Source: Natrarchaeobius halalkaliphilus | GTDB taxonomy: Archaea; Halobacteriota; Halobacteria; Halobacteriales; Natrialbaceae | DNA: 64,000 bases | Reading direction: 5' to 3' | NCBI RefSeq assembly: GCF_003841485.1 | Contig: NZ_REFY01000003.1 | Coordinates: 124,001-188,000, forward strand | Shown here: piece after piece, positions 1 through 64,000 of the stretch | How the letters are laid out: every line of letters starts with the position of its first letter | Numbering within the stretch: the first letter of the stretch is position 1 | Made by a program: the position numbers and the translations under genes | The notes under the pieces: generated by a model | Told to the model about the DNA's origin: nothing | Seen by the model: only the letters and a program-made list of their open reading frames with translations | Databases searched by the model: none

Positions 1-363
1 GTCCCGATCGTGGCGAATCAGGTCGAGTTACATCCGTTGCTCCAGCAGCCCGAGTTGCGGGAGGTCTGTGCGAGCCACGACGTCGCGGTCGTGGCCTACG
101 CGCCGATCGCTCGCGGCGCGGTGGTCGATCATCCGGTCCTTCGGGAAATCGCGGCCGACCACGATGGGACCGAAGTTCAGGTCAGCCTCGCCTGGCTTCG
201 CCAGAACGGGATCGTCGCGATTCCGAAGGCGACCGGTACGGATCACATCCGCCAGAACTGGGCGTCGCTAGGGCTCGAACTCGAGCCGGCCGAACTCGAG
301 CGGATCGACGCGATCGACGCCGGAAGGCGAGCGGTCGATCCCGACCTCGCAGCCTGGAACTGA
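1..363 (+). CDS. aldo/keto reductase, C-terminal part (5' end outside window)
   Basis: The frame is open from base 1 and ends at a TGA at 361-363, so only the C-terminal ~120 residues are present. They match the last third of NADPH-dependent aldo/keto reductases: the barrel strand VVAYAPIARG, then VSLAWLRQNG followed by IPKATGTDHIRQN, the usual adenosine-phosphate binding segment, and a C-terminal helix rich in Glu. The catalytic Asp/Tyr/Lys/His would lie upstream of the window. Substrate cannot be inferred. Family assignment is firm; the start is unknown. Confidence 0.85.
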   Translation, partial: VPIVANQVELHPLLQQPELREVCASHDVAVVAYAPIARGAVVDHPVLREIAADHDGTEVQVSLAWLRQNGIVAIPKATGTDHIRQNWASLGLELEPAELERIDAIDAGRRAVDPDLAAWN

Positions 364-463
364 GAAACGAAGCGTGATCGTCGGTCGATCGATCCGTCTC
401 TGACCTGTCGGGTGGAAAGAAAGAGAAGGAAAGTTTACGGTTCACCGGCAGTTTTGCTTGCGT

Positions 464-1216
464 ATGTCAACCCACTCTGGGAGGGGCGGCGGTGGTGGGG
501 TCGTCGGCGCGATCAGGGCCGACCTCGGGCGGCTACACGGCGCGTGGATGGAACTCGCATTCCCGCGTCAGCGTGGCCGCGGCCACTCCGTCATGGGCAA
601 GTGGAAACCCGAGACGCTTCCACAGAAGATCGGTTATCACGTCTGGAGCGTCCTCGGAACGATCGGCTTGCTCGCGCTTTATCCCCTCACCGTTCTCGGC
701 TTTGCGACCCGCTACTACGCGGTGAAACTCGACTCGACGCGAACTCGTCTGGGTATCGTCGGCGTGACCGGCGTCGCCATCCTCGCCTGGGGGACCCTGA
801 CCGTCGTGGCTCACTTGCGACTGCCGTTCGACGCCTTCCTCGCCGTCGCTGCTGCGAGTCTCGTCGGGGTCCTTTCGACGGCGCTCGCGGCGGGGTTTTC
901 GAAGACCGGCGGCCGACTCGTCTCCGTCCTCTTCGCCTATCCCTTCGCGATGACCGCGATCTTCCTGCCGCCGGTCGTCGCGGCGCTCGTGACGCCGTCG
1001 CTCGAGGGCGTCATCCTCGAACCGAGTTACGACTTCGCCATCTGGATCCTCGATACGATCTTGCACGTCGGCGGCCTCAACGAGTGGCTGCGCACGAACT
1101 TCACGCTCGAAGGTGCGGCCTACGCGGGAATGTGGGTCGGTATCTCGTTCCCGCTCGGTTGGTTCCTCGGGATTCCGATCGCGCTCGCGGATCTCGTCCG
1201 GCCGTCGAGCGACTGA
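464..1216 (+). CDS. conserved multi-pass membrane protein, function unknown
   Basis: A 250-residue protein with a polar, Gly-rich N-terminus and about five hydrophobic helices, roughly at residues 48-70, 88-112, 118-140, 148-172 and 222-245. I know no catalytic motif in it. The ATG at 464 is preferred over a TTG at 458 because it sits in the usual GTATG context of haloarchaeal starts. The next gene on the same strand starts 80 bases downstream, so co-transcription is possible. No family recognised. Confidence 0.7.
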   Translation: MSTHSGRGGGGGVVGAIRADLGRLHGAWMELAFPRQRGRGHSVMGKWKPETLPQKIGYHVWSVLGTIGLLALYPLTVLGFATRYYAVKLDSTRTRLGIVGVTGVAILAWGTLTVVAHLRLPFDAFLAVAAASLVGVLSTALAAGFSKTGGRLVSVLFAYPFAMTAIFLPPVVAALVTPSLEGVILEPSYDFAIWILDTILHVGGLNEWLRTNFTLEGAAYAGMWVGISFPLGWFLGIPIALADLVRPSSD

Positions 1217-1295
1217 TCTCGAGGCCCGTTTTCGTCGGCCGGGACGATTTTCCGGTTTCCGACGATACTCGGTCGCTCGCGCCCTACCGCCGCGT

Positions 1296-1487
1296 ATGAA
1301 GTTCGACCTCGCGAAAACGACTGTAGCGTTCGCACTGATCGTGGCTCTCGGGGCCGCCGCGTTGCTCGTAACCCCGATGATGGCGGTCGATACCGTGTTG
1401 ATGATGGTCGTCCCGTCGATGATCGTCTTCGGTGCGATCGCACTCGTCATCGGGGTCAAACACGGCGAGTACCGCGCGGCGCGGTGA
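1296..1487 (+). CDS. small two-helix membrane protein
   Basis: A 63-residue protein starting MKFDLAKTTVAF with two hydrophobic helices (about residues 8-30 and 35-55) and a short basic tail ending YRAAR. Size and layout resemble the many small haloarchaeal membrane proteins of unknown function. The ATG at 1296 lies in a GTATG context. An open frame upstream of it overlaps the preceding gene and is not expected to be translated. The topology is clear, the role is not. Confidence 0.6.
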   Translation: MKFDLAKTTVAFALIVALGAAALLVTPMMAVDTVLMMVVPSMIVFGAIALVIGVKHGEYRAAR

Positions 1488-1579
1488 GCGGTGACGGCAG
1501 TTCGCGTCGACGGTCGAAACGGATCGACGGTATTCGTGGCGATAGAAATCGTTACGTCGGTTCGCGAAAAGTATGCGCC

Positions 1580-1783
1580 ATGACTCGTGCCGAATCGGAC
1601 GAGATCAACCTGCTGGACAGTCCGACGTTTCGATACGGGATCGCCGCCTCGACGACGGCAATCCTTTTCGTCGTGGCGTTCTGGCAGTTCGACGGGACCG
1701 TCCGATGGATCGTCGTCGCGCTTGCGCTGGCGAACGCCGTGATCGTTCCGCGGCGACTCGCGGCCGCCGCGGAGCAGGGCTGA
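1580..1783 (+). CDS. small membrane protein
   Basis: A 67-residue protein with an acidic N-terminus (MTRAESDEINLLDS), then two hydrophobic helices at about residues 20-38 and 42-58, and a short Arg-rich turn before the C-terminus. ATG 1580 is chosen over an upstream GTG because the upstream extension is Arg-rich and non-acidic, unlike haloarchaeal coding sequence. It follows another small membrane protein by ~90 bases. No family recognised. Confidence 0.55.
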   Translation: MTRAESDEINLLDSPTFRYGIAASTTAILFVVAFWQFDGTVRWIVVALALANAVIVPRRLAAAAEQG

Positions 1784-1918
1784 CTCGAGGATCAGGGACA
1801 TCGGCGGCGAACGGTGACATCGGAACGGAGCACGAGCTCGAGGAGAACTCGACGATGGGTGTAAATCGATCCCTACGGAGGGAACGTCCGTCGATCGAAG
1901 TGACCTCCACCGCGGCCG

Positions 1919-2890
1919 TTACATGTAGCCGAGGTCGCGCAGGCGCTCCATCAGGTCCTCTTTGTCCTGGGCGCGGCCCGCACGCTCGGTGGTCCCCTCT
2001 AAGTCCTGGAGCCAGGCGGGGTCCTCGTCGCTCTTTTCGGTGCTGATCTCGCTTCCCAGCGAGCGGAAGCCGGCGAAGTACTTGGGCGAGACGGGGATGT
2101 CGTCCTGGGTGAGGTCGTTCGGCAGGTCGTCGTCGCTCTGTGGGACGTAGCCGTCGTCGGGGAACTCGGCGACGGTGTCGGGGACGACGAAGTTCCAGAA
2201 CGCCTCCCAGACGGCGGCCTCGTCGAACTGGAGGATCGGCTGGACGCGGTCGTGTGGGGGGTAGATGTCCGGGTCGTGTCGCGGCGAGAAGAACGTCTCG
2301 TCGGCGCGTGCCTCCTGTTCGTCCCAGCGGACGCCGGAGATGACGCCGTCGACGTCGTACTCCTCTAAGGCGTCGTTGAGCGCGACGGTCTTCAGCAGGT
2401 GGTTGCCGGCGTAGGTGTCGAGCAGGAACGGGAACGCGTCTTCCTCGTACTCGAGGATGTTCTCGACGTGGTGGCGGTTGTGTTCGGAGAGCTCCGAGAC
2501 CGGGACGTCGTCGCCGGGCTCGAGGCCGTTCTCTTCGACGTAGGTGCCGATGTCGTCGTTGCGCGCGTAGATGACTTCGAGGTCCCACTCGTCGGCCCAG
2601 TGGTCGACGAAGTCGTGGATCGCCTCGAAGTGCTGGTAGTGATCGATGAAGATGGCCGGGGGCACCTCGAGGTCGTACTGTTCGGCTACTTCTTTGACGA
2701 AGTAGAGGACGAGCGTCGAGTCCTTTCCGCCGGTCCACATGACGGCCGGGTTCTCGTATTGCTCGAGGCCCTGTCGGGTGACTTCGATCGCTTTCTCGAT
2801 TCTGTCGTTGACGTGTGGATAGTCCGCTGGATCCTCGCCGTCGCCGTCGTCGTAGTCGACGTCGACGTACTCGGGGAAGTTCGGTGGCAT
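1919..2890 (-). CDS. phosphoadenosine phosphosulfate reductase family protein
   Basis: A 323-residue PP-loop ATP-pyrophosphatase-type protein. The phosphate-binding loop WTGGKDSTLVLYF sits at about residues 52-64 and is followed by the strand PAIFIDHYQHFEAIHDF, as in PAPS reductase and the CysD subunit of sulfate adenylyltransferase. A later GVRWDEQEARADE segment matches the conserved region that contacts nucleotide. It could act in assimilatory sulfur metabolism, or be one of the PAPS-reductase-like enzymes that thiolate or modify other substrates. No sulfite reductase, CysN or CysH partner is adjacent. Fold and family are firm; the substrate is open. Confidence 0.85.
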   Translation of the reverse strand: MPPNFPEYVDVDYDDGDGEDPADYPHVNDRIEKAIEVTRQGLEQYENPAVMWTGGKDSTLVLYFVKEVAEQYDLEVPPAIFIDHYQHFEAIHDFVDHWADEWDLEVIYARNDDIGTYVEENGLEPGDDVPVSELSEHNRHHVENILEYEEDAFPFLLDTYAGNHLLKTVALNDALEEYDVDGVISGVRWDEQEARADETFFSPRHDPDIYPPHDRVQPILQFDEAAVWEAFWNFVVPDTVAEFPDDGYVPQSDDDLPNDLTQDDIPVSPKYFAGFRSLGSEISTEKSDEDPAWLQDLEGTTERAGRAQDKEDLMERLRDLGYM

Positions 2891-2973
2891 CGTCTGTAAT
2901 TAGATATAATTAGCACGGTTAAACCGTTTGGGAGTCCGGAAACCTCTGACGGAAGCTACGGTTCCGGTCGGCC

Positions 2974-4083
2974 TCAATCGAGCGCCGGAGCCTCGACCCG
3001 TCGTTCCGGGTCCGCGACGGCGAGGCGCTCCTGGAGAAGCCGAACGATGCGCCGGCCGGCCGCCCCGTCGCCGTACGGGTGAGGACTCGACTCAGGTTCC
3101 CAATCCTCGTGAAGGCTCTCGTGAATCGATCGAGCGTTCGGGCCGACCAGCCGATTCCAGCCGCAGTCGACGGTTTCGGTCCACTCGGTTTCCTCCCGGA
3201 GCGTGAGACAGCGCGTGCTGAGGAAGAACGCTTCCTTCTGGACGCCCCCCGAATCCGTCGCGACTCGCTCTGTCGCATCGAGCAGCCGAACGAAATCGAG
3301 GTAGCCCTGGGGATCGATGACCCGGAGGTCGCGGGTCGCCCGATCCCAGAGGTCGAACTCCCGCAGTCGGGACGCTGTGCGCGGATGTGCCGGAAAGACC
3401 ACGGGGAGCGACGCGTCGGAAAGCCCGTCGATGATGGCGGCAAGGTTTTCTGGATCATCGGTGTTGCTCGCCCGGTGGACCGTCGCGAGCACGAACGACT
3501 CTTCGGCGACGTCGAGTTCCTCGAGGATCGTCGAGCGCCGTCTCGAGCGCTCCCTGGCGTCGAGGATCGCGTCGTACATCACGTCGCCGGTCCAGTGGAC
3601 GCCGTCGGTGATTCCCTCCTCCGCGAGGTTGGTGACCGCTGTCCGACTCGGTGCGAAACACAGCGATGAGGCGTGATCCGTCAGCACGCGATTTACCTCC
3701 TCGGGCATCTCCCAGTTGTCGCTTCGCAGCCCCGCCTCGACGTGAGCGACGGTCAGGTCGCGCTTCGAGCCGACGATCGCGCCCGCCAGCGTCGAGTTCG
3801 TATCGCCGTAGAGCAAGATCGCGTCGGGTTCTGTCTCCTCGAGGATGGGTTCGAGCGCCGCGATCATCGCCGCGGTCTGGCGGCCGTGCGTATCGGACTG
3901 GACGCCGAGATTGTACTCCGGCTCCGGAATGTCGAGTTCGTCGAAGAAGACGCCGGAAAGCTCCTCGTCGTAGTGCTGGCCGGTGTGAACGAGTACCTCC
4001 TCGCCCACCTCCCGGAGCTTTCGCGAGATGACCGCCGCCTTGACGAACTGCGGACGAGCGCCGACGATCGAACACACCCGCAT
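2974..4083 (-). CDS. wecB: UDP-N-acetylglucosamine 2-epimerase (non-hydrolysing)
   Basis: A 369-residue protein that starts MRVCSIVGARPQFVKAA and carries the family landmarks: the N-terminal GARPQFVK loop, the VHTGQHYDEELS segment, LLYGDTNSTLAG, the VAHVEAGLRSDNW motif and the late TDSGGVQKEAF motif that binds UDP. It interconverts UDP-GlcNAc and UDP-ManNAc, feeding surface glycan or N-glycan precursors. ATG 4083 is preferred to the upstream GTG at 4089 because the protein then begins directly with the conserved first strand. No other nucleotide-sugar gene is adjacent. It is divergent from the PAS kinase across a 580-base gap. Confidence 0.93.
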   Translation of the reverse strand: MRVCSIVGARPQFVKAAVISRKLREVGEEVLVHTGQHYDEELSGVFFDELDIPEPEYNLGVQSDTHGRQTAAMIAALEPILEETEPDAILLYGDTNSTLAGAIVGSKRDLTVAHVEAGLRSDNWEMPEEVNRVLTDHASSLCFAPSRTAVTNLAEEGITDGVHWTGDVMYDAILDARERSRRRSTILEELDVAEESFVLATVHRASNTDDPENLAAIIDGLSDASLPVVFPAHPRTASRLREFDLWDRATRDLRVIDPQGYLDFVRLLDATERVATDSGGVQKEAFFLSTRCLTLREETEWTETVDCGWNRLVGPNARSIHESLHEDWEPESSPHPYGDGAAGRRIVRLLQERLAVADPERRVEAPALD

Positions 4084-4665
4084 CAGCACACCTCCGATCG
4101 GTCGAGTCCGTCGCCTGGCGATTCGACATCGTGTCCGACGGTATCCGTCTCGAGCGGATCACCGGTCGCTTCGACGGGCTGGAGGGCTGTTCGGAGCTGG
4201 CAGAAAGATCGTCCCACCTGGATCACCTCGGAAATCATGGCAGTCTCCCCTTCTAGAACGGATTATTTCGTTATCGAGGCGTTACCTCGGAGAAGTCAGT
4301 GGCTGTACCTCGAGGCGAACGGACGCGACGTCGACGCCTCGAGGTACCCACTGCCAAACGGATCGGATGGGACGGGTTACCGTCCGAACTCGAGGGGTAT
4401 CGTCACAGCTGCGCCGATCCACACCGACCGCGTCGCCATCGTCTGAGCGGGGATGGTGCGACGCGAAGTGGCGACTACCGTATCGGAACCCCGAAGAACG
4501 CGCCCGAGGTGCGGTCGTGCCCTTTACTTCGAAAATCAAAGTAATGGGCGAAAACGGATTTCCCGGCGTCTAAGCGGCGCTGTACTGTTCAATTTCACAG
4601 CGCGACTCGTCCGGATCGCGGTCCCAGCACGGAACTTATCAGAGTCGAGGTCCTCCCCCACGTAT
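4084..4665. other. 580-base intergenic region between divergent wecB and PAS kinase genes
   Basis: No convincing coding sequence is seen on either strand; the open frames here are Arg/Ser-rich and lack the acidic bias of neighbouring proteins. The gap holds the strong stem-loop annotated at 4297-4353. The last bases before the kinase start contain CGTATATGAGC, in which the ATG itself overlaps a TATA-like string. The length is unusual for this dense genome, and an unannotated RNA or long 5' leader is possible. Confidence 0.5.
4297..4353. repeat. long stem-loop (inverted repeat), possible RNA or regulatory hairpin
   Basis: The left arm 4297-4317 (CAGTGG, a 2-base bulge, then 13 bases) pairs with the right arm 4335-4353. 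The 13-base part GTACCTCGAGGCG is matched perfectly by CGCCTCGAGGTAC, and CAGTGG by CCACTG, around a 17-base loop. Nineteen perfect pairs with one 2-base bulge is far more than expected by chance. It lies ~310 bases upstream of the PAS kinase and ~210 bases upstream of wecB. Confidence 0.7.
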
Positions 4666-7161
4666 ATGAGCGAACGGTCCGGATCTTCTGAAGCGGCGTT
4701 CTGGGGAGATGCGGACGACACCGAGGCCCTCGGGCACTACCGTTCCCTGATCGACTCGATCGACGCCGGAATCTACCGACTCGACGCAGACGGCCGCCTC
4801 CTCTCGGTCAACGACCGCATCGTCGAGATAACCGGGTTCGCGCGCGAACGGTTGCTCGGCGAGCACGTGTCGGTGCTCTTCGGCAGGGACAGTGAGACGA
4901 TCGAACGCGAGATCGACCGCCTCCGAGCGACCCCCTCCGACGACAGCCGGTTACTCGATCTCACCGTGGAGACCGCCGACAGCGAACAGATTCGCTGTGA
5001 ACTGCGGGTGAACGTACTCCGGTCGGATGATACCGTACAGGAAACGGTCGGTATCGTCCGCGAAACTGGCGGACGTCGACGGAGGAAACCGGAAGCCACC
5101 GAAGCGACCTTCCGCCGACTGTTCGAGAACGTGCCCGGAAACTATCTGATCGTACAGCCCGGAGGGTACGAAATCGTGGCCGTGAGCGACGCGTATCTCG
5201 ACGCGACGATGACCGAGCGATCGGAGATCCTGGGTAAGACGTTGTTCGAGATCTTTCCGAACAACCCAGACGACCCGGCCGATGGCGTCGAGAACCTCCG
5301 TGAGTCGCTCGAGAGGGTAGCGGAGTCCGGGGAACCGGACACCATGCCGGTGACGCACTATCCGATTCCCGACCGCGGAACCGGTGGCGGTGAGCCGAGC
5401 GAAGCGAGGCGATCCCCATCGGGCGAGCGCACCGAGTTCGGCGGCGAAGAGTTCGAAGAGCGGTGGTGGAATCCGATCAATTCGCCGGTGTTCGACCCGA
5501 CTGGCAAAATCGACTACATCGTCCACAGCGTCGAGGACATCACTCCAATCGTCCAGGAACTTCAGGCAGAGGACGAACAGGAGCTGTTACACGCTCCCGA
5601 CACGTCGGATTCACAGCTCGTATCGGGGTCGAATTCACAGCTCGCATCTGACATCGCGCTGCGCGGACAGGAGTTACTACAGCAGGCGAAACAAAGCGCG
5701 TACGAACAACTGCACGAGAGCGAAGAGCGCTTTCGCGCGTTGGTCACCACCACGTCGGATGCGGTGTTCAGCACGAACGCGGACTGGAGCGAGATGCACA
5801 GGTTAGAGGGATCTGATTTCCTCGCTGACACCGACGAGGAAGGGCCGTCGTGGGTTGAAAAATACGTACCCCCCGATGACCGGCCGCGCGTTCAGCGAAC
5901 TATCGACGAAGCCATTCGTGCGAAACGCAGCTTCGAGTTGGAACACCGGATCGTTCGTGAAGACGGCACAGCAGCCTGGATCGTCTTGCGCGCCACACCG
6001 CTCCTGAACGAGGACGGCGAAATCACTCGATGGTTGGGCGCGGCGAACGACGTGACCGAACGGGTCGAACGCGAGCGATATCTCGAGGATGCGAAAGAGC
6101 GACTGGAAGCGGCGACAGAAGCCGGCGCTGTCGGGACCTGGGAGTGGCACATTCCCGAAGACCGGCTGGTCACGGGCGTGTCGTTCGCCAAGAAGTTCGG
6201 GATCGATCCCGACGCGGCCTCGGAGGGCGTGTCGTTCGACCGGTTCGCCTCGGCCATCCACGACGACGACCGCGAGCGGGTCGAACGCGAGATCGAGGCC
6301 GCCATCGAATCGGGTGAGGAGTACGAAGAAGAGTACCGCGTCTGGGACGACGACGACGAACTCCGGTGGGTCGTCGCGCGCGGTCACGTCGAGTACGATG
6401 ACGGAAACCCGACAACCTTCCCCGGTGCCCTGGCCGATATCACCGAGCGAAAGCGGTTCGAGCGCCGACTCGAGGAATCCAACAAGCGCCTCGAACAGTT
6501 CGCGTACGCCGCCTCACACGACCTCCAAGAGCCCCTGCGGATGGTCACGAGCTATCTCCAGTTGATCGAGCGCCGCTACGCGGATGAGCTCGACGAAGAC
6601 GGTGAGGAGTTCATCCAGTTCGCCACCGACGGTGCCGACCGGATGCGCGAGATGATCGAGGGACTGCTCGAGTACTCGCGGATCGAAACGCGCGGCGATC
6701 CCTTCGAGCAGATCGATCTAGACGCCGTTCTGGCGGACGTTCGCCGGGATCTTCAGGTGAGAATCGAAGAGAGCGATGCCGAGATTACGGCCGAGCCGCT
6801 GCCCCACGTCGAGGCTGATCCGGGACAGGTACGTCAGGTATTCCAGAACCTGCTTTCTAACGCGATCGAGTACAGTACCGATCCGCCACGGATAGACGTT
6901 TCCGCTGTGCGGAACGGTTCGGAGGTGACCGTCTCGGTCGCCGACGAGGGAACTGGTATCGATCCGGACGACAGGGAGCGCGTCTTCGAAGTGTTCCAGA
7001 GCCTACACGCCCAGAACGAGCACTCGGGAACGGGGATCGGCCTCGCGCTCTGTAAACGTATCGTCGAGCGCCACGGCGGTACCATCTGGGTCGAACCCGA
7101 ACCGGGCGAAGGCGCGACCGTCTCGTTTACGCTCCCTGCTGCAAGCGGTGACGAGACGTGA
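4666..7161 (+). CDS. soluble multi-PAS sensor histidine kinase
   Basis: An 831-residue cytoplasmic kinase without membrane segments. Four PAS-type sensor modules follow one another: about residues 20-135 (SLIDSIDAGIYRLDADGRLL), 145-300 (divergent, with FEIFPNNPDD), 350-470 and 475-595 (WEWHIPEDRL). Next come a HisKA dimerisation domain with phospho-acceptor ASHDLQEPLRMV at ~605-670 and a HATPase_c domain with N box (FQNLLSNAIEY), G1 (DEGTGIDP) and G2 (GTGIGLALC). ATG 4666 is chosen because the frame upstream is not acidic. No response regulator is adjacent, as is usual in haloarchaea, so the ligand and output are unknown. The kinase core closely resembles the one at 50832-52031. Confidence 0.93.
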   Translation: MSERSGSSEAAFWGDADDTEALGHYRSLIDSIDAGIYRLDADGRLLSVNDRIVEITGFARERLLGEHVSVLFGRDSETIEREIDRLRATPSDDSRLLDLTVETADSEQIRCELRVNVLRSDDTVQETVGIVRETGGRRRRKPEATEATFRRLFENVPGNYLIVQPGGYEIVAVSDAYLDATMTERSEILGKTLFEIFPNNPDDPADGVENLRESLERVAESGEPDTMPVTHYPIPDRGTGGGEPSEARRSPSGERTEFGGEEFEERWWNPINSPVFDPTGKIDYIVHSVEDITPIVQELQAEDEQELLHAPDTSDSQLVSGSNSQLASDIALRGQELLQQAKQSAYEQLHESEERFRALVTTTSDAVFSTNADWSEMHRLEGSDFLADTDEEGPSWVEKYVPPDDRPRVQRTIDEAIRAKRSFELEHRIVREDGTAAWIVLRATPLLNEDGEITRWLGAANDVTERVERERYLEDAKERLEAATEAGAVGTWEWHIPEDRLVTGVSFAKKFGIDPDAASEGVSFDRFASAIHDDDRERVEREIEAAIESGEEYEEEYRVWDDDDELRWVVARGHVEYDDGNPTTFPGALADITERKRFERRLEESNKRLEQFAYAASHDLQEPLRMVTSYLQLIERRYADELDEDGEEFIQFATDGADRMREMIEGLLEYSRIETRGDPFEQIDLDAVLADVRRDLQVRIEESDAEITAEPLPHVEADPGQVRQVFQNLLSNAIEYSTDPPRIDVSAVRNGSEVTVSVADEGTGIDPDDRERVFEVFQSLHAQNEHSGTGIGLALCKRIVERHGGTIWVEPEPGEGATVSFTLPAASGDET

Positions 7162-7338
7162 GTGTTCGACGAGGCTAATCCGGCCTCTTGGTCGCACCCT
7201 ATACGTGGCGATTCGGACTCTTGACCGAGCGACGACGGAGAACGAGATGGATGACCATCGTCGTCACCACCTTTCGGACGGCCGTTCGACTCCAGAAGTC
7301 GCTACCGATCGTAGCGTATACTCGATCCGTCCGTTCCC

Positions 7339-7920
7339 TCAGTCGCTAATGAACTTGTTGTCCCGCCAGTTGACGCCGCTTTCGCCCGAGCCGTGATCGC
7401 GCGGCCCTTCGACGACCTCGATGTTAGCCGGACGCGGTTCGCCCTCGACGATTCGGGTGGCCTCGAGTTCGCCGCCGTGCTCTGAGATGGCGGTCAGCGT
7501 ACCTTTTTCCGTATTTTCTGCGATCTCACAGAGGACGAGGAACATCTCGTACTGGAGCAAGGAGTTCTGCAGGACGGTTTCGCGGTCGCCTTTGAAGGCC
7601 GCGAACTCGACGAGTTCGGATTCGATCTCCTCTTCTTCTTCTTCGTCCCAGTGGAAGGAGTTGCGACGCTCGTCGGGGTCCTCCTCGTAGACGCGGTTTT
7701 CCGTCACGCTGGCTTTGAGCTGGGCGCTGGGGGTGTACTTGCTGACGGTTTCGTCGTTGGCGACGGCTTTTAAGATGAGCGTGTTGTTCCGCCGCGTGAT
7801 TTCGACGTCGTCGACCCCTTCCGGGAACGTCGCGTCGTCGATATGATCGCGGAGTTCTTCGAGGGGGAGCTCGAGCGTCGAGTGCAACCGATATACGTGT
7901 CTGGATTCCTCTGTTGACAT
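7339..7920 (-). CDS. conserved haloarchaeal protein, function unknown
   Basis: A 193-residue very acidic soluble protein starting MSTEESRHVYRLHSTLELP. The first half looks like a small alpha/beta domain (LILKAVANDETVSKYTPSAQLKAS is typical of a conserved haloarchaeal family). The middle carries a Glu run (DEEEEEEIESE), and the second half contains helix ALQ-like segments such as LQYEMFLVLCEIAENTE. No catalytic motif is recognised. A TATA-like ATATAAGT lies on the minus strand at 7971-7978, about 55 bases upstream of the ATG, implying a short leader. Monocistronic by context. Confidence 0.7.
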   Translation of the reverse strand: MSTEESRHVYRLHSTLELPLEELRDHIDDATFPEGVDDVEITRRNNTLILKAVANDETVSKYTPSAQLKASVTENRVYEEDPDERRNSFHWDEEEEEEIESELVEFAAFKGDRETVLQNSLLQYEMFLVLCEIAENTEKGTLTAISEHGGELEATRIVEGEPRPANIEVVEGPRDHGSGESGVNWRDNKFISD

Positions 7921-8044
7921 AGTGGGAAGGTTTGCGGCGACGGTCGCTTGGGTGGTACTACGTGGGCGTGACTTATATGATCTGCTATTAACTACGTGTC
8001 ACTCGAGCCCGGATAAATTCAACCGCGGGGTTTCGGTACGGATT

Positions 8045-8389
8045 TTACTCTGGACCGAGGGTCGCCGCCAGTTCATCACGCTCTTCTAACTCAGCGAGAA
8101 TATCCGACCCTCCGACAAATTCCCCGTCGACGAACGTCTGGGGGATCGTCTCCCAGCCGCTTTGGTTCTCGAGGGCGACGCGGAACTCGTCGAGTGACTC
8201 GAGGGCGTCGACCGTCTCGTACTCGTCGCGGTACTGGTCGATCAGCCCGAGCGCTCGCTTGGAGTAGCCACACTGGGGCATCAGCGCCGTCCCCTTCATG
8301 AAGAGAACGACTTCGTTGTCCTCGATCGCCGTTTCGACTCGCTCGTCGACCTCCTCCTGGTCGAGACCCTGGTTCGGTGGAAAGTCCAT
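8045..8389 (-). CDS. monothiol glutaredoxin (Grx4/CGFS class)
   Basis: A 114-residue thioredoxin-fold protein with the monothiol active site CGYS in the context KGTALMPQCGYSKRAL, the cis-proline segment IPQTFVDGEFVGGSDIL, and an N-terminal helix. CGFS-type glutaredoxins carry or transfer [2Fe-2S] clusters rather than reduce disulfides; here Phe is replaced by Tyr. ATG 8389 gives the usual length. A GTG at 8431 would add 14 residues and cannot be excluded. The gene follows menE by 100 bases on the same strand and may be read through from the men operon. Confidence 0.88.
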   Translation of the reverse strand: MDFPPNQGLDQEEVDERVETAIEDNEVVLFMKGTALMPQCGYSKRALGLIDQYRDEYETVDALESLDEFRVALENQSGWETIPQTFVDGEFVGGSDILAELEERDELAATLGPE

Positions 8390-8489
8390 GTGGGGCTGTA
8401 GGTCGGTGAGCGGGATATGCCTTGCGTCCACGAGGATCCCGCGCCGTTCCCCACCGACGAACGCAGGCCCCTGGCCGATCCGGCGTCTC

Positions 8490-10109
8490 TCAGCCCGGTC
8501 CGGTCACGTCGACGCCGTCCGCGAGCAGCCGCCTGCGAACCAGATCCCGGTCGACGGTACCCGATGGCGTCCGGGGAATCGATCCCGCGAACCCGACAGT
8601 CTTCGGTCGCTTGAACGACGCGAGGCGCTCTTTACAGTGCTCGAGGATCGACTCGATCGCGCGGCGCTCGCGTGCGTTCTCTCCCGTCGAGCGCCGGGAC
8701 GACTCGAGGACGACCAGCGCCGAGACGCGCTCGCCCCACTCCTCGTCGGCCAGCCCGACCACGGCGGCCTCCGCGACCGCCGAGTGCGACCGGAGCGCCT
8801 CGCGGACTTCATCGGGATCGACGTTCTCGCCGCCCGTGACGATTCGGTCGCTCCGTCGATCGTGAACCCAGAGCCGGCCGCTTTCGTCCCTGCTCGCCAT
8901 GTCGCCGGTGTGTAAGCCTCGCTCGTCGACGGCGGAGACCGTTCGGTCGTCGTCGAGATAGCCCGGCGACACCGTCGGACCCGAGACGACGACTTCGCCA
9001 ACCTCGCCCGTTCCGACCGGGTTTCCCTCCTCGTCGACGATCGAAACGTCGGTCGTGACGAGAGCCCGTCCGACGGTTCCCGGCCGCTCGACGGCGTCCG
9101 CCGGCCGCGCCGTCGCGATCTGCGAGGCGGTTTCGGTCATCCCGTAGGTCGGGTGGACCGGAACGCCGCGGTCGCGACAGCGCTCTATGAGGTCCCGCGA
9201 GGCCGGCGCGCCGCCGAGCAGGACGAACCGGAGCGTTTCGGGCGGCGTCCAGCCCGCCTCGAGTAACCGCCGGCACATCGTCGGGACGAGCGAGACGCCG
9301 GTGATTCCGTTCGTCTCGATGATGCGGGCCGTTTCCTCGGGATCGAACGAGCGCTGGATCACGGTGGTGGTTCCGTACAGCGTCGACCGGACGAGCGGCG
9401 CGAGCCCGCCCATGTGATACATCGGCAGACAGCAGAGCCACCGGTCGTCGGGGAGGACGCCCAGCCGAAACGCCGAGCCGATCGCGCTCGCGAGGAGGTT
9501 GCCGACGGTCAGGCGGACCGCCTTCGGCTCGCCCGTCGTCCCGGACGTGAACATGAGCAGGTGGGTTCGGTCTCGCTCGAGTTCGACCGGCTGCAAGTCG
9601 GTCACTCTATCCGGCCGAAGCGAATCGACGGCGTCGTGTCCGGAATCGTCGACCGAGACGATCGGACCGTCCGTGATCTCCGTGGCCAGTTCCGCCGTCG
9701 TCGACGAACAGACCAGTCCGTCGAGGTCGAGCCGATCCGCTTTCGAGCGCAGTTCGTCCGCCGTCTCCCGGACGTTGAGCGGAGCCACGGTGACGCCCCG
9801 GCGCATCGCGGCGAAGTACACCGCGGCGAAGGCGACTCGCGTTCCGACCAGGACGCCGAGTCGGGCTTCGGCGTCGTGGTCGCAATCGGGTCCGAAGACG
9901 GCGTTCTCGAGGCCGGCGGCGACTCCGTCCACGCGCCGGTCGAACGCCGCGTACGTCCACGACTCCGTCGTTGCTCCGTCCCCGCTTCCGGCCGAACCGT
10001 CCGCTTCAGCGTCGACGCTGACGATCGCCGTCGCCGCGGGCGTCGTCGACGCGCGCACGGACAGGAGATCCCGCGTCGGCCACTCGATCGATCCGATCAC
10101 TTGTCCCAC
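8490..10109 (-). CDS. menE: 2-succinylbenzoate--CoA ligase (MenE), ANL superfamily
   Basis: A 539-residue acyl-CoA ligase. The P-loop FTSGTTGEPKAV is at 187-198, the aromatic/adenylate motif YGMTETA at 322-328, HTGDM at 400-404 and the hinge RSDRIVTGGENV at 419-430. It activates o-succinylbenzoate to its CoA thioester in menaquinone synthesis. The assignment to OSB rests on the overlap with menC (13 bases) and the menA-menC-menE order. The start is a GTG, with another GTG three codons later. The C-terminal motif that usually reads SGK reads SGT (Thr 518), so the lysine that positions the adenylate is absent at the expected place. Family is firm; OSB specificity is strong by context. Confidence 0.9.
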   Translation of the reverse strand: MGQVIGSIEWPTRDLLSVRASTTPAATAIVSVDAEADGSAGSGDGATTESWTYAAFDRRVDGVAAGLENAVFGPDCDHDAEARLGVLVGTRVAFAAVYFAAMRRGVTVAPLNVRETADELRSKADRLDLDGLVCSSTTAELATEITDGPIVSVDDSGHDAVDSLRPDRVTDLQPVELERDRTHLLMFTSGTTGEPKAVRLTVGNLLASAIGSAFRLGVLPDDRWLCCLPMYHMGGLAPLVRSTLYGTTTVIQRSFDPEETARIIETNGITGVSLVPTMCRRLLEAGWTPPETLRFVLLGGAPASRDLIERCRDRGVPVHPTYGMTETASQIATARPADAVERPGTVGRALVTTDVSIVDEEGNPVGTGEVGEVVVSGPTVSPGYLDDDRTVSAVDERGLHTGDMASRDESGRLWVHDRRSDRIVTGGENVDPDEVREALRSHSAVAEAAVVGLADEEWGERVSALVVLESSRRSTGENARERRAIESILEHCKERLASFKRPKTVGFAGSIPRTPSGTVDRDLVRRRLLADGVDVTGPG

Positions 10110-11179
10110 ACCTCGTCGATGCCGAGCCCCTTCGCCTGTGGAACCACGGCCGACCCGTTCTCGAGCAAGACGGGATCGCGACCGAGGTCCTCCGCGAGCA
10201 GTCCCGCGGTTGCGAGCCCGCAGGCGGGGACGTCCGGAATCGAGGCCGCGAGATGGACGGCACCCGTGCGGGCGACGACGCCGTCGATCGTCGTCGTCAC
10301 GATCGGCGTCAACTCGAGTTCGGTCGTCCAGGCGGCCATCCTGCGCGCGACGTCGATCCCGCCCACCGCCATCGGTTTCAGGACGACGGCATCGGCCGCG
10401 CCCGACTCACAGATCGCATCGATGCCGTGTTCGAGAACGCCCTCGTCGAGTGCGATCTTCACGTCTCGCGCGCGTTCGCGGAGGGCCGCGTGTCCCTCGA
10501 GCGCACCCGCCGGCAGCGGTTGCTCGAGGATCGAGACGTCGAACTCCTCGGCTGCCTCGAGGACGCTCTCGGCCTCCTCGTAGGTCCACGCCTCGTTGGC
10601 GTCGAGGCGCAACTCGACTCCTGACCCGGCCGCACGTCGCGCCTCTCGGAGCCGTTCGACGTCCGCATCGACGGATCTGAGTCCGACTTTGAGTTTACAG
10701 CAGTCGTATCCGCGCTCGACGGCCCGGCGCGTTTGCGCTCCGGTTTCGGACGGCGAGCCGTCGCCGACGGTCGCGTTCACGGGGACGCGCCCGATCATCG
10801 GCCCCCGACAGAGATACCGATACAGCGGCGTCGCCTCCCGGTTCGCCTGCAGGTCCGAAAGCGCGAGTGAGACGGCGTGTCGGGCCGCCACCTGTCGATC
10901 GACGCTCTCCAGTGCCGCCTCCGGGCCGTCGTCTCGAAACGCCGTTCGTGCGCGCTCGAGTGCTTCCTCACAATCCGCGGTGGATTCGGTCCAGCCAGCC
11001 AGCGGCGTCGCTTCGCCGTAGCCGACCGTAGCGGGATCCGTGACCCCCTCGCCGCGATCGACGAGGCGGACCAGAAACCCATCGCGGGAGTCGATCGTCC
11101 CCGACGCCGTCTCGAGCGGACTCGAGAGCGAAAGCGAGAAGGAGCGATACTCGAGGTCGAGATTGGATTTCCCGGTCAT
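10097..11179 (-). CDS. menC: o-succinylbenzoate synthase (MenC), enolase superfamily
   Basis: A 360-residue enolase-superfamily protein. The catalytic KLK lies in CCKLKVGL, the metal ligands are in LRLDANEAW, ILEQPL and IALDEG, and the second catalytic lysine is in VVLKPMAVGG. MenC dehydrates SHCHC to o-succinylbenzoate. Its ATG overlaps the TGA of menA by four bases (ATGA) and its end overlaps menE by 13, so the three are translationally coupled. Muconate-lactonising or dipeptide-epimerase activity is the generic alternative, but the operon supports MenC. Confidence 0.92.
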   Translation of the reverse strand: MTGKSNLDLEYRSFSLSLSSPLETASGTIDSRDGFLVRLVDRGEGVTDPATVGYGEATPLAGWTESTADCEEALERARTAFRDDGPEAALESVDRQVAARHAVSLALSDLQANREATPLYRYLCRGPMIGRVPVNATVGDGSPSETGAQTRRAVERGYDCCKLKVGLRSVDADVERLREARRAAGSGVELRLDANEAWTYEEAESVLEAAEEFDVSILEQPLPAGALEGHAALRERARDVKIALDEGVLEHGIDAICESGAADAVVLKPMAVGGIDVARRMAAWTTELELTPIVTTTIDGVVARTGAVHLAASIPDVPACGLATAGLLAEDLGRDPVLLENGSAVVPQAKGLGIDEVWDK

Positions 11180-12117
11180 GCTAGCACCAGCCCCGAACCG
11201 AAGAGCACCGCGAAGATCGCGAGCAGTTTGCCGGTCTCTTCCAGGGCCGGATTGAGCGCCTCACCGTCGGTCCGGGTGCAGACGGTCCGGGCGATCAGCG
11301 CCGCGTAGGGAAGCGAGGCGACCGGGAGCAAGACCGCCGGCGAGAACCCTTCGATCAGCCAGAGCCAGACCGGCGTCAGGTACGCCAGCCCGACCATGGC
11401 GACGTACTCGAGGCGGGTCCACCGATAGCCGAGTCGAACGGCGAGCGTGCGTTTGCCGGTCTCGGCGTCGGTTTCTTTGTCCCTGATGTTGTTGACGACG
11501 ATGATCGCCGTCGCGAGTCCCGCGATCGGGAGGCTGGCGACGATCGCCTCGCGAGTGATCGTCCCAGGCGGAACCGTCGCCGCGAGCGGCTCCGCGAGGA
11601 CCGTCGCCGCCTGAACGTAGTAGGTTCCGACGACGGCGACGAGGCCGAAAAAGACGAAGACGAACAGATCCCCGAGGCCGTGGTAGCCCAGTGGGTAGGG
11701 GCCGCCGGTGTAGGCCCAGCCACAGAGAACGCTCACGAGTCCGATCACGAGGATCGGCAGGCCGCCTTCGTAGACGAGGTACGTTCCCGACAGGATCGCC
11801 AGCGCGAAGGTCACGATCGTCGCGAGTTTGACCTGGTCCGGGGGAATAATTCCCGCCTGCGTGACGCGGGTAAACCCCTTCCTGTCGTCCGTATCCGCTC
11901 CCTTGACCGCATCGTAGTAGTCGTTCGCAAAATTGGTCCCGATCTGGATCAGCGTCGCTCCGACGAACGCGATCAGCGCCGGAAGCGGTGCGAACACGCC
12001 GTCGTGGACTGCAAGCCCCGTTCCGACGATGACGGGAGCAGCCGCCGCGGGCAACGTCTGCGGGCGTGCGGCCATCATCCACGCCTTCGTCCGTGAGATC
12101 TCGTCGGCCGTACTCAT
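11176..12117 (-). CDS. menA: 1,4-dihydroxy-2-naphthoate polyprenyltransferase (MenA)
   Basis: A 313-residue UbiA-family prenyltransferase with eight to nine membrane helices. The first Asp-rich motif is NFANDYYDAVKGADTDDR, which binds Mg-diphosphate, and the second is around NNIRDKETDAETGKRT. It attaches the polyprenyl tail to DHNA in the membrane. ATG 12117 gives the usual start (MSTADEISRTKAWMMAARP, with the family ARPQTLP); a longer frame upstream is not acidic. It is the first gene of the men operon, with overlap into menC. Confidence 0.93.
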   Translation of the reverse strand: MSTADEISRTKAWMMAARPQTLPAAAAPVIVGTGLAVHDGVFAPLPALIAFVGATLIQIGTNFANDYYDAVKGADTDDRKGFTRVTQAGIIPPDQVKLATIVTFALAILSGTYLVYEGGLPILVIGLVSVLCGWAYTGGPYPLGYHGLGDLFVFVFFGLVAVVGTYYVQAATVLAEPLAATVPPGTITREAIVASLPIAGLATAIIVVNNIRDKETDAETGKRTLAVRLGYRWTRLEYVAMVGLAYLTPVWLWLIEGFSPAVLLPVASLPYAALIARTVCTRTDGEALNPALEETGKLLAIFAVLFGSGLVLA

Positions 12118-12233
12118 TCGTTCGAGTGTCCCACTCGAGAGAGTGTCAACGTTGGCATTGCAACCGCCCCCGGTGCCACAGACGTGGCCGTCGAAACCGG
12201 TGACGTACACCAAAATCAGTTACGGACCAACGT

Positions 12234-13106
12234 TCAGGGTCGGTTTCGGACGACGAGACCGACGATCGCAGCGGTAATTCCCACGATCGCAGCCGGGATC
12301 GCGAACCCGGGGATCGGATCGTCGGACGTCGAGTCATCGCCGCTCGAGGGGGCGGCCGTCTCTCCGTCGCTGTCGTCGGTTTCGTCGGATGCGTCCCCGT
12401 TATTCGCGCTCGAACCGTCCGCCTCCTCAGCGCCGTCCGTTCCGTCACCGTCCTCGACCGCGGCGTCGTCGGCCAGCGTCACTCCCTCCGGTTCGTCGGC
12501 GTCGTCGTGTTCGCCTCCGGAGCCGTCGGATTCTTCATCGCCACCGTCGACGTGGACGGTCGCGTCGCGTTCGAACACCGACTGCGGATAATCGGTGACG
12601 AGTATGGCCGAGCCGTCGGTGAGTCCGATCGTCTCCGTCGTCGGCGGAGCGTCCTCGGCTACCTCGAGTGTGACCGTCGCCGCGGGTTCGGTCGCGACCG
12701 CGCCGTCGCCTGGGGGCTCGCGCTCCTGCTCGATCGTTACCGCCCCCGTCTCGTCGTCGATAGTCGCGGAGCCGATCACCTCCGCGTCGGAATCTCCCGC
12801 CGCGAGCATCGAACGGTGCTCGACCTCGGTAGCGGTGAAGACGTCGGTATCGTAGGTGAGATCGAACGAAAGCTCACCGAGTCCGTTCGCGTCGTAATCG
12901 CCGTGATCGCTCACCATCACCTCGAGTGCGATCGTTTCGCCGGGATCGGCGTCGATTTCGCTCTCTTCGACGTAGATGATGGTCACGCTGTCGCCCGCGA
13001 TGACCGGTGCCGGGACGACCGCCCCGAAGGCGAGACCACACAGAACAACGACCAGCAGGACGGTGCGTCGTCGCGATCGACCGTCGGAGACGGACGCCCG
13101 TTCCAT
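12234..13106 (-). CDS. cohesin-domain-like surface protein with PGF-CTERM anchor
   Basis: A 290-residue secreted protein. A basic N-terminus is followed by a hydrophobic signal segment (TVLLVVVLCGLAFG), then a beta-rich domain at ~40-180 resembling cohesin/dockerin-binding folds (IALEVMVSDHGDYD, FDLTYDTDVFTATEVEH), a long Asp/Ser/Gly linker, and a terminal PIPGFAIPAAIVGI helix with NRP tail typical of archaeosortase PGF-CTERM anchors. The ATG at 13106 overlaps the TGA of the upstream lipoprotein gene by one base (TGATG), so the two are coupled. Probably an extracellular protein bound at the cell surface; ligand unknown. Confidence 0.78.
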   Translation of the reverse strand: MERASVSDGRSRRRTVLLVVVLCGLAFGAVVPAPVIAGDSVTIIYVEESEIDADPGETIALEVMVSDHGDYDANGLGELSFDLTYDTDVFTATEVEHRSMLAAGDSDAEVIGSATIDDETGAVTIEQEREPPGDGAVATEPAATVTLEVAEDAPPTTETIGLTDGSAILVTDYPQSVFERDATVHVDGGDEESDGSGGEHDDADEPEGVTLADDAAVEDGDGTDGAEEADGSSANNGDASDETDDSDGETAAPSSGDDSTSDDPIPGFAIPAAIVGITAAIVGLVVRNRP

Positions 13107-14452
13107 CACCGATCCTCCAGAACGAACTCGACCGGTGGCATCTCGAGGAACGCCGTCTCGTACCCCTGGTGGCGTGCAACCTGTGGCGGCGACTCGATCG
13201 TGATCGTCACCGAGTCTCCCGGCTCGATGTCCGCGATCGACGCCCCGTAGTGGAGATCGTACTCGCCGTCGAGAGTCTGCTCGAGCGTCGATTCACCGAC
13301 CACCTCGCCGTCGCGTTCGACCGTCACCGAGAGAGACATATCCGCGAGCGGAACCCGGTTGTACGGTGTTCGAGGCGAAACGAGTAGGTACCGCTCGTCG
13401 CCGTCAGCGAGCCTGAAGCCGGACTCGAAGACGGTCGCAAGCATCGCCGCGTCGCCGCTTCGCGGGAGGTCTTCCGTTTCCTCGGGAACGGAGTCCGAGG
13501 TCGGGCCGACGAGTAGCGTTCCGGGGTACTCCTCGACTCGCGGGAGCGCGGAGTACGGGACGTGGTGGTCGTGGTCGTCGTCTCCGTGTTCGTCGTGGCC
13601 GTCGTCTCCGTGTTCGTCGTGGTCGTCGTCTCCGTGTTCGTCGTGGCCGTCGTCTCCGTGTTCCCCGTGGCCGTCGTCTCCGTGCTCGCCGTGGCCATCT
13701 CCGTGTTCCCCGTGATCCATCGGACCGATCGCACCCGGGCGGCCCCAGTACTCCTCGTCGAAGTACTCGACGCCGTCGACGACCTCGTGGCGGAACTCGT
13801 CGTCATAGACGAACTCGAACGTTGCAGTCCGGCTCTCCGTCAGCCGCCCCTCGAGCGCGCCGGTTCTCGTCGTCGAGATCGACGGAATCGTCACCTCGAC
13901 GGTGTAGGTGCCGTCCTCGGGCAGGGGAACGTTGTCCCCGAAGTGAAAGCCCATCCCCTGGGAGATCATCGCCCACGGCGACCGCGGCGATCCGACGCTT
14001 TCGCCGTCCCGGAAGACCCTGATCTGGGCACCTTCGTCGGCCGGAAGGACGATTCCCGTTTCCGCGTCCCAGAGTGTGAACATCATGTGAACGCCGCGGC
14101 CGTCGTCTGGATCGACCCGTTCGACCTCGTCGTCGGTCCCGCCGCCGGCGATCACCCAGAACGGGTGGGGATACGAGAGCATCGGGGCAAGCACGAACTC
14201 GCCGGCCTCGATCGGCTCGAGCATCCGCATGGCCTCGCGGTGGGTGGGTAGGTAGACTGCGGCGGGGGGATCGTCGACTTCGACGAGTTCGGGTGCAACG
14301 GTCACGTCGTCGTCCTCGGTCGACTCCCCGGTGTCTTCGTCCGGATCCTCTCCGTTTCCGCCGAGTTCGAGACAGCCCGCGGCTGCGAGAAGCCCGGTCG
14401 CTGCGCCGAGTCGAATAACCGTTCGTCGATCGATGGTGTCGTGTTCCTGCAT
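13106..14452 (-). CDS. Tat lipoprotein with P19/Tp34-type metal-binding domain and His-rich repeats
   Basis: A 448-residue exported lipoprotein. Twin-arginine DRRTVIRLGAATGLLAAAGC ends in a lipobox cysteine. The middle domain (~60-230) resembles P19/Tp34 iron-binding proteins, with EPIEAGEFVLAP, MMFTLWDAETG and the metal-site segment MGFHFGDNVPLPEDGTYTV. It is followed by about five copies of an eight-residue DGHDEHGD repeat (~245-297) and a second beta domain. P19 proteins bind copper and iron and feed Fe(II)/Fe(III) permeases; no FTR1 permease is in the window. It sits 30 bases after the DyP-like gene and is coupled to the cohesin-like gene. The family call is by motif resemblance. Confidence 0.75.
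   Translation of the reverse strand: MQEHDTIDRRTVIRLGAATGLLAAAGCLELGGNGEDPDEDTGESTEDDDVTVAPELVEVDDPPAAVYLPTHREAMRMLEPIEAGEFVLAPMLSYPHPFWVIAGGGTDDEVERVDPDDGRGVHMMFTLWDAETGIVLPADEGAQIRVFRDGESVGSPRSPWAMISQGMGFHFGDNVPLPEDGTYTVEVTIPSISTTRTGALEGRLTESRTATFEFVYDDEFRHEVVDGVEYFDEEYWGRPGAIGPMDHGEHGDGHGEHGDDGHGEHGDDGHDEHGDDDHDEHGDDGHDEHGDDDHDHHVPYSALPRVEEYPGTLLVGPTSDSVPEETEDLPRSGDAAMLATVFESGFRLADGDERYLLVSPRTPYNRVPLADMSLSVTVERDGEVVGESTLEQTLDGEYDLHYGASIADIEPGDSVTITIESPPQVARHQGYETAFLEMPPVEFVLEDR
13563..13717 (-). repeat. in-gene tandem repeat coding for His/Asp-rich DGHDEHGD units
   Basis: A 24-base unit is repeated with small changes about five to six times inside the lipoprotein gene. It encodes alternating His, Asp, Glu and Gly that would form a flexible metal-binding tail. 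The unit keeps frame, so copy-number change would alter tail length only. Confidence 0.85.
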
Positions 14453-14481
14453 ATGTCGTGTTTGTCTGAATCGTCGTGTGA

Positions 14482-15768
14482 TTACGTTCTTCGAGTCGGG
14501 TTCGCCGGCGGCAACGAGCGAAGGGATCGCGGCGGAATCAGGGCGTTTCCCCGGCGGTCGATGAAGATGTAGTGGCGAATGCCGTTGTTCGCGAAGGGCA
14601 CGTCGAGGTCGGCACCAGTCATCGCCTCGCGCACGCGAACGAACTCGCTGATCTCGCGCTGGAGCGAGACGAAGTGAAGTCCCGGGCCGTCGTCGACGGT
14701 GTTGAAATCCCGCCGCAAGAGGAGCGGATCGCCGTTTTCTCTGGCTCGAGCGGCCTTCTGGGCGTGTCCGACGACACCGCGTTCGCGGGCGTCCGCCTCG
14801 GTCGCCTCGATGCGCTCGTCGCTCAGTTCGCTCGTCGCACCGAGTCGTTCGCCGTGATCTCCGACCATCTCTCGCTCCGCGTGTTCCGGGCTGAACATCT
14901 TCGAGACGCGCTGGTAGTGGTTTTCCTGGTCGAACCAGACCTCGAGTTGGATGTCCATCGAGGAGACGTGCTGTGTCGTCCCGCCGGCGAACGGTCCCTC
15001 CGTGATCGTAACGCGATCTTCGGTCGCTTGACTCTCCCGAAAGCCCGAGCGAAACCCCATGAAAAACGGTGCCTCCTCGGGAACCGAGTCGGGAACGCCG
15101 TCGACGTCAGTTCGCTCCGCCGGCAATCCGTCTCCGACGAAGCCGGTCCGTCGGTCGTCCTCGAGTCGCTCGAAGACGTCCGAAAGCCCCGTCTCGACCG
15201 AGACGTCGTTCACCGTTTCGCACTCACCGAACAGCCCCTCCTCGGCCTCGAGGACGACCGACGGACGATCGCTCGCGAGGTGAAAGAGGGCATCGAACTC
15301 GTCGAACGTCGGACTCTCGCGATCGGTCAGTGCCGCCGGTTCGGGCAGATCGACCGAATCGGGTACCGGATCGTCAAACCGTTCGAAATACGAGGGCGTA
15401 TAGCCGATGGTGAAGACCAGCCCCTCGTTGCTCCACTCGTAGGCTCGCTCGAGCGTTTCGAAGGCCCGTTCGACGGTCTCTCGGCTCGTCTCGTCCGGGT
15501 GGTCGACCAGAGAGAGCGCCACGAGGACGTGGTGTTCGGGCAACGCTACGTTGCCGTCGTCGTCGCTCGAGAGGGCGTCGTTCCAGGCGTGCTGGCGCTC
15601 CGGAAGCGAGTCGGGATCGTCCGTTCCCGTCGGCACGTCGGTCGCTCCGCTCGCGCCGTCACCATCGACGGCGTCGAGGCAGGCGGCCAGAGCGGAGACG
15701 CCGCCCGCCGCGACCAGTGACCGAACATATTCCCGGCGGGACAGCGAGGACCGGTCGGAGAGTGTCAC
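14482..15768 (-). CDS. DyP-type peroxidase-like exported lipoprotein (distal Asp replaced)
   Basis: A 428-residue protein starting at GTG 15768. An SRREYVRSLVAAGG-type twin-arginine signal is followed by the lipobox ALAAC. The remainder aligns by motif with dye-decolorising heme peroxidases: TIGYTPSYFERF, the distal region MGFRSGFRES, SSMDIQLEVW, the proximal heme-ligand region VVGHAQKA (His ~335), LLLRRDFN and LHFVSLQREIS. In DyP enzymes the distal motif is GFxDG; here it is GFRSG (residues ~238-242), so the catalytic Asp is a Ser. It is first in a block with the P19-like and cohesin-like genes, which recalls EfeB in iron/heme acquisition. A longer frame to 15930 exists but would bury the signal. 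Confidence 0.75.
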   Translation of the reverse strand: MTLSDRSSLSRREYVRSLVAAGGVSALAACLDAVDGDGASGATDVPTGTDDPDSLPERQHAWNDALSSDDDGNVALPEHHVLVALSLVDHPDETSRETVERAFETLERAYEWSNEGLVFTIGYTPSYFERFDDPVPDSVDLPEPAALTDRESPTFDEFDALFHLASDRPSVVLEAEEGLFGECETVNDVSVETGLSDVFERLEDDRRTGFVGDGLPAERTDVDGVPDSVPEEAPFFMGFRSGFRESQATEDRVTITEGPFAGGTTQHVSSMDIQLEVWFDQENHYQRVSKMFSPEHAEREMVGDHGERLGATSELSDERIEATEADARERGVVGHAQKAARARENGDPLLLRRDFNTVDDGPGLHFVSLQREISEFVRVREAMTGADLDVPFANNGIRHYIFIDRRGNALIPPRSLRSLPPANPTRRT

Positions 15769-16080
15769 CAGTCGGTATACGGGGACGGAACGTCCAAAAC
15801 GTTGCGCTTCGTCGTCGAATATACCGTCACCTGTGACGCCGGTGTTCGATCGTTCGACTCCAGAACTGCTGTCACGAAACCGTCTCTGACTGAACCACCA
15901 CCGACAATACAGTCGAACCGTGTCGCCCACATTTCGGTATAAATTGCCACCTTCTGAGGGGCGATCACAGAGTCAGGGGGACTCATCCGCGTCTCGCGGT
16001 CGGCTGAATTCGGCACCGCGTCTCGAGGTAGCCGAATTCAGCACCGTGACTCGAGGACGGTCGGATTCTGTCGGTCGAAT
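15769..16080. other. 312-base intergenic region between menB and the DyP-like gene
   Basis: No credible gene. A minus-strand open frame here lacks acidic bias and overlaps the promoter region of the DyP-like gene. A GTATAC string at 15775-15780 lies just upstream of the chosen GTG. The part next to menB contains the degenerate tandem repeat listed separately. Confidence 0.5.
16003..16058. repeat. degenerate 28-base tandem repeat (two adjacent units plus fragments)
   Basis: Units 16003-16030 and 16031-16058 are directly adjacent and match at 22 of 28 bases, both containing GAATTC, GCACCG and CTCGAGG. A further GAATTCAG fragment follows at 16077-16084, at the end of menB. Role unknown. Confidence 0.6.
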
Positions 16081-16974
16081 TCAGTAGTGCCAGGGATACT
16101 CGTCGAACGACGGCTCCCGTCCTTCGACGAACGCGTCCCGTCCTTCCGCGGCCTCGTCGGTCATGTAGCCGAGGCGGGTCGCCTCACCCGCAAACACCTG
16201 CTGGCCGATCATCCCGTCGTCGGCCATATTGAAGCCGTATTTGAGCATCCGCATCGCGGTCGGACTCTTCGAGTTGATGCGCTCGCCCCACTCGAGGGCC
16301 GTCTCCTCGAGTTCGGCGTGTGGGACGACCTCGTTGACCATGCCCATATCGGCTGCTTCCTCGGCGGAGTACGTCTTCCCGAGGAAGAACACCTCGCGGG
16401 CTTTTTTCTGGCCGATCTGTTTCGCGAGGTAGGCGGACCCGAAGCCGGCGTCGTAGCTCGCGACGTCCGGATCGGTCTGGAGGAACTTCGCGTGTTCGTC
16501 GCTCGCAAGCGTGAGATCGCAGACGACGTGGAGGGAGTGACCGCCGCCGACGGCCCAGCCGGGGACGACGCAGACGACCACCTTCGGAACGTGTCGAATG
16601 AGCCGCTGAACCTCGAGAATGTGAAGTCGTCCCTGCTCTGAAGCCCGGTCTTCGTCCCCGTCGTACTGATAGCCGTCCTCGCCCCGGATCGTCTGATCGC
16701 CGCCGGAACAGAACGCCCACCCGCCGTCGTCCGGCGAGGGACCGTTGCCCGTCAGCAGAATACAGCCGACGTCGGTCTGACGCTTTGCGTGCTCGAGAGC
16801 GTCGTACAGTTCGTCGACGGTGCCAGGCCTGAAGGCGTTTCTGACCGACGGCCGATCGAAGGCGATCCGGACCGTCCCGGAGTCGACCGCCCGGTGGTAC
16901 GTAATGTCACGAAAGTCGCGCTCGAGGCCGTCGACCGGCGTCCAGCGTTCCTCGTCGAAGAGTTCCGAAACCAT
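16081..16974 (-). CDS. menB: 1,4-dihydroxy-2-naphthoyl-CoA synthase (MenB)
   Basis: A 297-residue crotonase-fold enzyme. The MenB signatures are FRPGTVDELYDAL, the oxyanion-hole region GWAFCSGGDQTIRGEDGY, VPGWAVGGGHSLHVVCD and FGSAYLAKQIGQKKAREV with the conserved Tyr/Asp region nearby. It cyclises OSB-CoA to DHNA-CoA. The length and the QTIRG motif distinguish MenB from enoyl-CoA hydratase. It is on the same strand as menA-menC-menE but separated from them by ~4 kb of metal/redox genes; menD and menF are not in the window. Confidence 0.95.
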   Translation of the reverse strand: MVSELFDEERWTPVDGLERDFRDITYHRAVDSGTVRIAFDRPSVRNAFRPGTVDELYDALEHAKRQTDVGCILLTGNGPSPDDGGWAFCSGGDQTIRGEDGYQYDGDEDRASEQGRLHILEVQRLIRHVPKVVVCVVPGWAVGGGHSLHVVCDLTLASDEHAKFLQTDPDVASYDAGFGSAYLAKQIGQKKAREVFFLGKTYSAEEAADMGMVNEVVPHAELEETALEWGERINSKSPTAMRMLKYGFNMADDGMIGQQVFAGEATRLGYMTDEAAEGRDAFVEGREPSFDEYPWHY

Positions 16975-17014
16975 CGCCTCGAATTTGGTAGGCGGTGGAT
17001 GATAAGGTTCTGCC

Positions 17015-17293
17015 TTACTCTTCGTCCGACGCCACTTCGTCCGACGTCAGGTCGCTCGCTTCGAGTTCGCCCGCCAGAAAGCGCTCGCCACGCTCCGTAA
17101 TGGCGTACATGCCGGTCGTGTACTTCTTCAAAAGTCCGTGCTCGGTCAACTGGCGGCACCGGTGGGCCGCGTACGGCCCGCGACAGATCCCTTCCTCGTC
17201 GATGTGCGTCGGTGAGAAGACGTCGTCCGATCGCATCGCTTCGAGGATAGCTTCGTCGGCGGGATCCATCCACTCCGCGGTGTCGTCGCCCAT
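17015..17293 (-). CDS. small winged-helix DNA-binding protein (PhiH1-repressor type)
   Basis: A 92-residue protein. After MDPADEAILEAM there is a recognition-helix pattern (SPTHIDEEGICRGPYAAHRCRQL) and a wing ending YAITERGERFLAGELEA, the layout of haloarchaeal winged-helix regulators related to the phage PhiH1 repressor. ATG 17293 gives the usual MGDDTAEWMDPADE start; a GTG or ATG further upstream would add a basic extension. It follows menB on the opposite end and could regulate neighbouring genes; target unknown. Confidence 0.8.
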   Translation of the reverse strand: MGDDTAEWMDPADEAILEAMRSDDVFSPTHIDEEGICRGPYAAHRCRQLTEHGLLKKYTTGMYAITERGERFLAGELEASDLTSDEVASDEE

Positions 17294-17372
17294 ACGCTCC
17301 GATAGGCGCTCGCCTTTCAAGTAGAATTCGTTCCGAGCCCGAACTCACTCGAACGGTCGAGCGATCGAACGA

Positions 17373-17537
17373 TTAGGACGGATGTTGGTGGCTGATCTTC
17401 TCCGCGACGATTCCCGGAACCGGCGTCCCACAGTCCGTACACTTCCAGGTGGGCGAAACCGTTCCGGACTCCTTTCGCAGATCCTGCCTGAACTCGAGAA
17501 CCGCACCACAGATGCAGGTGTGCGTCGTCCGCGTCAC
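17373..17537 (-). CDS. 54-residue zinc-ribbon mini-protein
   Basis: A GTG at 17537 overlaps the TGA of the 72-residue gene upstream (GTGA, four bases). The product has two Cys pairs, CIC near the N-terminus and CTDC in WKCTDCGTPVPG, so it is probably a single zinc ribbon. The coding sense is supported by the overlap and by the well-formed ribbon; the longer frame upstream is Arg-rich and antisense-like. Function unknown; it may act with its coupled partner. Confidence 0.65.
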   Translation of the reverse strand: MTRTTHTCICGAVLEFRQDLRKESGTVSPTWKCTDCGTPVPGIVAEKISHQHPS

Positions 17538-17752
17538 GACTCGAGTAAGCCGAGTTCCTCCGCGATCAGGTCTGCGATGCGATCTGCAACGTCGGGATCG
17601 ACCTCGGCAACGTCGTCGCCGTCGTGTAACTGCTCGTTGTGTCGCTCGATCGAGTCCGCCAGATCCGACAGCGGAACGCGCGAACCGGTCTCGCACTCGC
17701 CACAGACGATCGGAACCTGCGGATCGCCGTCGTCGGAATCGGGATTCGTCAT
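17534..17752 (-). CDS. 72-residue acidic protein with N-terminal CxxC
   Basis: The protein begins MTNPDSDDGDPQVPIVC with CGEC at ~17-20, then a helix-rich acidic part (LADSIERHNEQLH, VADRIADLIAEELG). Only one CxxC pair is present, so a metal site would need a second chain or the coupled zinc-ribbon protein. It starts at ATG 17752 and overlaps the following gene by four bases. Conserved-type haloarchaeal small protein; function unknown. Confidence 0.7.
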   Translation of the reverse strand: MTNPDSDDGDPQVPIVCGECETGSRVPLSDLADSIERHNEQLHDGDDVAEVDPDVADRIADLIAEELGLLES

Positions 17753-17855
17753 CCTCGAATCCTCCGTTAGCGAACGGCAAAAACGTACCTGGTTCGTTTT
17801 CGACGCTGCTCCGATTCGACCCGGACGGTTCCCGAAGTCCCGGAAATCCCCGCTC

Positions 17856-18842
17856 TCAGACCGTTCGCTTCGTGAGGGCGACGATCAAAAGAGAGACGAC
17901 CACAGCCAGGACGCCGAACCCGGGCGTTGGATCGATTCCGTCGTTAGCGGATTCGTTTCGCTCGCGTTCGGTTTCGCTCTCCTGGCCGGTTTCCGCCGCG
18001 TCGTCGGATTCGAAGTCGCTACTCGAATCGATCCCGTCGTGGCCCAGGCTGATTCCGTCGTCGCTCGTGTCTCCGTTCGCGCCACCTCCCTCGAGTTGAA
18101 GCACGACGACGGCCTGGCCGTGGGATCCGTCGGGGTGGTAAGTCCAGCCTCCGGCTTCCTCGTAGGGACGGGCGTCCGCGATCGGATCGACGTCGGTGTC
18201 CCAGGCCTCGTGTGCTTGCTGAACGTAGCCGACCAGCTCGATCCGATCAGCGTGTTCTCCGTCGATCTCCGCCGGACCGTACTCGACGGTCGCGTTCTCG
18301 GTCAGACCGTGCATCTCGATGCAGTGTGAGTCGAGGTATCCGTCTCCCTGTGGCAGATTCGACTCCGTTCCGAACTGATCGGCATCCAGTGGCCGATCGT
18401 AGTGCTGGGTCAGGGGATACTCGACCGTCATCGGATCGGCGTGGGAGTGCCACTCGAGTTCCTCGCCGGTCGCCACCGTGACGGTCGTGTTCGGGACGGT
18501 TTCTCCGACGATCGATTCGCCGGCTTCGTTGACCAGCGTGACACAGAGCTTTCCGGAGCCGTCGCCCAGATACGGCGTTCGATACTCGTCCCGGGGGTTG
18601 ACGTAACTAATCCAGCTTCCGTCGTCCGCCCCGGCCTCGAAGTACGGATCGCCCTCGTCTGGAACCGGTTCGGTGTATGCCTCCTCCGAGACCGTATCCG
18701 AGGACTCTTGGACGGTCGAGTGGCTTGCCGGCGTCGGTGCGGCTGTCGTCACACCTCCCGCGGCGACAGCGCTTACACCGACCGACCCGACCAGTAGCAA
18801 TACGAGCGCTCCAGTCAGAACCGACCGTCGCGATTCAGACAT
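17856..18842 (-). CDS. secreted protein with PGF-CTERM anchor, function unknown
   Basis: A 328-residue protein with a Sec-type signal (SVLTGALVLLLVGSVGVSAVAAG), a folded region of ~200 residues containing DGSWISYVNP, ELEWHSHADPMTVEYP and a paired-Cys pattern (KLCVTL ... DSHCIEMHG) that could form a disulfide, then an acidic Ser/Glu linker and a PTPGFGVLAVVVSLL helix with KRT tail, the archaeosortase sorting signal. ATG 18842 is chosen because it begins right before the signal segment. Surface-anchored; no enzyme family recognised. Confidence 0.75.
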   Translation of the reverse strand: MSESRRSVLTGALVLLLVGSVGVSAVAAGGVTTAAPTPASHSTVQESSDTVSEEAYTEPVPDEGDPYFEAGADDGSWISYVNPRDEYRTPYLGDGSGKLCVTLVNEAGESIVGETVPNTTVTVATGEELEWHSHADPMTVEYPLTQHYDRPLDADQFGTESNLPQGDGYLDSHCIEMHGLTENATVEYGPAEIDGEHADRIELVGYVQQAHEAWDTDVDPIADARPYEEAGGWTYHPDGSHGQAVVVLQLEGGGANGDTSDDGISLGHDGIDSSSDFESDDAAETGQESETERERNESANDGIDPTPGFGVLAVVVSLLIVALTKRTV

Positions 18843-19300
18843 GACGACCTCCGAACCTCCCTCGACCATCGACCCTCGAGCGCGCTCGATGGGGACTTAA
18901 CTGCGTTCGCCGGTGACTCGAGTGTGCGGTCGTCCGTGACTCGAGTGCGTTCGTCTCGAGCAGGTGTTTCAGGGACGGACCGTTCGAAGACGGTGACTGT
19001 CGTCGTCGAATACCTGTCATTGAAATTGAGTACCTGGGATACCGTCTTCGGTATGAGTCCCCTTCCACGGAGTATGATATCGTTACCGGGGAGACGAGCG
19101 CAGTACTGACCCGAAATATCGATCACAGCGGTGTTCGAGGTGTCGATTACAGGCTAGGTCCCGCCACTCGGGAATCGTCGCCTTTCAGGGTGTGGAGAGT
19201 CCAAAGTGGTGAACCTGTATGGGTTCGGGTTTGAATCGGAGTAAGTCGATCGTTCTTTCGTTCGACCGCTGCGACTTCCGTGGTCCGAATCGGTCAGCCG

Positions 19301-19336
19301 ATTGCTGCCGCTCGCGGATTTACTCGTGGCAGCAAT
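19301..19336. repeat. 9-base inverted repeat abutting the displaced tRNA 3' end
   Basis: ATTGCTGCC at 19301-19309 is matched by GGCAGCAAT at 19328-19336, separated by 18 bases. The right arm ends on the base that corresponds to the discriminator position of the displaced tRNA fragment. It could be a recombinase binding site or a small hairpin. Confidence 0.6.
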
Positions 19337-19377
19337 GTGCGGGACCGGATTCGAACCGGCGGACCCTTACGGGACAG
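19336..19377 (-). repeat. displaced 3' end of tRNA-Leu (att-like direct repeat)
   Basis: This 42-base stretch matches the 3' end of the intact tRNA-Leu gene (21973-22014) at 40 of 42 positions, in the same orientation, starting exactly at the discriminator base and including the 3' acceptor strand, the T arm and the variable arm. Duplication of a tRNA 3' end is the signature of tyrosine-recombinase integration. It lacks the 5' half, so it is not a tRNA gene. Confidence 0.8.
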
Positions 19378-19432
19378 GATTTGACCCGGTTGACGTAAGA
19401 ACAATGTAACAGGGTCAGTTTTCCTGTCCCGT
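19369..19432. repeat. large stem-loop built on the end of the displaced tRNA fragment
   Basis: ACGGGACAGGA at 19369-19379 is perfectly complementary to TCCTGTCCCGT at 19422-19432. A second inner pair, TGACCC (19382-19387) with GGGTCA (19412-19417), extends the stem. The outer arm includes the tRNA-derived sequence, so an inverted copy of that piece lies ~50 bases away. It could be an arm-type integrase site, an origin-like hairpin or a terminator. Confidence 0.6.
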
Positions 19433-19650
19433 ACCAGTTTAGTATCTGAACTGCAGGACAGATAACCTTCATTGACTTTCAAAACAAGATCGAACGCTCT
19501 TGTGTAAACTGGCGGAATAGTGCGTTAACAAGCCATACTGTCTTCCATATTACGGGCTGAGACGCCGGACACATGCGAATGGCGAATACTCGTCGGGTTG
19601 TTCGAGCCAGTTCCGCTGTACTACAGAAGAGCGAACGAAACAACAGTTGG

Positions 19651-19745
19651 TGAACTACCCTCCCCTACTCGCTTACGGCTGACGCCGTTCGCTCCTTGAG
19701 GAGAGGGCTTCCTGCTTCCACTGTGAGTTTCAGTGTGGCCCTGCG
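19651..19745. mobile_element. possible IS200/IS605-type terminal remnant
   Basis: TGAACTACCCTCCCCT followed by GAGGAGAGGGCTTCCTGCTTCC resembles the hairpin-bearing ends I recall for haloarchaeal IS200/IS605 and TnpB-type elements. CCCTCCCCT (19658-19666) pairs with AGGAGAGGG (19699-19707) with one mismatch. No transposase or TnpB frame is present, so at most a decayed end remains. The call is from memory of such ends and is tentative. Confidence 0.35.
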
Positions 19746-19782
19746 AATAGGAGTGCAGAATTCTTCAATTGATGGCGATACA

Positions 19783-19790
19783 TTTATATA
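19783..19790 (+). promoter_or_regulatory. TATA box of the thermosome gene
   Basis: TTTATATA in an otherwise GC-rich genome, centred ~30 bases before the ATG at 19817. Transcription would start only a few bases before the ATG, giving a nearly leaderless mRNA. Confidence 0.75.
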
Positions 19791-19816
19791 GAACCGCTAT
19801 CAATTCGGTTGTTGTT

Positions 19817-21511
19817 ATGGCAGAGCAAATGGGCAACCAGCCGATGGTCGTCATGTCCGAGGAGAGCCAGCGCACCTCGGGCGATGATGCACAGTCAATG
19901 AACATTACTGCCGGAAAAGCCGTCGCGGAGGCAGCCCGAACGACGCTCGGTCCCAAGGGGATGGACAAGATGCTCGTCGGCTCGACGGGCGGCGTCGTTG
20001 TGACGAATGATGGGGTCACGATCCTCAAAGAGATGGAGATCGAGCACCCGGCCGCCAACATGATCGTCGAGGTCGCTGAGACGCAGGAAGAGGAAGTCAG
20101 CGACGGCACCACCTCCGCTGTCGTCATCGGCGGTGAATTGCTCGATCAGGCTGAGGGTCTCCTTGACCAGGACGTGCACGCGACGTCCGTAGAACAAGGC
20201 TACCGCCAGGCCGCCGAGAAAGCAAAGCAGATTGTTGAGGAGATGGCGATCGACGTTGACGCTGACGATACTGAAATCTTACAGCAGATTGCCGCCACGG
20301 CGATGACTGGGAAAGGCGCAGAGGGGGCCAAAGATCGCTTGGCTGAACTTATTGTCAGCGCCGCCAGCAGCGTCGCTGCCGATGGCCGAGTCGAAACGGA
20401 CAACATCAAAGTCGAGAAGGTTGTCGGTGGTGCAACCGAGGACTCAGAACTTATCGAGGGAGTTGTTGTCGATAAGGAACGGGTCAACGAGAATATGCCG
20501 TATTTCGCTGAAGAGGCCAACGTCGCGGTGCTCGACGACGCTCTCGAAGTTAAGGAGACGGAGGTTGATACCGAAGTCAACGTTACCGATCCCGACCAAC
20601 TCCAGCAATTCCTCGACCAGGAAGAGGAGCAGCTCCGTGAAATGGTCGATACGGTTGCTGACGCCGGAGCAGACGTTGTCTTCGCACAGGACGGTATTGA
20701 CGACATGGCTCAGCAGTTCCTCGCAGATGAAGGGATCATAGCGGTGCGCCGCACCAAATCCAGTGACGCCGAACAGATCGCTCGTGCAACTGGGGCCCGC
20801 ATCGTCGGCAACGTCACCGACATCACCGTCGACGATCTCGGCAGTGCTGGTTCCGTGTCACAGCAGGATGTCGCTGGCAGTCAGCAGATCGTCGTCGAAG
20901 ATGTCGAGGACGCCAAGTCCGTCACGCTGTTGCTGCGGGGAGGGACTGAGCACGTCGTCGACGAAGTCGAACGCGCGGTTGAGGACAGCCTCGGCGTCGT
21001 CAGCGTCACGCTCGACGAAGGCAAGGCATTGCCCGGCGGTGGCGCTCCAGAGACCTACCTGGCACTCGAACTGCGCGATTACGCCGACAGCGTCGGTGGC
21101 CGCGAGCAACTGGCCGTCGAAGCCTTCGCCGATGCTCTTGAAATCATCCCGCGCACACTTGCCGAGAACGGCGGACTCGATCCGATCGACTCCCTGGTCG
21201 AACTGCGGAGCCAGCACGACGCCGGGAATACGGTAGCTGGACTCAACGCCTACACCGGAGACGCCATTAACATGGATACAGAAGGCGTCTATGAACCACT
21301 CCGTGTCAAGACCCAGGCGATCGAATCGGCCACTGAGGCGGCCGTCATGCTCCTGCGCATTGACGATGTCATCGCAGCTGGCGATCTGAAAGGCGGTCAG
21401 GTCGACAGTGATGATGACGACGACGCCGGCGGCCCGCCTGCCGGTGGTCCCGGCGGCGGAATGGGTGGCGGTATGGGAGGCATGGGTGGCGGTATGGGCG
21501 GGATGATGTGA
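19817..21511 (+). CDS. ths: thermosome subunit (group II chaperonin, CCT family)
   Basis: A 564-residue group II chaperonin. Equatorial motifs are present: [15 protein letters not shown], the ATP-binding [17 protein letters not shown], the catalytic Asp in [11 protein letters not shown], and the C-terminal nucleotide region [14 protein letters not shown]. The tail is a Gly/Met repeat ([11 protein letters not shown]) typical of haloarchaeal Cct proteins. It folds cytosolic proteins as an octameric double ring. ATG 19817 matches the strong TATA box; the longer frame would start inside the promoter. It is alone between tRNA-Leu and its displaced 3' end. Codon third positions include more A/T than in the neighbours, suggesting transfer or a distinct history. 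Confidence 0.97.
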
Positions 21512-21633
21512 GTTCCACCAAGTAACGGAACAGCATACGATTGAGGGCACTCGGCTGCACGTCGAATACAAATCCCTCTTACGTCGTCGCCAAACTGCCA
21601 ACTGATTTCCTTTGTATCGTACTGTGACCCCCC

Positions 21634-21660
21634 CTCACAATGGGAGGTGTCATTTGTGAG
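21634..21660. repeat. short inverted repeat downstream of the thermosome gene
   Basis: CTCACAA (21634-21640) pairs with TTGTGAG (21654-21660) around 13 bases; a weaker outer CTGTG/CACAG pair extends it. It could form a transcript-end hairpin or be part of a decayed element. Confidence 0.4.
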
Positions 21661-21860
21661 ACACAGAGCTGCCTGTCATCGTATCTGCTTCATACGGTAC
21701 TGTTGGCATGTGAGCTCTCAGCCCATCGGTTATAGTACAATCTGGGTTCGGTATGTCGCCTACCCCATTATTACGTCACAGTCCTTCAGCGCCGCTTTGG
21801 GTCTTCTTATTGATCATGATCTTATTTAGTGAAAATAGCGAGACGAAACGGAAATGGGAT

Positions 21861-21884
21861 AGTACGCGGGGCCGGATTCGAACC
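21861..21884 (-). repeat. second partial copy of the tRNA-Leu 3' end
   Basis: Twenty-two of 24 bases match the tRNA-Leu 3' flank, acceptor and T-arm region (21971-21994), same orientation, 110 bases away. It lacks the rest of the tRNA. It may record an earlier integration or an aberrant duplication. Confidence 0.55.
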
Positions 21885-21972
21885 TCGCCGAGACGATCAC
21901 CCACGCTCCGCTCGGGTGCGCGACTCGTCTGGTTCGAATTGGTGCCTACTCCTCCGTCGCTTCGCTCCTCAG

Positions 21973-22057
21973 TGCGCGGGACCGGATTCGAACCGGCGGA
22001 CCCCTACGGGACAGCGTCCTAAGCGCTGCGCCGTTGGCCTAGCTTGGCTACCCGCGC
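21973..22057 (-). tRNA. tRNA-Leu (anticodon UAG)
   Basis: An 85-base class II tRNA on the minus strand. The 7-base acceptor stem GCGCGGG pairs with CCCGCGC, the D arm is GCCAAGCTAGGCC, and the anticodon stem-loop CAGCG-CTTAGGA-CGCTG gives anticodon UAG, reading CUA. A long variable arm (TCCCGTAGGGGTCC) is followed by the T arm GCCGGTTCGAATCCGGT and discriminator A. CCA is not encoded. No intron is seen. Its 3' end is the one copied at 19336-19377. Confidence 0.95.
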
Positions 22058-22176
22058 GCACACTGTGGTTTCTGCGATTCGAGTATGAAGGTGTCGATCC
22101 ACGACCTTCCCGAGCCACCGGTCGCGCGCGTTACAAGTGGTCGACGACGACCCGACGACAACCGAGTGCCGTCCGG

Positions 22177-23676
22177 TTAGCTGCTATCCGGCGAGTAGTT
22201 CGGTGCTTCGTCGGTAATCACTACGTCGTGGGCGTGACTCTCGGCCTGGCCGGCCGAAGAGACGCGGACGAACTCAGAGCGCGTTTTGAACTCGGGAATC
22301 GTTCCCGCACCGACGTAGCCCATCCCCGACTGCATTCCGCCCGCTAGTTGGTGCAGTTCGGATCGAAGCGTTCCCTTGAACGGCGTCGCGGCTTCGACGC
22401 CTTCGGGAACGTACTCGTCGTCGTCGGGCTCCTCTTTGAGATAGCGATCACTGTCGCCGGATTTCATCGCGCCGACCGATCCCATCCCCCGATACTGCTT
22501 GTACTTCTTGCCGTTCATCGTGACGACTCGGCCGGGTGCCTCGTCGGTACCCGCGAAATACGATCCGAGCATGACCGCGTCGGCACCCGCGGCGATCGCC
22601 TTGATCGCGTCGCCGGAGTATCGGATTCCGCCGTCCGCGATGACGGGCACGCCGTGCTCGCTCGCCACGTCCGCGACCTGCGCGACGGCCGTGATCTGGG
22701 GCATCCCCGATCCGGAGACGACGCGGGTCGTACAGATCGATCCCGGTCCGATACCGACTTTGATCCCGTCCGCGAAATCGACGAGATCCGCCGCAGCCTC
22801 CCGAGTCCCAACGTTTCCGACGACGACATCGGCTTCGACCGCCGCTTTGATCTCTCGAGCGCCCTCGATGACGTTCCGGTTGTGTGCGTGGGCGGTGTCG
22901 ATGAACAGCACGTCAGCGTCGGCGTTGTCGGCCGCTTCGGCGCGATCCAGTTCGAACGGGCTCACCGCGACGCCGAGACGGAGCCGGCCGTCCTCGTCGC
23001 GAACCGCTTCCTTGTACTCGCGGCGCTGGAGGATGCCCTGCATCGTCACCAGGCCGACGAGGAGGTTCTCGTCGTCGACGACCGGAACGCGCTCTATTTT
23101 GTGATCGTACATCAGATCGAAGGCGTCGCGTGCGTCGACGTCCTCGTGGACCGTGATGACCTCGTCCGTCATCGCTTCGGTGACGGGATCGTCTTCGTTG
23201 ACCTCGAGGTGGGGACGGATATCCGTACTCGAGATAATACCGAGTACTTCCCCGCGCGTGTTGACGACCGGTGCGCCACCGACTCCCTCGCGGGCCATCA
23301 GATCGTCGACTTCGCGGACGCTCATCTCCGGGTCCGCGGTGACGACGGAATCGAGCGGAATAATGAGTTCGTCGGCGGTTTTGACGCGTTCGATCTCCTC
23401 GACCATCTCGTCGATGTTCATGTTACGATGGAGGACACCGAGACCGCCGTGGCGGGCCATCGCGGTCGCCATTCCGCTCTCGGTCACCGTGTCCATCGCA
23501 GCCGAGAGGATCGGGACGGAAACTTCGACCGTTTTCGAGACGCGAGAAGTCAGGTCGGCGTCGTCGGGTTCGACGCGGCTCTCTTTGGGTCGAAGGAGAA
23601 CGTCGTCGAACGTCAGCGCTTCCGGTACGTCGAGTTTCGAAGAATATGACCCGTGCTCGGGAACATCGTTCGCCAT
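22177..23676 (-). CDS. guaB: inosine-5'-monophosphate dehydrogenase
   Basis: A 499-residue IMPDH that converts IMP to XMP with NAD in guanine nucleotide synthesis. It has the TIM-barrel start [15 protein letters not shown], then two CBS domains at ~105-225 ([34 protein letters not shown]), NAD-site residues, the catalytic Cys loop [15 protein letters not shown], and the flap region [13 protein letters not shown] 23676 begins [15 protein letters not shown]; upstream frame is Arg-rich. Monocistronic, with tRNA-Leu 120 bases beyond its 3' end. Confidence 0.97.
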
Positions 23677-23783
23677 GTAAACCGTCCGAAGCCGCGAGCA
23701 AAAAGCGTTGCGAGATAGAAAGCGGATTCGACCGCGTGACGCGGCCGTCAAGGATCGTCATGCGAGCGCATTCGCCCGATCCG

Positions 23784-23912
23784 TCACGGCGAGTCGTTGT
23801 CGAACTGATCCATGGAATACCGGCTGTGGCAGTTGTGACACTGATATCCTCCGTCGATGTGCTCGTAGAGTCGCTCTCCACACTGCTGACAGCGGCCGTA
23901 CGGGTAATTCAT
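23784..23912 (-). CDS. 42-residue zinc-finger mini-protein
   Basis: A short minus-strand frame from ATG 23912 to TGA 23784 gives [19 protein letters not shown] followed by a second pair CHNC and an acidic end. The two CxxC pairs ~13 residues apart and the aromatic spacing (GGYQCHNC) form a classic zinc ribbon. It is divergent from the DUF309 gene with 57 bases between starts. Such haloarchaeal zinc-finger micro-proteins are usually missed by gene finders; the role is unknown. Confidence 0.7.
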
Positions 23913-23969
23913 CTGACCGATACCTGGAACGCGAGTGGATTAAGTTCTCCGGCCGCCGTCTCTTACGGT

Positions 23970-24458
23970 ATGGACGATCACACTCGCGATCCGAGCGTCG
24001 ATCCGCCGCCGACTGGTGATCCGACGGGGTGGCTCGAGGCGAAAGGGCGCTGGGAGCACGCGACGCTTCGACGGGCGGTCGTCCACGGCGTCCGGCTGTT
24101 CAACTCGGGGGCCTATCACGAGAGCCACGACTGTTTCGAACTCGAGTGGTACAACTACGGCCGTGGGACGACCGAAAGCGCGTTTCTCCACGGAATGGTT
24201 CAGGTGGCTGCGGGCGCGTACAAACGCTTTGACTTCGAAGACGACGACGGGATGCGATCGCTCTTCGAGACCGCGCTCCAGTATCTGCAGGGAACGCCGA
24301 GGGACTACTACGGCGTCGACGTCCTCCAGGTTCGAACGGTCCTGACGAACGCCATCAATGAGCCGGGCCGAATCGACGGCTGGGACATCCCACTCGACGG
24401 GGAGCGACCGGTCGCCCGTCCGGACGACTACGAATACCTCGACGAACTCGAAGGGTAA
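23970..24458 (+). CDS. DUF309 domain protein
   Basis: A 162-residue protein with the DUF309 pattern: [21 protein letters not shown], where the paired His/Glu residues of the ExxHE-like helix lie, then [16 protein letters not shown] and the later [17 protein letters not shown]309 proteins are all-helical and of unknown function; metal binding through His/Glu is likely but unproven. ATG 23970 sits in a GTATG context and excludes an Arg-rich upstream extension. Single gene. Confidence 0.88.
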
Positions 24459-24584
24459 CCGGATAGTCCGTGCCGGTCGTCTGCGATCCGACGCCCGCGC
24501 GTCCGGCCGGCGCTCTGGTCGGTCAGACTACCGAACTCGCAAAAGACCGAACGGCATTTGAAGACGTAGCCCAATCTGTACGTA

Positions 24585-25382
24585 ATGAGAGTTGCACAGA
24601 TCGGGTCGGGAACGCCGGAGATTGCAGTCGTTGCGGGCATCCACGGTGACGAGCCCTGTGGGGTTCGCGCCATCGAACGTCTCCTCGATGAGCGCCCGAC
24701 CGTCGAACGTCCCGTCAAACTCGTCGTCGCCAACGAAAAGGCACTCGAGCGTCAGGTCCGATTCGTCGACGTGGATCTGAACCGGGCGTTCCCTGGAGGA
24801 CCGAACGCAGGGACCCACGAAGGTGAACTCGCCCACGAACTGGTCGGGGAGCTCGAAGGGTGCCTGACGTTCTCGATGCACTCGACCCAGAGCCACGCCG
24901 ATCCGTTTGCGATCGTCAATTCAGTCACCGAGACGGCGACGGACCTCGTTCCACAGCTTCCCGTCGCGGCGATGGTCGAGACGAGTAACTTCGCTGAGGG
25001 ACGACTCTTTTCGGAGATCGAAACGATCGAAGTCGAATGCGGGCTGCAAGGATCGGAGACGGCCGCCCAGAACGCAGACCGGTTGACTCGAGCGTTCCTG
25101 ACGGCCGTCGAAGCGCTCCCCGGCGATACGGTCCGACGGGATCTCCCGGTCTACCGCCTCACTGACGTTATCGGCAAGAACCGGGCCGACACGTACGAGG
25201 TGTTCGTCGACAACTTCACCGAGGTCGAACCCGGCGATCCGTTCGCCGCCGCCGACGGAAGTACACAGGTGGCATCGGACTCGTTCTACCCCGTTCTGAT
25301 GTCTCCGAACGGCTACCGTGACGTCTTCGGCTACGCAGCCGAGAAAATCGACGTTCTGACGACGACGCCGACGGCGGATTGA
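24585..25382 (+). CDS. succinylglutamate desuccinylase/aspartoacylase family deacylase
   Basis: A 265-residue zinc carboxypeptidase-fold enzyme. Zinc ligands come from AGIHGDEPCG (His and Glu) and the later SMHSTQSH His. VDLNRAFPGG holds the substrate-binding Asn-Arg, and IEVECGLQG provides the catalytic Glu. The family deacylates N-acyl amino acids or related amides. No arginine-degradation gene is adjacent, so the substrate is open. ATG 24585 in a GTAATG context. The distal ~80 residues form the beta-rich C-terminal domain of the family. Confidence 0.85.
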   Translation: MRVAQIGSGTPEIAVVAGIHGDEPCGVRAIERLLDERPTVERPVKLVVANEKALERQVRFVDVDLNRAFPGGPNAGTHEGELAHELVGELEGCLTFSMHSTQSHADPFAIVNSVTETATDLVPQLPVAAMVETSNFAEGRLFSEIETIEVECGLQGSETAAQNADRLTRAFLTAVEALPGDTVRRDLPVYRLTDVIGKNRADTYEVFVDNFTEVEPGDPFAAADGSTQVASDSFYPVLMSPNGYRDVFGYAAEKIDVLTTTPTAD

Positions 25383-25476
25383 TCCGTCTCGTCCAGATCA
25401 ATTTGGCCGTCCGAGATACGCACAATTTTCCCCGCCGGGGGAGGATTGATACCGCGAGGATCCCTTTCGGTGAGTG

Positions 25477-25977
25477 ATGACTGCTACGCTTTCGCTGTTC
25501 GTCGCCCTGTTCGCGGAGCTGTTCCCGAACGGGATCAGCCACTACGCGATCGGCGGACTGTTCGTCGGCCTCGGGGTCGCCGTGATCTACCTCGGTACGG
25601 GGACCGCCGCCGGCGCGAGTACGTTCCTCGAGTCGACGCTCTCTTACGGATCGAGTCTCTCGCGGTTCCAGCAGTATCGTCCATCGCGCGACTGGCGCAT
25701 CGTCTTCACGGTCGGCATCGTCATCGGAGCCGCCATCTACGCGGTGACGGTCTCACCACAGGACGGCCTCTGGACGACTGACGTCCAGTGGTGGAGGCTG
25801 TTCGTCGGTGGCGTCTTGATCGGGATCGGTACCCGCGTCGGGAAGGGCTGTACGTCGGGTCACGGCGTCTGCGGCGTCGGCTCGGTCTCGAGTGCTTCGT
25901 TCGTCGGCGTCGCGACGTTTCTGTTCATCGCGATCGGAACGGCACAGCTAATCCAGGCCGTGGGGGTGAGCCCGTAA
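25477..25977 (+). CDS. YeeE/YedE family membrane protein, first of a pair
   Basis: A 166-residue protein with four hydrophobic segments. It contains GTRVGKGCTSGHGVCGVGS, the cysteine-bearing motif of YeeE/YedE (TsuA-type) transporters thought to relay thiosulfate or other reduced-sulfur ions. The ATG at 25477 follows a GTG at 25474; either may be used. Its TAA shares one base with the ATG of the next gene, so the two halves are co-translated and probably form one transporter. No rhodanese or persulfide dioxygenase is adjacent. Confidence 0.88.
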   Translation: MTATLSLFVALFAELFPNGISHYAIGGLFVGLGVAVIYLGTGTAAGASTFLESTLSYGSSLSRFQQYRPSRDWRIVFTVGIVIGAAIYAVTVSPQDGLWTTDVQWWRLFVGGVLIGIGTRVGKGCTSGHGVCGVGSVSSASFVGVATFLFIAIGTAQLIQAVGVSP

Positions 25978-26444
25978 TGTCCCCAGAGCACGACCAACAC
26001 CCGCTGTTCCTGCCGCTCGTGTTCGTCGGCGGATTGCTCTTCGGGTTCGGCCTCGGGTTCAGTCACATGGCTCAGCCGGAAGTCGTCCTGAGCTTCCTGC
26101 AGTTTACGGACTTCGGATTGCTGTTCGTGATGTTCGGAGCCGCAATCGTAACCGGAATCACGTTCTTCGGCGTCAAACAGTTCCGGAGTCGCGCTCCCCT
26201 GACGGGTGCGGTCTACGAGCGGCGGCTGAAGAGCCTCGACAAGAACGTCGTCATCGGCGGCGGAATATTCGGAATCGGGTGGGGACTGTCGGGTATCTGC
26301 CCCGGAGCAGCGTATGCCAGCCTCGGAATCGGGAACGTCCCGATCCTCTACGGTATCGCCGGAATGTTCGTCGGCGCTTACATCCAGGGATTCTGGCGCT
26401 CAGCGCGCACCGAGAGAAACACGCCTGCGACGACCGCCGACTGA
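25977..26444 (+). CDS. YeeE/YedE family membrane protein, second of a pair
   Basis: A 155-residue protein with four membrane helices, GFGLGFSHMAQPEVVLSFL and the cysteine motif WGLSGICPGAAYASLG. It complements the preceding gene so that the pair equals one full-length transporter with two Cys motifs. The start overlaps the upstream stop by one base (TAATG). Sulfur-compound uptake is the family role; the actual ion is unknown. Confidence 0.88.
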   Translation: MSPEHDQHPLFLPLVFVGGLLFGFGLGFSHMAQPEVVLSFLQFTDFGLLFVMFGAAIVTGITFFGVKQFRSRAPLTGAVYERRLKSLDKNVVIGGGIFGIGWGLSGICPGAAYASLGIGNVPILYGIAGMFVGAYIQGFWRSARTERNTPATTAD

Positions 26445-26557
26445 GTTTATCACGTCTGTTCGTATCGAAAGACGCGTATCGACTCGTATGAAACCTGTCA
26501 CTGTTCCATATAGAAGGGCCACAACAGTCAATGAGGAGAACCGTGATATGTTGACGT

Positions 26558-26728
26558 ATGACTCAGCGAGTCGTCTGTCCGTACTGCGACGAACCGACGA
26601 GCGTCGACATTAATATGACAGTTATGAGAACTGTCAAATCGGCTGGCTCCCTGAAAGAGGGGTTCGCGAGATCCGCGACGTGTACGGAGTGTGACGAACA
26701 GTTCAGCTGCAAGACGAAGCTGTCCTGA
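26558..26728 (+). CDS. 56-residue zinc-finger mini-protein
   Basis: The frame ATG 26558 to TGA 26728 gives MTQRVVCPYCDEPTSVDIN, later TCTECDEQFSCKTKLS. Two CxxC pairs (CPYC, CTEC) ~32 residues apart suggest a zinc-ribbon knuckle. A TATA-like ATATAG lies ~45 bases upstream. It stands alone between the YeeE pair and endonuclease III. Function unknown. Confidence 0.65.
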   Translation: MTQRVVCPYCDEPTSVDINMTVMRTVKSAGSLKEGFARSATCTECDEQFSCKTKLS

Positions 26729-26790
26729 CGGGACGTCGATTCGATACGAGACCAACACGCCGATAGTTCTCCAGCCCTGCATTTCTCTCG

Positions 26791-27597
26791 ATGAGTGAGG
26801 ATCCGGAGCCGTCGATGAACATCAGCGGCGGGGAGAGCGGCGGCGGTATTGCCACCGAGTTCGATCCGTCGACCGCCGAAACGCGCGCCGAACGCGTTAT
26901 CGACCGATTGGGCGAACTGTACTGGCAGAAGACCTACGGCGGTCAGGACGCGTTCACCTGTCTCGTCCGGACGATTCTGAGTCAGAACACGAGCGACAAG
27001 GCGAGTCAACCCGCTCACGACGACCTGCTCGAGCGATACGGGGGCGGAAACGTCGACCTCGCAGAATCACTCGCGAGCGCGGAACGATCGGAACTCGCGG
27101 AGACGATCAGCTCCGCGGGCCTCTACAACCAGAAATCCGAGGTCATCATCGAAACGGCCGAATGGGTCAGAGAACAGTTCGGCTCCGCTCGCGCGTTCGA
27201 TGCGTTCGTCAAGGACGAAGAGCCGGAGACGGTCCGCGAGACGCTCCTCTCGGTTCGTGGAGTCGGCCCGAAGACCGCCGACTGCGTGTTGCTGTTTGCG
27301 GGCGGGCGCGTCGGTATCTTTCCCGTCGATACCCACGTCCATCGGATCTATCGCCGTCTTGGTATCGCCCCTGCGGACGCGGATCACGAGGGGGTTCGAT
27401 CCGTCCTGGAACGCGAGGTTCCGGCCTCTAAGTGCGGGTTCGGGCACACGGCGACGATCCAGTTCGGCCGCGAATACTGTCGAGCTCGAAAGCCGGCGTG
27501 TCTCGAGGATCCCGACGCCTGCCCGATGGGTGATCTGTGTGATCAGGTCGGCGTCTATCCGGAGACGAACGAGATCGTCGACCCGTCGGACGCGTAG
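26791..27597 (+). CDS. nth: endonuclease III (Nth), Fe-S DNA glycosylase/AP lyase
   Basis: A 268-residue HhH-GPD glycosylase that excises oxidised pyrimidines. The helix-hairpin-helix LLSVRGVGPKTADCVLL carries the catalytic Lys, and FPVDTHVHRIYRRLG carries the catalytic Asp. The Fe-S cluster cysteines are in YCRARKPAC and CPMGDLC, spaced x6, x6, x5 rather than the bacterial x6, x2, x5. The first ~35 residues are an acidic extension before the conserved ERVIDRLGELY. No operon partner. Confidence 0.93.
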   Translation: MSEDPEPSMNISGGESGGGIATEFDPSTAETRAERVIDRLGELYWQKTYGGQDAFTCLVRTILSQNTSDKASQPAHDDLLERYGGGNVDLAESLASAERSELAETISSAGLYNQKSEVIIETAEWVREQFGSARAFDAFVKDEEPETVRETLLSVRGVGPKTADCVLLFAGGRVGIFPVDTHVHRIYRRLGIAPADADHEGVRSVLEREVPASKCGFGHTATIQFGREYCRARKPACLEDPDACPMGDLCDQVGVYPETNEIVDPSDA

Positions 27598-27661
27598 GTG
27601 CGGTTATCGTCCGAACGAGCTGTCTGTCAACCAATCGAAAACGTCGTATCGGAAGAAAGTC

Positions 27662-29596
27662 CTACAGGAATCGGAACGTCTCGAGGTTCTTCGGCGCGAA
27701 CGTACGCATGTTGTACTCGTGATAGAGTGCCGAAGAAAGGTCCTGAGTCGATCGCTCGTCGCCGTGAACGCAGAGGACCTTTTCGGGTCGCGGGTTCATC
27801 GTTTTGACGAAGTTCTCGAGGCCCGCGCGGTCTGCGTGGCCGGAGAAGCCGTCGACAGTTTGGACGTCCATGTTCAACGAAAGGGTTCCGCGACTGTTGT
27901 CGTCGTTTCTCGCACCGACAGCGCTGGTCGGGATCTCGTCCCAGCCGTTCTGAATGCGTCGGCCGAGGGTTCCCTGTGCCTGGTAGCCGACGAAGACGAG
28001 CGTCGAGTCCGGGTCGGGACCGATGTGGCCGAGCCAGGACATGATGGGACCGCCGGTAACCATCCCGGACGTCGAGAGGATGATACACGGACCTCCGTCT
28101 GCGACCTCCTGACGTTCTTCTTCGCCGGCATCGATGTGATTGAACTCCTCCGCGAGGAAGGGGTTCTCGTCGTCGTGGAAGATCCGATCGCGAAGGTCGT
28201 CGCGGAGGTACTCGGGATAGGTGGTGTGAATCGCTGTCGCTTCCCAGATCATTCCGTCGAGGTGAACGGGCATCGATGGGATGTCTCCGCTGCGCATCGC
28301 CTCCTCGATAACAAGCATGATCTCCTGGGATCGACCGACTGCGAACGCCGGAATGACGACTTTCCCACCCTTGTCGTAGGTTTTCTGGACGACCTCTTTC
28401 AGTTTCGTCTCGGAGTCCTGTTGGTCCGTCTGATAGTCGTTTCGACCGCCGTAGGTCGACTCGAGAACGAGCGTCTCGACGCGGGGAAAGTCGTTGACAG
28501 CGCCGTTGAACAGGCGAGTATCCGTGTAGTGAATGTCGCCCGAGAACGCGACGTTGTAGAGGCCGTCTCCGATGTGGAAGTGACTCACTGCGGAGCCGAG
28601 AATGTGGCCCGCGTTGTGGAACGTGAGCTTGATGTCGGGTGCGATGTCCGTGACGTCGCCGTACTCGAGTGGAATGCAGTGTTTGATCGCCTCGCGGACC
28701 TGTTCAGACTCGTAGGGTGGCGTACGCCCTTCCTTGGCCGCAACGTCGAGGTAGTCGAGCGTGAGCAGGCCCATCAGGTCCCGCGTCGGCTCGGTACAGT
28801 AAATCGGCCCGTCGTAGCCGTACTTGAACAGAAGGGGAATAAGTGCGGAGTGGTCGAGGTGGGCGTGAGTGAGGACGACCGCGTCGATCGTCTGCGGTCC
28901 TGCTCCGAGCGCCTCTGGCGCGTGGAGGTACGGCACCTCGCCCTCGGCACCGGGTTTATCACCACAGTCGACGAGGATCCGCGTTTCTGCCGTCGAGAGG
29001 ATGAACGAGGCACGACCGACCTCTCGACAGCAACCGAGCGTGCTGATACGGACGTACTCGTCGTCGGACATCTCCTCGCGGTGGATCTGTCGGCCGACTC
29101 GTTCGAGGATGTCCCGTCGTTCGTCGCGTTCTTGTTTGAGGAAACTCCGAACGTTCGAAACCGTCGACGATTCGATCGGTGGCGTGCGAACGACCTCCGG
29201 CGTCCAGCCGACGTTTTTCGTAATATCGCGGAGGGTCGAGCCGTGACGGCCGATGACCATTCCCGGTTTCTCGGCCTCGATAACGACCTCGCCAGTGTCG
29301 ATGTGGAAATCCAGATCCGTGACCCCCGCTTCTTCGGGGATTACGTTCATAACCTGCTCTCGAGCCTCTTCGGGCCGAGAGAGAACGCTCGGATCGGGTC
29401 GGACGGTGATCCGCTTTCGGAGCTTGCTCGCGAGCTTCCGGACGAGATCACCCTGCCGGGCGAACTTCTTCGGGTCGCGCGTATAGAGGACCAGCTCCGG
29501 TCCTTCGTACTTCACCGAGGAGACCGAGATATCGCTCGGTAGCTCGCTCGTGATCTCTGCTTGCAAATCGTCGAGTTGCTGCTCTACAGTGCTCAT
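27662..29596 (-). CDS. fttA: transcription termination factor FttA/aCPSF1 (KH plus beta-CASP ribonuclease)
   Basis: A 644-residue homologue of eukaryotic CPSF73. Two N-terminal KH-type regions (~1-145, containing the GxxG-like VIGRHGSTLRDITKN) precede a metallo-beta-lactamase domain with LTHAHLDHSALIPLL, further His motifs (FHNAGHILGSAVSHF) and a beta-CASP domain, ending FLD-free at LETFRFL. In archaea this enzyme cleaves nascent RNA and terminates transcription. ATG 29596 gives the conserved MSTVEQQLDDLQAEI start; the longer frame is not acidic. Single gene, convergent with nth. Confidence 0.95.
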   Translation of the reverse strand: MSTVEQQLDDLQAEITSELPSDISVSSVKYEGPELVLYTRDPKKFARQGDLVRKLASKLRKRITVRPDPSVLSRPEEAREQVMNVIPEEAGVTDLDFHIDTGEVVIEAEKPGMVIGRHGSTLRDITKNVGWTPEVVRTPPIESSTVSNVRSFLKQERDERRDILERVGRQIHREEMSDDEYVRISTLGCCREVGRASFILSTAETRILVDCGDKPGAEGEVPYLHAPEALGAGPQTIDAVVLTHAHLDHSALIPLLFKYGYDGPIYCTEPTRDLMGLLTLDYLDVAAKEGRTPPYESEQVREAIKHCIPLEYGDVTDIAPDIKLTFHNAGHILGSAVSHFHIGDGLYNVAFSGDIHYTDTRLFNGAVNDFPRVETLVLESTYGGRNDYQTDQQDSETKLKEVVQKTYDKGGKVVIPAFAVGRSQEIMLVIEEAMRSGDIPSMPVHLDGMIWEATAIHTTYPEYLRDDLRDRIFHDDENPFLAEEFNHIDAGEEERQEVADGGPCIILSTSGMVTGGPIMSWLGHIGPDPDSTLVFVGYQAQGTLGRRIQNGWDEIPTSAVGARNDDNSRGTLSLNMDVQTVDGFSGHADRAGLENFVKTMNPRPEKVLCVHGDERSTQDLSSALYHEYNMRTFAPKNLETFRFL

Positions 29597-29887
29597 AATC
29601 GCCAGATGTGGCTTGCGCGAACTCGCCGCCAGGGGTCGAGTTCGTCGAGATGGTGGGGAAACTGAGAGCGCCACGACCGTCCCCGACGGGACGGCGCAGC
29701 ACGTCTCCTGTTCCGAATCATCCTGTGTAACTCCGTATCGTGACGAACACGTCCCCAGGTCGGTTATCCTGGTTTGTGCGGGAAGATTCCAGGGAGAACC
29801 CGCTTACCTGACGCTATTCCCTGCGTGGTATAAAAGCCTTCGCAAAAGCAAGGACGCTCGGGCCCGAACTCGAGTCGAGAGAGACCG

Positions 29888-30385
29888 ATGAACGTCACAC
29901 GAGAGCGCGTTGGCACCGAACGTGAGTGGATCAAAAACCGATCGAACACCGTCGTTCCCGTCATCAACGACGTCCGTGACGATCTAGGGGAGATATTCGA
30001 CACCGACGTCGATCCGGTAACCGAGACGCAGTACGTCGACGAAGTCGATACGGTGTTCGCCGATGGGGATCTGGCGGTCAACGTCGCCGCGCTGGTCGCC
30101 ATCCTCCGTGAACTCGACGTGACGGGAGATCATCCCGGATTCGTCGTCGACGAACTCCTGGGTCGCGAACTCGCGGCGACGATCGCCGGAACCCAACCGT
30201 TGCGGACGTTGGGTGAGGCGACGTTTCATTACGCGGACCTCCACGTTCACGGCGACGACGACGAAAACGCGGGCGTCGACGATCTCGAGGCAGCGCTCGC
30301 AGCAGGATTTCAAGAGCGAATACCGGGATGGAGCTGGACCGAACGCGAGAGCCCCTTCGCCCTCGAATCCACGGAACGTCCGTAA
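29888..30385 (+). CDS. conserved haloarchaeal protein, function unknown
   Basis: A 165-residue acidic protein starting MNVTRERVGTEREWIKN. It has a helix-rich middle (INDVRDDLGEIFDTDVDPVT; ALVAILRELDVTGDHPGF) and a DLHVHGDDDENAG stretch. No catalytic motif is recognised. It is divergent from fttA with ~290 bases between starts. The translation bias is clearly coding (strongly acidic). Confidence 0.6.
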   Translation: MNVTRERVGTEREWIKNRSNTVVPVINDVRDDLGEIFDTDVDPVTETQYVDEVDTVFADGDLAVNVAALVAILRELDVTGDHPGFVVDELLGRELAATIAGTQPLRTLGEATFHYADLHVHGDDDENAGVDDLEAALAAGFQERIPGWSWTERESPFALESTERP

Positions 30386-30527
30386 CACCGGTCGTCGGAG
30401 CATCCATCCGATTATCGGAGAATCCGTCTCTCGAGCGAGACCCTCGTTTTCCGGTCCGGTTCAGCCGTCAGACGGTTCGACGTCTGATGAACCCCGCTCA
30501 GTTCTCGCCCGCCACACCGTCGTCAGA

Positions 30528-31052
30528 TTACTCGTCTTCCTCCGATCCGTCCTGTCCCTCGATCTCCTCTCCGTCCGGCACTTCCTCGGGTTGTTGTTCC
30601 TGTTGTTGCTCCCGTTGCTGGATGATTTGATCGTAGAGATCGGTTCCAGCCAGTACGGAGATTTCTCCCGTTCGGAGTGCATCGACAAGCACGTCGGCAG
30701 AGCCGTCGACGCGATAGACGCCACCCTCTTGTTCTTCCTCTTCGATACTGAGATCAGCTTCGGCTTCCGAGTCCACGCGACCCTCGAAGTCGTCTATCGC
30801 GTCCTCGAAGAGTTCCTGTTGTCGTTGAATCGCCTCTTCCTCCGAGAGTTCCCCCGCCATCGCTCGTTGTTGGAGTTCCTGAAGATCGCTCGCGTCCGGT
30901 TCAGCGAGCGCGGTGAGGTGGCCGTCCTCTTCGGCCCCGTCGCCGTTCTCGCCGTCGATGGCGCTGAGATCCGAACAGCCAGCGATCGAAGCCGCGATAC
31001 CCGTGCCGGTAAGCTGAAGAACCCGTCGACGGGTTCGGAGGTTCGTCATCAT
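30528..31052 (-). CDS. Tat-type lipoprotein, function unknown
   Basis: A 174-residue exported protein. Arg-rich LRTRRRVLQLTGTGIAASIAGC ends in a lipobox Cys, then an acidic, helix-rich body with Gln/Glu runs (LQELQQRAMAGELSEEEA; QQREQQQEQQPEE) that looks like a coiled coil or disordered stalk. Two ATG codons (31052, 31049) are adjacent. It is divergent from nucS with a shared 107-base promoter region. No known domain. Confidence 0.7.
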   Translation of the reverse strand: MMTNLRTRRRVLQLTGTGIAASIAGCSDLSAIDGENGDGAEEDGHLTALAEPDASDLQELQQRAMAGELSEEEAIQRQQELFEDAIDDFEGRVDSEAEADLSIEEEEQEGGVYRVDGSADVLVDALRTGEISVLAGTDLYDQIIQQREQQQEQQPEEVPDGEEIEGQDGSEEDE

Positions 31053-31129
31053 TCACTAGCTCGCGGGTTCGACCGACCGTAAGGCTTTATCTACGACTCG
31101 GCTTCACACGTTCGAGCGTGTCGTATTCC

Positions 31130-31136
31130 TTTTATC
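31130..31136 (+). promoter_or_regulatory. TATA box of nucS
   Basis: TTTTATC lies ~26 bases upstream of the GTG at 31160, which places the transcription start at the start codon, so nucS is probably leaderless. Confidence 0.6.
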
Positions 31137-31159
31137 CAACCGACGGCTAGCGGTCCCCA

Positions 31160-31915
31160 GTGACCACGACGGAAAACGCGGCTATCCACACCATAGAGCA
31201 GCCGTCGATCGCGGCCGGCCACGACCTGATCGAAAGCGGGCTCGAGCGAGACGCGCTCGTGACGGTGTTCGGACGATGCACGGTCGACTACGACGGGCGG
31301 GCCTCGAGTCAACTCGACGCCGGCGACCGCCACGTGATGCTCAAACCCGACGGGACGACGCTGGTTCACACCGACGAGGGACAACAGCCGGTCAACTGGC
31401 AGCCGCCCGGCTGCGAACACGCCGTTCGGCGCGTGGCCGCGGACGACGGTACCGAGGAACTCGTTCTCGAGACCAATCGATCGACGCCGGCGGAACGGCT
31501 TCTCGTTCGATTTTCGACCGTGCGACAGATATCTGCGTTCTCGGGAACCGACGAGAGCGATCTCACGCTGTCGGGAACCGAAGAGGATCTCCGGACGCGC
31601 ATCCTCGACGAGCCGGAGCTGCTCGGGACGGGCTTTACACCGCTTGCGACCGAACGGGAGACGCCGGCCGGAGCGATCGACATCTACGGCGAGGATTCTT
31701 CGGGACGGGCCGTCGTCGTCGAACTCAAACGCCGCCGAGTGGGTCCGGACGCGGTGAGTCAGCTTCGCCGCTACGTTGATTCGCTGGGCCGAGACCTCCA
31801 CGCCGACGCGTCGATCCGCGGAATTCTCGTCGCACCGTCCGTGACGGATCGCGCCGACCGACTGCTGGCCGAGCACGGACTCGAGTTCGTCTCGCTCGAG
31901 CCGATAGCGGAGTGA
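31160..31915 (+). CDS. nucS: endonuclease NucS (EndoMS), mismatch-specific
   Basis: A 251-residue protein with the two NucS domains: an N-terminal beta half-barrel (~25-110) and a C-terminal RecB-like nuclease domain. Catalytic residues are in GAIDIYGED and VVVELKRRRVGPDA. NucS cleaves both strands at mismatches and is an alternative to MutS-MutL. The GTG start at 31160 lies exactly downstream of a TATA box. Convergent with mutS, 160 bases away. Role in mismatch correction is established for homologues in archaea and actinobacteria. Confidence 0.95.
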   Translation: MTTTENAAIHTIEQPSIAAGHDLIESGLERDALVTVFGRCTVDYDGRASSQLDAGDRHVMLKPDGTTLVHTDEGQQPVNWQPPGCEHAVRRVAADDGTEELVLETNRSTPAERLLVRFSTVRQISAFSGTDESDLTLSGTEEDLRTRILDEPELLGTGFTPLATERETPAGAIDIYGEDSSGRAVVVELKRRRVGPDAVSQLRRYVDSLGRDLHADASIRGILVAPSVTDRADRLLAEHGLEFVSLEPIAE

Positions 31916-32074
31916 GAAAGACACGGGACCGTCCAAAAACACGGCTGTCGGCCAAAGCCACAGTCACTGTCCGGAACAACAGTTGAACGATACGGAAAAC
32001 GTCCGTCCGATAGTACTCGTTCGTTCGCCAGTACCTGAACGCTCGAGACACTCGTCGGTTCGGTATACGGTTTT

Positions 32075-34912
32075 CTACTCCTCGAGCAGTCGCTTTAGTC
32101 GATCGAGTTCCGTCAGCGCTTCGACGGGGGTGAGGTGGGCGAGATCGAGCGACCGGAGTTCGGCGGCGACGTCGACGGGGACGTCCCCGCCATCCGCGGT
32201 TGCGGTCGCCGTCGAACCGTCCGGTACTCGCCTATCGACCGCCCGCTCGTCTCCGAGCGTTCCCTCCGCCTCGAGTTCGTCGCCGTCGGTCTCGGCGGCC
32301 AGCTCTCGAGCGCGGTCGACGACGTCCCCGGGAACGCCAGCCGCTGTCGCGACCTCGACGCCGTAGGACCCCGTCGCCGCACCGGGAGCGACTTCGTGGC
32401 GGAAGACGACGTCGCCGTCGTCCTGACCGACCTCGAAGTGGAGTGTGAACGCGGCCTCGAGATCGTCCGCGAGTTCGGTTAGAGCGTGGTGATGGGTCGC
32501 AAATAGGGTCGTCGCGCCGACCACGTCGTGGACGTGTTCGGTGATCGCTCGCGCGAGTGCGAGGCCGTCCGCGGTCGACGTTCCCCGGCCGACCTCGTCG
32601 AGCAAAACGAGCGAGCGGTCGTCGGCCTCGCGGAGGATCGTCGCCAGTTCGTCCATCTCGACCATGAACGTTGAACGTCCGCCCGCGATGTCGTCGCTCG
32701 CGCCGACGCGCGTGAAGATCTGCTCGACCGGAGTGAGTCGGGCTGAGTTCGCGGGGACGAAGCTCCCGACCTGTGCCAGCAGTACGATCTGGGCGATCTG
32801 TCGCATGTACGTCGACTTCCCCGACATATTCGGCCCAGTTATCACCGCCAACCGCTGATCTCTGGACAGGTGTACGTCGTTTGGAACGAACGACTCCTGG
32901 GTCCGCTCGACGACCGGATGGCGACCGCCCTCGATCTCGATCTCGAGACCGGGTTCCCCTTCGCCGCCGCCGTCCATCCCGCCGGTGCACCCGTCGATCT
33001 CGGGTCGACAGTAGTCGTACTGAGCGGCGACCGTCGAAAGCGAGACCAGCGCGTCGAGGGTCGCAACTGCCTCCGCGAGTCGCTGAACCCGCTCGACTTC
33101 GGTTGCGATCTCGCGACGAACCGCACAGAAGATATCGTACTCGCGCTCGTCCGCTCGCTCCTCGGCGCTGACGATCCGATCCTCGCGATCTTTGAGTTCC
33201 GGCGTGACGAACCGTTCTGCGTTCTTTAGCGTCTGACGGCGCTCGTAGTTCTCCGGGACCGATTCGAGGTTCGGATTCGTCACCTCGAGATAGTAGCCGT
33301 GGACCGAGTTGTAGTCGACCTTGAGCGAGTCGATGCCGGTCCGCTCTCGCTCTCGCTCCTGTAGGTCGTCGATCCATTGCTTCCCGTCGCGTGCGCTCGA
33401 ACGCAGATCGTCGAGCCGCCCGTCGTAGTCCTTCGCGATGATTCCACCCTCCGTGATCTCGATCGGCGGATCGTCGACGATGGCGTCGTCGACGAGCGTC
33501 CGGACGTCCGAGAGAGGGTCGAGCTGGTCGAAAAGTCGCTCGAGTCGCTCGCACTCACAGTCGTCGAGGTGCTCGCGAAGTGTCGGAATCACCGCGAGAG
33601 TGTCGCGAAGGGATCGGAGATCCCGAGCGTTCGCGCGTTCTCGCGAGATCCGCCCGATGAGGCGCTCGAGGTCGTAGACGTCTCGAAGGAGGTCGTGTAC
33701 GGACTCGCGGGTCTGGACGTCACCGGTCAGCTCCTCCACGGCGTCGAGTCGCGACTCGATTCGATCGGGATCGAGCAGCGGCCGTCGAAGCCAGTCTCGA
33801 AGTTTCCGACCGCCGAGGGCGCTTGCAGTCTCGTCTACGACGCCGGCGAGCGTCGCGTCCTCGTGACCGCGGACGGCCCGCGGCTCGAACAGCTCGAGGC
33901 TTCGCAGTGCAACGGCGTCGAGCAGCAGGTACTCGCGGGGATCGTATCGGGTGAGGTGGGTGAGATACTCGAGGCGGGTTCGCTGTGGATCGTCGACCGC
34001 AGCGAACCCCTCCCGGTCGTCGTCAGCGGTTTCGCGTTCGGTTTCCCCCCGTTCGCCCTCGTGTTCGCCGCCGCGAACGTACTCTGCGTACGCCAGCAAG
34101 GCACCGCAGGCTCGTATCTCGGCGTCAGCAGCGAGCAGCGCATCGGGGTCTCCGAAGTACGACGACAGCAGGTCCGTCCCGCGAGCGAGTTCGAACGCGT
34201 CGGGATCGAACGGCGTCACCATACAGTCGTCGGGAAGGACGTCCTCGGATGCGAACGGACCGACGACGGCCTCCGCGGGATCGAACCGGCTGATCTCGTC
34301 AGCGATCGTCTCGCTCGAGTTCGAACTCGTCGCGAGGAAATCGCCGGTCGAGACGTCGAGGAGAGCGAGTGCGAGTGTCTCAGCCACGTCTTCGCCGTCC
34401 GCGGCATTCGCGCTGGTCGTCGCGTTTTCCCGATCTTGGGCGCCTTCACCTCCCGATCGAGCCCCGCCGCCATCGCCGCGTGCGACCGCGGCGACGAAGT
34501 TGTTGTCGTCGCTCGCGAGCAGTTCGTCCTCGGTAAGCGTCCCCGGCGTGATGACGCGAGTCACCGCTCGTTCGACGACGCCGGGCGACTCGCCTGGCTC
34601 TTCGACCTGATCGGCAACGGCCACGCGATAGCCCGCCTCGAGAAGCGTTTCGATGTACGATTCGGCGTTGTCGATGGGAATGCCGGACATCGGATACTCT
34701 CCCGTGCTGTCCTCGCGACTGGTGAGTGCGATCTCGAGTAGCCGCGCCGTCCATTCGGCGCCACCACAGAAGGTCTCATAGAAGTCCCCGACCTGAAAGA
34801 GGACGAGCGCGTCGTCGTAGCGCGCACAGAGATCGTGGTATTGACGCATCATGGGCGTCAGCTCGTCGCGTTTCTCGGCCATCTCTTCGGGAGGGCCAAG
34901 CGCCGGATCCAT
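32075..34912 (-). CDS. mutS: DNA mismatch repair protein MutS (MutS1 type)
   Basis: A 945-residue MutS. The mismatch-recognition motif is present in [11 protein letters not shown] (Phe-Tyr-Glu), followed by connector, lever and clamp domains and the ATPase with Walker [16 protein letters not shown] and Walker [18 protein letters not shown] long acidic insert (~150-175) and a C-terminal tail of the clamp-interaction type ([18 protein letters not shown]) are seen. The FYE motif marks a genuine repair MutS rather than MutS2. mutL is not in the window. Convergent with nucS. Confidence 0.97.
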
Positions 34913-35043
34913 ACTCGAAGTCCGCCACCGGACGCGGAAATAGCTTGCTGGTCGTGAACCGACCGCCGATTGCGACGTCGGACGTAGGTGCCCCGAGGAC
35001 GATCGATCAGCACAGCTTCGGAGGTGTTCTGTTGGATCGGTAG

Positions 35044-35595
35044 CTACTCCTCGAGCGGCGTCCCGGAGGTCCGGTCACGAAGGTCGACGCCGATGGCGAA
35101 GACGATTCCGAGAACAGTGCCGAACAGGACGTGACCGATCAGGCTCTCGATGGCTATCCCCGGAAAGTCGCCGGCCGCCTGAGTTCCGATCGTTTCGAGC
35201 CAGACTGGGAGAACGATCAGCGGAAGGATCGCCCAGATCGCTAGCCCGAAGACGAAGCCAGCGGCGATAACGCGGAGTGTCACGCCGGTTCGTGAGAGCA
35301 CTTCCGTTTCGGGAGTCGTCTTCAACACGCCAAGGACGGGATCTCTGCTGACGACGTATCCGAAGACGAGACCGAGGACGGCTCCATGTGCGAGATGGAT
35401 TCCCCAGCCGACGACCCCGACGGCCTCGAGACCGTAGATAGCGGGGATCGCTCCCGACAGAATTTCGGGATCGACCAGCCACATGATGAGGCCGAAGGCG
35501 GCCGCTCCGATCACACCGCCGACGATCCCGCCGATTGACCATCCCCAGCTACTGCTGATGCCGAACGCGGACACGGTATCGGACTCGGTGCTCAT
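35044..35595 (-). CDS. conserved membrane protein, four helices
   Basis: A 183-residue protein with hydrophobic helices at ~20-42 ([19 protein letters not shown]), 65-90, 110-135 and 150-175, small loops and acidic ends. The glycine-rich helices and a conserved [10 protein letters not shown] end are typical of small haloarchaeal membrane proteins of unknown role. ATG 35595 is chosen because the extension further upstream is not coherent. It lies 130 bases upstream of mutS on the same strand but is probably a separate unit. Confidence 0.6.
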
Positions 35596-35795
35596 GGCGA
35601 GGCAGTCTACCACAAGTGGTGGTAAAAGCGTTTGTCCGTCACGAGCGACGACCCCTTCTGACGATCCCTTATCCGGGTTTCGATAGTAGCCACTGCACAT
35701 CAATACATCTCTGTAGGACTGCAGGGCCAGACGGACGTCTCGAGGGTGAATACGATGTGTCGGAGGTGACCGACGGTGGTCCGTCTAGGTTGGAA

Positions 35796-35802
35796 TTATA
35801 TG
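35796..35802 (+). promoter_or_regulatory. TATA box of the GNAT gene
   Basis: ATTATAT is centred ~25 bases upstream of the GTG at 35824, so the mRNA is probably leaderless and GTG is the start. Confidence 0.55.
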
Positions 35803-35823
35803 GATGAGACTCGATAAGATACC

Positions 35824-36474
35824 GTGGAGTACGAACTGCTCGGCTGGCCGCCAGACGGACCGACGCTTCGACTCGATTACGAGCGGTTCAGTTATGCGGG
35901 CAAATTCGTCATGTCGAACACCGGCAAAGCAGTCGCCCGAACCGAAGACGACGAGGCGAGCGAACGACTCGATCTGAACGGCGATACCGACGGTGAACGC
36001 GACCACGATGTCGGACGGATCGTCGCCGCCGCGGCGTTCAACGAGGACCGCACCGACGACGAAACGTTGTGGATTCGGTACGTCACGGTCGACCGCGCAC
36101 ACCGCGGCGATGGTATCGGTCCGAAACTCCTCTCCCTCGTGCGCGAGCGCGCCCTGAAACGCGGCTACGATCGCCTCCGAATCGCCGTCAATAATCCGTT
36201 CGCCTACGAAGCACTCTATCGGACCGGATTCGTGTACACCGGCGAGACGACGGGTATCGCTGAACTCCTCCTCGAGTATCCGTCGCCGCTCGAACTCGAC
36301 GAGCGAAGTGGCGACGGGGTAGCCGATTCACAGAGCCGCCACAAAGACGTCCGCTTCGAACGCTACCAGGCCGGCCTCGAGGAATTTCGCGAACGCGATC
36401 TCTCCGAGGCCGAAGAACGATTTCTCGAGGACCGGCGAGAGCGGACACCGCCGAATCCGAGAGCCAGTCGATAA
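35824..36474 (+). CDS. GNAT-family acetyltransferase
   Basis: A 216-residue protein. The acetyl-CoA binding region is VTVDRAHRGDGIGPKLL (motif A, with RGDGIG for RxxGxG/A), preceded by strand WIRYVTVD and followed by IAVNNPFAYEALYRTGFVYTG-type motif B. The last ~60 residues form an acidic Arg-rich tail absent from minimal GNATs. Substrate (protein N-terminus, amino group or small amine) cannot be told. GTG start supported by a TATA box. Followed by a palindromic element. Confidence 0.85.
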   Translation: MEYELLGWPPDGPTLRLDYERFSYAGKFVMSNTGKAVARTEDDEASERLDLNGDTDGERDHDVGRIVAAAAFNEDRTDDETLWIRYVTVDRAHRGDGIGPKLLSLVRERALKRGYDRLRIAVNNPFAYEALYRTGFVYTGETTGIAELLLEYPSPLELDERSGDGVADSQSRHKDVRFERYQAGLEEFRERDLSEAEERFLEDRRERTPPNPRASR

Positions 36475-36610
36475 TCACAACTCTATCCCGTACAGCGATC
36501 CCGACGACTTGCTTCTCTTTATCATGGGACCGTATCGGATTCTCGATCCTACGTATCCGTACCCGAAAGGCGAATATCAACTTCCGCCGGACCCTCTCGC
36601 ACCAACCGAC

Positions 36611-36696
36611 TCATACGGTCTACTGTAAGTCGTTACCGGGGCGACCGCGAGCCTTCCTGCGGTCGCTCCGGTAAAAAGTCACAGCAAACCGTATGA
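36611..36696. repeat. palindromic element, copy A
   Basis: 86 bases with ends TCATACGGT and ACCGTATGA, arms of 38 bases that pair at ~30 positions, an inner perfect stem GCGACCGC/GCGGTCGC and a 10-base loop GAGCCTTCCT. Its minus strand carries a T5 tract. The element provides the last residues (SYGLL) and stop of the frame at 36679-36897. Three other copies occur in this window (45627, 59017, 61059). Confidence 0.85.
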
Positions 36697-36897
36697 CTCC
36701 ACCTGCTCACGTAACCTCGGTCGGTGTGGATTTGGATCTCGTGACGACCACAGCAACAGCGAATCGAGATCCGGTAGCTCATAGCCCAGCTCAAGCATCA
36801 TGTACAGGATGTTTGTGACAGGTACGTCGTCTAGTACATCGACTGGTGAAGGCGCTTGAGAGGACACACTTAAACCGCCATCACCGGCCACGTTCAC
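36679..36897 (-). CDS. doubtful 72-residue ORF ending inside palindromic element A
   Basis: The frame runs from GTG 36897 (MNVAGDGGLSVSSQAPSPVDV) with a plausible helix (DVPVTNILYMMLELGYELP) and ends VESYGLL, where SYGLL and the stop come from the palindrome. The T5 tract after the stop would suit a terminator. It is a possible remnant of a longer gene or a chance frame; no family recognised. Confidence 0.25.
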   Translation of the reverse strand: MNVAGDGGLSVSSQAPSPVDVLDDVPVTNILYMMLELGYELPDLDSLLLWSSRDPNPHRPRLREQVESYGLL

Positions 36898-36989
36898 ACT
36901 TACACCGACAGAATAACCGATAGCCAGCGACGGGTTGAATAAGTCAGTGCATTACCGAACAGGGTCTCTTACTCAGGGAACGTGCGTCG

Positions 36990-38591
36990 TCAGTGACGAT
37001 CGTGACTCCCCACATCCTCGTGGCGAGTGTGACGATCGGACTCGAGGAACCGTTCCTCGAGGTCCTGTTTCGACCACTGGTCGTCGATCCCGCGGATCTC
37101 GAACCGTGCGCCGCCGTCGGCGCTTTCGTGAACGGAGATGTTCCACCCGTGTCCGGCGACGACCTCCTGGACGATCGAGAGGCCCAGTCCGGTCCCGGAC
37201 TGTGCGCTCGTGTATCCGTACTCGAAGATCCGGTCGCGTTCGGCTGGCGGGATCCCCGGCCCGTTGTCCTCGACTGCGACCCCGTCGTCGATCGCGGTGA
37301 CTCTGATGGTATCCGCACCTGATGCGTGATCTTGTACGTTTCTAAATAGGTTCTCGAACAGCTGTCTGAGTCGCGACTCGTCGGCTTCGACGACGCCGAG
37401 ATCCGGATCGATCTCGACTCGGATTCCCTCGAGGGCGACGCCGTTTCGAGCCCCCTCGACGACGGATTTCAGGCTCGCAGGAGTGGTCTCCCGGATCGGC
37501 TTGCCGCTTTCTGCCAGTGCCAGTAAATCGTCGACGAGCGTTTCCATTCGATCGAGGGCCGTTCGGATCTCGTCGAAGTGTTCCTCGGACCCCGTCTCTT
37601 CGGCCAGCGTGAGGTAGCCTGACATCACGTTGATCGGGTTTCGGAGGTCATGAGATGCGACGCTCGCAAAACGCTCGAGTCGCTCGTTTTGCTGTTTCAG
37701 CTCTGCTTCGCGAACGCGCAAGCGCTCGGTTCGCTCGAGGCGATCGAGAACCAGCTCCGTGTGGGCGGCGATCACTCGAGCGAGCTCCAACTGTAACGAG
37801 CTGAATCCGCCTTCGGAGAGCGTCCCGCTTATCATCACCCCGTGTTTGCCGATCGGGACGATGTACTCCGCCTCGACCGGCGTCTCGGGGTTGTGTGCGT
37901 CCTCGTGATTTTCGATGTCCTCGAAGAGTTCGGGGGTGCCCTTCTCGAATGCGTTCCAGGCGAGGCTCTCACCGCTGTCGAACGTTGGTGGATGTTCGAA
38001 CGTCTCGAGGGCGGTCTCTGACATCGCAGCCGGCGCTAACTGCGTATCGTTTCGGAGCCAGATCCCCGTCAGCGAGAGCTGGAGGATAACCTGTGCCGCA
38101 TCGACGGAGACCTGACACGCGTCCCTCTTCGATCTCGCCTCGATGAGGTTCTGCGTCGCATCGTGGAGTCCGAGGAGGATCCGATCGCGCTCTTTGCTCC
38201 GGACGTCGTACAGACCGACGAGTAACCCGATTCCGACACCGGCCGTCGCGCTGTTAACGACGAGGTAGTACGGGAGGTTCAACGCGACACCACCGGATTG
38301 CTGAGTGAACACGATGAGGAATCCGATCCCACCGAACGTCGTCATCCCGGCGACGAACCACGCACAGATCCAACACGCCGCGTTCGAACCGAGGTTCCGG
38401 GTCGTGAGCCAGTAAATCGCAATGGCGACGAGGAGGGAAACCAAAAGCGGTCCCACATCTCGAAACAAAAACGCAACTGTCGACGCGCTCTCGACGACGA
38501 CGAGCCGATAACCGTGAACGCCGACGAGAAGCATCGACAGCGCTCCCATTACGTAGACTGCTAGTTTACTATTCGACTCGCATCGCCTCAT
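36990..38591 (-). CDS. membrane-bound sensor histidine kinase with GAF-like domain
   Basis: A 533-residue kinase. Five membrane helices lie in the first ~130 residues (LAVYVMGALSMLLVGVHGY and following), then a GAF-like region (~145-285), a HisKA domain with ASVASHDLRNPINVM (phospho-His) and a HATPase domain with N box LFENLFRNVQDHA, G1 VEDNGPGIP and G2 SGTGLGLSIVQEV. The tail is Arg/Asp/His rich. ATG 38591 is preferred over GTG 38594. The N-terminal membrane region is different from that of the kinase at 50832. No response regulator nearby; signal unknown. Confidence 0.92.
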   Translation of the reverse strand: MRRCESNSKLAVYVMGALSMLLVGVHGYRLVVVESASTVAFLFRDVGPLLVSLLVAIAIYWLTTRNLGSNAACWICAWFVAGMTTFGGIGFLIVFTQQSGGVALNLPYYLVVNSATAGVGIGLLVGLYDVRSKERDRILLGLHDATQNLIEARSKRDACQVSVDAAQVILQLSLTGIWLRNDTQLAPAAMSETALETFEHPPTFDSGESLAWNAFEKGTPELFEDIENHEDAHNPETPVEAEYIVPIGKHGVMISGTLSEGGFSSLQLELARVIAAHTELVLDRLERTERLRVREAELKQQNERLERFASVASHDLRNPINVMSGYLTLAEETGSEEHFDEIRTALDRMETLVDDLLALAESGKPIRETTPASLKSVVEGARNGVALEGIRVEIDPDLGVVEADESRLRQLFENLFRNVQDHASGADTIRVTAIDDGVAVEDNGPGIPPAERDRIFEYGYTSAQSGTGLGLSIVQEVVAGHGWNISVHESADGGARFEIRGIDDQWSKQDLEERFLESDRHTRHEDVGSHDRH

Positions 38592-38766
38592 CACGGTCGG
38601 TATCGTATCTCTGCTTCTCCCTGAAAAGCTAATCTATGCGATATTCTGACAATTAGTGCGAGAATTCGACGGCGAAGACCGGAGCGAGTGACGTCCGAGA
38701 ACGCGAGTCGAGCTTTCGACGGATCGACCGAACCGTTTTTGCGATGGCGGCGGATAGCTGGAATCG

Positions 38767-39597
38767 ATGGACGTACTGATCGTCGGCGCGGGATCGATGG
38801 GGACGTGGGTCGGCCGAACCATCGATGCTGACGTCACCTTCGTGGATATCGATGCCGATGCCGCATCGGATGCCGCCGCCGCGATCGGCGGCGACGCCGA
38901 CGATCTCGACGGATCTACGCGGTACGAGGTCGTCTGCCTCGCCGTTCCGATGACACACGTCACCGACGCGGTCGCCGGTCAGGCCGATCGTGCACAACGA
39001 GCGCTCGTCGACGTCTCCGGTGTGATGGGGCCGCCTCTCGAGTCGATGAAAGCTCACGCACCCGGACTCGAGCGAGCGAGCCTTCACCCGCTGTTCGCGC
39101 CGGAACGTGCACCCGGCACGATCGCCGTCGTTCGTGACCGATCGGGACCGGTGGTCGACGAACTCCTCAGACGATTCGAGAGGCGCGGAAACGATCTCGT
39201 CGAGACCGACGCGATAGAACACGACGAGGCGATGGAGACGGTACAGGCGACGACGCACGCGGCCGTCCTCTCGTTTGCTCTCGCGGCGAAGTCGGTACCT
39301 GACGGATTCGAGACGCCGATTTACGAGCAGCTGCGGACGCTTGCCGAACAGATGACGGAGGGGACGCCGCGCGTCTACGCCGATATCCAGGAGACGTTCG
39401 ACGGCGCGGATGCGGTTGCAGAGGCGGCCACCGAGATTGCGGCTGCCGATGGTGACGAACTCGAGGCGCTGTATCGCGATGCGGCGACACGGTGGCAGGC
39501 CAACGACGCGTCGGGCGGCACGGAAGACGGACGGAAAAGCGAGGCCAGAGAACGCGAGAGGGCGGACGAGGACGGGCGATCGGGTGAGTTCGAGTGA
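38767..39597 (+). CDS. tyrA: prephenate/arogenate dehydrogenase family protein (TyrA)
   Basis: A 276-residue NAD-binding protein with DVLIVGAGSMGTWVGR (Rossmann GxGxxG), the strand VVCLAVPMTHV, the substrate-region VDVSGVMGPPLESM, and HPLFAPERAPGTIAVV, the segment that binds prephenate in TyrA. It oxidises prephenate to 4-hydroxyphenylpyruvate for tyrosine. The C-terminal ~35 residues form an acidic disordered tail. GTG of the next gene overlaps its TGA (GTGA), so it is coupled to the rsm22-like gene, which has no obvious link with tyrosine synthesis. Confidence 0.88.
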   Translation: MDVLIVGAGSMGTWVGRTIDADVTFVDIDADAASDAAAAIGGDADDLDGSTRYEVVCLAVPMTHVTDAVAGQADRAQRALVDVSGVMGPPLESMKAHAPGLERASLHPLFAPERAPGTIAVVRDRSGPVVDELLRRFERRGNDLVETDAIEHDEAMETVQATTHAAVLSFALAAKSVPDGFETPIYEQLRTLAEQMTEGTPRVYADIQETFDGADAVAEAATEIAAADGDELEALYRDAATRWQANDASGGTEDGRKSEARERERADEDGRSGEFE

Positions 39598-41159
39598 ACG
39601 ATCAGCGCGAGGCGATCCGCTCGAACGCCAAGTACTTACGAAACGTGCGACCGATCGACCCCGACGAGATCTGTACGTACGTTCCAGACGATCCACATCC
39701 CGCGGTCGTTCGACAGCACCTCCGGGAAGACGCCGTCGATCTCGGACTCCTCGAGCGTGACGACGGAACGTTCGTTCCCGTTACCGAGGAACCGGTTTCG
39801 CCACGAACCGAGCCGGTCCGTTCGATTCCCAGCGCGTACGAACAGCGGCTCGAGGACCTGCTGGTCGAACGATACGGCGTGAACTGGCACGAAGACGCGA
39901 CGGGCGATCTCCTCCGGTCGACGATCCGGCGGTTCAAATCGAACTACCTCGCGGGTCGTCCCGTCGAGTACGACGAGGACGTCGCCGCGGGCTATGCGAT
40001 CTATCACCTCCCCGGATACTACGCCGCCGCCCAGTACGCGCTCGACGATCTGGCCGAACGCGGCCGACTCGGTCGGCGGTTGCGGGTCCTGGACATCGGT
40101 GCCGGCGTCGGCGGCCCGGCGATCGGTCTCTGTGAGTATCTGCCCGACGACGCGCTTCTCGAGTATCACGCCGTCGAGCCCAGTTCAGCGGCCGACATCC
40201 TCGATGGACTTCTGGACGAAACCGGACGGAACGTTCACTCGACGATTCACCGAACGACCGCCGAGGCGTTCGATCCGACGGCCGTCGACGAGACGGGAAC
40301 GTTCGACCCGACGCTGCCGGACGACGGCTTCGATCTCGTACTCGCCTGCAACGTCCTGAGCGAACTCGAGGATCCGGTGAGCGTTGCTCGCTCTGCGCTC
40401 GAGTCGCTCGCACCGGACGGGACGATGCTCGCGATGGCGCCGGCGGACAAAAACACCAGCATTCAATTGCGCGAGGTCGAGCGAGAACTCGAGGACGAAC
40501 GCGTCGGCGGTCAGGACGATCGACGAGGACCGGTGACGGTCTACGGGCCGACGGTTCGGCTCTGGGGAACCGACCGTCCGTCGGATCGCGGCTGGACGTT
40601 CGACGCCAGGCCGGACCTGGAGGTTCCGTCGTTTCAGCGCCGGCTCGACGACGCAACGCCCGAGTCTGACGCCGACCACGCACCCGACGAGTTCGTCAAC
40701 GTCGACGTCCAGTTTTCGTACGCTATGCTCCGTCTCGATGGAGCTCGTCGAGTCGACGTAACGCTCGAGACGGCCGATTGGGCGAAGATGGCCGAGATGG
40801 ACCGGCACGTCCCGAACCGAATCGATCTCGTCGCGGCGAAACTCAGTCGATCGCTGAGTGCTGGGGGAGGGGAAACGACCGGTTCTGGACGTGACGGCGG
40901 TGCCGAGTCACAGTCGGGTTCTGACTCGAGCGGCAACTCCGGTTCACGAGCGAATCCGGTGTTCAAGATCAGCGACGGAAGCGAATCGATCGATCACTAC
41001 GCCGTGCTTACGAAGGAGACGTCGCTCAACCGACCGTTGCTCGAGGCGGAGTACGGCGACCTCTGTTCGTTCGAGCGGGCCCTCGCGCTCTGGAACGACG
41101 ACGAAGGGGCGTACAATCTGGTCGTCGACGGCGAGACGATCGTCGACCGGATCGCGTGA
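39594..41159 (+). CDS. Rsm22-type SAM-dependent methyltransferase
   Basis: A 521-residue protein of the Rsm22/mitoribosome-associated methyltransferase family. An N-terminal domain of ~110 residues precedes a Rossmann SAM site VLDIGAGVGGPAIGL, acidic loop EYHAVEPSSAADIL and DLVLACNVLSEL. A Gly/Ser/Asp-rich insert near 425-460 separates it from a C-terminal domain ending TIVDRIA. Start GTG 39594 overlaps tyrA by four bases. Rsm22 proteins modify or assist the small ribosomal subunit; the archaeal role is inferred. Confidence 0.82.
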   Translation: MNDQREAIRSNAKYLRNVRPIDPDEICTYVPDDPHPAVVRQHLREDAVDLGLLERDDGTFVPVTEEPVSPRTEPVRSIPSAYEQRLEDLLVERYGVNWHEDATGDLLRSTIRRFKSNYLAGRPVEYDEDVAAGYAIYHLPGYYAAAQYALDDLAERGRLGRRLRVLDIGAGVGGPAIGLCEYLPDDALLEYHAVEPSSAADILDGLLDETGRNVHSTIHRTTAEAFDPTAVDETGTFDPTLPDDGFDLVLACNVLSELEDPVSVARSALESLAPDGTMLAMAPADKNTSIQLREVERELEDERVGGQDDRRGPVTVYGPTVRLWGTDRPSDRGWTFDARPDLEVPSFQRRLDDATPESDADHAPDEFVNVDVQFSYAMLRLDGARRVDVTLETADWAKMAEMDRHVPNRIDLVAAKLSRSLSAGGGETTGSGRDGGAESQSGSDSSGNSGSRANPVFKISDGSESIDHYAVLTKETSLNRPLLEAEYGDLCSFERALALWNDDEGAYNLVVDGETIVDRIA

Positions 41160-41209
41160 GGGCCTCACGAAGCGGAGGGCTTTTCGCGATCGCATCCGAG
41201 ACGCATCGT

Positions 41210-42025
41210 ATGAGCGACACCCTCGAGATCCTGTTGACGAACGACGACGGGATCGACAGCACCGGCATCAGCGCCCTGTACGAGGCGCTTTCCGACCATG
41301 CGAGCGTTACGGTCGTCGCGCCGGCAAACGACCAGAGCGCCTGTGGCCGGTCGATCTCACACGAGGTCGAGGTCTCCGAGCACGAACTCGGCTACGCCGT
41401 CCACGGAACGCCCGCAGACTGCGTCGTCGCGGGGCTCTCAGAGCTCGGCCCCGATCCGGATCTCGTCGTCTCGGGGTGTAATAAGGGTGCGAACCTCGGT
41501 GAGTACGTTCTCGGCCGGTCCGGAACGATCGGTGCCGCCGTCGAAGCCGCCTTCTTCGATCTCCCCGCGATCGCGACTTCCATGTACGTTCCCGTCGGCG
41601 AGGCGCCGCTTTCGGACGTCGACCTGACGACGGCGGACTACGCTGAGGCGACGCGCGTAACCACGTTCCTTGCCGAACACGGACTCGGTTCGGGAGTTTT
41701 CGATCACGCGGGCTACCTCAACGTCAACGTGCCACCGGTACGCGGTGAGCCTTCCCCGATCGAGATTACCCGTCCCTCGAAGCGATACGAGATGGGTGCA
41801 GAACGTGCTGGTGGCTCGATCCGCCTCACCGATCGGGTCTGGGAAACGATGGATCCCGAGGTGATCCCAGATCCGGAAGGAACGGACCGCCGTGCCGTTG
41901 CCGAGGGTCGAATCAGCGTCTCTCCGCTGACGATCCCTCACTCGACGAATCACCACGAAATCCTCGACGATCTCGTCGCGGCGTACGCCGACACCGTCGT
42001 CGGCGTCGACCACCTCCTCGAGTGA
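41210..42025 (+). CDS. surE: 5'/3'-nucleotidase SurE
   Basis: A 271-residue SurE with the metal-site LLTNDDGIDSTGI, APANDQSACGRSISH and the phosphate-binding SGCNKGANLGEYVLGRSGT. It dephosphorylates nucleoside monophosphates. ATG 41210 gives MSDTLEILLTND; the frame upstream is short and not conserved-looking. It follows rsm22-like by 50 bases, so tyrA, rsm22 and surE are probably one transcript. Confidence 0.95.
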   Translation: MSDTLEILLTNDDGIDSTGISALYEALSDHASVTVVAPANDQSACGRSISHEVEVSEHELGYAVHGTPADCVVAGLSELGPDPDLVVSGCNKGANLGEYVLGRSGTIGAAVEAAFFDLPAIATSMYVPVGEAPLSDVDLTTADYAEATRVTTFLAEHGLGSGVFDHAGYLNVNVPPVRGEPSPIEITRPSKRYEMGAERAGGSIRLTDRVWETMDPEVIPDPEGTDRRAVAEGRISVSPLTIPHSTNHHEILDDLVAAYADTVVGVDHLLE

Positions 42026-42356
42026 GCGCCGGTGTGAGCGATCCGAACGCATCTCGAACGACCGTCTCGATCCGGGGCGATTTCTACCCTGGAAGTGATC
42101 GCGTAGTCGAATTGTCACCGTCCAGACGAGGGTATCCGCTCACGGTCGGATTGTTGTTGTCGGCCGAGAACGTCCCTGTAGATATATCGTCTCGATGATG
42201 GATAAGCAACTTGCGGCTCGCAAGGCGACTGCCCTTCCACGGCGGAAGCATCAACAAAGTCATGAGCCGATTAGCGGCGGCAAAGATATACATGAGAGTA
42301 CAGTATGACAACCCAACAGCAGCCAAGCAGTCACCCAACAGGTGATCTGATCGATT
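42026..42356. other. 331-base gap between surE and a winged-helix gene, no gene seen
   Basis: Short frames on both strands are not acidic. A TATA-like GATATAC at 42288-42294 lies before an ATG at 42305; that frame (MTTQQQPSSHPTGDLIDYG) soon becomes Arg-rich and is not believed. If this is the promoter, the HTH gene has a leader of ~45 bases. Confidence 0.4.
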
Positions 42357-42758
42357 ATGGTATTCAGTACACTCTGGACCCGTCTCTCGTCTCTGTGGCC
42401 AGGTTCGTCGGCCGGAAAGGTCACGTCCGAGGAGTCCACAGCAGAGACGGAACGGGAATCCGAACGGGGCGAATCGAGCGACAGAACGCTGAGCTATGCC
42501 GAGCAGATCGAGTACGGCGTGGACGAACGCGACCTTCCCGACGAGGATAAGGTCCTCCGACTGCTAGTCAAACGGGGCGGTCGAATCGACGAAACGACGC
42601 TTCGAGAGGAAACGGACTGGCGCGGAGATCACCTCGAGAACGTAATCGATCGGATGGAAGACGACGGACAAATCAGTGCGATTACCGTCGGCCGGAAGCG
42701 AGTGATCTGCCGCCGTGGGTTCGAGCCGAAGGGCTACCGATCACATCTCAACGAATGA
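42357..42758 (+). CDS. winged-helix DNA-binding protein
   Basis: A 133-residue protein. After a variable ~40-residue N-terminus, a compact domain LSYAEQIEYGVDERDLPDE is followed by VLRLLVKRGGRIDETTLREETDW (helix-turn-helix), ENVIDRMEDDGQISAITVGRKRVICRRGFEP (wing). This is the usual haloarchaeal regulator form, where the recognition helix is around TTLREETDWRGDHLENV. Start ATG 42357 assumed. Target unknown. Confidence 0.8.
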   Translation: MVFSTLWTRLSSLWPGSSAGKVTSEESTAETERESERGESSDRTLSYAEQIEYGVDERDLPDEDKVLRLLVKRGGRIDETTLREETDWRGDHLENVIDRMEDDGQISAITVGRKRVICRRGFEPKGYRSHLNE

Positions 42759-42849
42759 GTCACCGCCTCAATGACGAAAACGGACTTCAGGTATCCGGCC
42801 GGCATACGACTGCCGAACCGATTCCAGGCGGGCCACCGTTACGAAACCT

Positions 42850-42996
42850 ATGCTCGAACTTGCCCTGTTGTTCGTCGTGATCGCAATCATCGCGGGTGCA
42901 CTCGGAGCAACCGGTGTGGCCGGACTGACGATGTCTATCGCGAAATGGCTCGTATTACTGTTTCTCGTCCTCGCGGTCATTTCGTTCGTTCTGTAG
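42850..42996 (+). CDS. DUF1328 small membrane protein
   Basis: A 48-residue protein (MLELALLFVVIAIIAG, LGATGVAGL, AKWLVLLFLVLAVISF) with two hydrophobic helices and the GATG-like turn typical of the DUF1328/YtjA family. ATG 42850 to TAG 42996; short enough to be missed by a standard length cutoff. Family members are membrane stress-type proteins of unknown role. Convergent with the HTH gene at 43012. Confidence 0.85.
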   Translation: MLELALLFVVIAIIAGALGATGVAGLTMSIAKWLVLLFLVLAVISFVL

Positions 42997-43011
42997 ACGG
43001 ATGGGACGGGT

Positions 43012-43401
43012 TCAATCGTTTCGTTTCTCCTCGAACCGCTGGTATCCGTCGATAAGCTGGTCGGGGATCTCGTCGATGCGAGCCTCGAGAGCGGTGAAAA
43101 TCGTCGCTACCTCGACGAATCGAACGCCACGTTGGGCACAGAACGGATCGGTCGACCAGTCGACAAAGCCGCACTCGGCAAGCATCGGGAGGTGATGGTG
43201 GATGAGTTGAATCCGAAGCTGCTCGAGATCGAACGAGTCGGCCGCGGTGGTCGCGGCGTCGGGGAGAAGAACGCGTCGACCCGCCGGTGCGTTCATCAGC
43301 GTCACGATGAGCTGTCGTCGTGGCTCGGCCGAGAGTGCAGTGAAAATGTCGTCCCACCGTTCGATAACGTGTTTCGTGTCTCGTACCCGTTCGATGGTCA
43401 T
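43012..43401 (-). CDS. ArsR-like winged-helix regulator
   Basis: A 129-residue protein. HVIERWDDIFTALSAEPRRQLIVTLM is the ArsR-like first helix set, then LEQLRIQLIHHHLPMLAECGFVDW (recognition helix and wing), and a C-terminal amphipathic helix with Glu/Arg. Haloarchaea have many such DUF7344-like regulators. ATG 43401 gives the usual start, the longer frame to 43515 is hydrophobic and not conserved-looking. Target unknown. Confidence 0.75.
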   Translation of the reverse strand: MTIERVRDTKHVIERWDDIFTALSAEPRRQLIVTLMNAPAGRRVLLPDAATTAADSFDLEQLRIQLIHHHLPMLAECGFVDWSTDPFCAQRGVRFVEVATIFTALEARIDEIPDQLIDGYQRFEEKRND

Positions 43402-43870
43402 AGTACGATAAGATGACCCCACACCAATAGTAATTAGGATATCCAATAATATAGATAGTTCATCGGAGATCAGACTCTCGAGGGCCGATTCGATCGTCTT
43501 ACTCCTTGAGACCAAACATTAAGTACAGCTATGTTAGTGGTACCAATATTTGGGCCATCGATCGACCGCTCGGCCAGTGAGATGATCGACCGGTCATTGA
43601 GCGCTCGACGGATCGGCGCCGCCGACGGAGAGCGACGGATCAAGCGTGTCGATCAGCTCGAGCCCGCCACGTTGACGACGTTTTTTCCTTACTCGATGGT
43701 GATCACAACCGGTTTCGGGCGACTGTGAACTCGAAGAGGCCGACGTAATCGTCTTTACCGGCTACTACCGTATCGATCGATACTGACCGTCGTGACGGTC
43801 TCGAGTTGAGGGGCCACGATGGACTCGCCGTATCGAAGCCGTTTTCCCCGGTGCGGTCGTCCGCAGACGT
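43402..43870. other. 469-base gap, no gene seen
   Basis: An AT-rich stretch (about 43425-43460 and 43520-43555) is followed by GC-rich sequence. A 65-codon frame at 43531-43728 lacks acidic bias and is not credited. It should hold the promoter of the minus-strand HTH gene and that of the next plus-strand gene. Confidence 0.45.
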
Positions 43871-44281
43871 ATGAACGGCGGTAGCGACATGACCCTGGCG
43901 TTCGAGCTCGAGGCGCTGACGGAACTCGCCTCACCAGAAAGCGTCTTCGAAGACGCCAGAGGCTGGAGTGAGTACATCGGAGTCGTTTCTGAAAAACCGA
44001 CCTACGTCGTAACGAACTTCACCAGGAAAAACCGGATCCGACAGGATTTCTTCTCCGGTCCGCGGGGCAAAGCCGAGAGCCTCGAGGGCGTTAAAGATCA
44101 GTTCGATACCGAGCGGTACGTCTTTATCGGGGCCGGAGAAGACGACAGCGACCTGGCAGAGGACGTCGGCTGGGAGTACCTCGGCATCGAGGACGCCGCC
44201 GAGTCCGCAGACTGGGTGCTGGCGACGAGCGTCGACTCCGAGGACGAAGACAGCGACCCGGTTCGGGACGACTGGCCGTAG
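43871..44281 (+). CDS. conserved haloarchaeal protein, function unknown
   Basis: A 136-residue acidic protein starting MNGGSDMTLAFELEALTEL. It has an FSGPRGKAESLEGVKDQF segment and VGWEYLGIEDAAESADW near the end, and a tail of Asp/Glu. The pattern (a thiamine-like or phosphatase-like fold is not evident) resembles a conserved family restricted to haloarchaea. ATG 43871 in GTATG context. No partner gene. Confidence 0.65.
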   Translation: MNGGSDMTLAFELEALTELASPESVFEDARGWSEYIGVVSEKPTYVVTNFTRKNRIRQDFFSGPRGKAESLEGVKDQFDTERYVFIGAGEDDSDLAEDVGWEYLGIEDAAESADWVLATSVDSEDEDSDPVRDDWP

Positions 44282-44342
44282 TGACCGAGTCACACGACAG
44301 CCACCGCTTCGAACGGCAGTTCGTATCGTCAACTATCCCATT

Positions 44343-44660
44343 CTATCTATACAGCGATAGGTAAAGCATCCCGAAGCCGACGATGAACGGAATCGTCTCT
44401 ACGATGTAAAAGACGGTCAACGACGTCGAAATCTGTGATACGATCGTCGTCACGGCGACACCCATGCTGAGAAAGGCGAACCCGATGAACGCGGACTCGA
44501 GGCGTTTGGACGGATTCGTTCGGTAGGACTGGAAACTGATGAGCGTCAGGCCCAGCGCGAGCGCGAAGACCGCCATCTGCATCACCATGAGGAGCGCGTC
44601 TGCCAGTTCGCTCTGCATCAACGACAGGACGGTTTCGACGAGCTCACTCACCGCGCTCAC
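44343..44660 (-). CDS. small membrane protein (three helices) next to an HTH regulator
   Basis: A 105-residue protein with helices at ~22-45 (LLMVMQMAVFALALGLTLI), 55-75 (SAFIGFAFLSMGVAVTTI) and 82-102. It starts at a GTG (44660). It is the last gene of a likely unit with the winged-helix gene at 44752. In haloarchaea such membrane-protein/HTH pairs are common and of unknown role. Length and topology are sure, function is not. Confidence 0.65.
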   Translation of the reverse strand: MSAVSELVETVLSLMQSELADALLMVMQMAVFALALGLTLISFQSYRTNPSKRLESAFIGFAFLSMGVAVTTIVSQISTSLTVFYIVETIPFIVGFGMLYLSLYR

Positions 44661-44745
44661 CTCCGCTCGAGGCCGATATCCAGAGATTGTTCTCTGGGCC
44701 GGACGCAGACAGATCGACGCTCCCCGCAGATTCGTTCTCGCTCAT
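44644..44745 (-). CDS. 33-residue mini-ORF between HTH gene and membrane protein
   Basis: ATG 44745 lies six bases after the HTH stop (44752). The product MSENESAGSVDLSASGPENN is acidic, as expected for haloarchaeal protein, and its end overlaps the start of the membrane-protein gene by 17 bases. Position and acidity suggest translation, but length makes it uncertain. Confidence 0.3.
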   Translation of the reverse strand: MSENESAGSVDLSASGPENNLWISASSGGERGE

Positions 44746-44751
44746 TCTCGG

Positions 44752-45102
44752 TTAGTTCACACCCAGGTCGTCCCAGAGCCGTGAGAATCGGTCCGGTAAG
44801 TTTTCTTCTCGAAAGATACGAACGTCGTACTCGTCGCCTTCCAGGGAAATGACCGTGCTGTTGAAATTACTCGTATACTCGTTGTAGTGGTTGCCATCGT
44901 CCGCGACGAGCGTGCGTTCTTTGATGAGGTCGTACTCCTGAAGGAGATCGATTCGTCGATAGATCGTCGGTTGGGAGAGATCGAGTCGCTCGGCTAGTTC
45001 CTTTGCCGACCCCGGTTCCCGACTGATCGATGCGAGGACGGTCCGAGCGTGTTCGTCCCCGATCGTGTTGAGGATCTCTTCGATTGGGACCTCATCATCC
45101 AT
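44752..45102 (-). CDS. winged-helix transcriptional regulator
   Basis: A 116-residue protein. MDDEVPIEEILNTIGDEHART is the ArsR-type first helix, followed by KELAERLDLSQPTIYRRIDLLQEYDLIKERT (recognition helix QPTIYRRIDLL), a wing with DDGNHYNEY and an acidic C-terminus. ATG 45102 is chosen; a longer frame to 45177 exists but a TATA-like CTTATA lies immediately upstream of 45102, so even a slightly shorter product is possible. Probably controls its own unit. Confidence 0.8.
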   Translation of the reverse strand: MDDEVPIEEILNTIGDEHARTVLASISREPGSAKELAERLDLSQPTIYRRIDLLQEYDLIKERTLVADDGNHYNEYTSNFNSTVISLEGDEYDVRIFREENLPDRFSRLWDDLGVN

Positions 45103-45428
45103 GTATAAGTGAACAGAACCTCTCAAGCAAAAGGTTTCTGGGTTGAAGGAATAGCTTCGCTGCCTTTCAATTTCCACGGATCGTCGCTATTCCAACTCGG
45201 TTGACGAAACCGGCTCCCGTCGATCGAACTGGTACGGGTCTCGAAGATCAACTCGCTCGTCCGGTATTGATCCCCGTTATGCGTCGGAAATGACGATACA
45301 TCTCTCCTGGCTGTCGAACATGTTGGCCGTTGTGGCTTTCTCACGGCGAGAAAATACCTTTATATATCAATTATCGAGAGTTGAAGTCAATCTCGACGAT
45401 ATATGTGTTATTGGTGTGTGCGGGACGT
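45103..45428. other. 326-base gap between divergent HTH gene and zinc-finger gene, no gene seen
   Basis: Contains the TATA-like TTTATATAT at 45359-45367 for the plus-strand gene, about 62 bases before its ATG (45429), so a leader is expected. Nothing else is supported. Confidence 0.45.
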
Positions 45429-45629
45429 ATGGCAACGACTAATGACGTCTCAAACGGGATGACCGAACCGTGTGAGGTGTGTGAGAGAGACACCTTACAC
45501 GACGTTAGCGTTCAACTCGTTACGGAGGGTGGCGAAGGGAAAAACGCACGGTACTCGAGAGAGCCCTACCGGGTCCGGGAGTGTCTTCGCTGTGGGAATC
45601 GCGACAGCCAGCGAATGAACAACGCCTGA
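45429..45629 (+). CDS. 66-residue zinc-finger protein
   Basis: MATTNDVSNGMTEPCEVCE starts the protein; a second pair occurs in RECLRCGNRD, separated by ~35 residues with HDVSVQLVTEGG between. This Cys-pair pattern is a conserved small haloarchaeal zinc-finger family. The last codons (RMNNA) run into palindromic element B, whose first bases supply the TGA stop. A TATA box is upstream. Confidence 0.75.
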   Translation: MATTNDVSNGMTEPCEVCERDTLHDVSVQLVTEGGEGKNARYSREPYRVRECLRCGNRDSQRMNNA

Positions 45630-45711
45630 TACGGACCGTTGTGAGTCGTTACCGGTGCAACCGCGACCATCCTACGGTTGCACCGATAAATCGTCGCAAC
45701 AGACCGTATGA
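45627..45711. repeat. palindromic element, copy B
   Basis: 85 bases, ends TGATACGG and CCGTATGA. The most diverged copy: the inner stem reads GCAACCGC/ACGGTTGC instead of GCGACCGC/GCGGTCGC, and the next pair is T-A, so pairing is kept by compensatory change. The loop is GACCATCCT. Its first TGA is the stop codon of the upstream zinc-finger gene. It separates that gene from the convergent membrane protein at 45865. Confidence 0.8.
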
Positions 45712-45864
45712 GACGGTCCACTGTGCCGACGTGGTGGTACAATCGCGGACGGCCGCGGATCCGCTGAAACTAATGGACTGGAGTCCGCTCGAGTCGGGAT
45801 GCTGCTTTCTCCACCGGGATCGAGTCGTCCGCGACTCGTTTCGACGGCAACTATCGGTAACCGA

Positions 45865-46515
45865 CTACTCGCTCCGGCGGTCTTCGACGATCCGAAACAG
45901 GACCGTCGTGAATCCCGCGATCGTAAGCACGAACCGCTCTCCAGTCCCAGCGATCGGAAAGATCCGCTCGACGTCCGCCGGTGGCTCCTCCCGGGTTGGA
46001 TCGAATCCCGTCGAATAATGCATATCCTCCGTCGTCCCGCGAGTGGTCGACTCGTCGACCGCACCGGTACTCGAGTCGATCTCGACGAACGTCTGGACGA
46101 GTCCGCGCTGATCCGTAACGACCAGCTTACCAGAGAGATCGTAGAACCGGTCGTGGACGGGCCAGAAGAGATTGACGCCGTTGAAGAACGCATCGAGGAG
46201 GATGTGAGCGAACAGGACGGTGACGAGCGTCACCCACGCGACTCGATAGCCGTACGCACCCCAGCGCTCGAGAACGAACGATCGCTCGCGGAGTTTGACG
46301 TCCCACGCCAACACGACGGCCGGGATCACGACGATCCAGACGTTGTGCAACGCCGCTCGGTGAGTTCCCGGGACGTAGATCCCGATCAGCGTATCGAGAT
46401 CGATCAGGGCCGTTGCGCCCATGACGATGAGGATCGCTTTCGTGTCGAATCGGTTTCCGAGCAGCGCAACACCCATCATCCCGGCGATCGCAACGTGGAC
46501 GACTGTCGATGGCAT
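45865..46515 (-). CDS. membrane-bound metal-dependent hydrolase-like protein (DUF457/YdjM type)
   Basis: A 216-residue protein. PSTVVHVAIAGMMGVALLG provides the first His, DLDTLIGIYVPGTHRAALHN the Asp/His pair, and WVTLVTVLFAHILLDAFFNG a later His/Asp; this is the YdjM/DUF457 pattern with three or four membrane helices and a soluble C-terminal extension of ~70 residues (LVQTFVEIDSSTG...). Function of the family is not settled. It is divergent from the XRE regulator at 46647. Confidence 0.75.
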   Translation of the reverse strand: MPSTVVHVAIAGMMGVALLGNRFDTKAILIVMGATALIDLDTLIGIYVPGTHRAALHNVWIVVIPAVVLAWDVKLRERSFVLERWGAYGYRVAWVTLVTVLFAHILLDAFFNGVNLFWPVHDRFYDLSGKLVVTDQRGLVQTFVEIDSSTGAVDESTTRGTTEDMHYSTGFDPTREEPPADVERIFPIAGTGERFVLTIAGFTTVLFRIVEDRRSE

Positions 46516-46646
46516 GTCCTCCGTCTCGAATCGAGATCGCTTGATTGTTACCCCGAACTCTCGCCGTTTTTCGTCGCTCTCGGGCCGTCCGTCCCGAGTT
46601 GTGACGCTCCGGTAGCTACTTGAGGTGACCGTGTGATCCGTCGCAC

Positions 46647-47357
46647 ATGGGCGGACGTGGACCGAAACGGGAACTCGCGGAGAAGATCGCTGGCGAGATT
46701 ACGCTGAGCAACGACCCCGGAGCCACGTTACGAAAGTGGCGAACCGACTTCGATATCTCTCAAACTGATCTGGCGTCGGAACTCGACGTCTCCTCGTCGG
46801 TGATATCCGATTACGAGAGTGGCCGACGGGAGAGTCCCGGAATCGGCGTCGTCGGACGGCTCGTCTTCGGATTGCTCGAGATCGACGAACGGCGCGGCGG
46901 CGATCGCATTCGCCAGTACGGTCGCGTACTCTCGGCCGGATTCGACAGCGACGTCGTTCTCGATCTCCGCGAGTACGCGACGTCGATTCCCGTCTCTCGG
47001 CTGTACGACGAACTCGAGGCCACCCAGATCGCACCAGGGAGTACGGATCGGATCAGCGGCCACACCGTCGTCGACAGCATCGAGGCGATCACCCGACTCT
47101 CGAGCGAGGAGTTCTTTCGTCTCTACGGACAGAGTACGAACCGCGTGCTGGTGTTCACCAACGTTACTCGGGGCGAAGGTGTCGGCATCGCGCTCCGGGT
47201 CGTCAATCCGACACCGAACGCCGTCATCCTCCACGGAATCGAAGAGGACGAACTGTGGGATCACGCACGCGATCTCGCCCGGATCGACGGCTACTCGCTC
47301 GGCGTTACGACCGCCCCGCTCGAGGACGTTCTCGAGCGACTGGTCACGCTCGAGTGA
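46647..47357 (+). CDS. XRE-family HTH transcriptional regulator
   Basis: A 236-residue archaeal regulator. A basic start (MGGRGPKRELAEKIAGEI) is followed by a helix-turn-helix LRKWRTDFDISQTDLASELDV-SSSVISDYESGRR (Xre/Cro type) and a C-terminal domain beginning VGRLVFGLLEID that contains LVFTNVTRGEGVGIALRVVNP. This two-domain layout is typical of the archaeal DUF4443/HTH regulators. It lies upstream of a small membrane protein with 34 bases between. Confidence 0.85.
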   Translation: MGGRGPKRELAEKIAGEITLSNDPGATLRKWRTDFDISQTDLASELDVSSSVISDYESGRRESPGIGVVGRLVFGLLEIDERRGGDRIRQYGRVLSAGFDSDVVLDLREYATSIPVSRLYDELEATQIAPGSTDRISGHTVVDSIEAITRLSSEEFFRLYGQSTNRVLVFTNVTRGEGVGIALRVVNPTPNAVILHGIEEDELWDHARDLARIDGYSLGVTTAPLEDVLERLVTLE

Positions 47358-47391
47358 CGCGGATGACTCCTCCTACCGAGAGTGGCGGCGG

Positions 47392-47583
47392 ATGAGCCCG
47401 GAACTCGTTGGTCGCCTAACCCGATCGGAACGGTGGACGGCGGTGCTGGTCGTCGTCTTCACCGCGACGATCTACCCGGTGTACGCGGTCGCGAACCCGT
47501 CTCTCTGGCTCGCGTGGGCAATCGGAACGGTCGCAACCGCCGGCTCGTTGCTGGTGATTCTGAACCGGTCACGCTCGACGTGA
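47392..47583 (+). CDS. small two-helix membrane protein
   Basis: A 63-residue protein MSPELVGRLTRSERW with two hydrophobic helices (TAVLVVVFTATIYPVYAVA; SLWLAWAIGTVATAGSLLVI) and a basic tail. ATG 47392 is favoured over the longer frame that overlaps the XRE gene. It probably shares a transcript with the XRE regulator. Confidence 0.6.
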   Translation: MSPELVGRLTRSERWTAVLVVVFTATIYPVYAVANPSLWLAWAIGTVATAGSLLVILNRSRST

Positions 47584-47792
47584 GCGACCCGGAAAACGAA
47601 CAGTATCGTGCAAAAACCGACAAGATACTGCAACACAGCCGACGATTCCCAAGCGTTGAGGAGTGTCGGCGGACGCTCCCGGTGAATCCCGCGAACACGA
47701 GAACGGGGGCCGGCATCAGTCAGCAACCAGCCACCGAGAACGCCGACGCAACCACGGGTTCGATACGCATCACGAGCAGTCTTCGGTACGGA

Positions 47793-48176
47793 TCAGGCGA
47801 TCTGATCGTCGTACTCTTCGGCCGACAGTAGCCCCTCGAGCTCCGCGTCGTCGTTGGGTTCGATCTCGATCATCCAGCCGTCGCCAAGGGGATCTTCGTT
47901 GACGAGTTCGGGAGTGTCGAACAGCGCGTCGTTGACAGCGACGACGTCGCCGCTGATCGGCGCATAGAGATCCGAGACGGCCTTGATCGACTCGACGATG
48001 CCGAACTCGTCGCCTTGCGTGAGAGCGTCGCCGTCGTCCGGCAGTTCGACGAACACCACGTCGCCCAGTTCGTCCTGGGCGAAGTCCGTGATACCGATAC
48101 GGACGACGTCGCCCGTCTCGTGTGCCCACTCGTGCGATCCCAGGTACCGTCTGTCTTCAGGAACGTCGAAGCTCAT
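47793..48176 (-). CDS. gcvH: glycine cleavage system H protein
   Basis: A 127-residue lipoyl-carrier protein. The lipoylated lysine lies in [15 protein letters not shown], and the flanking strands ([38 protein letters not shown]) are canonical. It shuttles the aminomethyl group between P, T and L proteins. ATG 48176 directly follows gcvT, with one base between the ORFs, so they form an operon. gcvP genes are not in the window. Confidence 0.96.
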
Positions 48177-48177
48177 G

Positions 48178-49275
48178 TTATACTGTGTCGATGAACGGCA
48201 TCGTTTCAACTCTTGCCTTTTTCGATCGGCCACGGACGACGACGTGTACGGTCGTTCCGGGCTCTGCGTACGCCGTCGGCACGTAGCCGAGACCGATCGC
48301 CCGCTCGAGCGTCGGGCTCATCGTTCCGCTGGTAACGGTCCCGACGACTCGCCCCTCCGTGCTCGTGATGTCGTAGCCGTGACGCGGGATTCCAGGATCG
48401 ATCAACTGCAAGCCGACGAGTCGTTCGTCGAGGTCCTCTTCGGAGATGCGTGCCAGTGCGTCCCTGCCCACGAACTCGGTCTCGAGCGCAACGGTGAATC
48501 CGACGCCGGCTTCGTAGGGAGTCCGGGGGTTCGACTCGCGATCGAAATCCTGACCCGCAAGCAAGAAACCCGCCTCGATCCGCAGCGTGTTGCGGGCACC
48601 GAGCCCGCAGGGCTGGCAATCGAACGCCGACCAGATCCGCTCCGCCTCGTTCCAGGGAACGAAGAGCTCGAAGCCGTCCTCGCCGGTGTACCCCGTCCGG
48701 GCCGTCCAGCACTCGATCCCGTCTATCTCGGCGTATTTCGCTTCGAACCGCGCGAGTTCGGTGACTGACCCCTCGGTCTCCTCGTCGACGAGATCCGGCG
48801 TCGCCGGCCCCTGGAGGGCGAACATCGCGTACTCGTCGGTGCAGTTGTCCACGGTCGCCTCGAGATCCCACTCGTTTCGATACGCGAGCCAGCGCTCGTG
48901 GGTCGCTTCGTCGGTGCCGGCGTTCGGGACGAAGAGGTACGTCGCGTCTCCGGTTTCGTCGGGGAGCCGATAGACGACGGTGTCGTCGACGATGATCCCG
49001 TCCTCGTCGGTGATCGTGGCGTACTGAGCGTCCCCGACCTCGAGTCGGGCGACGTCGTTCGTGGTGAGCCGTTGCATCAGCGTCGTCGAATCCGGGCCAG
49101 TGACGTGAATCTGGCCCATGTGCGAGACGTCGAATCGACCCGCATTCTCTCGAACGGCGGCGTGTTCCGTTCGGATCGAGTCGAACTCGACCGGCATGTC
49201 CCAGCCGCCGAACGCCGTGAACTTCGCTCCACGCTCGTCGTGGACCGCGCGCAACGGCGGCGTCTGAATCGGCAT
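48178..49275 (-). CDS. gcvT: glycine cleavage system aminomethyltransferase (T protein)
   Basis: A 365-residue folate-dependent T protein. [20 protein letters not shown] at the N-terminus, [21 protein letters not shown] and the catalytic-Asp region [13 protein letters not shown] are conserved; the C-terminal folate-binding beta-barrel includes [10 protein letters not shown] and [21 protein letters not shown]. It transfers the one-carbon unit from H-bound glycine to tetrahydrofolate. It is translated just ahead of gcvH. Confidence 0.96.
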
Positions 49276-49393
49276 AGTCTGGTGGACACCTCCGACGTAG
49301 TAATGTCTTTTCGTCGGCTCCCTGCTCGAGACGGTCCCGAACGCGCTGACCGAACTTCGAACTCCACAACGGCGCGCCGTCGATCCTCTGTCG

Positions 49394-50158
49394 TCAGCGG
49401 CTCAGATAGCCGCCGTCGATCGCCATCGCCTCGCCGGTCGCGAACGAAGCTTCGTCCGAGCAAAGCCACGCGATCGCGTCAGCGATCTCCTGTGGCTCAC
49501 CGAGGCGTCCCTGCGGATGGAGTTCTCGAAGCTGTTCGACGGTCGCTTCGTCCTCGTAGAGCCCCGCTTCCTCGAGCATCGGCGTGTCGATGTATCCCGG
49601 GCAGACCGCGTTGACCCGGATGTCCTCGCTCGCGTAGTCGAGTGCGGCGACTTTCGTCAGCCCGAGGACGCCGTGTTTCGAGGCGGTGTATGCGGGCGCA
49701 CCCTGTGTGCCGACCCGACCGAGGATCGAGGCGGTGTTGACGATCGCTCCGCCGTCATCCTCGACCATCGCATCGATTTCGGAACGGAGACAGCGCCAGA
49801 CTCCGGTGAGGTTGACGTCGATCGTTCGCTGCCAGTCGGATTCGGACACCGCAGCCGTCGGCTCGAGTTTACTCCCGATACCGGCGTTGTTCACGGCGAT
49901 ATCGAGGCCACCGTACTCCTCGAGTGCGGTCTCGACCATTCCCTCGACATCGTCGTCGTTCGTGACGTCGACGTCGACGAACGTCGCATCCGAGTCGGTC
50001 TCGTCGACGATCTCCGCTGTTGTCGCCTCGCCGTTCTCGCTGTCGACATCCGCGATCACGACGTTCGCGCCGTCCGTTGCGAGCGTTCGAGCCGTGTGTT
50101 CTCCGATACCGGATCCGCCGCCGGTGACGATCGCCGTCGTTCCGTCGAATCGTGTCAT
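49394..50158 (-). CDS. short-chain dehydrogenase/reductase (FabG-like)
   Basis: A 254-residue classical SDR. Nucleotide motif TGGGSGIG near residue 13, NNAGIGSK, catalytic Ser in VNTASILG, Tyr-Lys in YTASKHG, and VCPGYIDTPM complete the tetrad. Asp at the end of the second strand (IADVDSENG) suggests NAD rather than NADP. It could be a 3-oxoacyl or alcohol dehydrogenase; substrate cannot be deduced. Divergent from the NYN gene. Confidence 0.9.
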   Translation of the reverse strand: MTRFDGTTAIVTGGGSGIGEHTARTLATDGANVVIADVDSENGEATTAEIVDETDSDATFVDVDVTNDDDVEGMVETALEEYGGLDIAVNNAGIGSKLEPTAAVSESDWQRTIDVNLTGVWRCLRSEIDAMVEDDGGAIVNTASILGRVGTQGAPAYTASKHGVLGLTKVAALDYASEDIRVNAVCPGYIDTPMLEEAGLYEDEATVEQLRELHPQGRLGEPQEIADAIAWLCSDEASFATGEAMAIDGGYLSR

Positions 50159-50321
50159 CTGTGGAACCTCCGTGGAACTACACGTCGTCGCGGGCCAAAA
50201 ACGCAGGACCTCGTGCCACAGTTCGAGACCGATATCCGACCGATCGCACGTTCGCGAGTCCGTTCGCCACCGTGAACGGCCGTTTCGTCACACCTATCTG
50301 TCCCCTCCGGAAAGGACGCCC

Positions 50322-50792
50322 ATGTTCGACCGCGTTCGCGCGATTTTGGCCCCCGACTCGAGCGAGACGACGGCCCGCGACCGCGGCGTCGGTCTCTTCG
50401 TCGACGGCCCGAACGTCCTCCGCGAGGAGTTCGACGTCGACCTCGACGATCTCCGAGACGCCGCGCGCGATCTCGGACGGGTCGGCGTCATCCGGCTCTA
50501 TCTCGACGAACACGCGACGCCAGGACTCATCCAGGCGGCAGAGGCGCGCGGCTTCGAAGTGATCGTCACCAGCGGCGACGTCGACGTGAAACTCGCTGTC
50601 GACGCCACGGCGCTGACCGGCGACGGTACGATCGACAGCCTCGCGATCGCCTCCCGGGATACGGATTTCAAACCCGTCCTCGAGTACGCCGGCACCGTCG
50701 GCGTCGAGACGATCGCCATCGCACCGGGTACCTACGGTCGCTCGGACGCGCTGCAGAACGCGGCGGATCGAGCGGTGACGATCGAAACGTAG
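50322..50792 (+). CDS. NYN-domain (PIN-like) RNase-fold protein
   Basis: A 156-residue protein. GLFVDGPNVLREEF gives the first Asp/Asn, DVDVKLAVDATAL and IASRDTDFKPVLEYA the later acidic residues of the NYN/LabA nuclease fold; IAIAPGTYGRSDALQNAADR is the end. Such proteins cleave or bind structured RNA. ATG 50322 is supported because upstream frame overlaps the SDR gene on the other strand. No operon partner. Confidence 0.85.
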   Translation: MFDRVRAILAPDSSETTARDRGVGLFVDGPNVLREEFDVDLDDLRDAARDLGRVGVIRLYLDEHATPGLIQAAEARGFEVIVTSGDVDVKLAVDATALTGDGTIDSLAIASRDTDFKPVLEYAGTVGVETIAIAPGTYGRSDALQNAADRAVTIET

Positions 50793-50831
50793 TACGCTCT
50801 TGGAGCCGATTCACAACGTTCGGGGCCGCGT

Positions 50832-52031
50832 TCACGGCGGCTGTGACGGTGATCCACTCACGGAGCGGTGGCGGCTCACCGCCGATAACGAAAACGATAC
50901 GGTCGTGCCACGACCGAGGGCTGAGTCGATCCAGATTTCACCGCCGTGACGCTCGACGATGCGGCTACAGAGTGCGAGTCCGATCCCGGTACCGGGGTGT
51001 TCCTCGTGGCTGTGGAGTCGCTGGAAAACCTCGAATATCCGCTCCTGGTCGGCCGGGTCGATGCCGATCCCGTGGTCCCGAACCGAGAGGATCCACCGGT
51101 CACCGCTGGGGTCGTCGGTCCGTTCTCGCTCGGCGCTGATCTCGATTCTGGGTCGGTCGTCTCCGCTGTATTCCATCGCGTTCGACAGGAGGTTCTGGAA
51201 GAGTTGGCGCAGTTGGCTCCGATCCCCGTCGACGCGTGGCAACTCGTCGACGGCGATCTGGGCACCGGTCTCTTCGATCCGGACGACCATATCCTCGCGA
51301 ACGTCCGAAACGACCTCGGAGAGATCGACCGGTTCGAACTCCTCTCCCCGCGTATCGACCCGAGAATACTCGAGAAGTGCGTCGATCATCCTCGTCATCC
51401 GTTCAGCGCCGTCGATCGCGTACTCGAGGAACTCTTCGCCGTCTTCGTCGAGATCGTCACGGTAGCGGTTCTCGATGAGGTGAAGGTAGCGCGAAACCAT
51501 CCGGAGCGGTTCCTGTAGATCGTGCGACGCTGCCGAGGCGAACTGCTCTAGGCGCTCGTTCGACGCCGAAAGTTCCTCCCGCGTCTTCTCTAGCCTCCGA
51601 TTCTGGCGCTCGAGTTCGAGTGCACGCGTGTTGGCTTTCGCATCGTAGACGCCGACGCCGAAGCCAGCGACGCTGCTGAACCCGGTCAGGATCGAGACGG
51701 ATCGAACGGGATCGGAGAGTTCGACGGTCGGCTGAACGTGATAGAGAACGAGGATGAGGCTCATCACGACGATCCCGCCGAGACACCACCGAGCGATAGT
51801 CGCGTAAAACCGCCGGTCAATATCCGTCCGGGACAATCGGTATCCACCGAGACACAACACGGCTCCGGAGCCGCCGATAAAGGCGGAAATGACGAGGACG
51901 CTAGAGTGTGGCGTCGCGGTCGGGAGCTGTCGGAATCCCCAGACGACCGCGACTACGATGTAGAATACACCGAGGACGAAGATTACGGTCCGACCGTCGA
52001 TTACGGATCCGAAGCGGTTCGTCTGCGCCAT
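50832..52031 (-). CDS. membrane sensor histidine kinase
   Basis: A 399-residue kinase with four membrane helices at ~14-140 (TVIFVLGVFYIVVAVVWGF; VLVISAFIGGSGAVLCLGG; and two more), a short coiled region (LELERQNRRLEKTREEL), a HisKA domain with ASHDLQEPLRMVSRYL and a HATPase with FQNLLSNAMEY, DHGIGIDPADQ, and GTGIGLALCSRIVERHGG. The core is very close to that of the multi-PAS kinase at 4666, so they are recent relatives with different sensors. No response regulator is adjacent. Confidence 0.93.
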   Translation of the reverse strand: MAQTNRFGSVIDGRTVIFVLGVFYIVVAVVWGFRQLPTATPHSSVLVISAFIGGSGAVLCLGGYRLSRTDIDRRFYATIARWCLGGIVVMSLILVLYHVQPTVELSDPVRSVSILTGFSSVAGFGVGVYDAKANTRALELERQNRRLEKTREELSASNERLEQFASAASHDLQEPLRMVSRYLHLIENRYRDDLDEDGEEFLEYAIDGAERMTRMIDALLEYSRVDTRGEEFEPVDLSEVVSDVREDMVVRIEETGAQIAVDELPRVDGDRSQLRQLFQNLLSNAMEYSGDDRPRIEISAERERTDDPSGDRWILSVRDHGIGIDPADQERIFEVFQRLHSHEEHPGTGIGLALCSRIVERHGGEIWIDSALGRGTTVSFSLSAVSRHRSVSGSPSQPP

Positions 52032-52217
52032 CGTAGCCTATGCGTGAGTGCGACCAATAACCGTTTCGCGTGATACCGTTTCGAGTGTTAGTACCCGTTC
52101 GACTGCTACTGTCTATCCGTCCGGTTCCATCGCATTCGCGTGTCTCGACGCCGTCACCTCCCGAGCGAGCCCGCGGAAAGCGAAACCCCCTAACCCCGTC
52201 CACGACTGGATTCGGGC

Positions 52218-52847
52218 ATGAACGACGAACCAGAGGTCGCCGTCCTCCGACTCGGCCACCGGCCCGGACGCGACGAACGGATGACGACCCACGTCGGGCT
52301 GACCGCTCGAGCGCTGGGCGCAGACCGCGTGCTCCTCCCCGATAACGCCGGCCAGTCCCTCGAGACGGTGGTCGACATCACCGATCGGTTCGGCGGCCCC
52401 TTCGAGGCCGAACTGACCGGCTCTCCAAAGGCGGTTATCCGCGAGTGGGAGGGACGGGTAGTCCACCTGACGATGTACGGCGAGCGTGTCCAGAAAGTCG
52501 AGTCCGACGTTCGGGACGCCCACCGAACCGTCGGCGAGGCGCTGTTGGTCGTCGTCGGCTCCGAAAAAGTCTCGTTCGACGTCTATGAGGCCGCAGACTG
52601 GAACGTCGGCGTCACCAACCAGCCTCACTCGGAGGTCGCCGGCCTGGCCGTCTTTCTCGATCGGTTGTTCGAGGGCGCTGAACTCGATCGCGAGTGGGAA
52701 GGCGCGGACCGCCGGGTCGTTCCGATGGAGACCGGAAAGCGCGTGGAACCGGCGGAAGACGGCGAACGTGCCGCGAATGACGACGACAGCGGGAGCGACG
52801 ATCACGCCGCGGATGACGACCACACCGCGAACCGAACGGACGGGTAA
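52218..52847 (+). CDS. trm56: tRNA (cytidine(56)-2'-O)-methyltransferase (aTrm56)
   Basis: A 209-residue SPOUT methyltransferase. VAVLRLGHRPGRDERMTTHVGLTAR starts it; HLTMYGERV and LLVVVGSEKVSFDVYEAADWNVGVTNQPHSEVAGLAVFLDRL form the knotted SAM site. It 2'-O-methylates C56 in the T loop of archaeal tRNAs. The C-terminal ~45 residues are an acidic disordered tail of the halophile type. Single gene upstream of topA. Confidence 0.94.
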   Translation: MNDEPEVAVLRLGHRPGRDERMTTHVGLTARALGADRVLLPDNAGQSLETVVDITDRFGGPFEAELTGSPKAVIREWEGRVVHLTMYGERVQKVESDVRDAHRTVGEALLVVVGSEKVSFDVYEAADWNVGVTNQPHSEVAGLAVFLDRLFEGAELDREWEGADRRVVPMETGKRVEPAEDGERAANDDDSGSDDHAADDDHTANRTDG

Positions 52848-53174
52848 CGCACGTCGACAACTCATTTTTCCCGTCCCTCGATCCTCGAGTTCTGCGCGGT
52901 CCCCCCTCGACTGCTGGATTCGGGTCAAGACGACTCTCGCTCTCCGATTCTGTCCGGATACGGATCGTTCGCGGACCGCGATCTGGATCGTCAGCGGACC
53001 GCTTTTTCCGGTCGTGTCCGGGCGGTCGCGTACCCGTCGTACGCACGCACATCCGCGCTGTCGTCCGGTTTTGGCGAAAGCGTTATCAGAACGTCAGTCG
53101 TAGCGGCCGACGATGCAGGATATTGGTTCGTCCATCTCGCCACTGGTGACTCGAGACCGTGGAGGTGAGCCACG
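52848..53174. other. 327-base gap before topA, no gene seen
   Basis: A 23-codon frame from ATG 53113 to TGA 53184 overlaps the topA start and contains the ribosome-binding site; it could be an upstream ORF but is not credited as a gene. The rest shows no coding bias. Confidence 0.45.
53161..53169 (+). promoter_or_regulatory. strong Shine-Dalgarno of topA
   Basis: GGAGGTGAG is complementary to the 16S rRNA 3' end and lies five bases before the GTG start at 53175. Most genes in this window lack such a site, so topA is probably translated from a leadered mRNA. Confidence 0.75.
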
Positions 53175-55658
53175 GTGGAACTGATCATCACCGAGAAGGA
53201 CAACGCGGCGCGACGGATCGCTGACATTCTGAGTGGCGGCACGTTCGACTCGAGCCGAGAAAACGGCGTCAACGTCTACGAGTGGGGCGGCAAACGGTGC
53301 GTGGGGCTGTCGGGCCACGTCGTCGGCGTCGACTTCCCCGCGGAGTACTCCGATTGGCGCGACGTCGAGCCGGTCGAGCTCATCGACGCGCGGATCGAAA
53401 AGACCGCGACGAAAGAGAACATCGTCGCGACGCTCCGGATCCTCGCCCGGAAAGCGACTCGAGCGACGATCGCGACGGACTACGACCGCGAGGGCGAACT
53501 CATCGGCAAGGAAGCCTACGAGATCGTTCGCGACGCGAACGAGGACGTTCCGATTCGTCGCGTCCGGTTCTCCTCGATCACGGAGAACGAAGTTCAGAGC
53601 GCGTTCGACGAACCCGACGAACTCGATTTCGATCTCGCGGCGGCGGGCGAGGCCCGCCAGATCATCGATCTCGTCTGGGGCGCTGCACTCACGCGATTCC
53701 TCTCCCTTTCGTCCGGCCAACTCGGTAACGACTTCATCTCCGTCGGTCGGGTCCAGTCACCCACGCTCAAACTCATCGTCGACCGCGAACGCGAGATCGA
53801 GGCGTTCGATCCCGAGGAGTACTGGGAACTGTTCGGTGATCTCCAGAAAGCGGACGAGGACGACGCCTTCGAGTCCCAGTACTTCTATCGAGACGAGGAC
53901 GACAACGAGGCCGAGCGCGTCTGGGACGAAGCGACCGCCGAGGAGGTCTACGACACGCTCTCGAGTCACGACGCGGCGACGGCCGTCGACGTCACCCGAC
54001 GAACCCGGACGGACACCCCGCCGACGCCGTTCAACACGACGCAGTTCATCCGCGCCGCGGGCTCGCTGGGGTACTCCGCAAAGCGAGCGATGTCGATTGC
54101 GGAGGACCTCTACACGACCGGCTACATCACGTATCCACGGACCGACAACACCGTGTATCCGGACGACCTCGAGCCCGAGGACTTGCTCGACGAGTTCGTC
54201 GGCCACCCGACGCTCGGTGAGTCGGCCGAATCGCTTCTCGAGGCCGACGAGATCAGCCCGACGCGGGGCGACGAGGAGACGACGGATCACCCGCCGATTC
54301 ATCCGACCGGCGAGATCCCGGCACGCGGGGACGTCTCCGACGACGAGTGGGAGGTGTTCGAACTCGTCGTGCGGCGCTTCTACGCGACGGTCGCCGATGC
54401 GGCCGTCTGGGAGCACCTCAAGGTCGTCGCATCGGTCGCGGACTGTCGGCTCAAGGCCAACGGCAAGCGACTGGTCGAGTCCGGCTATCACGACGTCTAT
54501 CCCTATTTCAGCACCACCGAGAACTACGTCCCCGACGTCGAAGAAGGCGAGACGCTGTCGCTTTCGAACGTCGAACTCGAGGAAAAAGAGACCCAGCCGC
54601 CACGCCGGTACGGTCAGTCTCGGCTGATCGAGACGATGGAAAAGATGGGGATCGGCACCAAGAGTACGCGCCACGAAACGATCCAGAAGCTCTACGATCG
54701 CGGCTACATCGAGAGCGATCCACCCCGTCCGACCAGACTCGCCGTGGCCGTCGTCGAGGCAGCCGAGAACTACGCCGACCGCGTCGTCTCCGAGGAGATG
54801 ACCGCACAGCTCGAAGCCGACATGGACGCCATCGCCTCGGGCGAGGCGGGACTCGAGGACGTCACCGCCGAATCGCGCGAGATGTTAGAGGAGATCTTCG
54901 CGAGCCTGGCCGACTCGCGCGACGAGATCGGAGCGCACCTCCGAAAGTCGCTCAAAGACGACAAGCGTCTCGGTCCCTGCCCCGACTGTGGCGAGGACCT
55001 GCTCGTTCGCCGGAGCCGCCACGGCTCGTACTTCATCGGCTGTGACGGTTATCCCGACTGCGAGAACACGCTCCCGCTCCCCTCGACTGGAAAGCCGTTG
55101 ATTCTAGAACAGGAGTGCGACGACCACGGCCTGAACGAGGTGAAGATGCTCGCTGGCAGACAGACGTTCGTCCACGGCTGCCCACTCTGTACGGCCGAAG
55201 AGGCCGGCGAGGGACCAATCCTGGGGGACTGCCCCGACTGCGGCGACGAGGGTGGCGAGCTCGCAATCAAGACCCTTCAAAGCGGCTCACGGCTGGTCGG
55301 CTGCACCCGCTATCCCGACTGTGAGTACTCCCTTCCGCTTCCCCGCCGCGGCGAGATCGAAGTCACCGATTCCCACTGCGACGAACACGAACTTCCCGAA
55401 CTCGTCATCCACAGCGGCGACGAGCCCTGGGAACTCGGCTGTCCGATCTGTAACTACCAGGAGTTTCAGGCTCGAGAGAGCGAAACCGGCTCCGACCTCG
55501 AGGCACTGGATGGGGTCGGCGCGAAGACCGTCGAGAAGCTCTCGAATGCGGGCATCGACAGCATCGAAGACCTGACCGACGCCGACCCGGACGACGTCGC
55601 GGCGTCGGTCGAGGGAATCAGTGCCGATCGCATCCGAAACTGGCAGGTCGAAGCCTGA
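53175..55658 (+). CDS. topA: DNA topoisomerase I (type IA)
   Basis: An 827-residue type IA topoisomerase. The TOPRIM region has ITEKDNAARRIADIL and TIATDYDREGELIGKEAYE (acidic triad), the active-site tyrosine is in TTGYITYPRTDNTVYP, and IDLVWGAALTRFLSL is the gate. The C-terminal ~250 residues hold three to four zinc-ribbon modules (CPDCGEDLLVRRSRHG; CPLCTAEEAGEG; CPDCGDEGGELA; CPICNYQEF) and an HhH tail (LDGVGAKTVEKLSNAGI). It relaxes negative supercoils. The GTG start has a strong SD. Confidence 0.97.
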   Translation: MELIITEKDNAARRIADILSGGTFDSSRENGVNVYEWGGKRCVGLSGHVVGVDFPAEYSDWRDVEPVELIDARIEKTATKENIVATLRILARKATRATIATDYDREGELIGKEAYEIVRDANEDVPIRRVRFSSITENEVQSAFDEPDELDFDLAAAGEARQIIDLVWGAALTRFLSLSSGQLGNDFISVGRVQSPTLKLIVDREREIEAFDPEEYWELFGDLQKADEDDAFESQYFYRDEDDNEAERVWDEATAEEVYDTLSSHDAATAVDVTRRTRTDTPPTPFNTTQFIRAAGSLGYSAKRAMSIAEDLYTTGYITYPRTDNTVYPDDLEPEDLLDEFVGHPTLGESAESLLEADEISPTRGDEETTDHPPIHPTGEIPARGDVSDDEWEVFELVVRRFYATVADAAVWEHLKVVASVADCRLKANGKRLVESGYHDVYPYFSTTENYVPDVEEGETLSLSNVELEEKETQPPRRYGQSRLIETMEKMGIGTKSTRHETIQKLYDRGYIESDPPRPTRLAVAVVEAAENYADRVVSEEMTAQLEADMDAIASGEAGLEDVTAESREMLEEIFASLADSRDEIGAHLRKSLKDDKRLGPCPDCGEDLLVRRSRHGSYFIGCDGYPDCENTLPLPSTGKPLILEQECDDHGLNEVKMLAGRQTFVHGCPLCTAEEAGEGPILGDCPDCGDEGGELAIKTLQSGSRLVGCTRYPDCEYSLPLPRRGEIEVTDSHCDEHELPELVIHSGDEPWELGCPICNYQEFQARESETGSDLEALDGVGAKTVEKLSNAGIDSIEDLTDADPDDVAASVEGISADRIRNWQVEA

Positions 55659-55688
55659 CGACACCCACTCGAACTCGATGGCGAGCGT

Positions 55689-56288
55689 CTAGTCGCCACC
55701 TGCCTCGAGAACGGATTCGGCGGCTCGAACGATTCGGTTGGCTCTCTGGACGCCGTTTTCGTGCCAGTGTTTCTCGCCGTTTTCGTCGACGACGATGGTG
55801 ACGGGGTAGCCAACGGCACCGTACGTCGCCGCGAGGCTGGGACTCGGGTCGTAACCGACGGACCAGTTGCCGCCGAGGTCGGCCCACCACTCCCGGAGTT
55901 CGTTCTCGGGCATCGTCTCCGGCGTCTGGTACGTGACCGAGAGGACGGCGACGTCGTCTCCGTGGCGCTCCTCGAGCGTCGAATGCGCCTCCGCGAGTCG
56001 CGGCATCTGTGCCTGGCACTGGCCACAGCCGGTGACAAAGAACGTGGCGACGGTCGCGCGACGGTCCGGCACGGTGAGCGCCCCCGCCTCGCTCCCGTTC
56101 GCGTCGATCGTCGGGACCTCGAGCGAGCCGTCCGTTTCGCCGCTTTTCTCCTGATTTTCCGCATCCTCGAGGTCCGACGATCCATCCGCTGGATCGGCAA
56201 ATGCGGGAAGCCCACGCCACATGACTCCACCTGCGCCGGCGAGAAGGACAACACTCCCGATTCCGGCGACCAGTTCGCGTCGATTCAC
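55689..56288 (-). CDS. TlpA-like thioredoxin-fold protein
   Basis: A 199-residue exported or membrane-anchored protein. The N-terminus (LVAGIGSVVLLAGAGGVMW) is a signal/anchor, then a redox domain with CGQC in FFVTGCGQCQAQMPRLAEAH, VAVLSVTYQ and cis-Pro VGYPVTIVVDENG. This is the TlpA/ResA type that reduces extracytoplasmic disulfides, for example in cytochrome c or heme-copper oxidase assembly. Start is a GTG at 56288. A heme-biosynthesis fusion gene lies 1.2 kb away on the same strand. Neighbour link is weak. Confidence 0.85.
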   Translation of the reverse strand: MNRRELVAGIGSVVLLAGAGGVMWRGLPAFADPADGSSDLEDAENQEKSGETDGSLEVPTIDANGSEAGALTVPDRRATVATFFVTGCGQCQAQMPRLAEAHSTLEERHGDDVAVLSVTYQTPETMPENELREWWADLGGNWSVGYDPSPSLAATYGAVGYPVTIVVDENGEKHWHENGVQRANRIVRAAESVLEAGGD

Positions 56289-56481
56289 TACGTCTACCGT
56301 TCGATCGGTGCGATACTAAACGTGACGGACACTCCGCCAGAGCAGACAGCACGGGTCACGTCCGAGCAGGAATCATCCGCAGTCGACTTTCGATCCGAGT
56401 AGTCACGTCCGCCGTCGCCGTCTCTGTCGGCGAACCTCCGCTTTCGCATCTGTTTTATTTCTCGGATCCACACCGTTTAGT

Positions 56482-57483
56482 ATGGAGTACACCACGCTCG
56501 GAAATACTGGTACCACGGTCTCCACGCTCTGTTATGGCACCTGGCGATTCGGCCGAAACACCGGCGGCGTCGTCGAAACCGATCGCGAGGAGGCACACGA
56601 CCTGCTCGACGCCTGCTGGGACAGCGGGATCAACTTCATCGACACGGCGAACGTCTACGGCGACCCCGACGGTACCAGCGAGACGTGGATCGGCGAGTGG
56701 CTCGAAGAGTACGACCGCGAGGATTTCGTGCTCGCCTCGAAGGTCTACTTCCCCTTCGACGGCTGGGGTGACCCCCGACCGAACGACTCGGGACTCGGTC
56801 GCAAGCACATCCGCAGACAGATCGACGGAACTCTCGAGCGACTCGGCACGGACTACCTCGACGTCTACTACATCCACCGATGGGACGAGGACACCCCCAT
56901 CCGCGAGACGCTTCGAACTCTGACCGGGCTCGTCGAGGAGGGGAAAGTTCACCACCTCGGCGCGAGTTCGATGGCGGCCTGGCAGCTCGCGAAGGCGCTG
57001 TGGCAAAGCGACGTTGAGGGACTCGAGCGCTTCGACGTCACCCAGCCGATGGTCAACGCGGCCGAGTACGACGCGGTCGCTGAGTATCTCGACGTCTGTG
57101 CCGACCAGAACCTCGCGGTCTGTCCGTACTCGCCGCTGGCCGGCGGTTTCCTGACCGGGAAATACGACCGCGCGCCGGACGGTTCCGTCGAAGCGCCGGA
57201 CGGCTCGCGGGGGAGCCTCGACGACGTGTTCGACGACTGGTATGCGACCGAGCAGGCCTGGGACGTCCTCGATGAGGTCCAATCCGTCGCCAGCGAGGTC
57301 GATGCGACGCCAGCACAGGTATCGCTTCGCTGGTTGATGGACCAGGAACGATTTACCTGCGTTCCGATCGTCGGTGCCCGAACTCCCGATCAACTCGCAG
57401 AGAACGTCGGTGCCGTCGACGTCGGCCTGACGGACGACCAGTTCGAGCGCATCGGTTCGGCTCGAGGGGACGGAGAACAGTAG
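56482..57483 (+). CDS. aldo/keto reductase
   Basis: A 333-residue AKR of the YajO/GPR type. Catalytic tetrad: Asp and Tyr in FIDTANVYG, Lys in VLASKVYFPF, His in YYIHRWDED. LAGGFLTGKYDRAPDGS and CVPIVGARTPDQLAENV bind the cofactor. It probably reduces aldehydes or ketones with NADPH. ATG 56482 in a TATATG-like context. Distinct from the partial AKR at the start of the window, which belongs to another subfamily. Confidence 0.94.
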   Translation: MEYTTLGNTGTTVSTLCYGTWRFGRNTGGVVETDREEAHDLLDACWDSGINFIDTANVYGDPDGTSETWIGEWLEEYDREDFVLASKVYFPFDGWGDPRPNDSGLGRKHIRRQIDGTLERLGTDYLDVYYIHRWDEDTPIRETLRTLTGLVEEGKVHHLGASSMAAWQLAKALWQSDVEGLERFDVTQPMVNAAEYDAVAEYLDVCADQNLAVCPYSPLAGGFLTGKYDRAPDGSVEAPDGSRGSLDDVFDDWYATEQAWDVLDEVQSVASEVDATPAQVSLRWLMDQERFTCVPIVGARTPDQLAENVGAVDVGLTDDQFERIGSARGDGEQ

Positions 57484-57525
57484 CGGATCACGACGGCGCG
57501 TCGTTCCGGTTGACCGCGCGGCCCG

Positions 57526-58944
57526 TCACAGAACCAGCGCATCGACGACGATCACGATCAGGATCGCTCCGAGGAACGCATTCGACGCGTGAAACGAGCG
57601 GAACGCCGCGGACTCGGTCTGTTCGAAGTGAAGGGTAACGGCGGTCCAGAGGAAGATCCCGCCGAAGATCGCGACCGTCGCCGCATAGAGCACGCCCAGA
57701 TCGGTGATCCACGCGAGACCAACGGTTCCGACGAGCGTCGCGGCGATGTAGTAGACGATGTGTTTTCGCGTCTCGGTCTCGCCGCGGACGACCGGCATCA
57801 TCGGAAACCCGCCGCGAGCGTAGTCGTCCTGATAGGCGAGTGCGAGGTTGTAAAAGTGCGCCGGCGTCCACAGGAAGATGACGCCTGCGAGTGCGAGTGC
57901 GGGCATTCCGATCTCGTTCGTCACGGCGGCCCAGCCGATGAGCGCCGGCAGCGCGCCGGCGGCACCTCCGATGACGGTGTTCTGGACCGTATTGGGTTTG
58001 AGCAACAGCGTGTAGACGACGCTGTAGAACAAGATCGCGGCGAGACCGAGGGCGGCCGCGAGCGTATTGATCGTCAGGAAGACGGAAAGCGAGGCGACCG
58101 TCAACAGTCCACCGAAGGCGATCGCGTTGCGGACGGGAACCAGTTCGGTTGCAAGCGGCCGATCGGCCGTCCGCGACATCCGCTGATCGACGTCGCGCTC
58201 GAGAACGTGGTTGAACGTTCCGGACGCGCCGATGGCGAGGACGCCGCCGCCGAGCGTGGCGACGATCACGTCGGGCGTCAGATCCGGACCGGCCGCCAGT
58301 GCCATCCCCGCCGCGGCGACGAGACAGAGCAGCCACATCAGCCGCGGCTTCATCATCTTGAAGTACGCGAACGCGGTGAGCCGTCTCCGCGTGAGCCGAC
58401 TCGAGGGCAGGGACCGGGCCTGCGCCGTCGACCCGCTTTCGATCGGTGCGGGCGACGGAGTCTGCAGTTCGTCGTCGCTTCCCGTTTCGGTCTCGAGATC
58501 CCAGGCGAGAGCGAGAACGATCGACGTAAAGATCACGATTCCGAGGCCGAGATGGAGGCCGGGCGTGATCGCGGCCGGGCCGAGCGTCGCGGTCGCAGCG
58601 CCGATTCCGACCTGAACCACGTAGAGCGTGCCGCCGGCGAGGATGGCCCAGCGAACGCGCCTCGAGACGTCACCGAGGACGGCGGCGACGACGGTCGCGG
58701 CGACGAGCAGGCCGACGAGAACGGCGGCGATGCGATGGCCCCAGGCTATCGCGAGCTGGGTCTGGTTCAACGGATCGGCGGGGAGGTGACAGGTGGGCCA
58801 GGTCGAACAGGCGGACGTCGCGTCCGTAAGCGAGGTCGTCGCGCCGACGATCAACAGAAGATAGACGCCCAACGCGGTCGCTGCGAGCAGTCCTGAAAAG
58901 CGTCGCCGCGTCCCGATCGGTGATGGAAACGACTCTGATACCAC
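57526..58944 (-). CDS. ctaB: CtaA-CtaB fusion: heme A synthase-like N-terminus and protoheme IX farnesyltransferase
   Basis: A 472-residue membrane protein. Residues ~1-150 match COX15/CtaA, with CSTWPTCHLPADPL (paired Cys), HRIAAVLVGLLVAAT and HLGLGIVIF giving heme-ligand His. After a disordered linker (~155-190) residues ~195-472 are a UbiA-type heme O synthase with ERDVDQRMSRTADRPL and YQDDYARGGFPMM. The N-half is half-size: four helices, where bacterial CtaA has eight. The product would farnesylate protoheme IX for heme-copper oxidases. Starts at GTG 58944. The fusion is known in haloarchaea. Confidence 0.93.
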   Translation of the reverse strand: MVSESFPSPIGTRRRFSGLLAATALGVYLLLIVGATTSLTDATSACSTWPTCHLPADPLNQTQLAIAWGHRIAAVLVGLLVAATVVAAVLGDVSRRVRWAILAGGTLYVVQVGIGAATATLGPAAITPGLHLGLGIVIFTSIVLALAWDLETETGSDDELQTPSPAPIESGSTAQARSLPSSRLTRRRLTAFAYFKMMKPRLMWLLCLVAAAGMALAAGPDLTPDVIVATLGGGVLAIGASGTFNHVLERDVDQRMSRTADRPLATELVPVRNAIAFGGLLTVASLSVFLTINTLAAALGLAAILFYSVVYTLLLKPNTVQNTVIGGAAGALPALIGWAAVTNEIGMPALALAGVIFLWTPAHFYNLALAYQDDYARGGFPMMPVVRGETETRKHIVYYIAATLVGTVGLAWITDLGVLYAATVAIFGGIFLWTAVTLHFEQTESAAFRSFHASNAFLGAILIVIVVDALVL

Positions 58945-59016
58945 GGCAGTTCTCGTGTGAACACTTCGACTCGGCGTATTTATGATTCCCGTTTTCGTCG
59001 GCCACCGAGCAACCTC

Positions 59017-59102
59017 TGATACGGTCTACTGTAAGTCGTTACCGGAGCGACCGCAGGACGGCTCGCGGTCGCCCCGGTAAAAAGTCACAGCAAACCGTAT
59101 GA
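59017..59102. repeat. palindromic element, copy C
   Basis: 86 bases: TGATACGGTCTACTGTAAG on the left, CACAGCAAACCGTATGA on the right, inner stem GCGACCGC/GCGGTCGC, loop AGGACGGCTC. The arms are oriented as in copies A and B, but the loop is the reverse of copy A. It lies between the start of the heme gene and the 3' end of the gene at 59228; a T5 tract reads on the minus strand, that is, downstream of the latter gene. Confidence 0.85.
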
Positions 59103-59227
59103 GCCCCATCGTCGTTCGGGAGCCGAACCGGTTCGGGCGGGCGGGACTGCTCACTCAACGTCAGGGAAAGCGCCTCGCGCTTCAGCACGAAAAGGATGGC
59201 AAGTGATGCCTGCACTCGAATTCGAGA

Positions 59228-59545
59228 TTACATTCCCATGTCGTCCGCTGCCGGCGGGATCGGAAGGTCCTGGGGCGAGACGCCGAGCAGTTCGGCAGCG
59301 TGATCGAGCGCCATGTCGAAGCCGTAGTAGCGCTCTAGCTCGTCGCCGTCGGCCGTGGGTCGTACTTTCAACATGGCGTATCCCTCGCGGTTCTGTGCGA
59401 TCGCGGCAGTTCCGCCTGCGGTGGCCCGCCCGCTGGCCGTGGGTTCGCTTCCCTCGAACTCGAGGAGGCGCTCGGTCTCCGTCTCGTCGTAGGTCGCGAC
59501 GATCCCGTCGGTCTCGACGATCCGCTCGCCGTCTGCATCGGTCAT
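59228..59545 (-). CDS. conserved haloarchaeal protein, function unknown
   Basis: A 105-residue acidic protein starting MTDADGERIVETDGIVATYD. Segments ETERLLEFEGSEPTAS and ALDHAAELLGVSPQDLPIPP suggest a mixed beta/helix fold. No motif recognised. ATG 59545 is chosen because the longer frame is Ser/Thr/Arg-rich and would overlap the divergent DUF3267 gene. Palindromic element C lies beyond its 3' end. Confidence 0.6.
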   Translation of the reverse strand: MTDADGERIVETDGIVATYDETETERLLEFEGSEPTASGRATAGGTAAIAQNREGYAMLKVRPTADGDELERYYGFDMALDHAAELLGVSPQDLPIPPAADDMGM

Positions 59546-59717
59546 GGACGACACTCGTGGCTCGGAGACTTCGAAGCTATCGGTTCGTTCCGGGGTCGTC
59601 TCGAGAGAGGCGGTTCCCCGGGAGTGCTTCGATCCAGACGTTCCGACTTCTCGTCCGATCCGAAAAGGGGTGCCGAAAATCGACATCACTTTTCCGTCGG
59701 CGTCTGGAGGGGGAGTC

Positions 59718-60635
59718 GTGAGTCGAACGGATTCGCAGACGACCGCCAGTCCGCTCGCCGAGTTTCGACTCACTCGAGCGGTCGCGTCGCAGTGGCTTGT
59801 CGTCTCCGTCGTCGGCTTTTTCGCGTTCGCCTACACGTTCGGACGCGTCCTCGCGTTCGCTCGTGGTCGCCCGCTCGAGCCGATCGTGATCTCTCCGCCC
59901 GATCCCGCGAGTGCGCTGGGATGGATCGTCGTCTCGGTCGCGCTCGTGGGAACCGTCGTTATCCTCCACGAACTGCTTCACGGCGTCGCGATGAGACGAT
60001 ACGGTGGAACGCCGAGCTACGGCGTCGGAGTCTCGCAGTTCGTCTTTCCCGCCGCCTACGCCACCTCCGGGAACGCAGAGTACACGCGAACGCAGCTGAT
60101 CGTCGTCCTGATCGCCCCGTTCGTTGGACTCACCGGGATCGGTCTCGCTCTGATGGCCGTCTACCCGACGCCGCTGGTACTCGTCGTGCTCGCGGTGAAC
60201 GCAGCCGGCTCGGTCGGTGACCTCTGGATGGCTTCGATCCTGGCTCAGTATCCCGACGGCGCGCAGGTGGTCGGCCTCCCCGACGACGAGCGCGGGTTCG
60301 CACTCGCGGCACCGAACGGCGACTCCGTCGACCGACTTCCCCGGACGGTCACGCTCTCGAGGCTGGTCGTCGGTTCGATCGGAACGCTCGTCGTGCTCGT
60401 CGCGTCGGTCCTCCTCGTCGTTTTCGGTTCGCTCGCGTTCGGAACGGGAACCGTCGTGATCGGCGATCCGACCGGCCGCTGGTTCCTCGTCCGTCACGAG
60501 CTTCGATCCGGCGTAGCTCACCTCGAGGTCGGCGCGTCGTTCGTCGTCGGAACGTCGGCCGTCGCCGGCTTCGTCTGGGCGCTCCTCGCCGGAATCCTCG
60601 AGCGTACGAGCGACCGGCTCGGGCCATCCGAATGA
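59718..60635 (+). CDS. DUF3267 membrane metalloprotease-like protein
   Basis: A 305-residue membrane protein with the zinc motif HELLHG in VVILHELLHGVAMRRYGG and about six helices. DUF3267 proteins are predicted site-2-protease-like peptidases. GTG 59718 has a purine-rich GGAGGGGG SD 5-10 bases before it. The ATG of the next frame overlaps its TGA (ATGA), so it is coupled to the PadR-type regulator. Confidence 0.75.
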   Translation: MSRTDSQTTASPLAEFRLTRAVASQWLVVSVVGFFAFAYTFGRVLAFARGRPLEPIVISPPDPASALGWIVVSVALVGTVVILHELLHGVAMRRYGGTPSYGVGVSQFVFPAAYATSGNAEYTRTQLIVVLIAPFVGLTGIGLALMAVYPTPLVLVVLAVNAAGSVGDLWMASILAQYPDGAQVVGLPDDERGFALAAPNGDSVDRLPRTVTLSRLVVGSIGTLVVLVASVLLVVFGSLAFGTGTVVIGDPTGRWFLVRHELRSGVAHLEVGASFVVGTSAVAGFVWALLAGILERTSDRLGPSE

Positions 60636-60721
60636 ACGAACGGAGAACACTCGAGAGAACTGCGCCCGGATGCGAGAACCGAAACGCTCGAGCGCGCGGC
60701 GTCCGAACTGCGATCACCGAT

Positions 60722-61015
60722 ATGACAAAGTGGCTCCAGAGCGGTCGTCGTCGGGATATCTGTGTCCTGCTCGCGGCCGACGGCGAGTTGCGGGGGCAGA
60801 AGGTGAAATCGCGCCTCGAGTCGCACTACGACGACCGGATCGATCCGAAATCGTTCTACGGCTCGCTATCGGCGCTCGTCGACGCCGGGTTCGTCGAAAA
60901 GCGGACGGACGGACTCCACGACGCGTACGCGCTCTCGGACGCCGGAGAGCAACGGACGAGCGCACACTACGAGTGGATGCGATCGTGTCTTCGGGCGGAC
61001 GGAGACACGGAATGA
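60722..61015 (+). CDS. PadR-family transcriptional regulator
   Basis: A 97-residue winged-helix protein: MTKWLQSGRRRDICVLLAAD, GQKVKSRLESHYDDRIDPKS-FYGSLSALVDAGFVEKRTDG, and YALSDAGEQRTSAHYEWM, the PadR helix-turn-helix and wing. ATG 60722 is in a GATATG context. An ATG at 60632, overlapping the upstream TGA, would add 30 residues of Arg-rich sequence; it may be used for coupling, but the shorter product fits the family. Followed by palindromic element D. Confidence 0.82.
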   Translation: MTKWLQSGRRRDICVLLAADGELRGQKVKSRLESHYDDRIDPKSFYGSLSALVDAGFVEKRTDGLHDAYALSDAGEQRTSAHYEWMRSCLRADGDTE

Positions 61016-61058
61016 CGACGGATTCAGAGCGACACGGCGCGATTGTCACGGAGACGAC

Positions 61059-61144
61059 TCATACGGTTTGCTGTGACTTTTTACCCGAGCGACCGCAGGA
61101 CGGCTCGCGGTCGCTCCGGTAACGACTTACAGTAGACCGTATCA
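61059..61144. repeat. palindromic element, copy D
   Basis: 86 bases, ends TCATACGGT and ACCGTATCA. The arms are those of copy C turned around, but the loop (AGGACGGCTC) reads as in copy C, so loop and arms are flipped relative to each other. The T5 tract reads on the plus strand, downstream of the PadR gene. It separates the PadR and acyl-CoA dehydrogenase genes, which converge. Confidence 0.85.
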
Positions 61145-61197
61145 GTGCAGTAATCTCGGGACCGACGACCCAACCGTACTCGAGTTCGAGGGCGACC

Positions 61198-62343
61198 TCA
61201 ATCCTCGAGCAGCCGGTCACCGATCGTGTTGCGTAACACTTCGCTCGTCCCCTCGTAGATCTCGTTGAGTTTGGCGTCGCGGTAGAATCGTTCGGCCGGG
61301 AAGTCCGTCGTGTAGCCGTAGCCGCCGTGAATCTGGATCCCCTCGTTTGCGACCTCACGGCTGACCTCGCTGGCGTACAGCTTCGCCTGGGCCGCCTCAG
61401 TGATGTAGTCCTCGCCGCGTATTTTCCTGTCTGCGGCCCGGTGCATCAGCATGCGTGCGGCCTGAATCTTCGTGTCCATGTCCGCGAGCTTGTGCTTGAT
61501 CGCCTGGAACTCCCCGATCGGCCGACCGAACTGCTCGCGCTCGTTCGCATAGGAGACGGCCTCGTCGAAGGCGGCTCGAGCGATGCCGACGCCGCGTGCG
61601 GCGATCGTGATCCGACCGGCGTTGAGCGTTTTGAGCGCCTGAACGAAGCCCTCACCCTCCTCGCCCAGCAACCGGTCCTCGGGGAGACGGAGGTCGTCGA
61701 ATCGGAGCTCGGCGGTCGGACAGCCCTTGTCCCCGAGTTTCTCCTCCGTCCCCTCGACGACGAATCCGTCGTCCTCCTCGGGGCGGACGATGAACGAGGA
61801 AATCCCGTTGTTCCCGGCGTCGGGATCGGTCTTGGCGAACACCGTCACGGTGTCGGCAACCGAACCGTTCGAAATCCAGAGTTTCCCCCCGGTGAGGACG
61901 TACTCGTCTCCGTCCCGCTCGGCGGTCGTCTCCATCGCCGGCACGTCGCTTCCCGCACCGGCTTCCGAGAGGGCGAACGCGCCGACGTCGTCGCCCCCGG
62001 CCAGCGGCGTGAGGTACTCGTCTTTCTGGCGCTCGTCTCCGAACTCGTAGAGCATGTTGCCCGCGAGCGAAGTGTGTGCGGCGACGACGGTTCCGAGCCC
62101 TCCCGAGCCGCGAGAGATCTCCTCGAGACCGATCACGTAAGAGTGGTAATCGAGCCCGGCGCCGCCGTACTTCTCGGGGAAGGGCATTCCGAGGAGCCCG
62201 AGGTCCGCCATCTCGTCGATGAGGTCGCGTGGAAACTCGTCCTCGTGGTCGATCTCCGCAGCGACAGGAACGATCTCCTCGTCGACGAACTCGGATACCA
62301 TTTGGCGGATCTGGGTCTGCTCGGCCGAGAGTGCGAAGTCCAT
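61198..62343 (-). CDS. acyl-CoA dehydrogenase
   Basis: A 381-residue FAD enzyme. DFALSAEQTQIRQMVSEFVD at the N-terminus, FALSEAGAGSDVPAM, and the catalytic-Glu region EIYEGTSEVLRNTIGDRL at the end match short/medium-chain acyl-CoA dehydrogenases. It makes the first double bond in beta-oxidation, passing electrons to an ETF. ATG 62343 gives the family-typical MDFALSAEQ; the upstream frame is Arg-rich. Substrate chain length is not decided. Confidence 0.95.
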   Translation of the reverse strand: MDFALSAEQTQIRQMVSEFVDEEIVPVAAEIDHEDEFPRDLIDEMADLGLLGMPFPEKYGGAGLDYHSYVIGLEEISRGSGGLGTVVAAHTSLAGNMLYEFGDERQKDEYLTPLAGGDDVGAFALSEAGAGSDVPAMETTAERDGDEYVLTGGKLWISNGSVADTVTVFAKTDPDAGNNGISSFIVRPEEDDGFVVEGTEEKLGDKGCPTAELRFDDLRLPEDRLLGEEGEGFVQALKTLNAGRITIAARGVGIARAAFDEAVSYANEREQFGRPIGEFQAIKHKLADMDTKIQAARMLMHRAADRKIRGEDYITEAAQAKLYASEVSREVANEGIQIHGGYGYTTDFPAERFYRDAKLNEIYEGTSEVLRNTIGDRLLED

Positions 62344-62570
62344 GGGAGACGGTTCACTGGGTTCGGCCTTGATTGTTGGGCCACGGACGTCGCGTTTACC
62401 TCTCGCGTGTTGGGGCGAGCCGTCGGTCGTCAGTACGGACGGCGTCGCACCTCCTCGCCAGCGCGATCGTTTTCTCACCCGGTCGTCACGGTGTTTCGAG
62501 GTCAGTACTCGGAACGTTCCGCCGGGACCGGGGTGTTTTTCCCGGATGCGCCCAAACGGGAATCCAGTAG

Positions 62571-63617
62571 ATGACTCCCGCCCAGTCAGAAATCACAACC
62601 AACGCCGACCTTGAGTGGTGTTACGACGCGGTTCACGGCGTCTCACGGACTTTCTCGATCACGATCGACCGTCTCGAGGAGCCGATGGCGAGACACATCT
62701 GTCTCGGCTACCTCCTCTGTCGAATAGCTGACACGATCGAAGATGCGGGACACATTCCTCCGAAAACGCAAACGGACCTGCTGAACGAGTACGACCGGCT
62801 TCTCGATCACGAGGACGACCGGGCGGTCGAGACGTTCATGACCGACGTCGAACCGTGGATTCCCGAAGAAGCAAACGAGGACTGGGAGGTCGTCGCACAA
62901 ACGCCGCGGGTGTTACGAACCTTCGAATCGCTCGAGGACGAACCCCGCGAAATCATGCGCGAACCGGTTCGCGAACTCGTCGACGGGATGGCCATGTTCA
63001 CCGCACGGTACGCCGACGAGGGCGGGCTCCGACTCCAGACGCTCGAGGAACTCGAGGAGTACTGCTGGTACGCAGCGGGAACCGTCGGAACGCTCATCAC
63101 GGGGCTGGTCGCTCGCGGGGCCTCCCAGGAACGAGCCGACGAGATGCGATCGAACGCCAGATCGTTCGCGCTGCTTTTACAGCTGGTCAACATCGCGAAG
63201 GACGTCGACGCGGATTATCGCGAGGAGAACAACGTCTACCTCCCCGCTGAGTGGCTCGAAGAAGAGGACGTCGCCCTCGACGCGGTCACCGACGAAGAGA
63301 ATCACGGCGGCGTAACGAACGTCATCCGTCGGGTCACGGGCCGCGCCGAGACGTACCTCGACGACGCTCAGCGGTACCTCGAGGTCGTCCCCGAACAACA
63401 CGGCAACCGGCTCTCGGCCTGGGCGATTCCCTACCTGCTCGCGGTCGGCACGATGCGCGAACTTCGCGAGCGTCCGGAAGACGTCGTTCGCGAGGGTGAC
63501 GTGAAGATCACTCGAGCCGAGGTGTACGCACTGCTTCAGACGTTCGAAGACGACGTTTCGCGCTCGCACCTCGACGAACTCCGAAGCGAAATGGCGGAAC
63601 GACCGCTTCATCAGTAG
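62571..63617 (+). CDS. squalene/phytoene synthase family protein, probable squalene synthase
   Basis: A 348-residue head-to-head prenyl synthase. The first Asp motif is in CRIADTIEDAG, the second in VNIAKDVDADYREENN, with SRTFSITI near the N-terminus and TWRY-like AMFTARYADEG. The family makes squalene (from two FPP) or phytoene (from two GGPP). The NVYLPAEW segment favours the squalene-synthase branch, but I cannot exclude phytoene synthase. Squalene and carotenoids are normal haloarchaeal lipids. Single gene; start ATG 62571. Confidence 0.85.
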   Translation: MTPAQSEITTNADLEWCYDAVHGVSRTFSITIDRLEEPMARHICLGYLLCRIADTIEDAGHIPPKTQTDLLNEYDRLLDHEDDRAVETFMTDVEPWIPEEANEDWEVVAQTPRVLRTFESLEDEPREIMREPVRELVDGMAMFTARYADEGGLRLQTLEELEEYCWYAAGTVGTLITGLVARGASQERADEMRSNARSFALLLQLVNIAKDVDADYREENNVYLPAEWLEEEDVALDAVTDEENHGGVTNVIRRVTGRAETYLDDAQRYLEVVPEQHGNRLSAWAIPYLLAVGTMRELRERPEDVVREGDVKITRAEVYALLQTFEDDVSRSHLDELRSEMAERPLHQ

Positions 63618-63633
63618 CTAACGGTACCACGCG

Positions 63634-64000
63634 TTAGCTGGCGGCGTCGGCGGTTTCTTCCTCGGCCAGTTTCCGTCCGAGAAGCGAGAGTGGGTAGCCG
63701 AACGCGACGGTGATTCCGCCCCAAAACGCTAGCAGGAACCAGTAAACGATCGTGCCGATTACGGTCGGGAGAACGAACGAGAACAAAACGATACCCCCGA
63801 GGACCGGTAAAATCCCTGCGAGAATCACCGTTCCGACCGGTCGTGACCGACTTCCGTACGCGTATCCGATCGGCAAGAAGAGCCCGGTCGCGAGCGCAAA
63901 CGGGAGGAGGATCGTCACCGACCAGTCGCCAACGAGCCACATGAGTATCCCGGAAACGGCCGCCGCGAAACCTGCCAGACCGGCCAATCCTCGGATCTCG
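63634..64000 (-). CDS. partial small membrane protein (5' end outside window)
   Basis: The frame is open to the end of the window on the minus strand. Visible residues include four hydrophobic helices (GLAGFAAAVSGILMWLVG; ILLPFALATGLFLPIGYAY; VILAGILPVLGGIVLF; GTIVYWFLLAFWGGITVAF) and a short acidic tail LGRKLAEEETADAAS. The only possible internal start is a TTG at 63987, so the gene probably continues upstream. Not recognised; a DUF-type four-helix membrane protein. Confidence 0.6.
   Translation of the reverse strand, partial: EIRGLAGLAGFAAAVSGILMWLVGDWSVTILLPFALATGLFLPIGYAYGSRSRPVGTVILAGILPVLGGIVLFSFVLPTVIGTIVYWFLLAFWGGITVAFGYPLSLLGRKLAEEETADAAS

Follow-up and report, generated by a model that had tools for sequence, protein, structure and literature searches.

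The SMR-A and SMR-B elements of Haloquadratum walsbyi are haloarchaeal repeats of about 80-110 bp, present in up to 54 copies, with inverted ends, a target preference (SMR-A targets IS605-type elements and their relics) and no known mobilising enzyme; they reportedly cause no target duplication (PMC3119063). REPs measure 20-40 bp, and those of the GTAG class are palindromic and intergenic and may give a neighbouring gene its stop codon (PMC3733652). Replication template switching offers a precedent of another sort. Loop inversion is one of its reported patterns, both sides of a base pair can be written in one event, and in rRNA genes loop inversions are more frequent than in simulation, as are multiple paired changes, but single paired changes are not (PMC8794818).

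There are also MITEs, which are short and non-coding, have terminal inverted repeats and a target-site duplication, lie in many near-identical copies and leave element-free sites in relatives. Plastid palindromes reportedly undergo inversions too, the loop or the hairpin being turned between complementary arms. REPs are not known to make a target duplication.

The repeat considered here has four copies, A to D, in the window, a stretch of 64,000 nucleotides of the Natrarchaeobius halalkaliphilus genome (contig NZ_REFY01000003.1, positions 124,001 to 188,000). Copy B and its surroundings, and the other three copies, lie as follows.

45429..45629, + strand: DUF7835 gene, 66 amino acids (Pfam PF25205, positions 1-66 of 66, E 1.9e-29); copy B is inserted at its stop codon
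45627..45629, + strand: left copy of the 3-bp target duplication (TGA), which is the stop codon of the DUF7835 gene
45630..45708, + strand: element body of copy B, a palindromic mobile element (TACGG...CCGTA), with 28 further places in its own genome at E < 1e-8
45652..45664, + strand: left arm of the inner hairpin of copy B, CCGGTGCAACCGC
45665..45673, + strand: apical loop of copy B, GACCATCCT, in the 'forward' orientation (GA...CCT)
45674..45686, + strand: right arm of the inner hairpin of copy B, ACGGTTGCACCGA
45709..45711, + strand: right copy of the target duplication of copy B (TGA)
36611..36696, + strand: copy A, flanking triplets TCA / TGA (centre base unequal)
59017..59102, + strand: copy C, TGA / TGA duplication, inner hairpin inverted, loop AGGACGGCTC
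61059..61144, - strand: copy D, TGA / TGA duplication, loop GAGCCGTCCT

The original prediction was that paired changes in copy B keep its inner stem together and so point to selection on the folded form. The letters are as it gave them: A, C and D have GCGACCGC with GCGGTCGC, and B has GCAACCGC with ACGGTTGC. At pair 31-52 of the family numbering (45659 and 45679 in the window) both sides are indeed altered, from G-C to A-T. An adjacent mismatch (28-55; 45656 and 45682) was said to become T-A in B, which is true with respect to A (G.T) and C (A.C) and untrue with respect to D, where the pair is already A-T. The stem itself is for the most part paired, at 11 of 13 inner positions by Watson-Crick pairs, but the innermost pair is lost (C45664 opposite A45674) and a second mismatch, C.A, stands at the outer end of the arms (45652/45686). 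Taken as single-stranded DNA, a 90-nt stretch at copy B folds at z = -4.9, and 45627-45711 as a whole is a quasi-palindrome.

Two other features of the window may be recorded here. The right flank of copy B, 45709-45735 (TGAGACGGTCCACTGTG), looks like an eroded left end of the element and may be what is left of an older copy. A region at about 50880-51620, within a gene taken from its translation as a sensor kinase, has about 35 matches at 67-74% identity across four genomes of the genus, which points to a large paralogous family.

The repeat is a non-coding quasi-palindrome of about 80 bp with at least 120 copies in its own genome (3.51 Mb in 12 contigs). A sequence-only model, R1, built on 41 copies, finds at least 105 distinct places there, and the 436 kb that make up the regions around the best matches contain 117 non-overlapping copies, 111 of them near full length; later stretches add three. 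Matches extend to 22 of 41 genomes of the order, that is, to 20 of 25 within the family and 2 of 16 outside it, and many genomes of the family have at least about 103 matches each, both strands counted. Eight plasmid records match copy D, every one from genera of Natrialbaceae. The genus-mates compared were Natrarchaeobius chitinivorans AArcht7 (G001) and AArcht4 (G003) and Natrialba swarupiae (G002); copies from G019, G004 and G024 are the best 30 loci of each genome, some of them one place on both strands. A search of open-licence PMC text did not find the repeat described.

Chance similarity is ruled out by the matches within the genome, by the statistics of the duplication and by the controls on covariation, the last two given below. 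Carriage by viruses or phages was considered as well, and rejected: the strict element pattern has no match in viral contigs, and copy D as query has none in phage records.

Terminal inverted repeats are present, the ATACGG and CCGTAT tips being paired in 94% of cells, and on either side lies one copy of a 3-bp target duplication of the form T-S-A. The two triplets agree in their centre base in 100 of 104 own copies (the other eight of 112 were left out, both ends not being recognised), where 2000 shuffles reach a mean of 50 and a maximum of 66. The triplets beside the tips in these 104 are TCA/TCA in 47 cases, TGA/TGA in 41 and TTA/TTA in one. In other genomes, among near-full-length copies with both ends, agreement at the centre base holds in 102 of 115, with about 55 expected by chance. 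Beyond the triplet the context is itself palindromic, approximately CGWC-TSA-GWCG, and resembles the element's own tips, CCGTA-TSA-TACGG.

In G001, G019 and G004 unequal triplets are commonly TGA/CGA and TCG/TCA, as if the side that forms the stop codon were retained while a single transition wore down the other. There are also pairs of copies that abut with a single TSA between them (C2:601021-601209, C7:147708-147897 and C2:403860-404046), as if the ends of one element served as targets for another; in a further pair, at C3:552939-553139, about ten bases intervene.

Empty sites are found as well. For 19 own copies both flanks could be found in a relative, and at 17 of these the orthologous place has no recognised element; the copies include two pairs of neighbours, each pair sharing a gap, and the compared flanks are about 70-90% identical, so that few junctions align to the base. 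At the remaining two a diverged element lies nearby. The sister species are so far apart that few orthologous sites are shared at which evolution in place could be followed.

In these respects the repeat is like a MITE: it is short and non-coding, with inverted ends, a target duplication, many near-identical copies and element-free sites in relatives. It resembles the SMRs (PMC3119063) in being haloarchaeal, in size, in its inverted ends and target preference, and in having no known mobilising enzyme. It is unlike them in its TSA duplication and its preference for gene ends, and identity with the Haloquadratum SMRs was rejected on the ground that the ends of SMRs come without a duplication.

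One property that sets the repeat apart from MITEs is a strong preference for stop codons. The duplicated triplet is the TGA stop codon of a gene in 51 of 104 own copies, as judged by a home-made gene caller with codon scores trained on the same genome; the caller missed the short DUF7835 gene, so copy B is not among the 51. Of the free non-coding TSA sites, 8% are stop codons, a share that rises to 21% under weighting by a target profile learned from these same sites, both values being built on the regions around copies. Against 21%, the excess has a binomial p of 4e-10. In other genomes 67 of 115 copies lie at stops (15/29, 16/28, 13/23, 12/22 and 11/13 by genome), the site nulls above being those of the own genome. 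Public annotation of plasmids gives a similar picture: of the eight matches six are usable, and in four of those six an annotated CDS ends at the element, two of the four being the orthologous glyA locus, where one stop is now TAA. Since the duplication lands on TGA, the stop of the host gene stays intact.

Within the window, only copy B lies at a stop codon. Orthologues of its DUF7835 gene, 80-91% identical, occur in four relatives. Two of these (L099 and L102) have the same TGA stop and no element, and a third (L098) has what appears to be a piece of a decayed element. In N. swarupiae (L100, about 6458-6548) the stop codon that B occupies has an element with a different arm sequence and a reversed loop; either this one codon was hit more than once or the copy is old and shared.

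Do the arms of the family covary? In an alignment of 41 copies two-sided changes occur at 9 of 20 pairs, a number that none of 500 shuffles reaches and that compares with 2-5 in slid controls. A sterner test imitated R-scape, with simulations that keep the tree and an exponential fit to the tail. By that test no pair reaches E < 0.05 over all pairs with the 106 alignable copies of the own genome (6 of 112 were left out as poorly alignable), nor with 180 copies (3 of 34 rows left out), although conditioned on structure the larger of the two sets brings pairs 28-55, 32-51 and 31-52 to 0.001-0.006. With 249 copies pair 28-55 attains E = 0.0004 over 3081 pairs. The pair on which the original prediction chiefly rested, 31-52, has E = 0.03 conditioned on structure and E = 2.5 over all pairs, and 32-51 has 0.03 conditioned on structure only. 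The larger set thus bears out covariation at 28-55 outright and at 31-52 only within the structure. The arms of the family covary, and therefore its palindromic form is conserved more than its letters.

Ten of the top 40 column pairs among the 249 copies lie on the axis of the palindrome. The second-best of all, 38-45, is an odd one: most copies have G..T or A..C there, and a Watson-Crick pair is found in only 29 of 249. Its covariation reads as a by-product of flips of the hairpin.

Such flips are seen in 38 recent copies, whose outer arms are nearly identical and whose inner hairpin stands in one orientation in 15 and in the reverse in 23. Of the window copies, C has the flipped hairpin, unlike A and D. 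Both orientations are found in further subfamilies also: GACCCGGGCG and CGCCCGGGTC; GACCCGTCT and AGACGGGTC (the latter in one copy); and those with CGTATCC arms. Trees built without the loop, on 72 columns and with only those copies whose loop pair is GT or AC (86 of 106 in the own genome and 168 of 249 in all), have disjoint clades with support of at least 0.9 that contain both orientations, four in the own genome and seven in all. In the recent copies pair 28-55 is A.C in nine of the flipped kind and the mirror-image G.T in one of the other kind, which is what turning of the arms together with the loop would produce, the second number being small. The same turning of a loop or hairpin between complementary arms, with paired changes possible in one event, is reported for rRNA hairpins (PMC8794818). 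Here it is repeated within a mobile family, with both forms in many copies, which is unlike the inversions of rRNA genes and plastids.

The original prediction can be made specific by supposing that the repeat is a functional 3'-UTR hairpin, a terminator or a stabiliser of mRNA, whose RNA fold is selected in place. About half of the copies begin exactly at a stop codon, as such a hairpin would, and the arms covary. If the fold were formed in RNA, G.U should be favoured over A.C, and it is not: inner-stem mismatches in the own genome are G.T in 49 cases and A.C in 40, the 13 inner pairs summed over 249 copies give 133 and 150, and stop-located copies read in the mRNA sense have 19 G.U and 28 A.C. 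These near-equal numbers speak against RNA folding. The element lies on the same strand as the gene in 19 cases and on the opposite strand in 32, and the loop is likewise of mixed orientation relative to the gene (10 vs 8). The corresponding sites of sister species are mostly free of the element, and an Rfam scan of the window at gathering thresholds returned a single tRNA and no other RNA family, leaving the repeat without a named match. The recent copies cut both ways. Their arms, with 28-55 left out, differ at 15 of 912 site-copies, a rate close to that of the outer parts (28 of 1292, p 0.44) and below that of the loop (18 of 380, p 0.003), yet of the 14 arm pairs that have changed, 13 have changed on one side and one on both. 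The pair left out is A-T in 24 of the 38, one-sided in 10 (A.C in nine and G.T in one), G-C by change of both sides in three and C.A in one. In the glyA orthologues of two Haloterrigena, pair 31-52 is A.C in one and A-T in the other, a one-sided difference with no flip. The mismatches, the mixed strands and the recent copies argue against the maintenance of an RNA fold site by site, and I regard the 3'-UTR hairpin as unlikely. The slower change of arms than of loop, and the three G-C copies, leave room for some constraint in place, and the diverged elements at two of the 19 sites, together with the element of N. swarupiae, could also mean that an old shared element is evolving under constraint. 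That the arms of the family covary is upheld; the further step to selection on the folded form is not firmly established, and the evidence weighs against an RNA fold being kept.

If the fold is not kept as RNA, might the palindrome be kept with no selection whatever? Template switching alone would pair the arms and flip the hairpin, and it has in its favour the recurrent flips, the nine and one at 28-55 and the loop inversions and multiple paired changes reported for rRNA genes (PMC8794818). It does not explain why the outer arms, palindromic in plan, are paired in 64% of cells and the inner arms in 91%, so that something must favour the inner ones in particular, nor why most changes along branches in the inner stem are one-sided (282 from Watson-Crick to mismatch vs 26 two-sided with the pair kept, in 249 copies). 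As a sufficient account it is possible, on balance doubtful. It is far less probable that the repeat is a REP of the kind mobilised by RAYTs. The repeat is palindromic and intergenic and has more than 100 copies, and GTAG REPs likewise supply stop codons to flanking genes (PMC3733652). At about 80 bp it is longer than the 20-40 bp of a REP; it has terminal inverted repeats and a 3-bp target duplication; and genes for Y1 transposases do not track it. G001 has at least 103 matches and no Y1 gene, while G009, G012 and G014 have a Y1 gene and no matches. The REP/RAYT system was rejected on the unit length, the duplication and this mismatch in distribution. A folded recombination site like the attC of integrons was a further candidate considered. 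As it happens, Y1 transposase genes with identical scores lie at both ends of contig C2 (C2:78-434 and C2:665088-665444), which suggests that the contig breaks in a repeated insertion sequence.

If not a Y1 transposase, what moves the element? An autonomous partner in the own genome should share its arms, and all 81 matches to a left-arm pattern fell inside called copies, one of them partial; a mirrored search of the same genome added, among places unique to it, two in copies and one lone arm. This lone left arm, at C3:483228 (L188), is outside any called copy and has no matching right end within the 3.7 kb beyond it. None of the six PF01609 transposase loci of the own genome has convincing element ends. 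Two of them have tip-like octamers and equal TCA triplets around the gene, and their arms agree at only 7-8 of 25 positions. Since no transposon with shared ends was identified among the PF01609 loci of the own genome, the repeat is here called MITE-like and not a MITE of a named family. It differs from a MITE as well in being nearly a complete palindrome, with its hairpin found in both orientations.

I propose, with a probability of roughly 0.72, that copy B is a MITE-like mobile element with a preference for stop codons, and that its paired changes reflect the copy from which it came, not an RNA structure kept at the locus. Those changes separate subfamilies of the element and do not imply an origin at copy B. 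A putative transposase or recombinase, acting in trans, would cut and join at T-S-A. Stop codons would persist as insertion targets because a gene has few other T-S-A sites where an insertion does no damage. The complementarity of the arms may be kept because only palindromic source copies propagate, their DNA being bound or folded by the enzyme. Replication template switching, I infer, would from time to time rewrite one arm from the other and sometimes flip the whole hairpin, and a copy once inserted would mostly decay thereafter.

A bolder version is conceivable, though unlikely: that a putative haloarchaeal recombinase moves the elements as folded hairpins and reads TGA stops through the CGWC-TSA-GWCG site, which is like the ends of the element, the flip then being a product of mobilisation. 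If this were so, the duplicated TGA would make stop codons self-repairing safe harbours.

For the mobile, MITE-like element that I prefer, the lesson is that covariation within a mobile palindrome does not by itself prove selection for an RNA fold, since flips and template switching can yield covariation too. An abundant repeat lands on genes without breaking them, by falling on a stop codon that the duplication restores. With so many copies in so many species, both the rule by which it chooses its targets and the rate at which its hairpin flips are directly testable.
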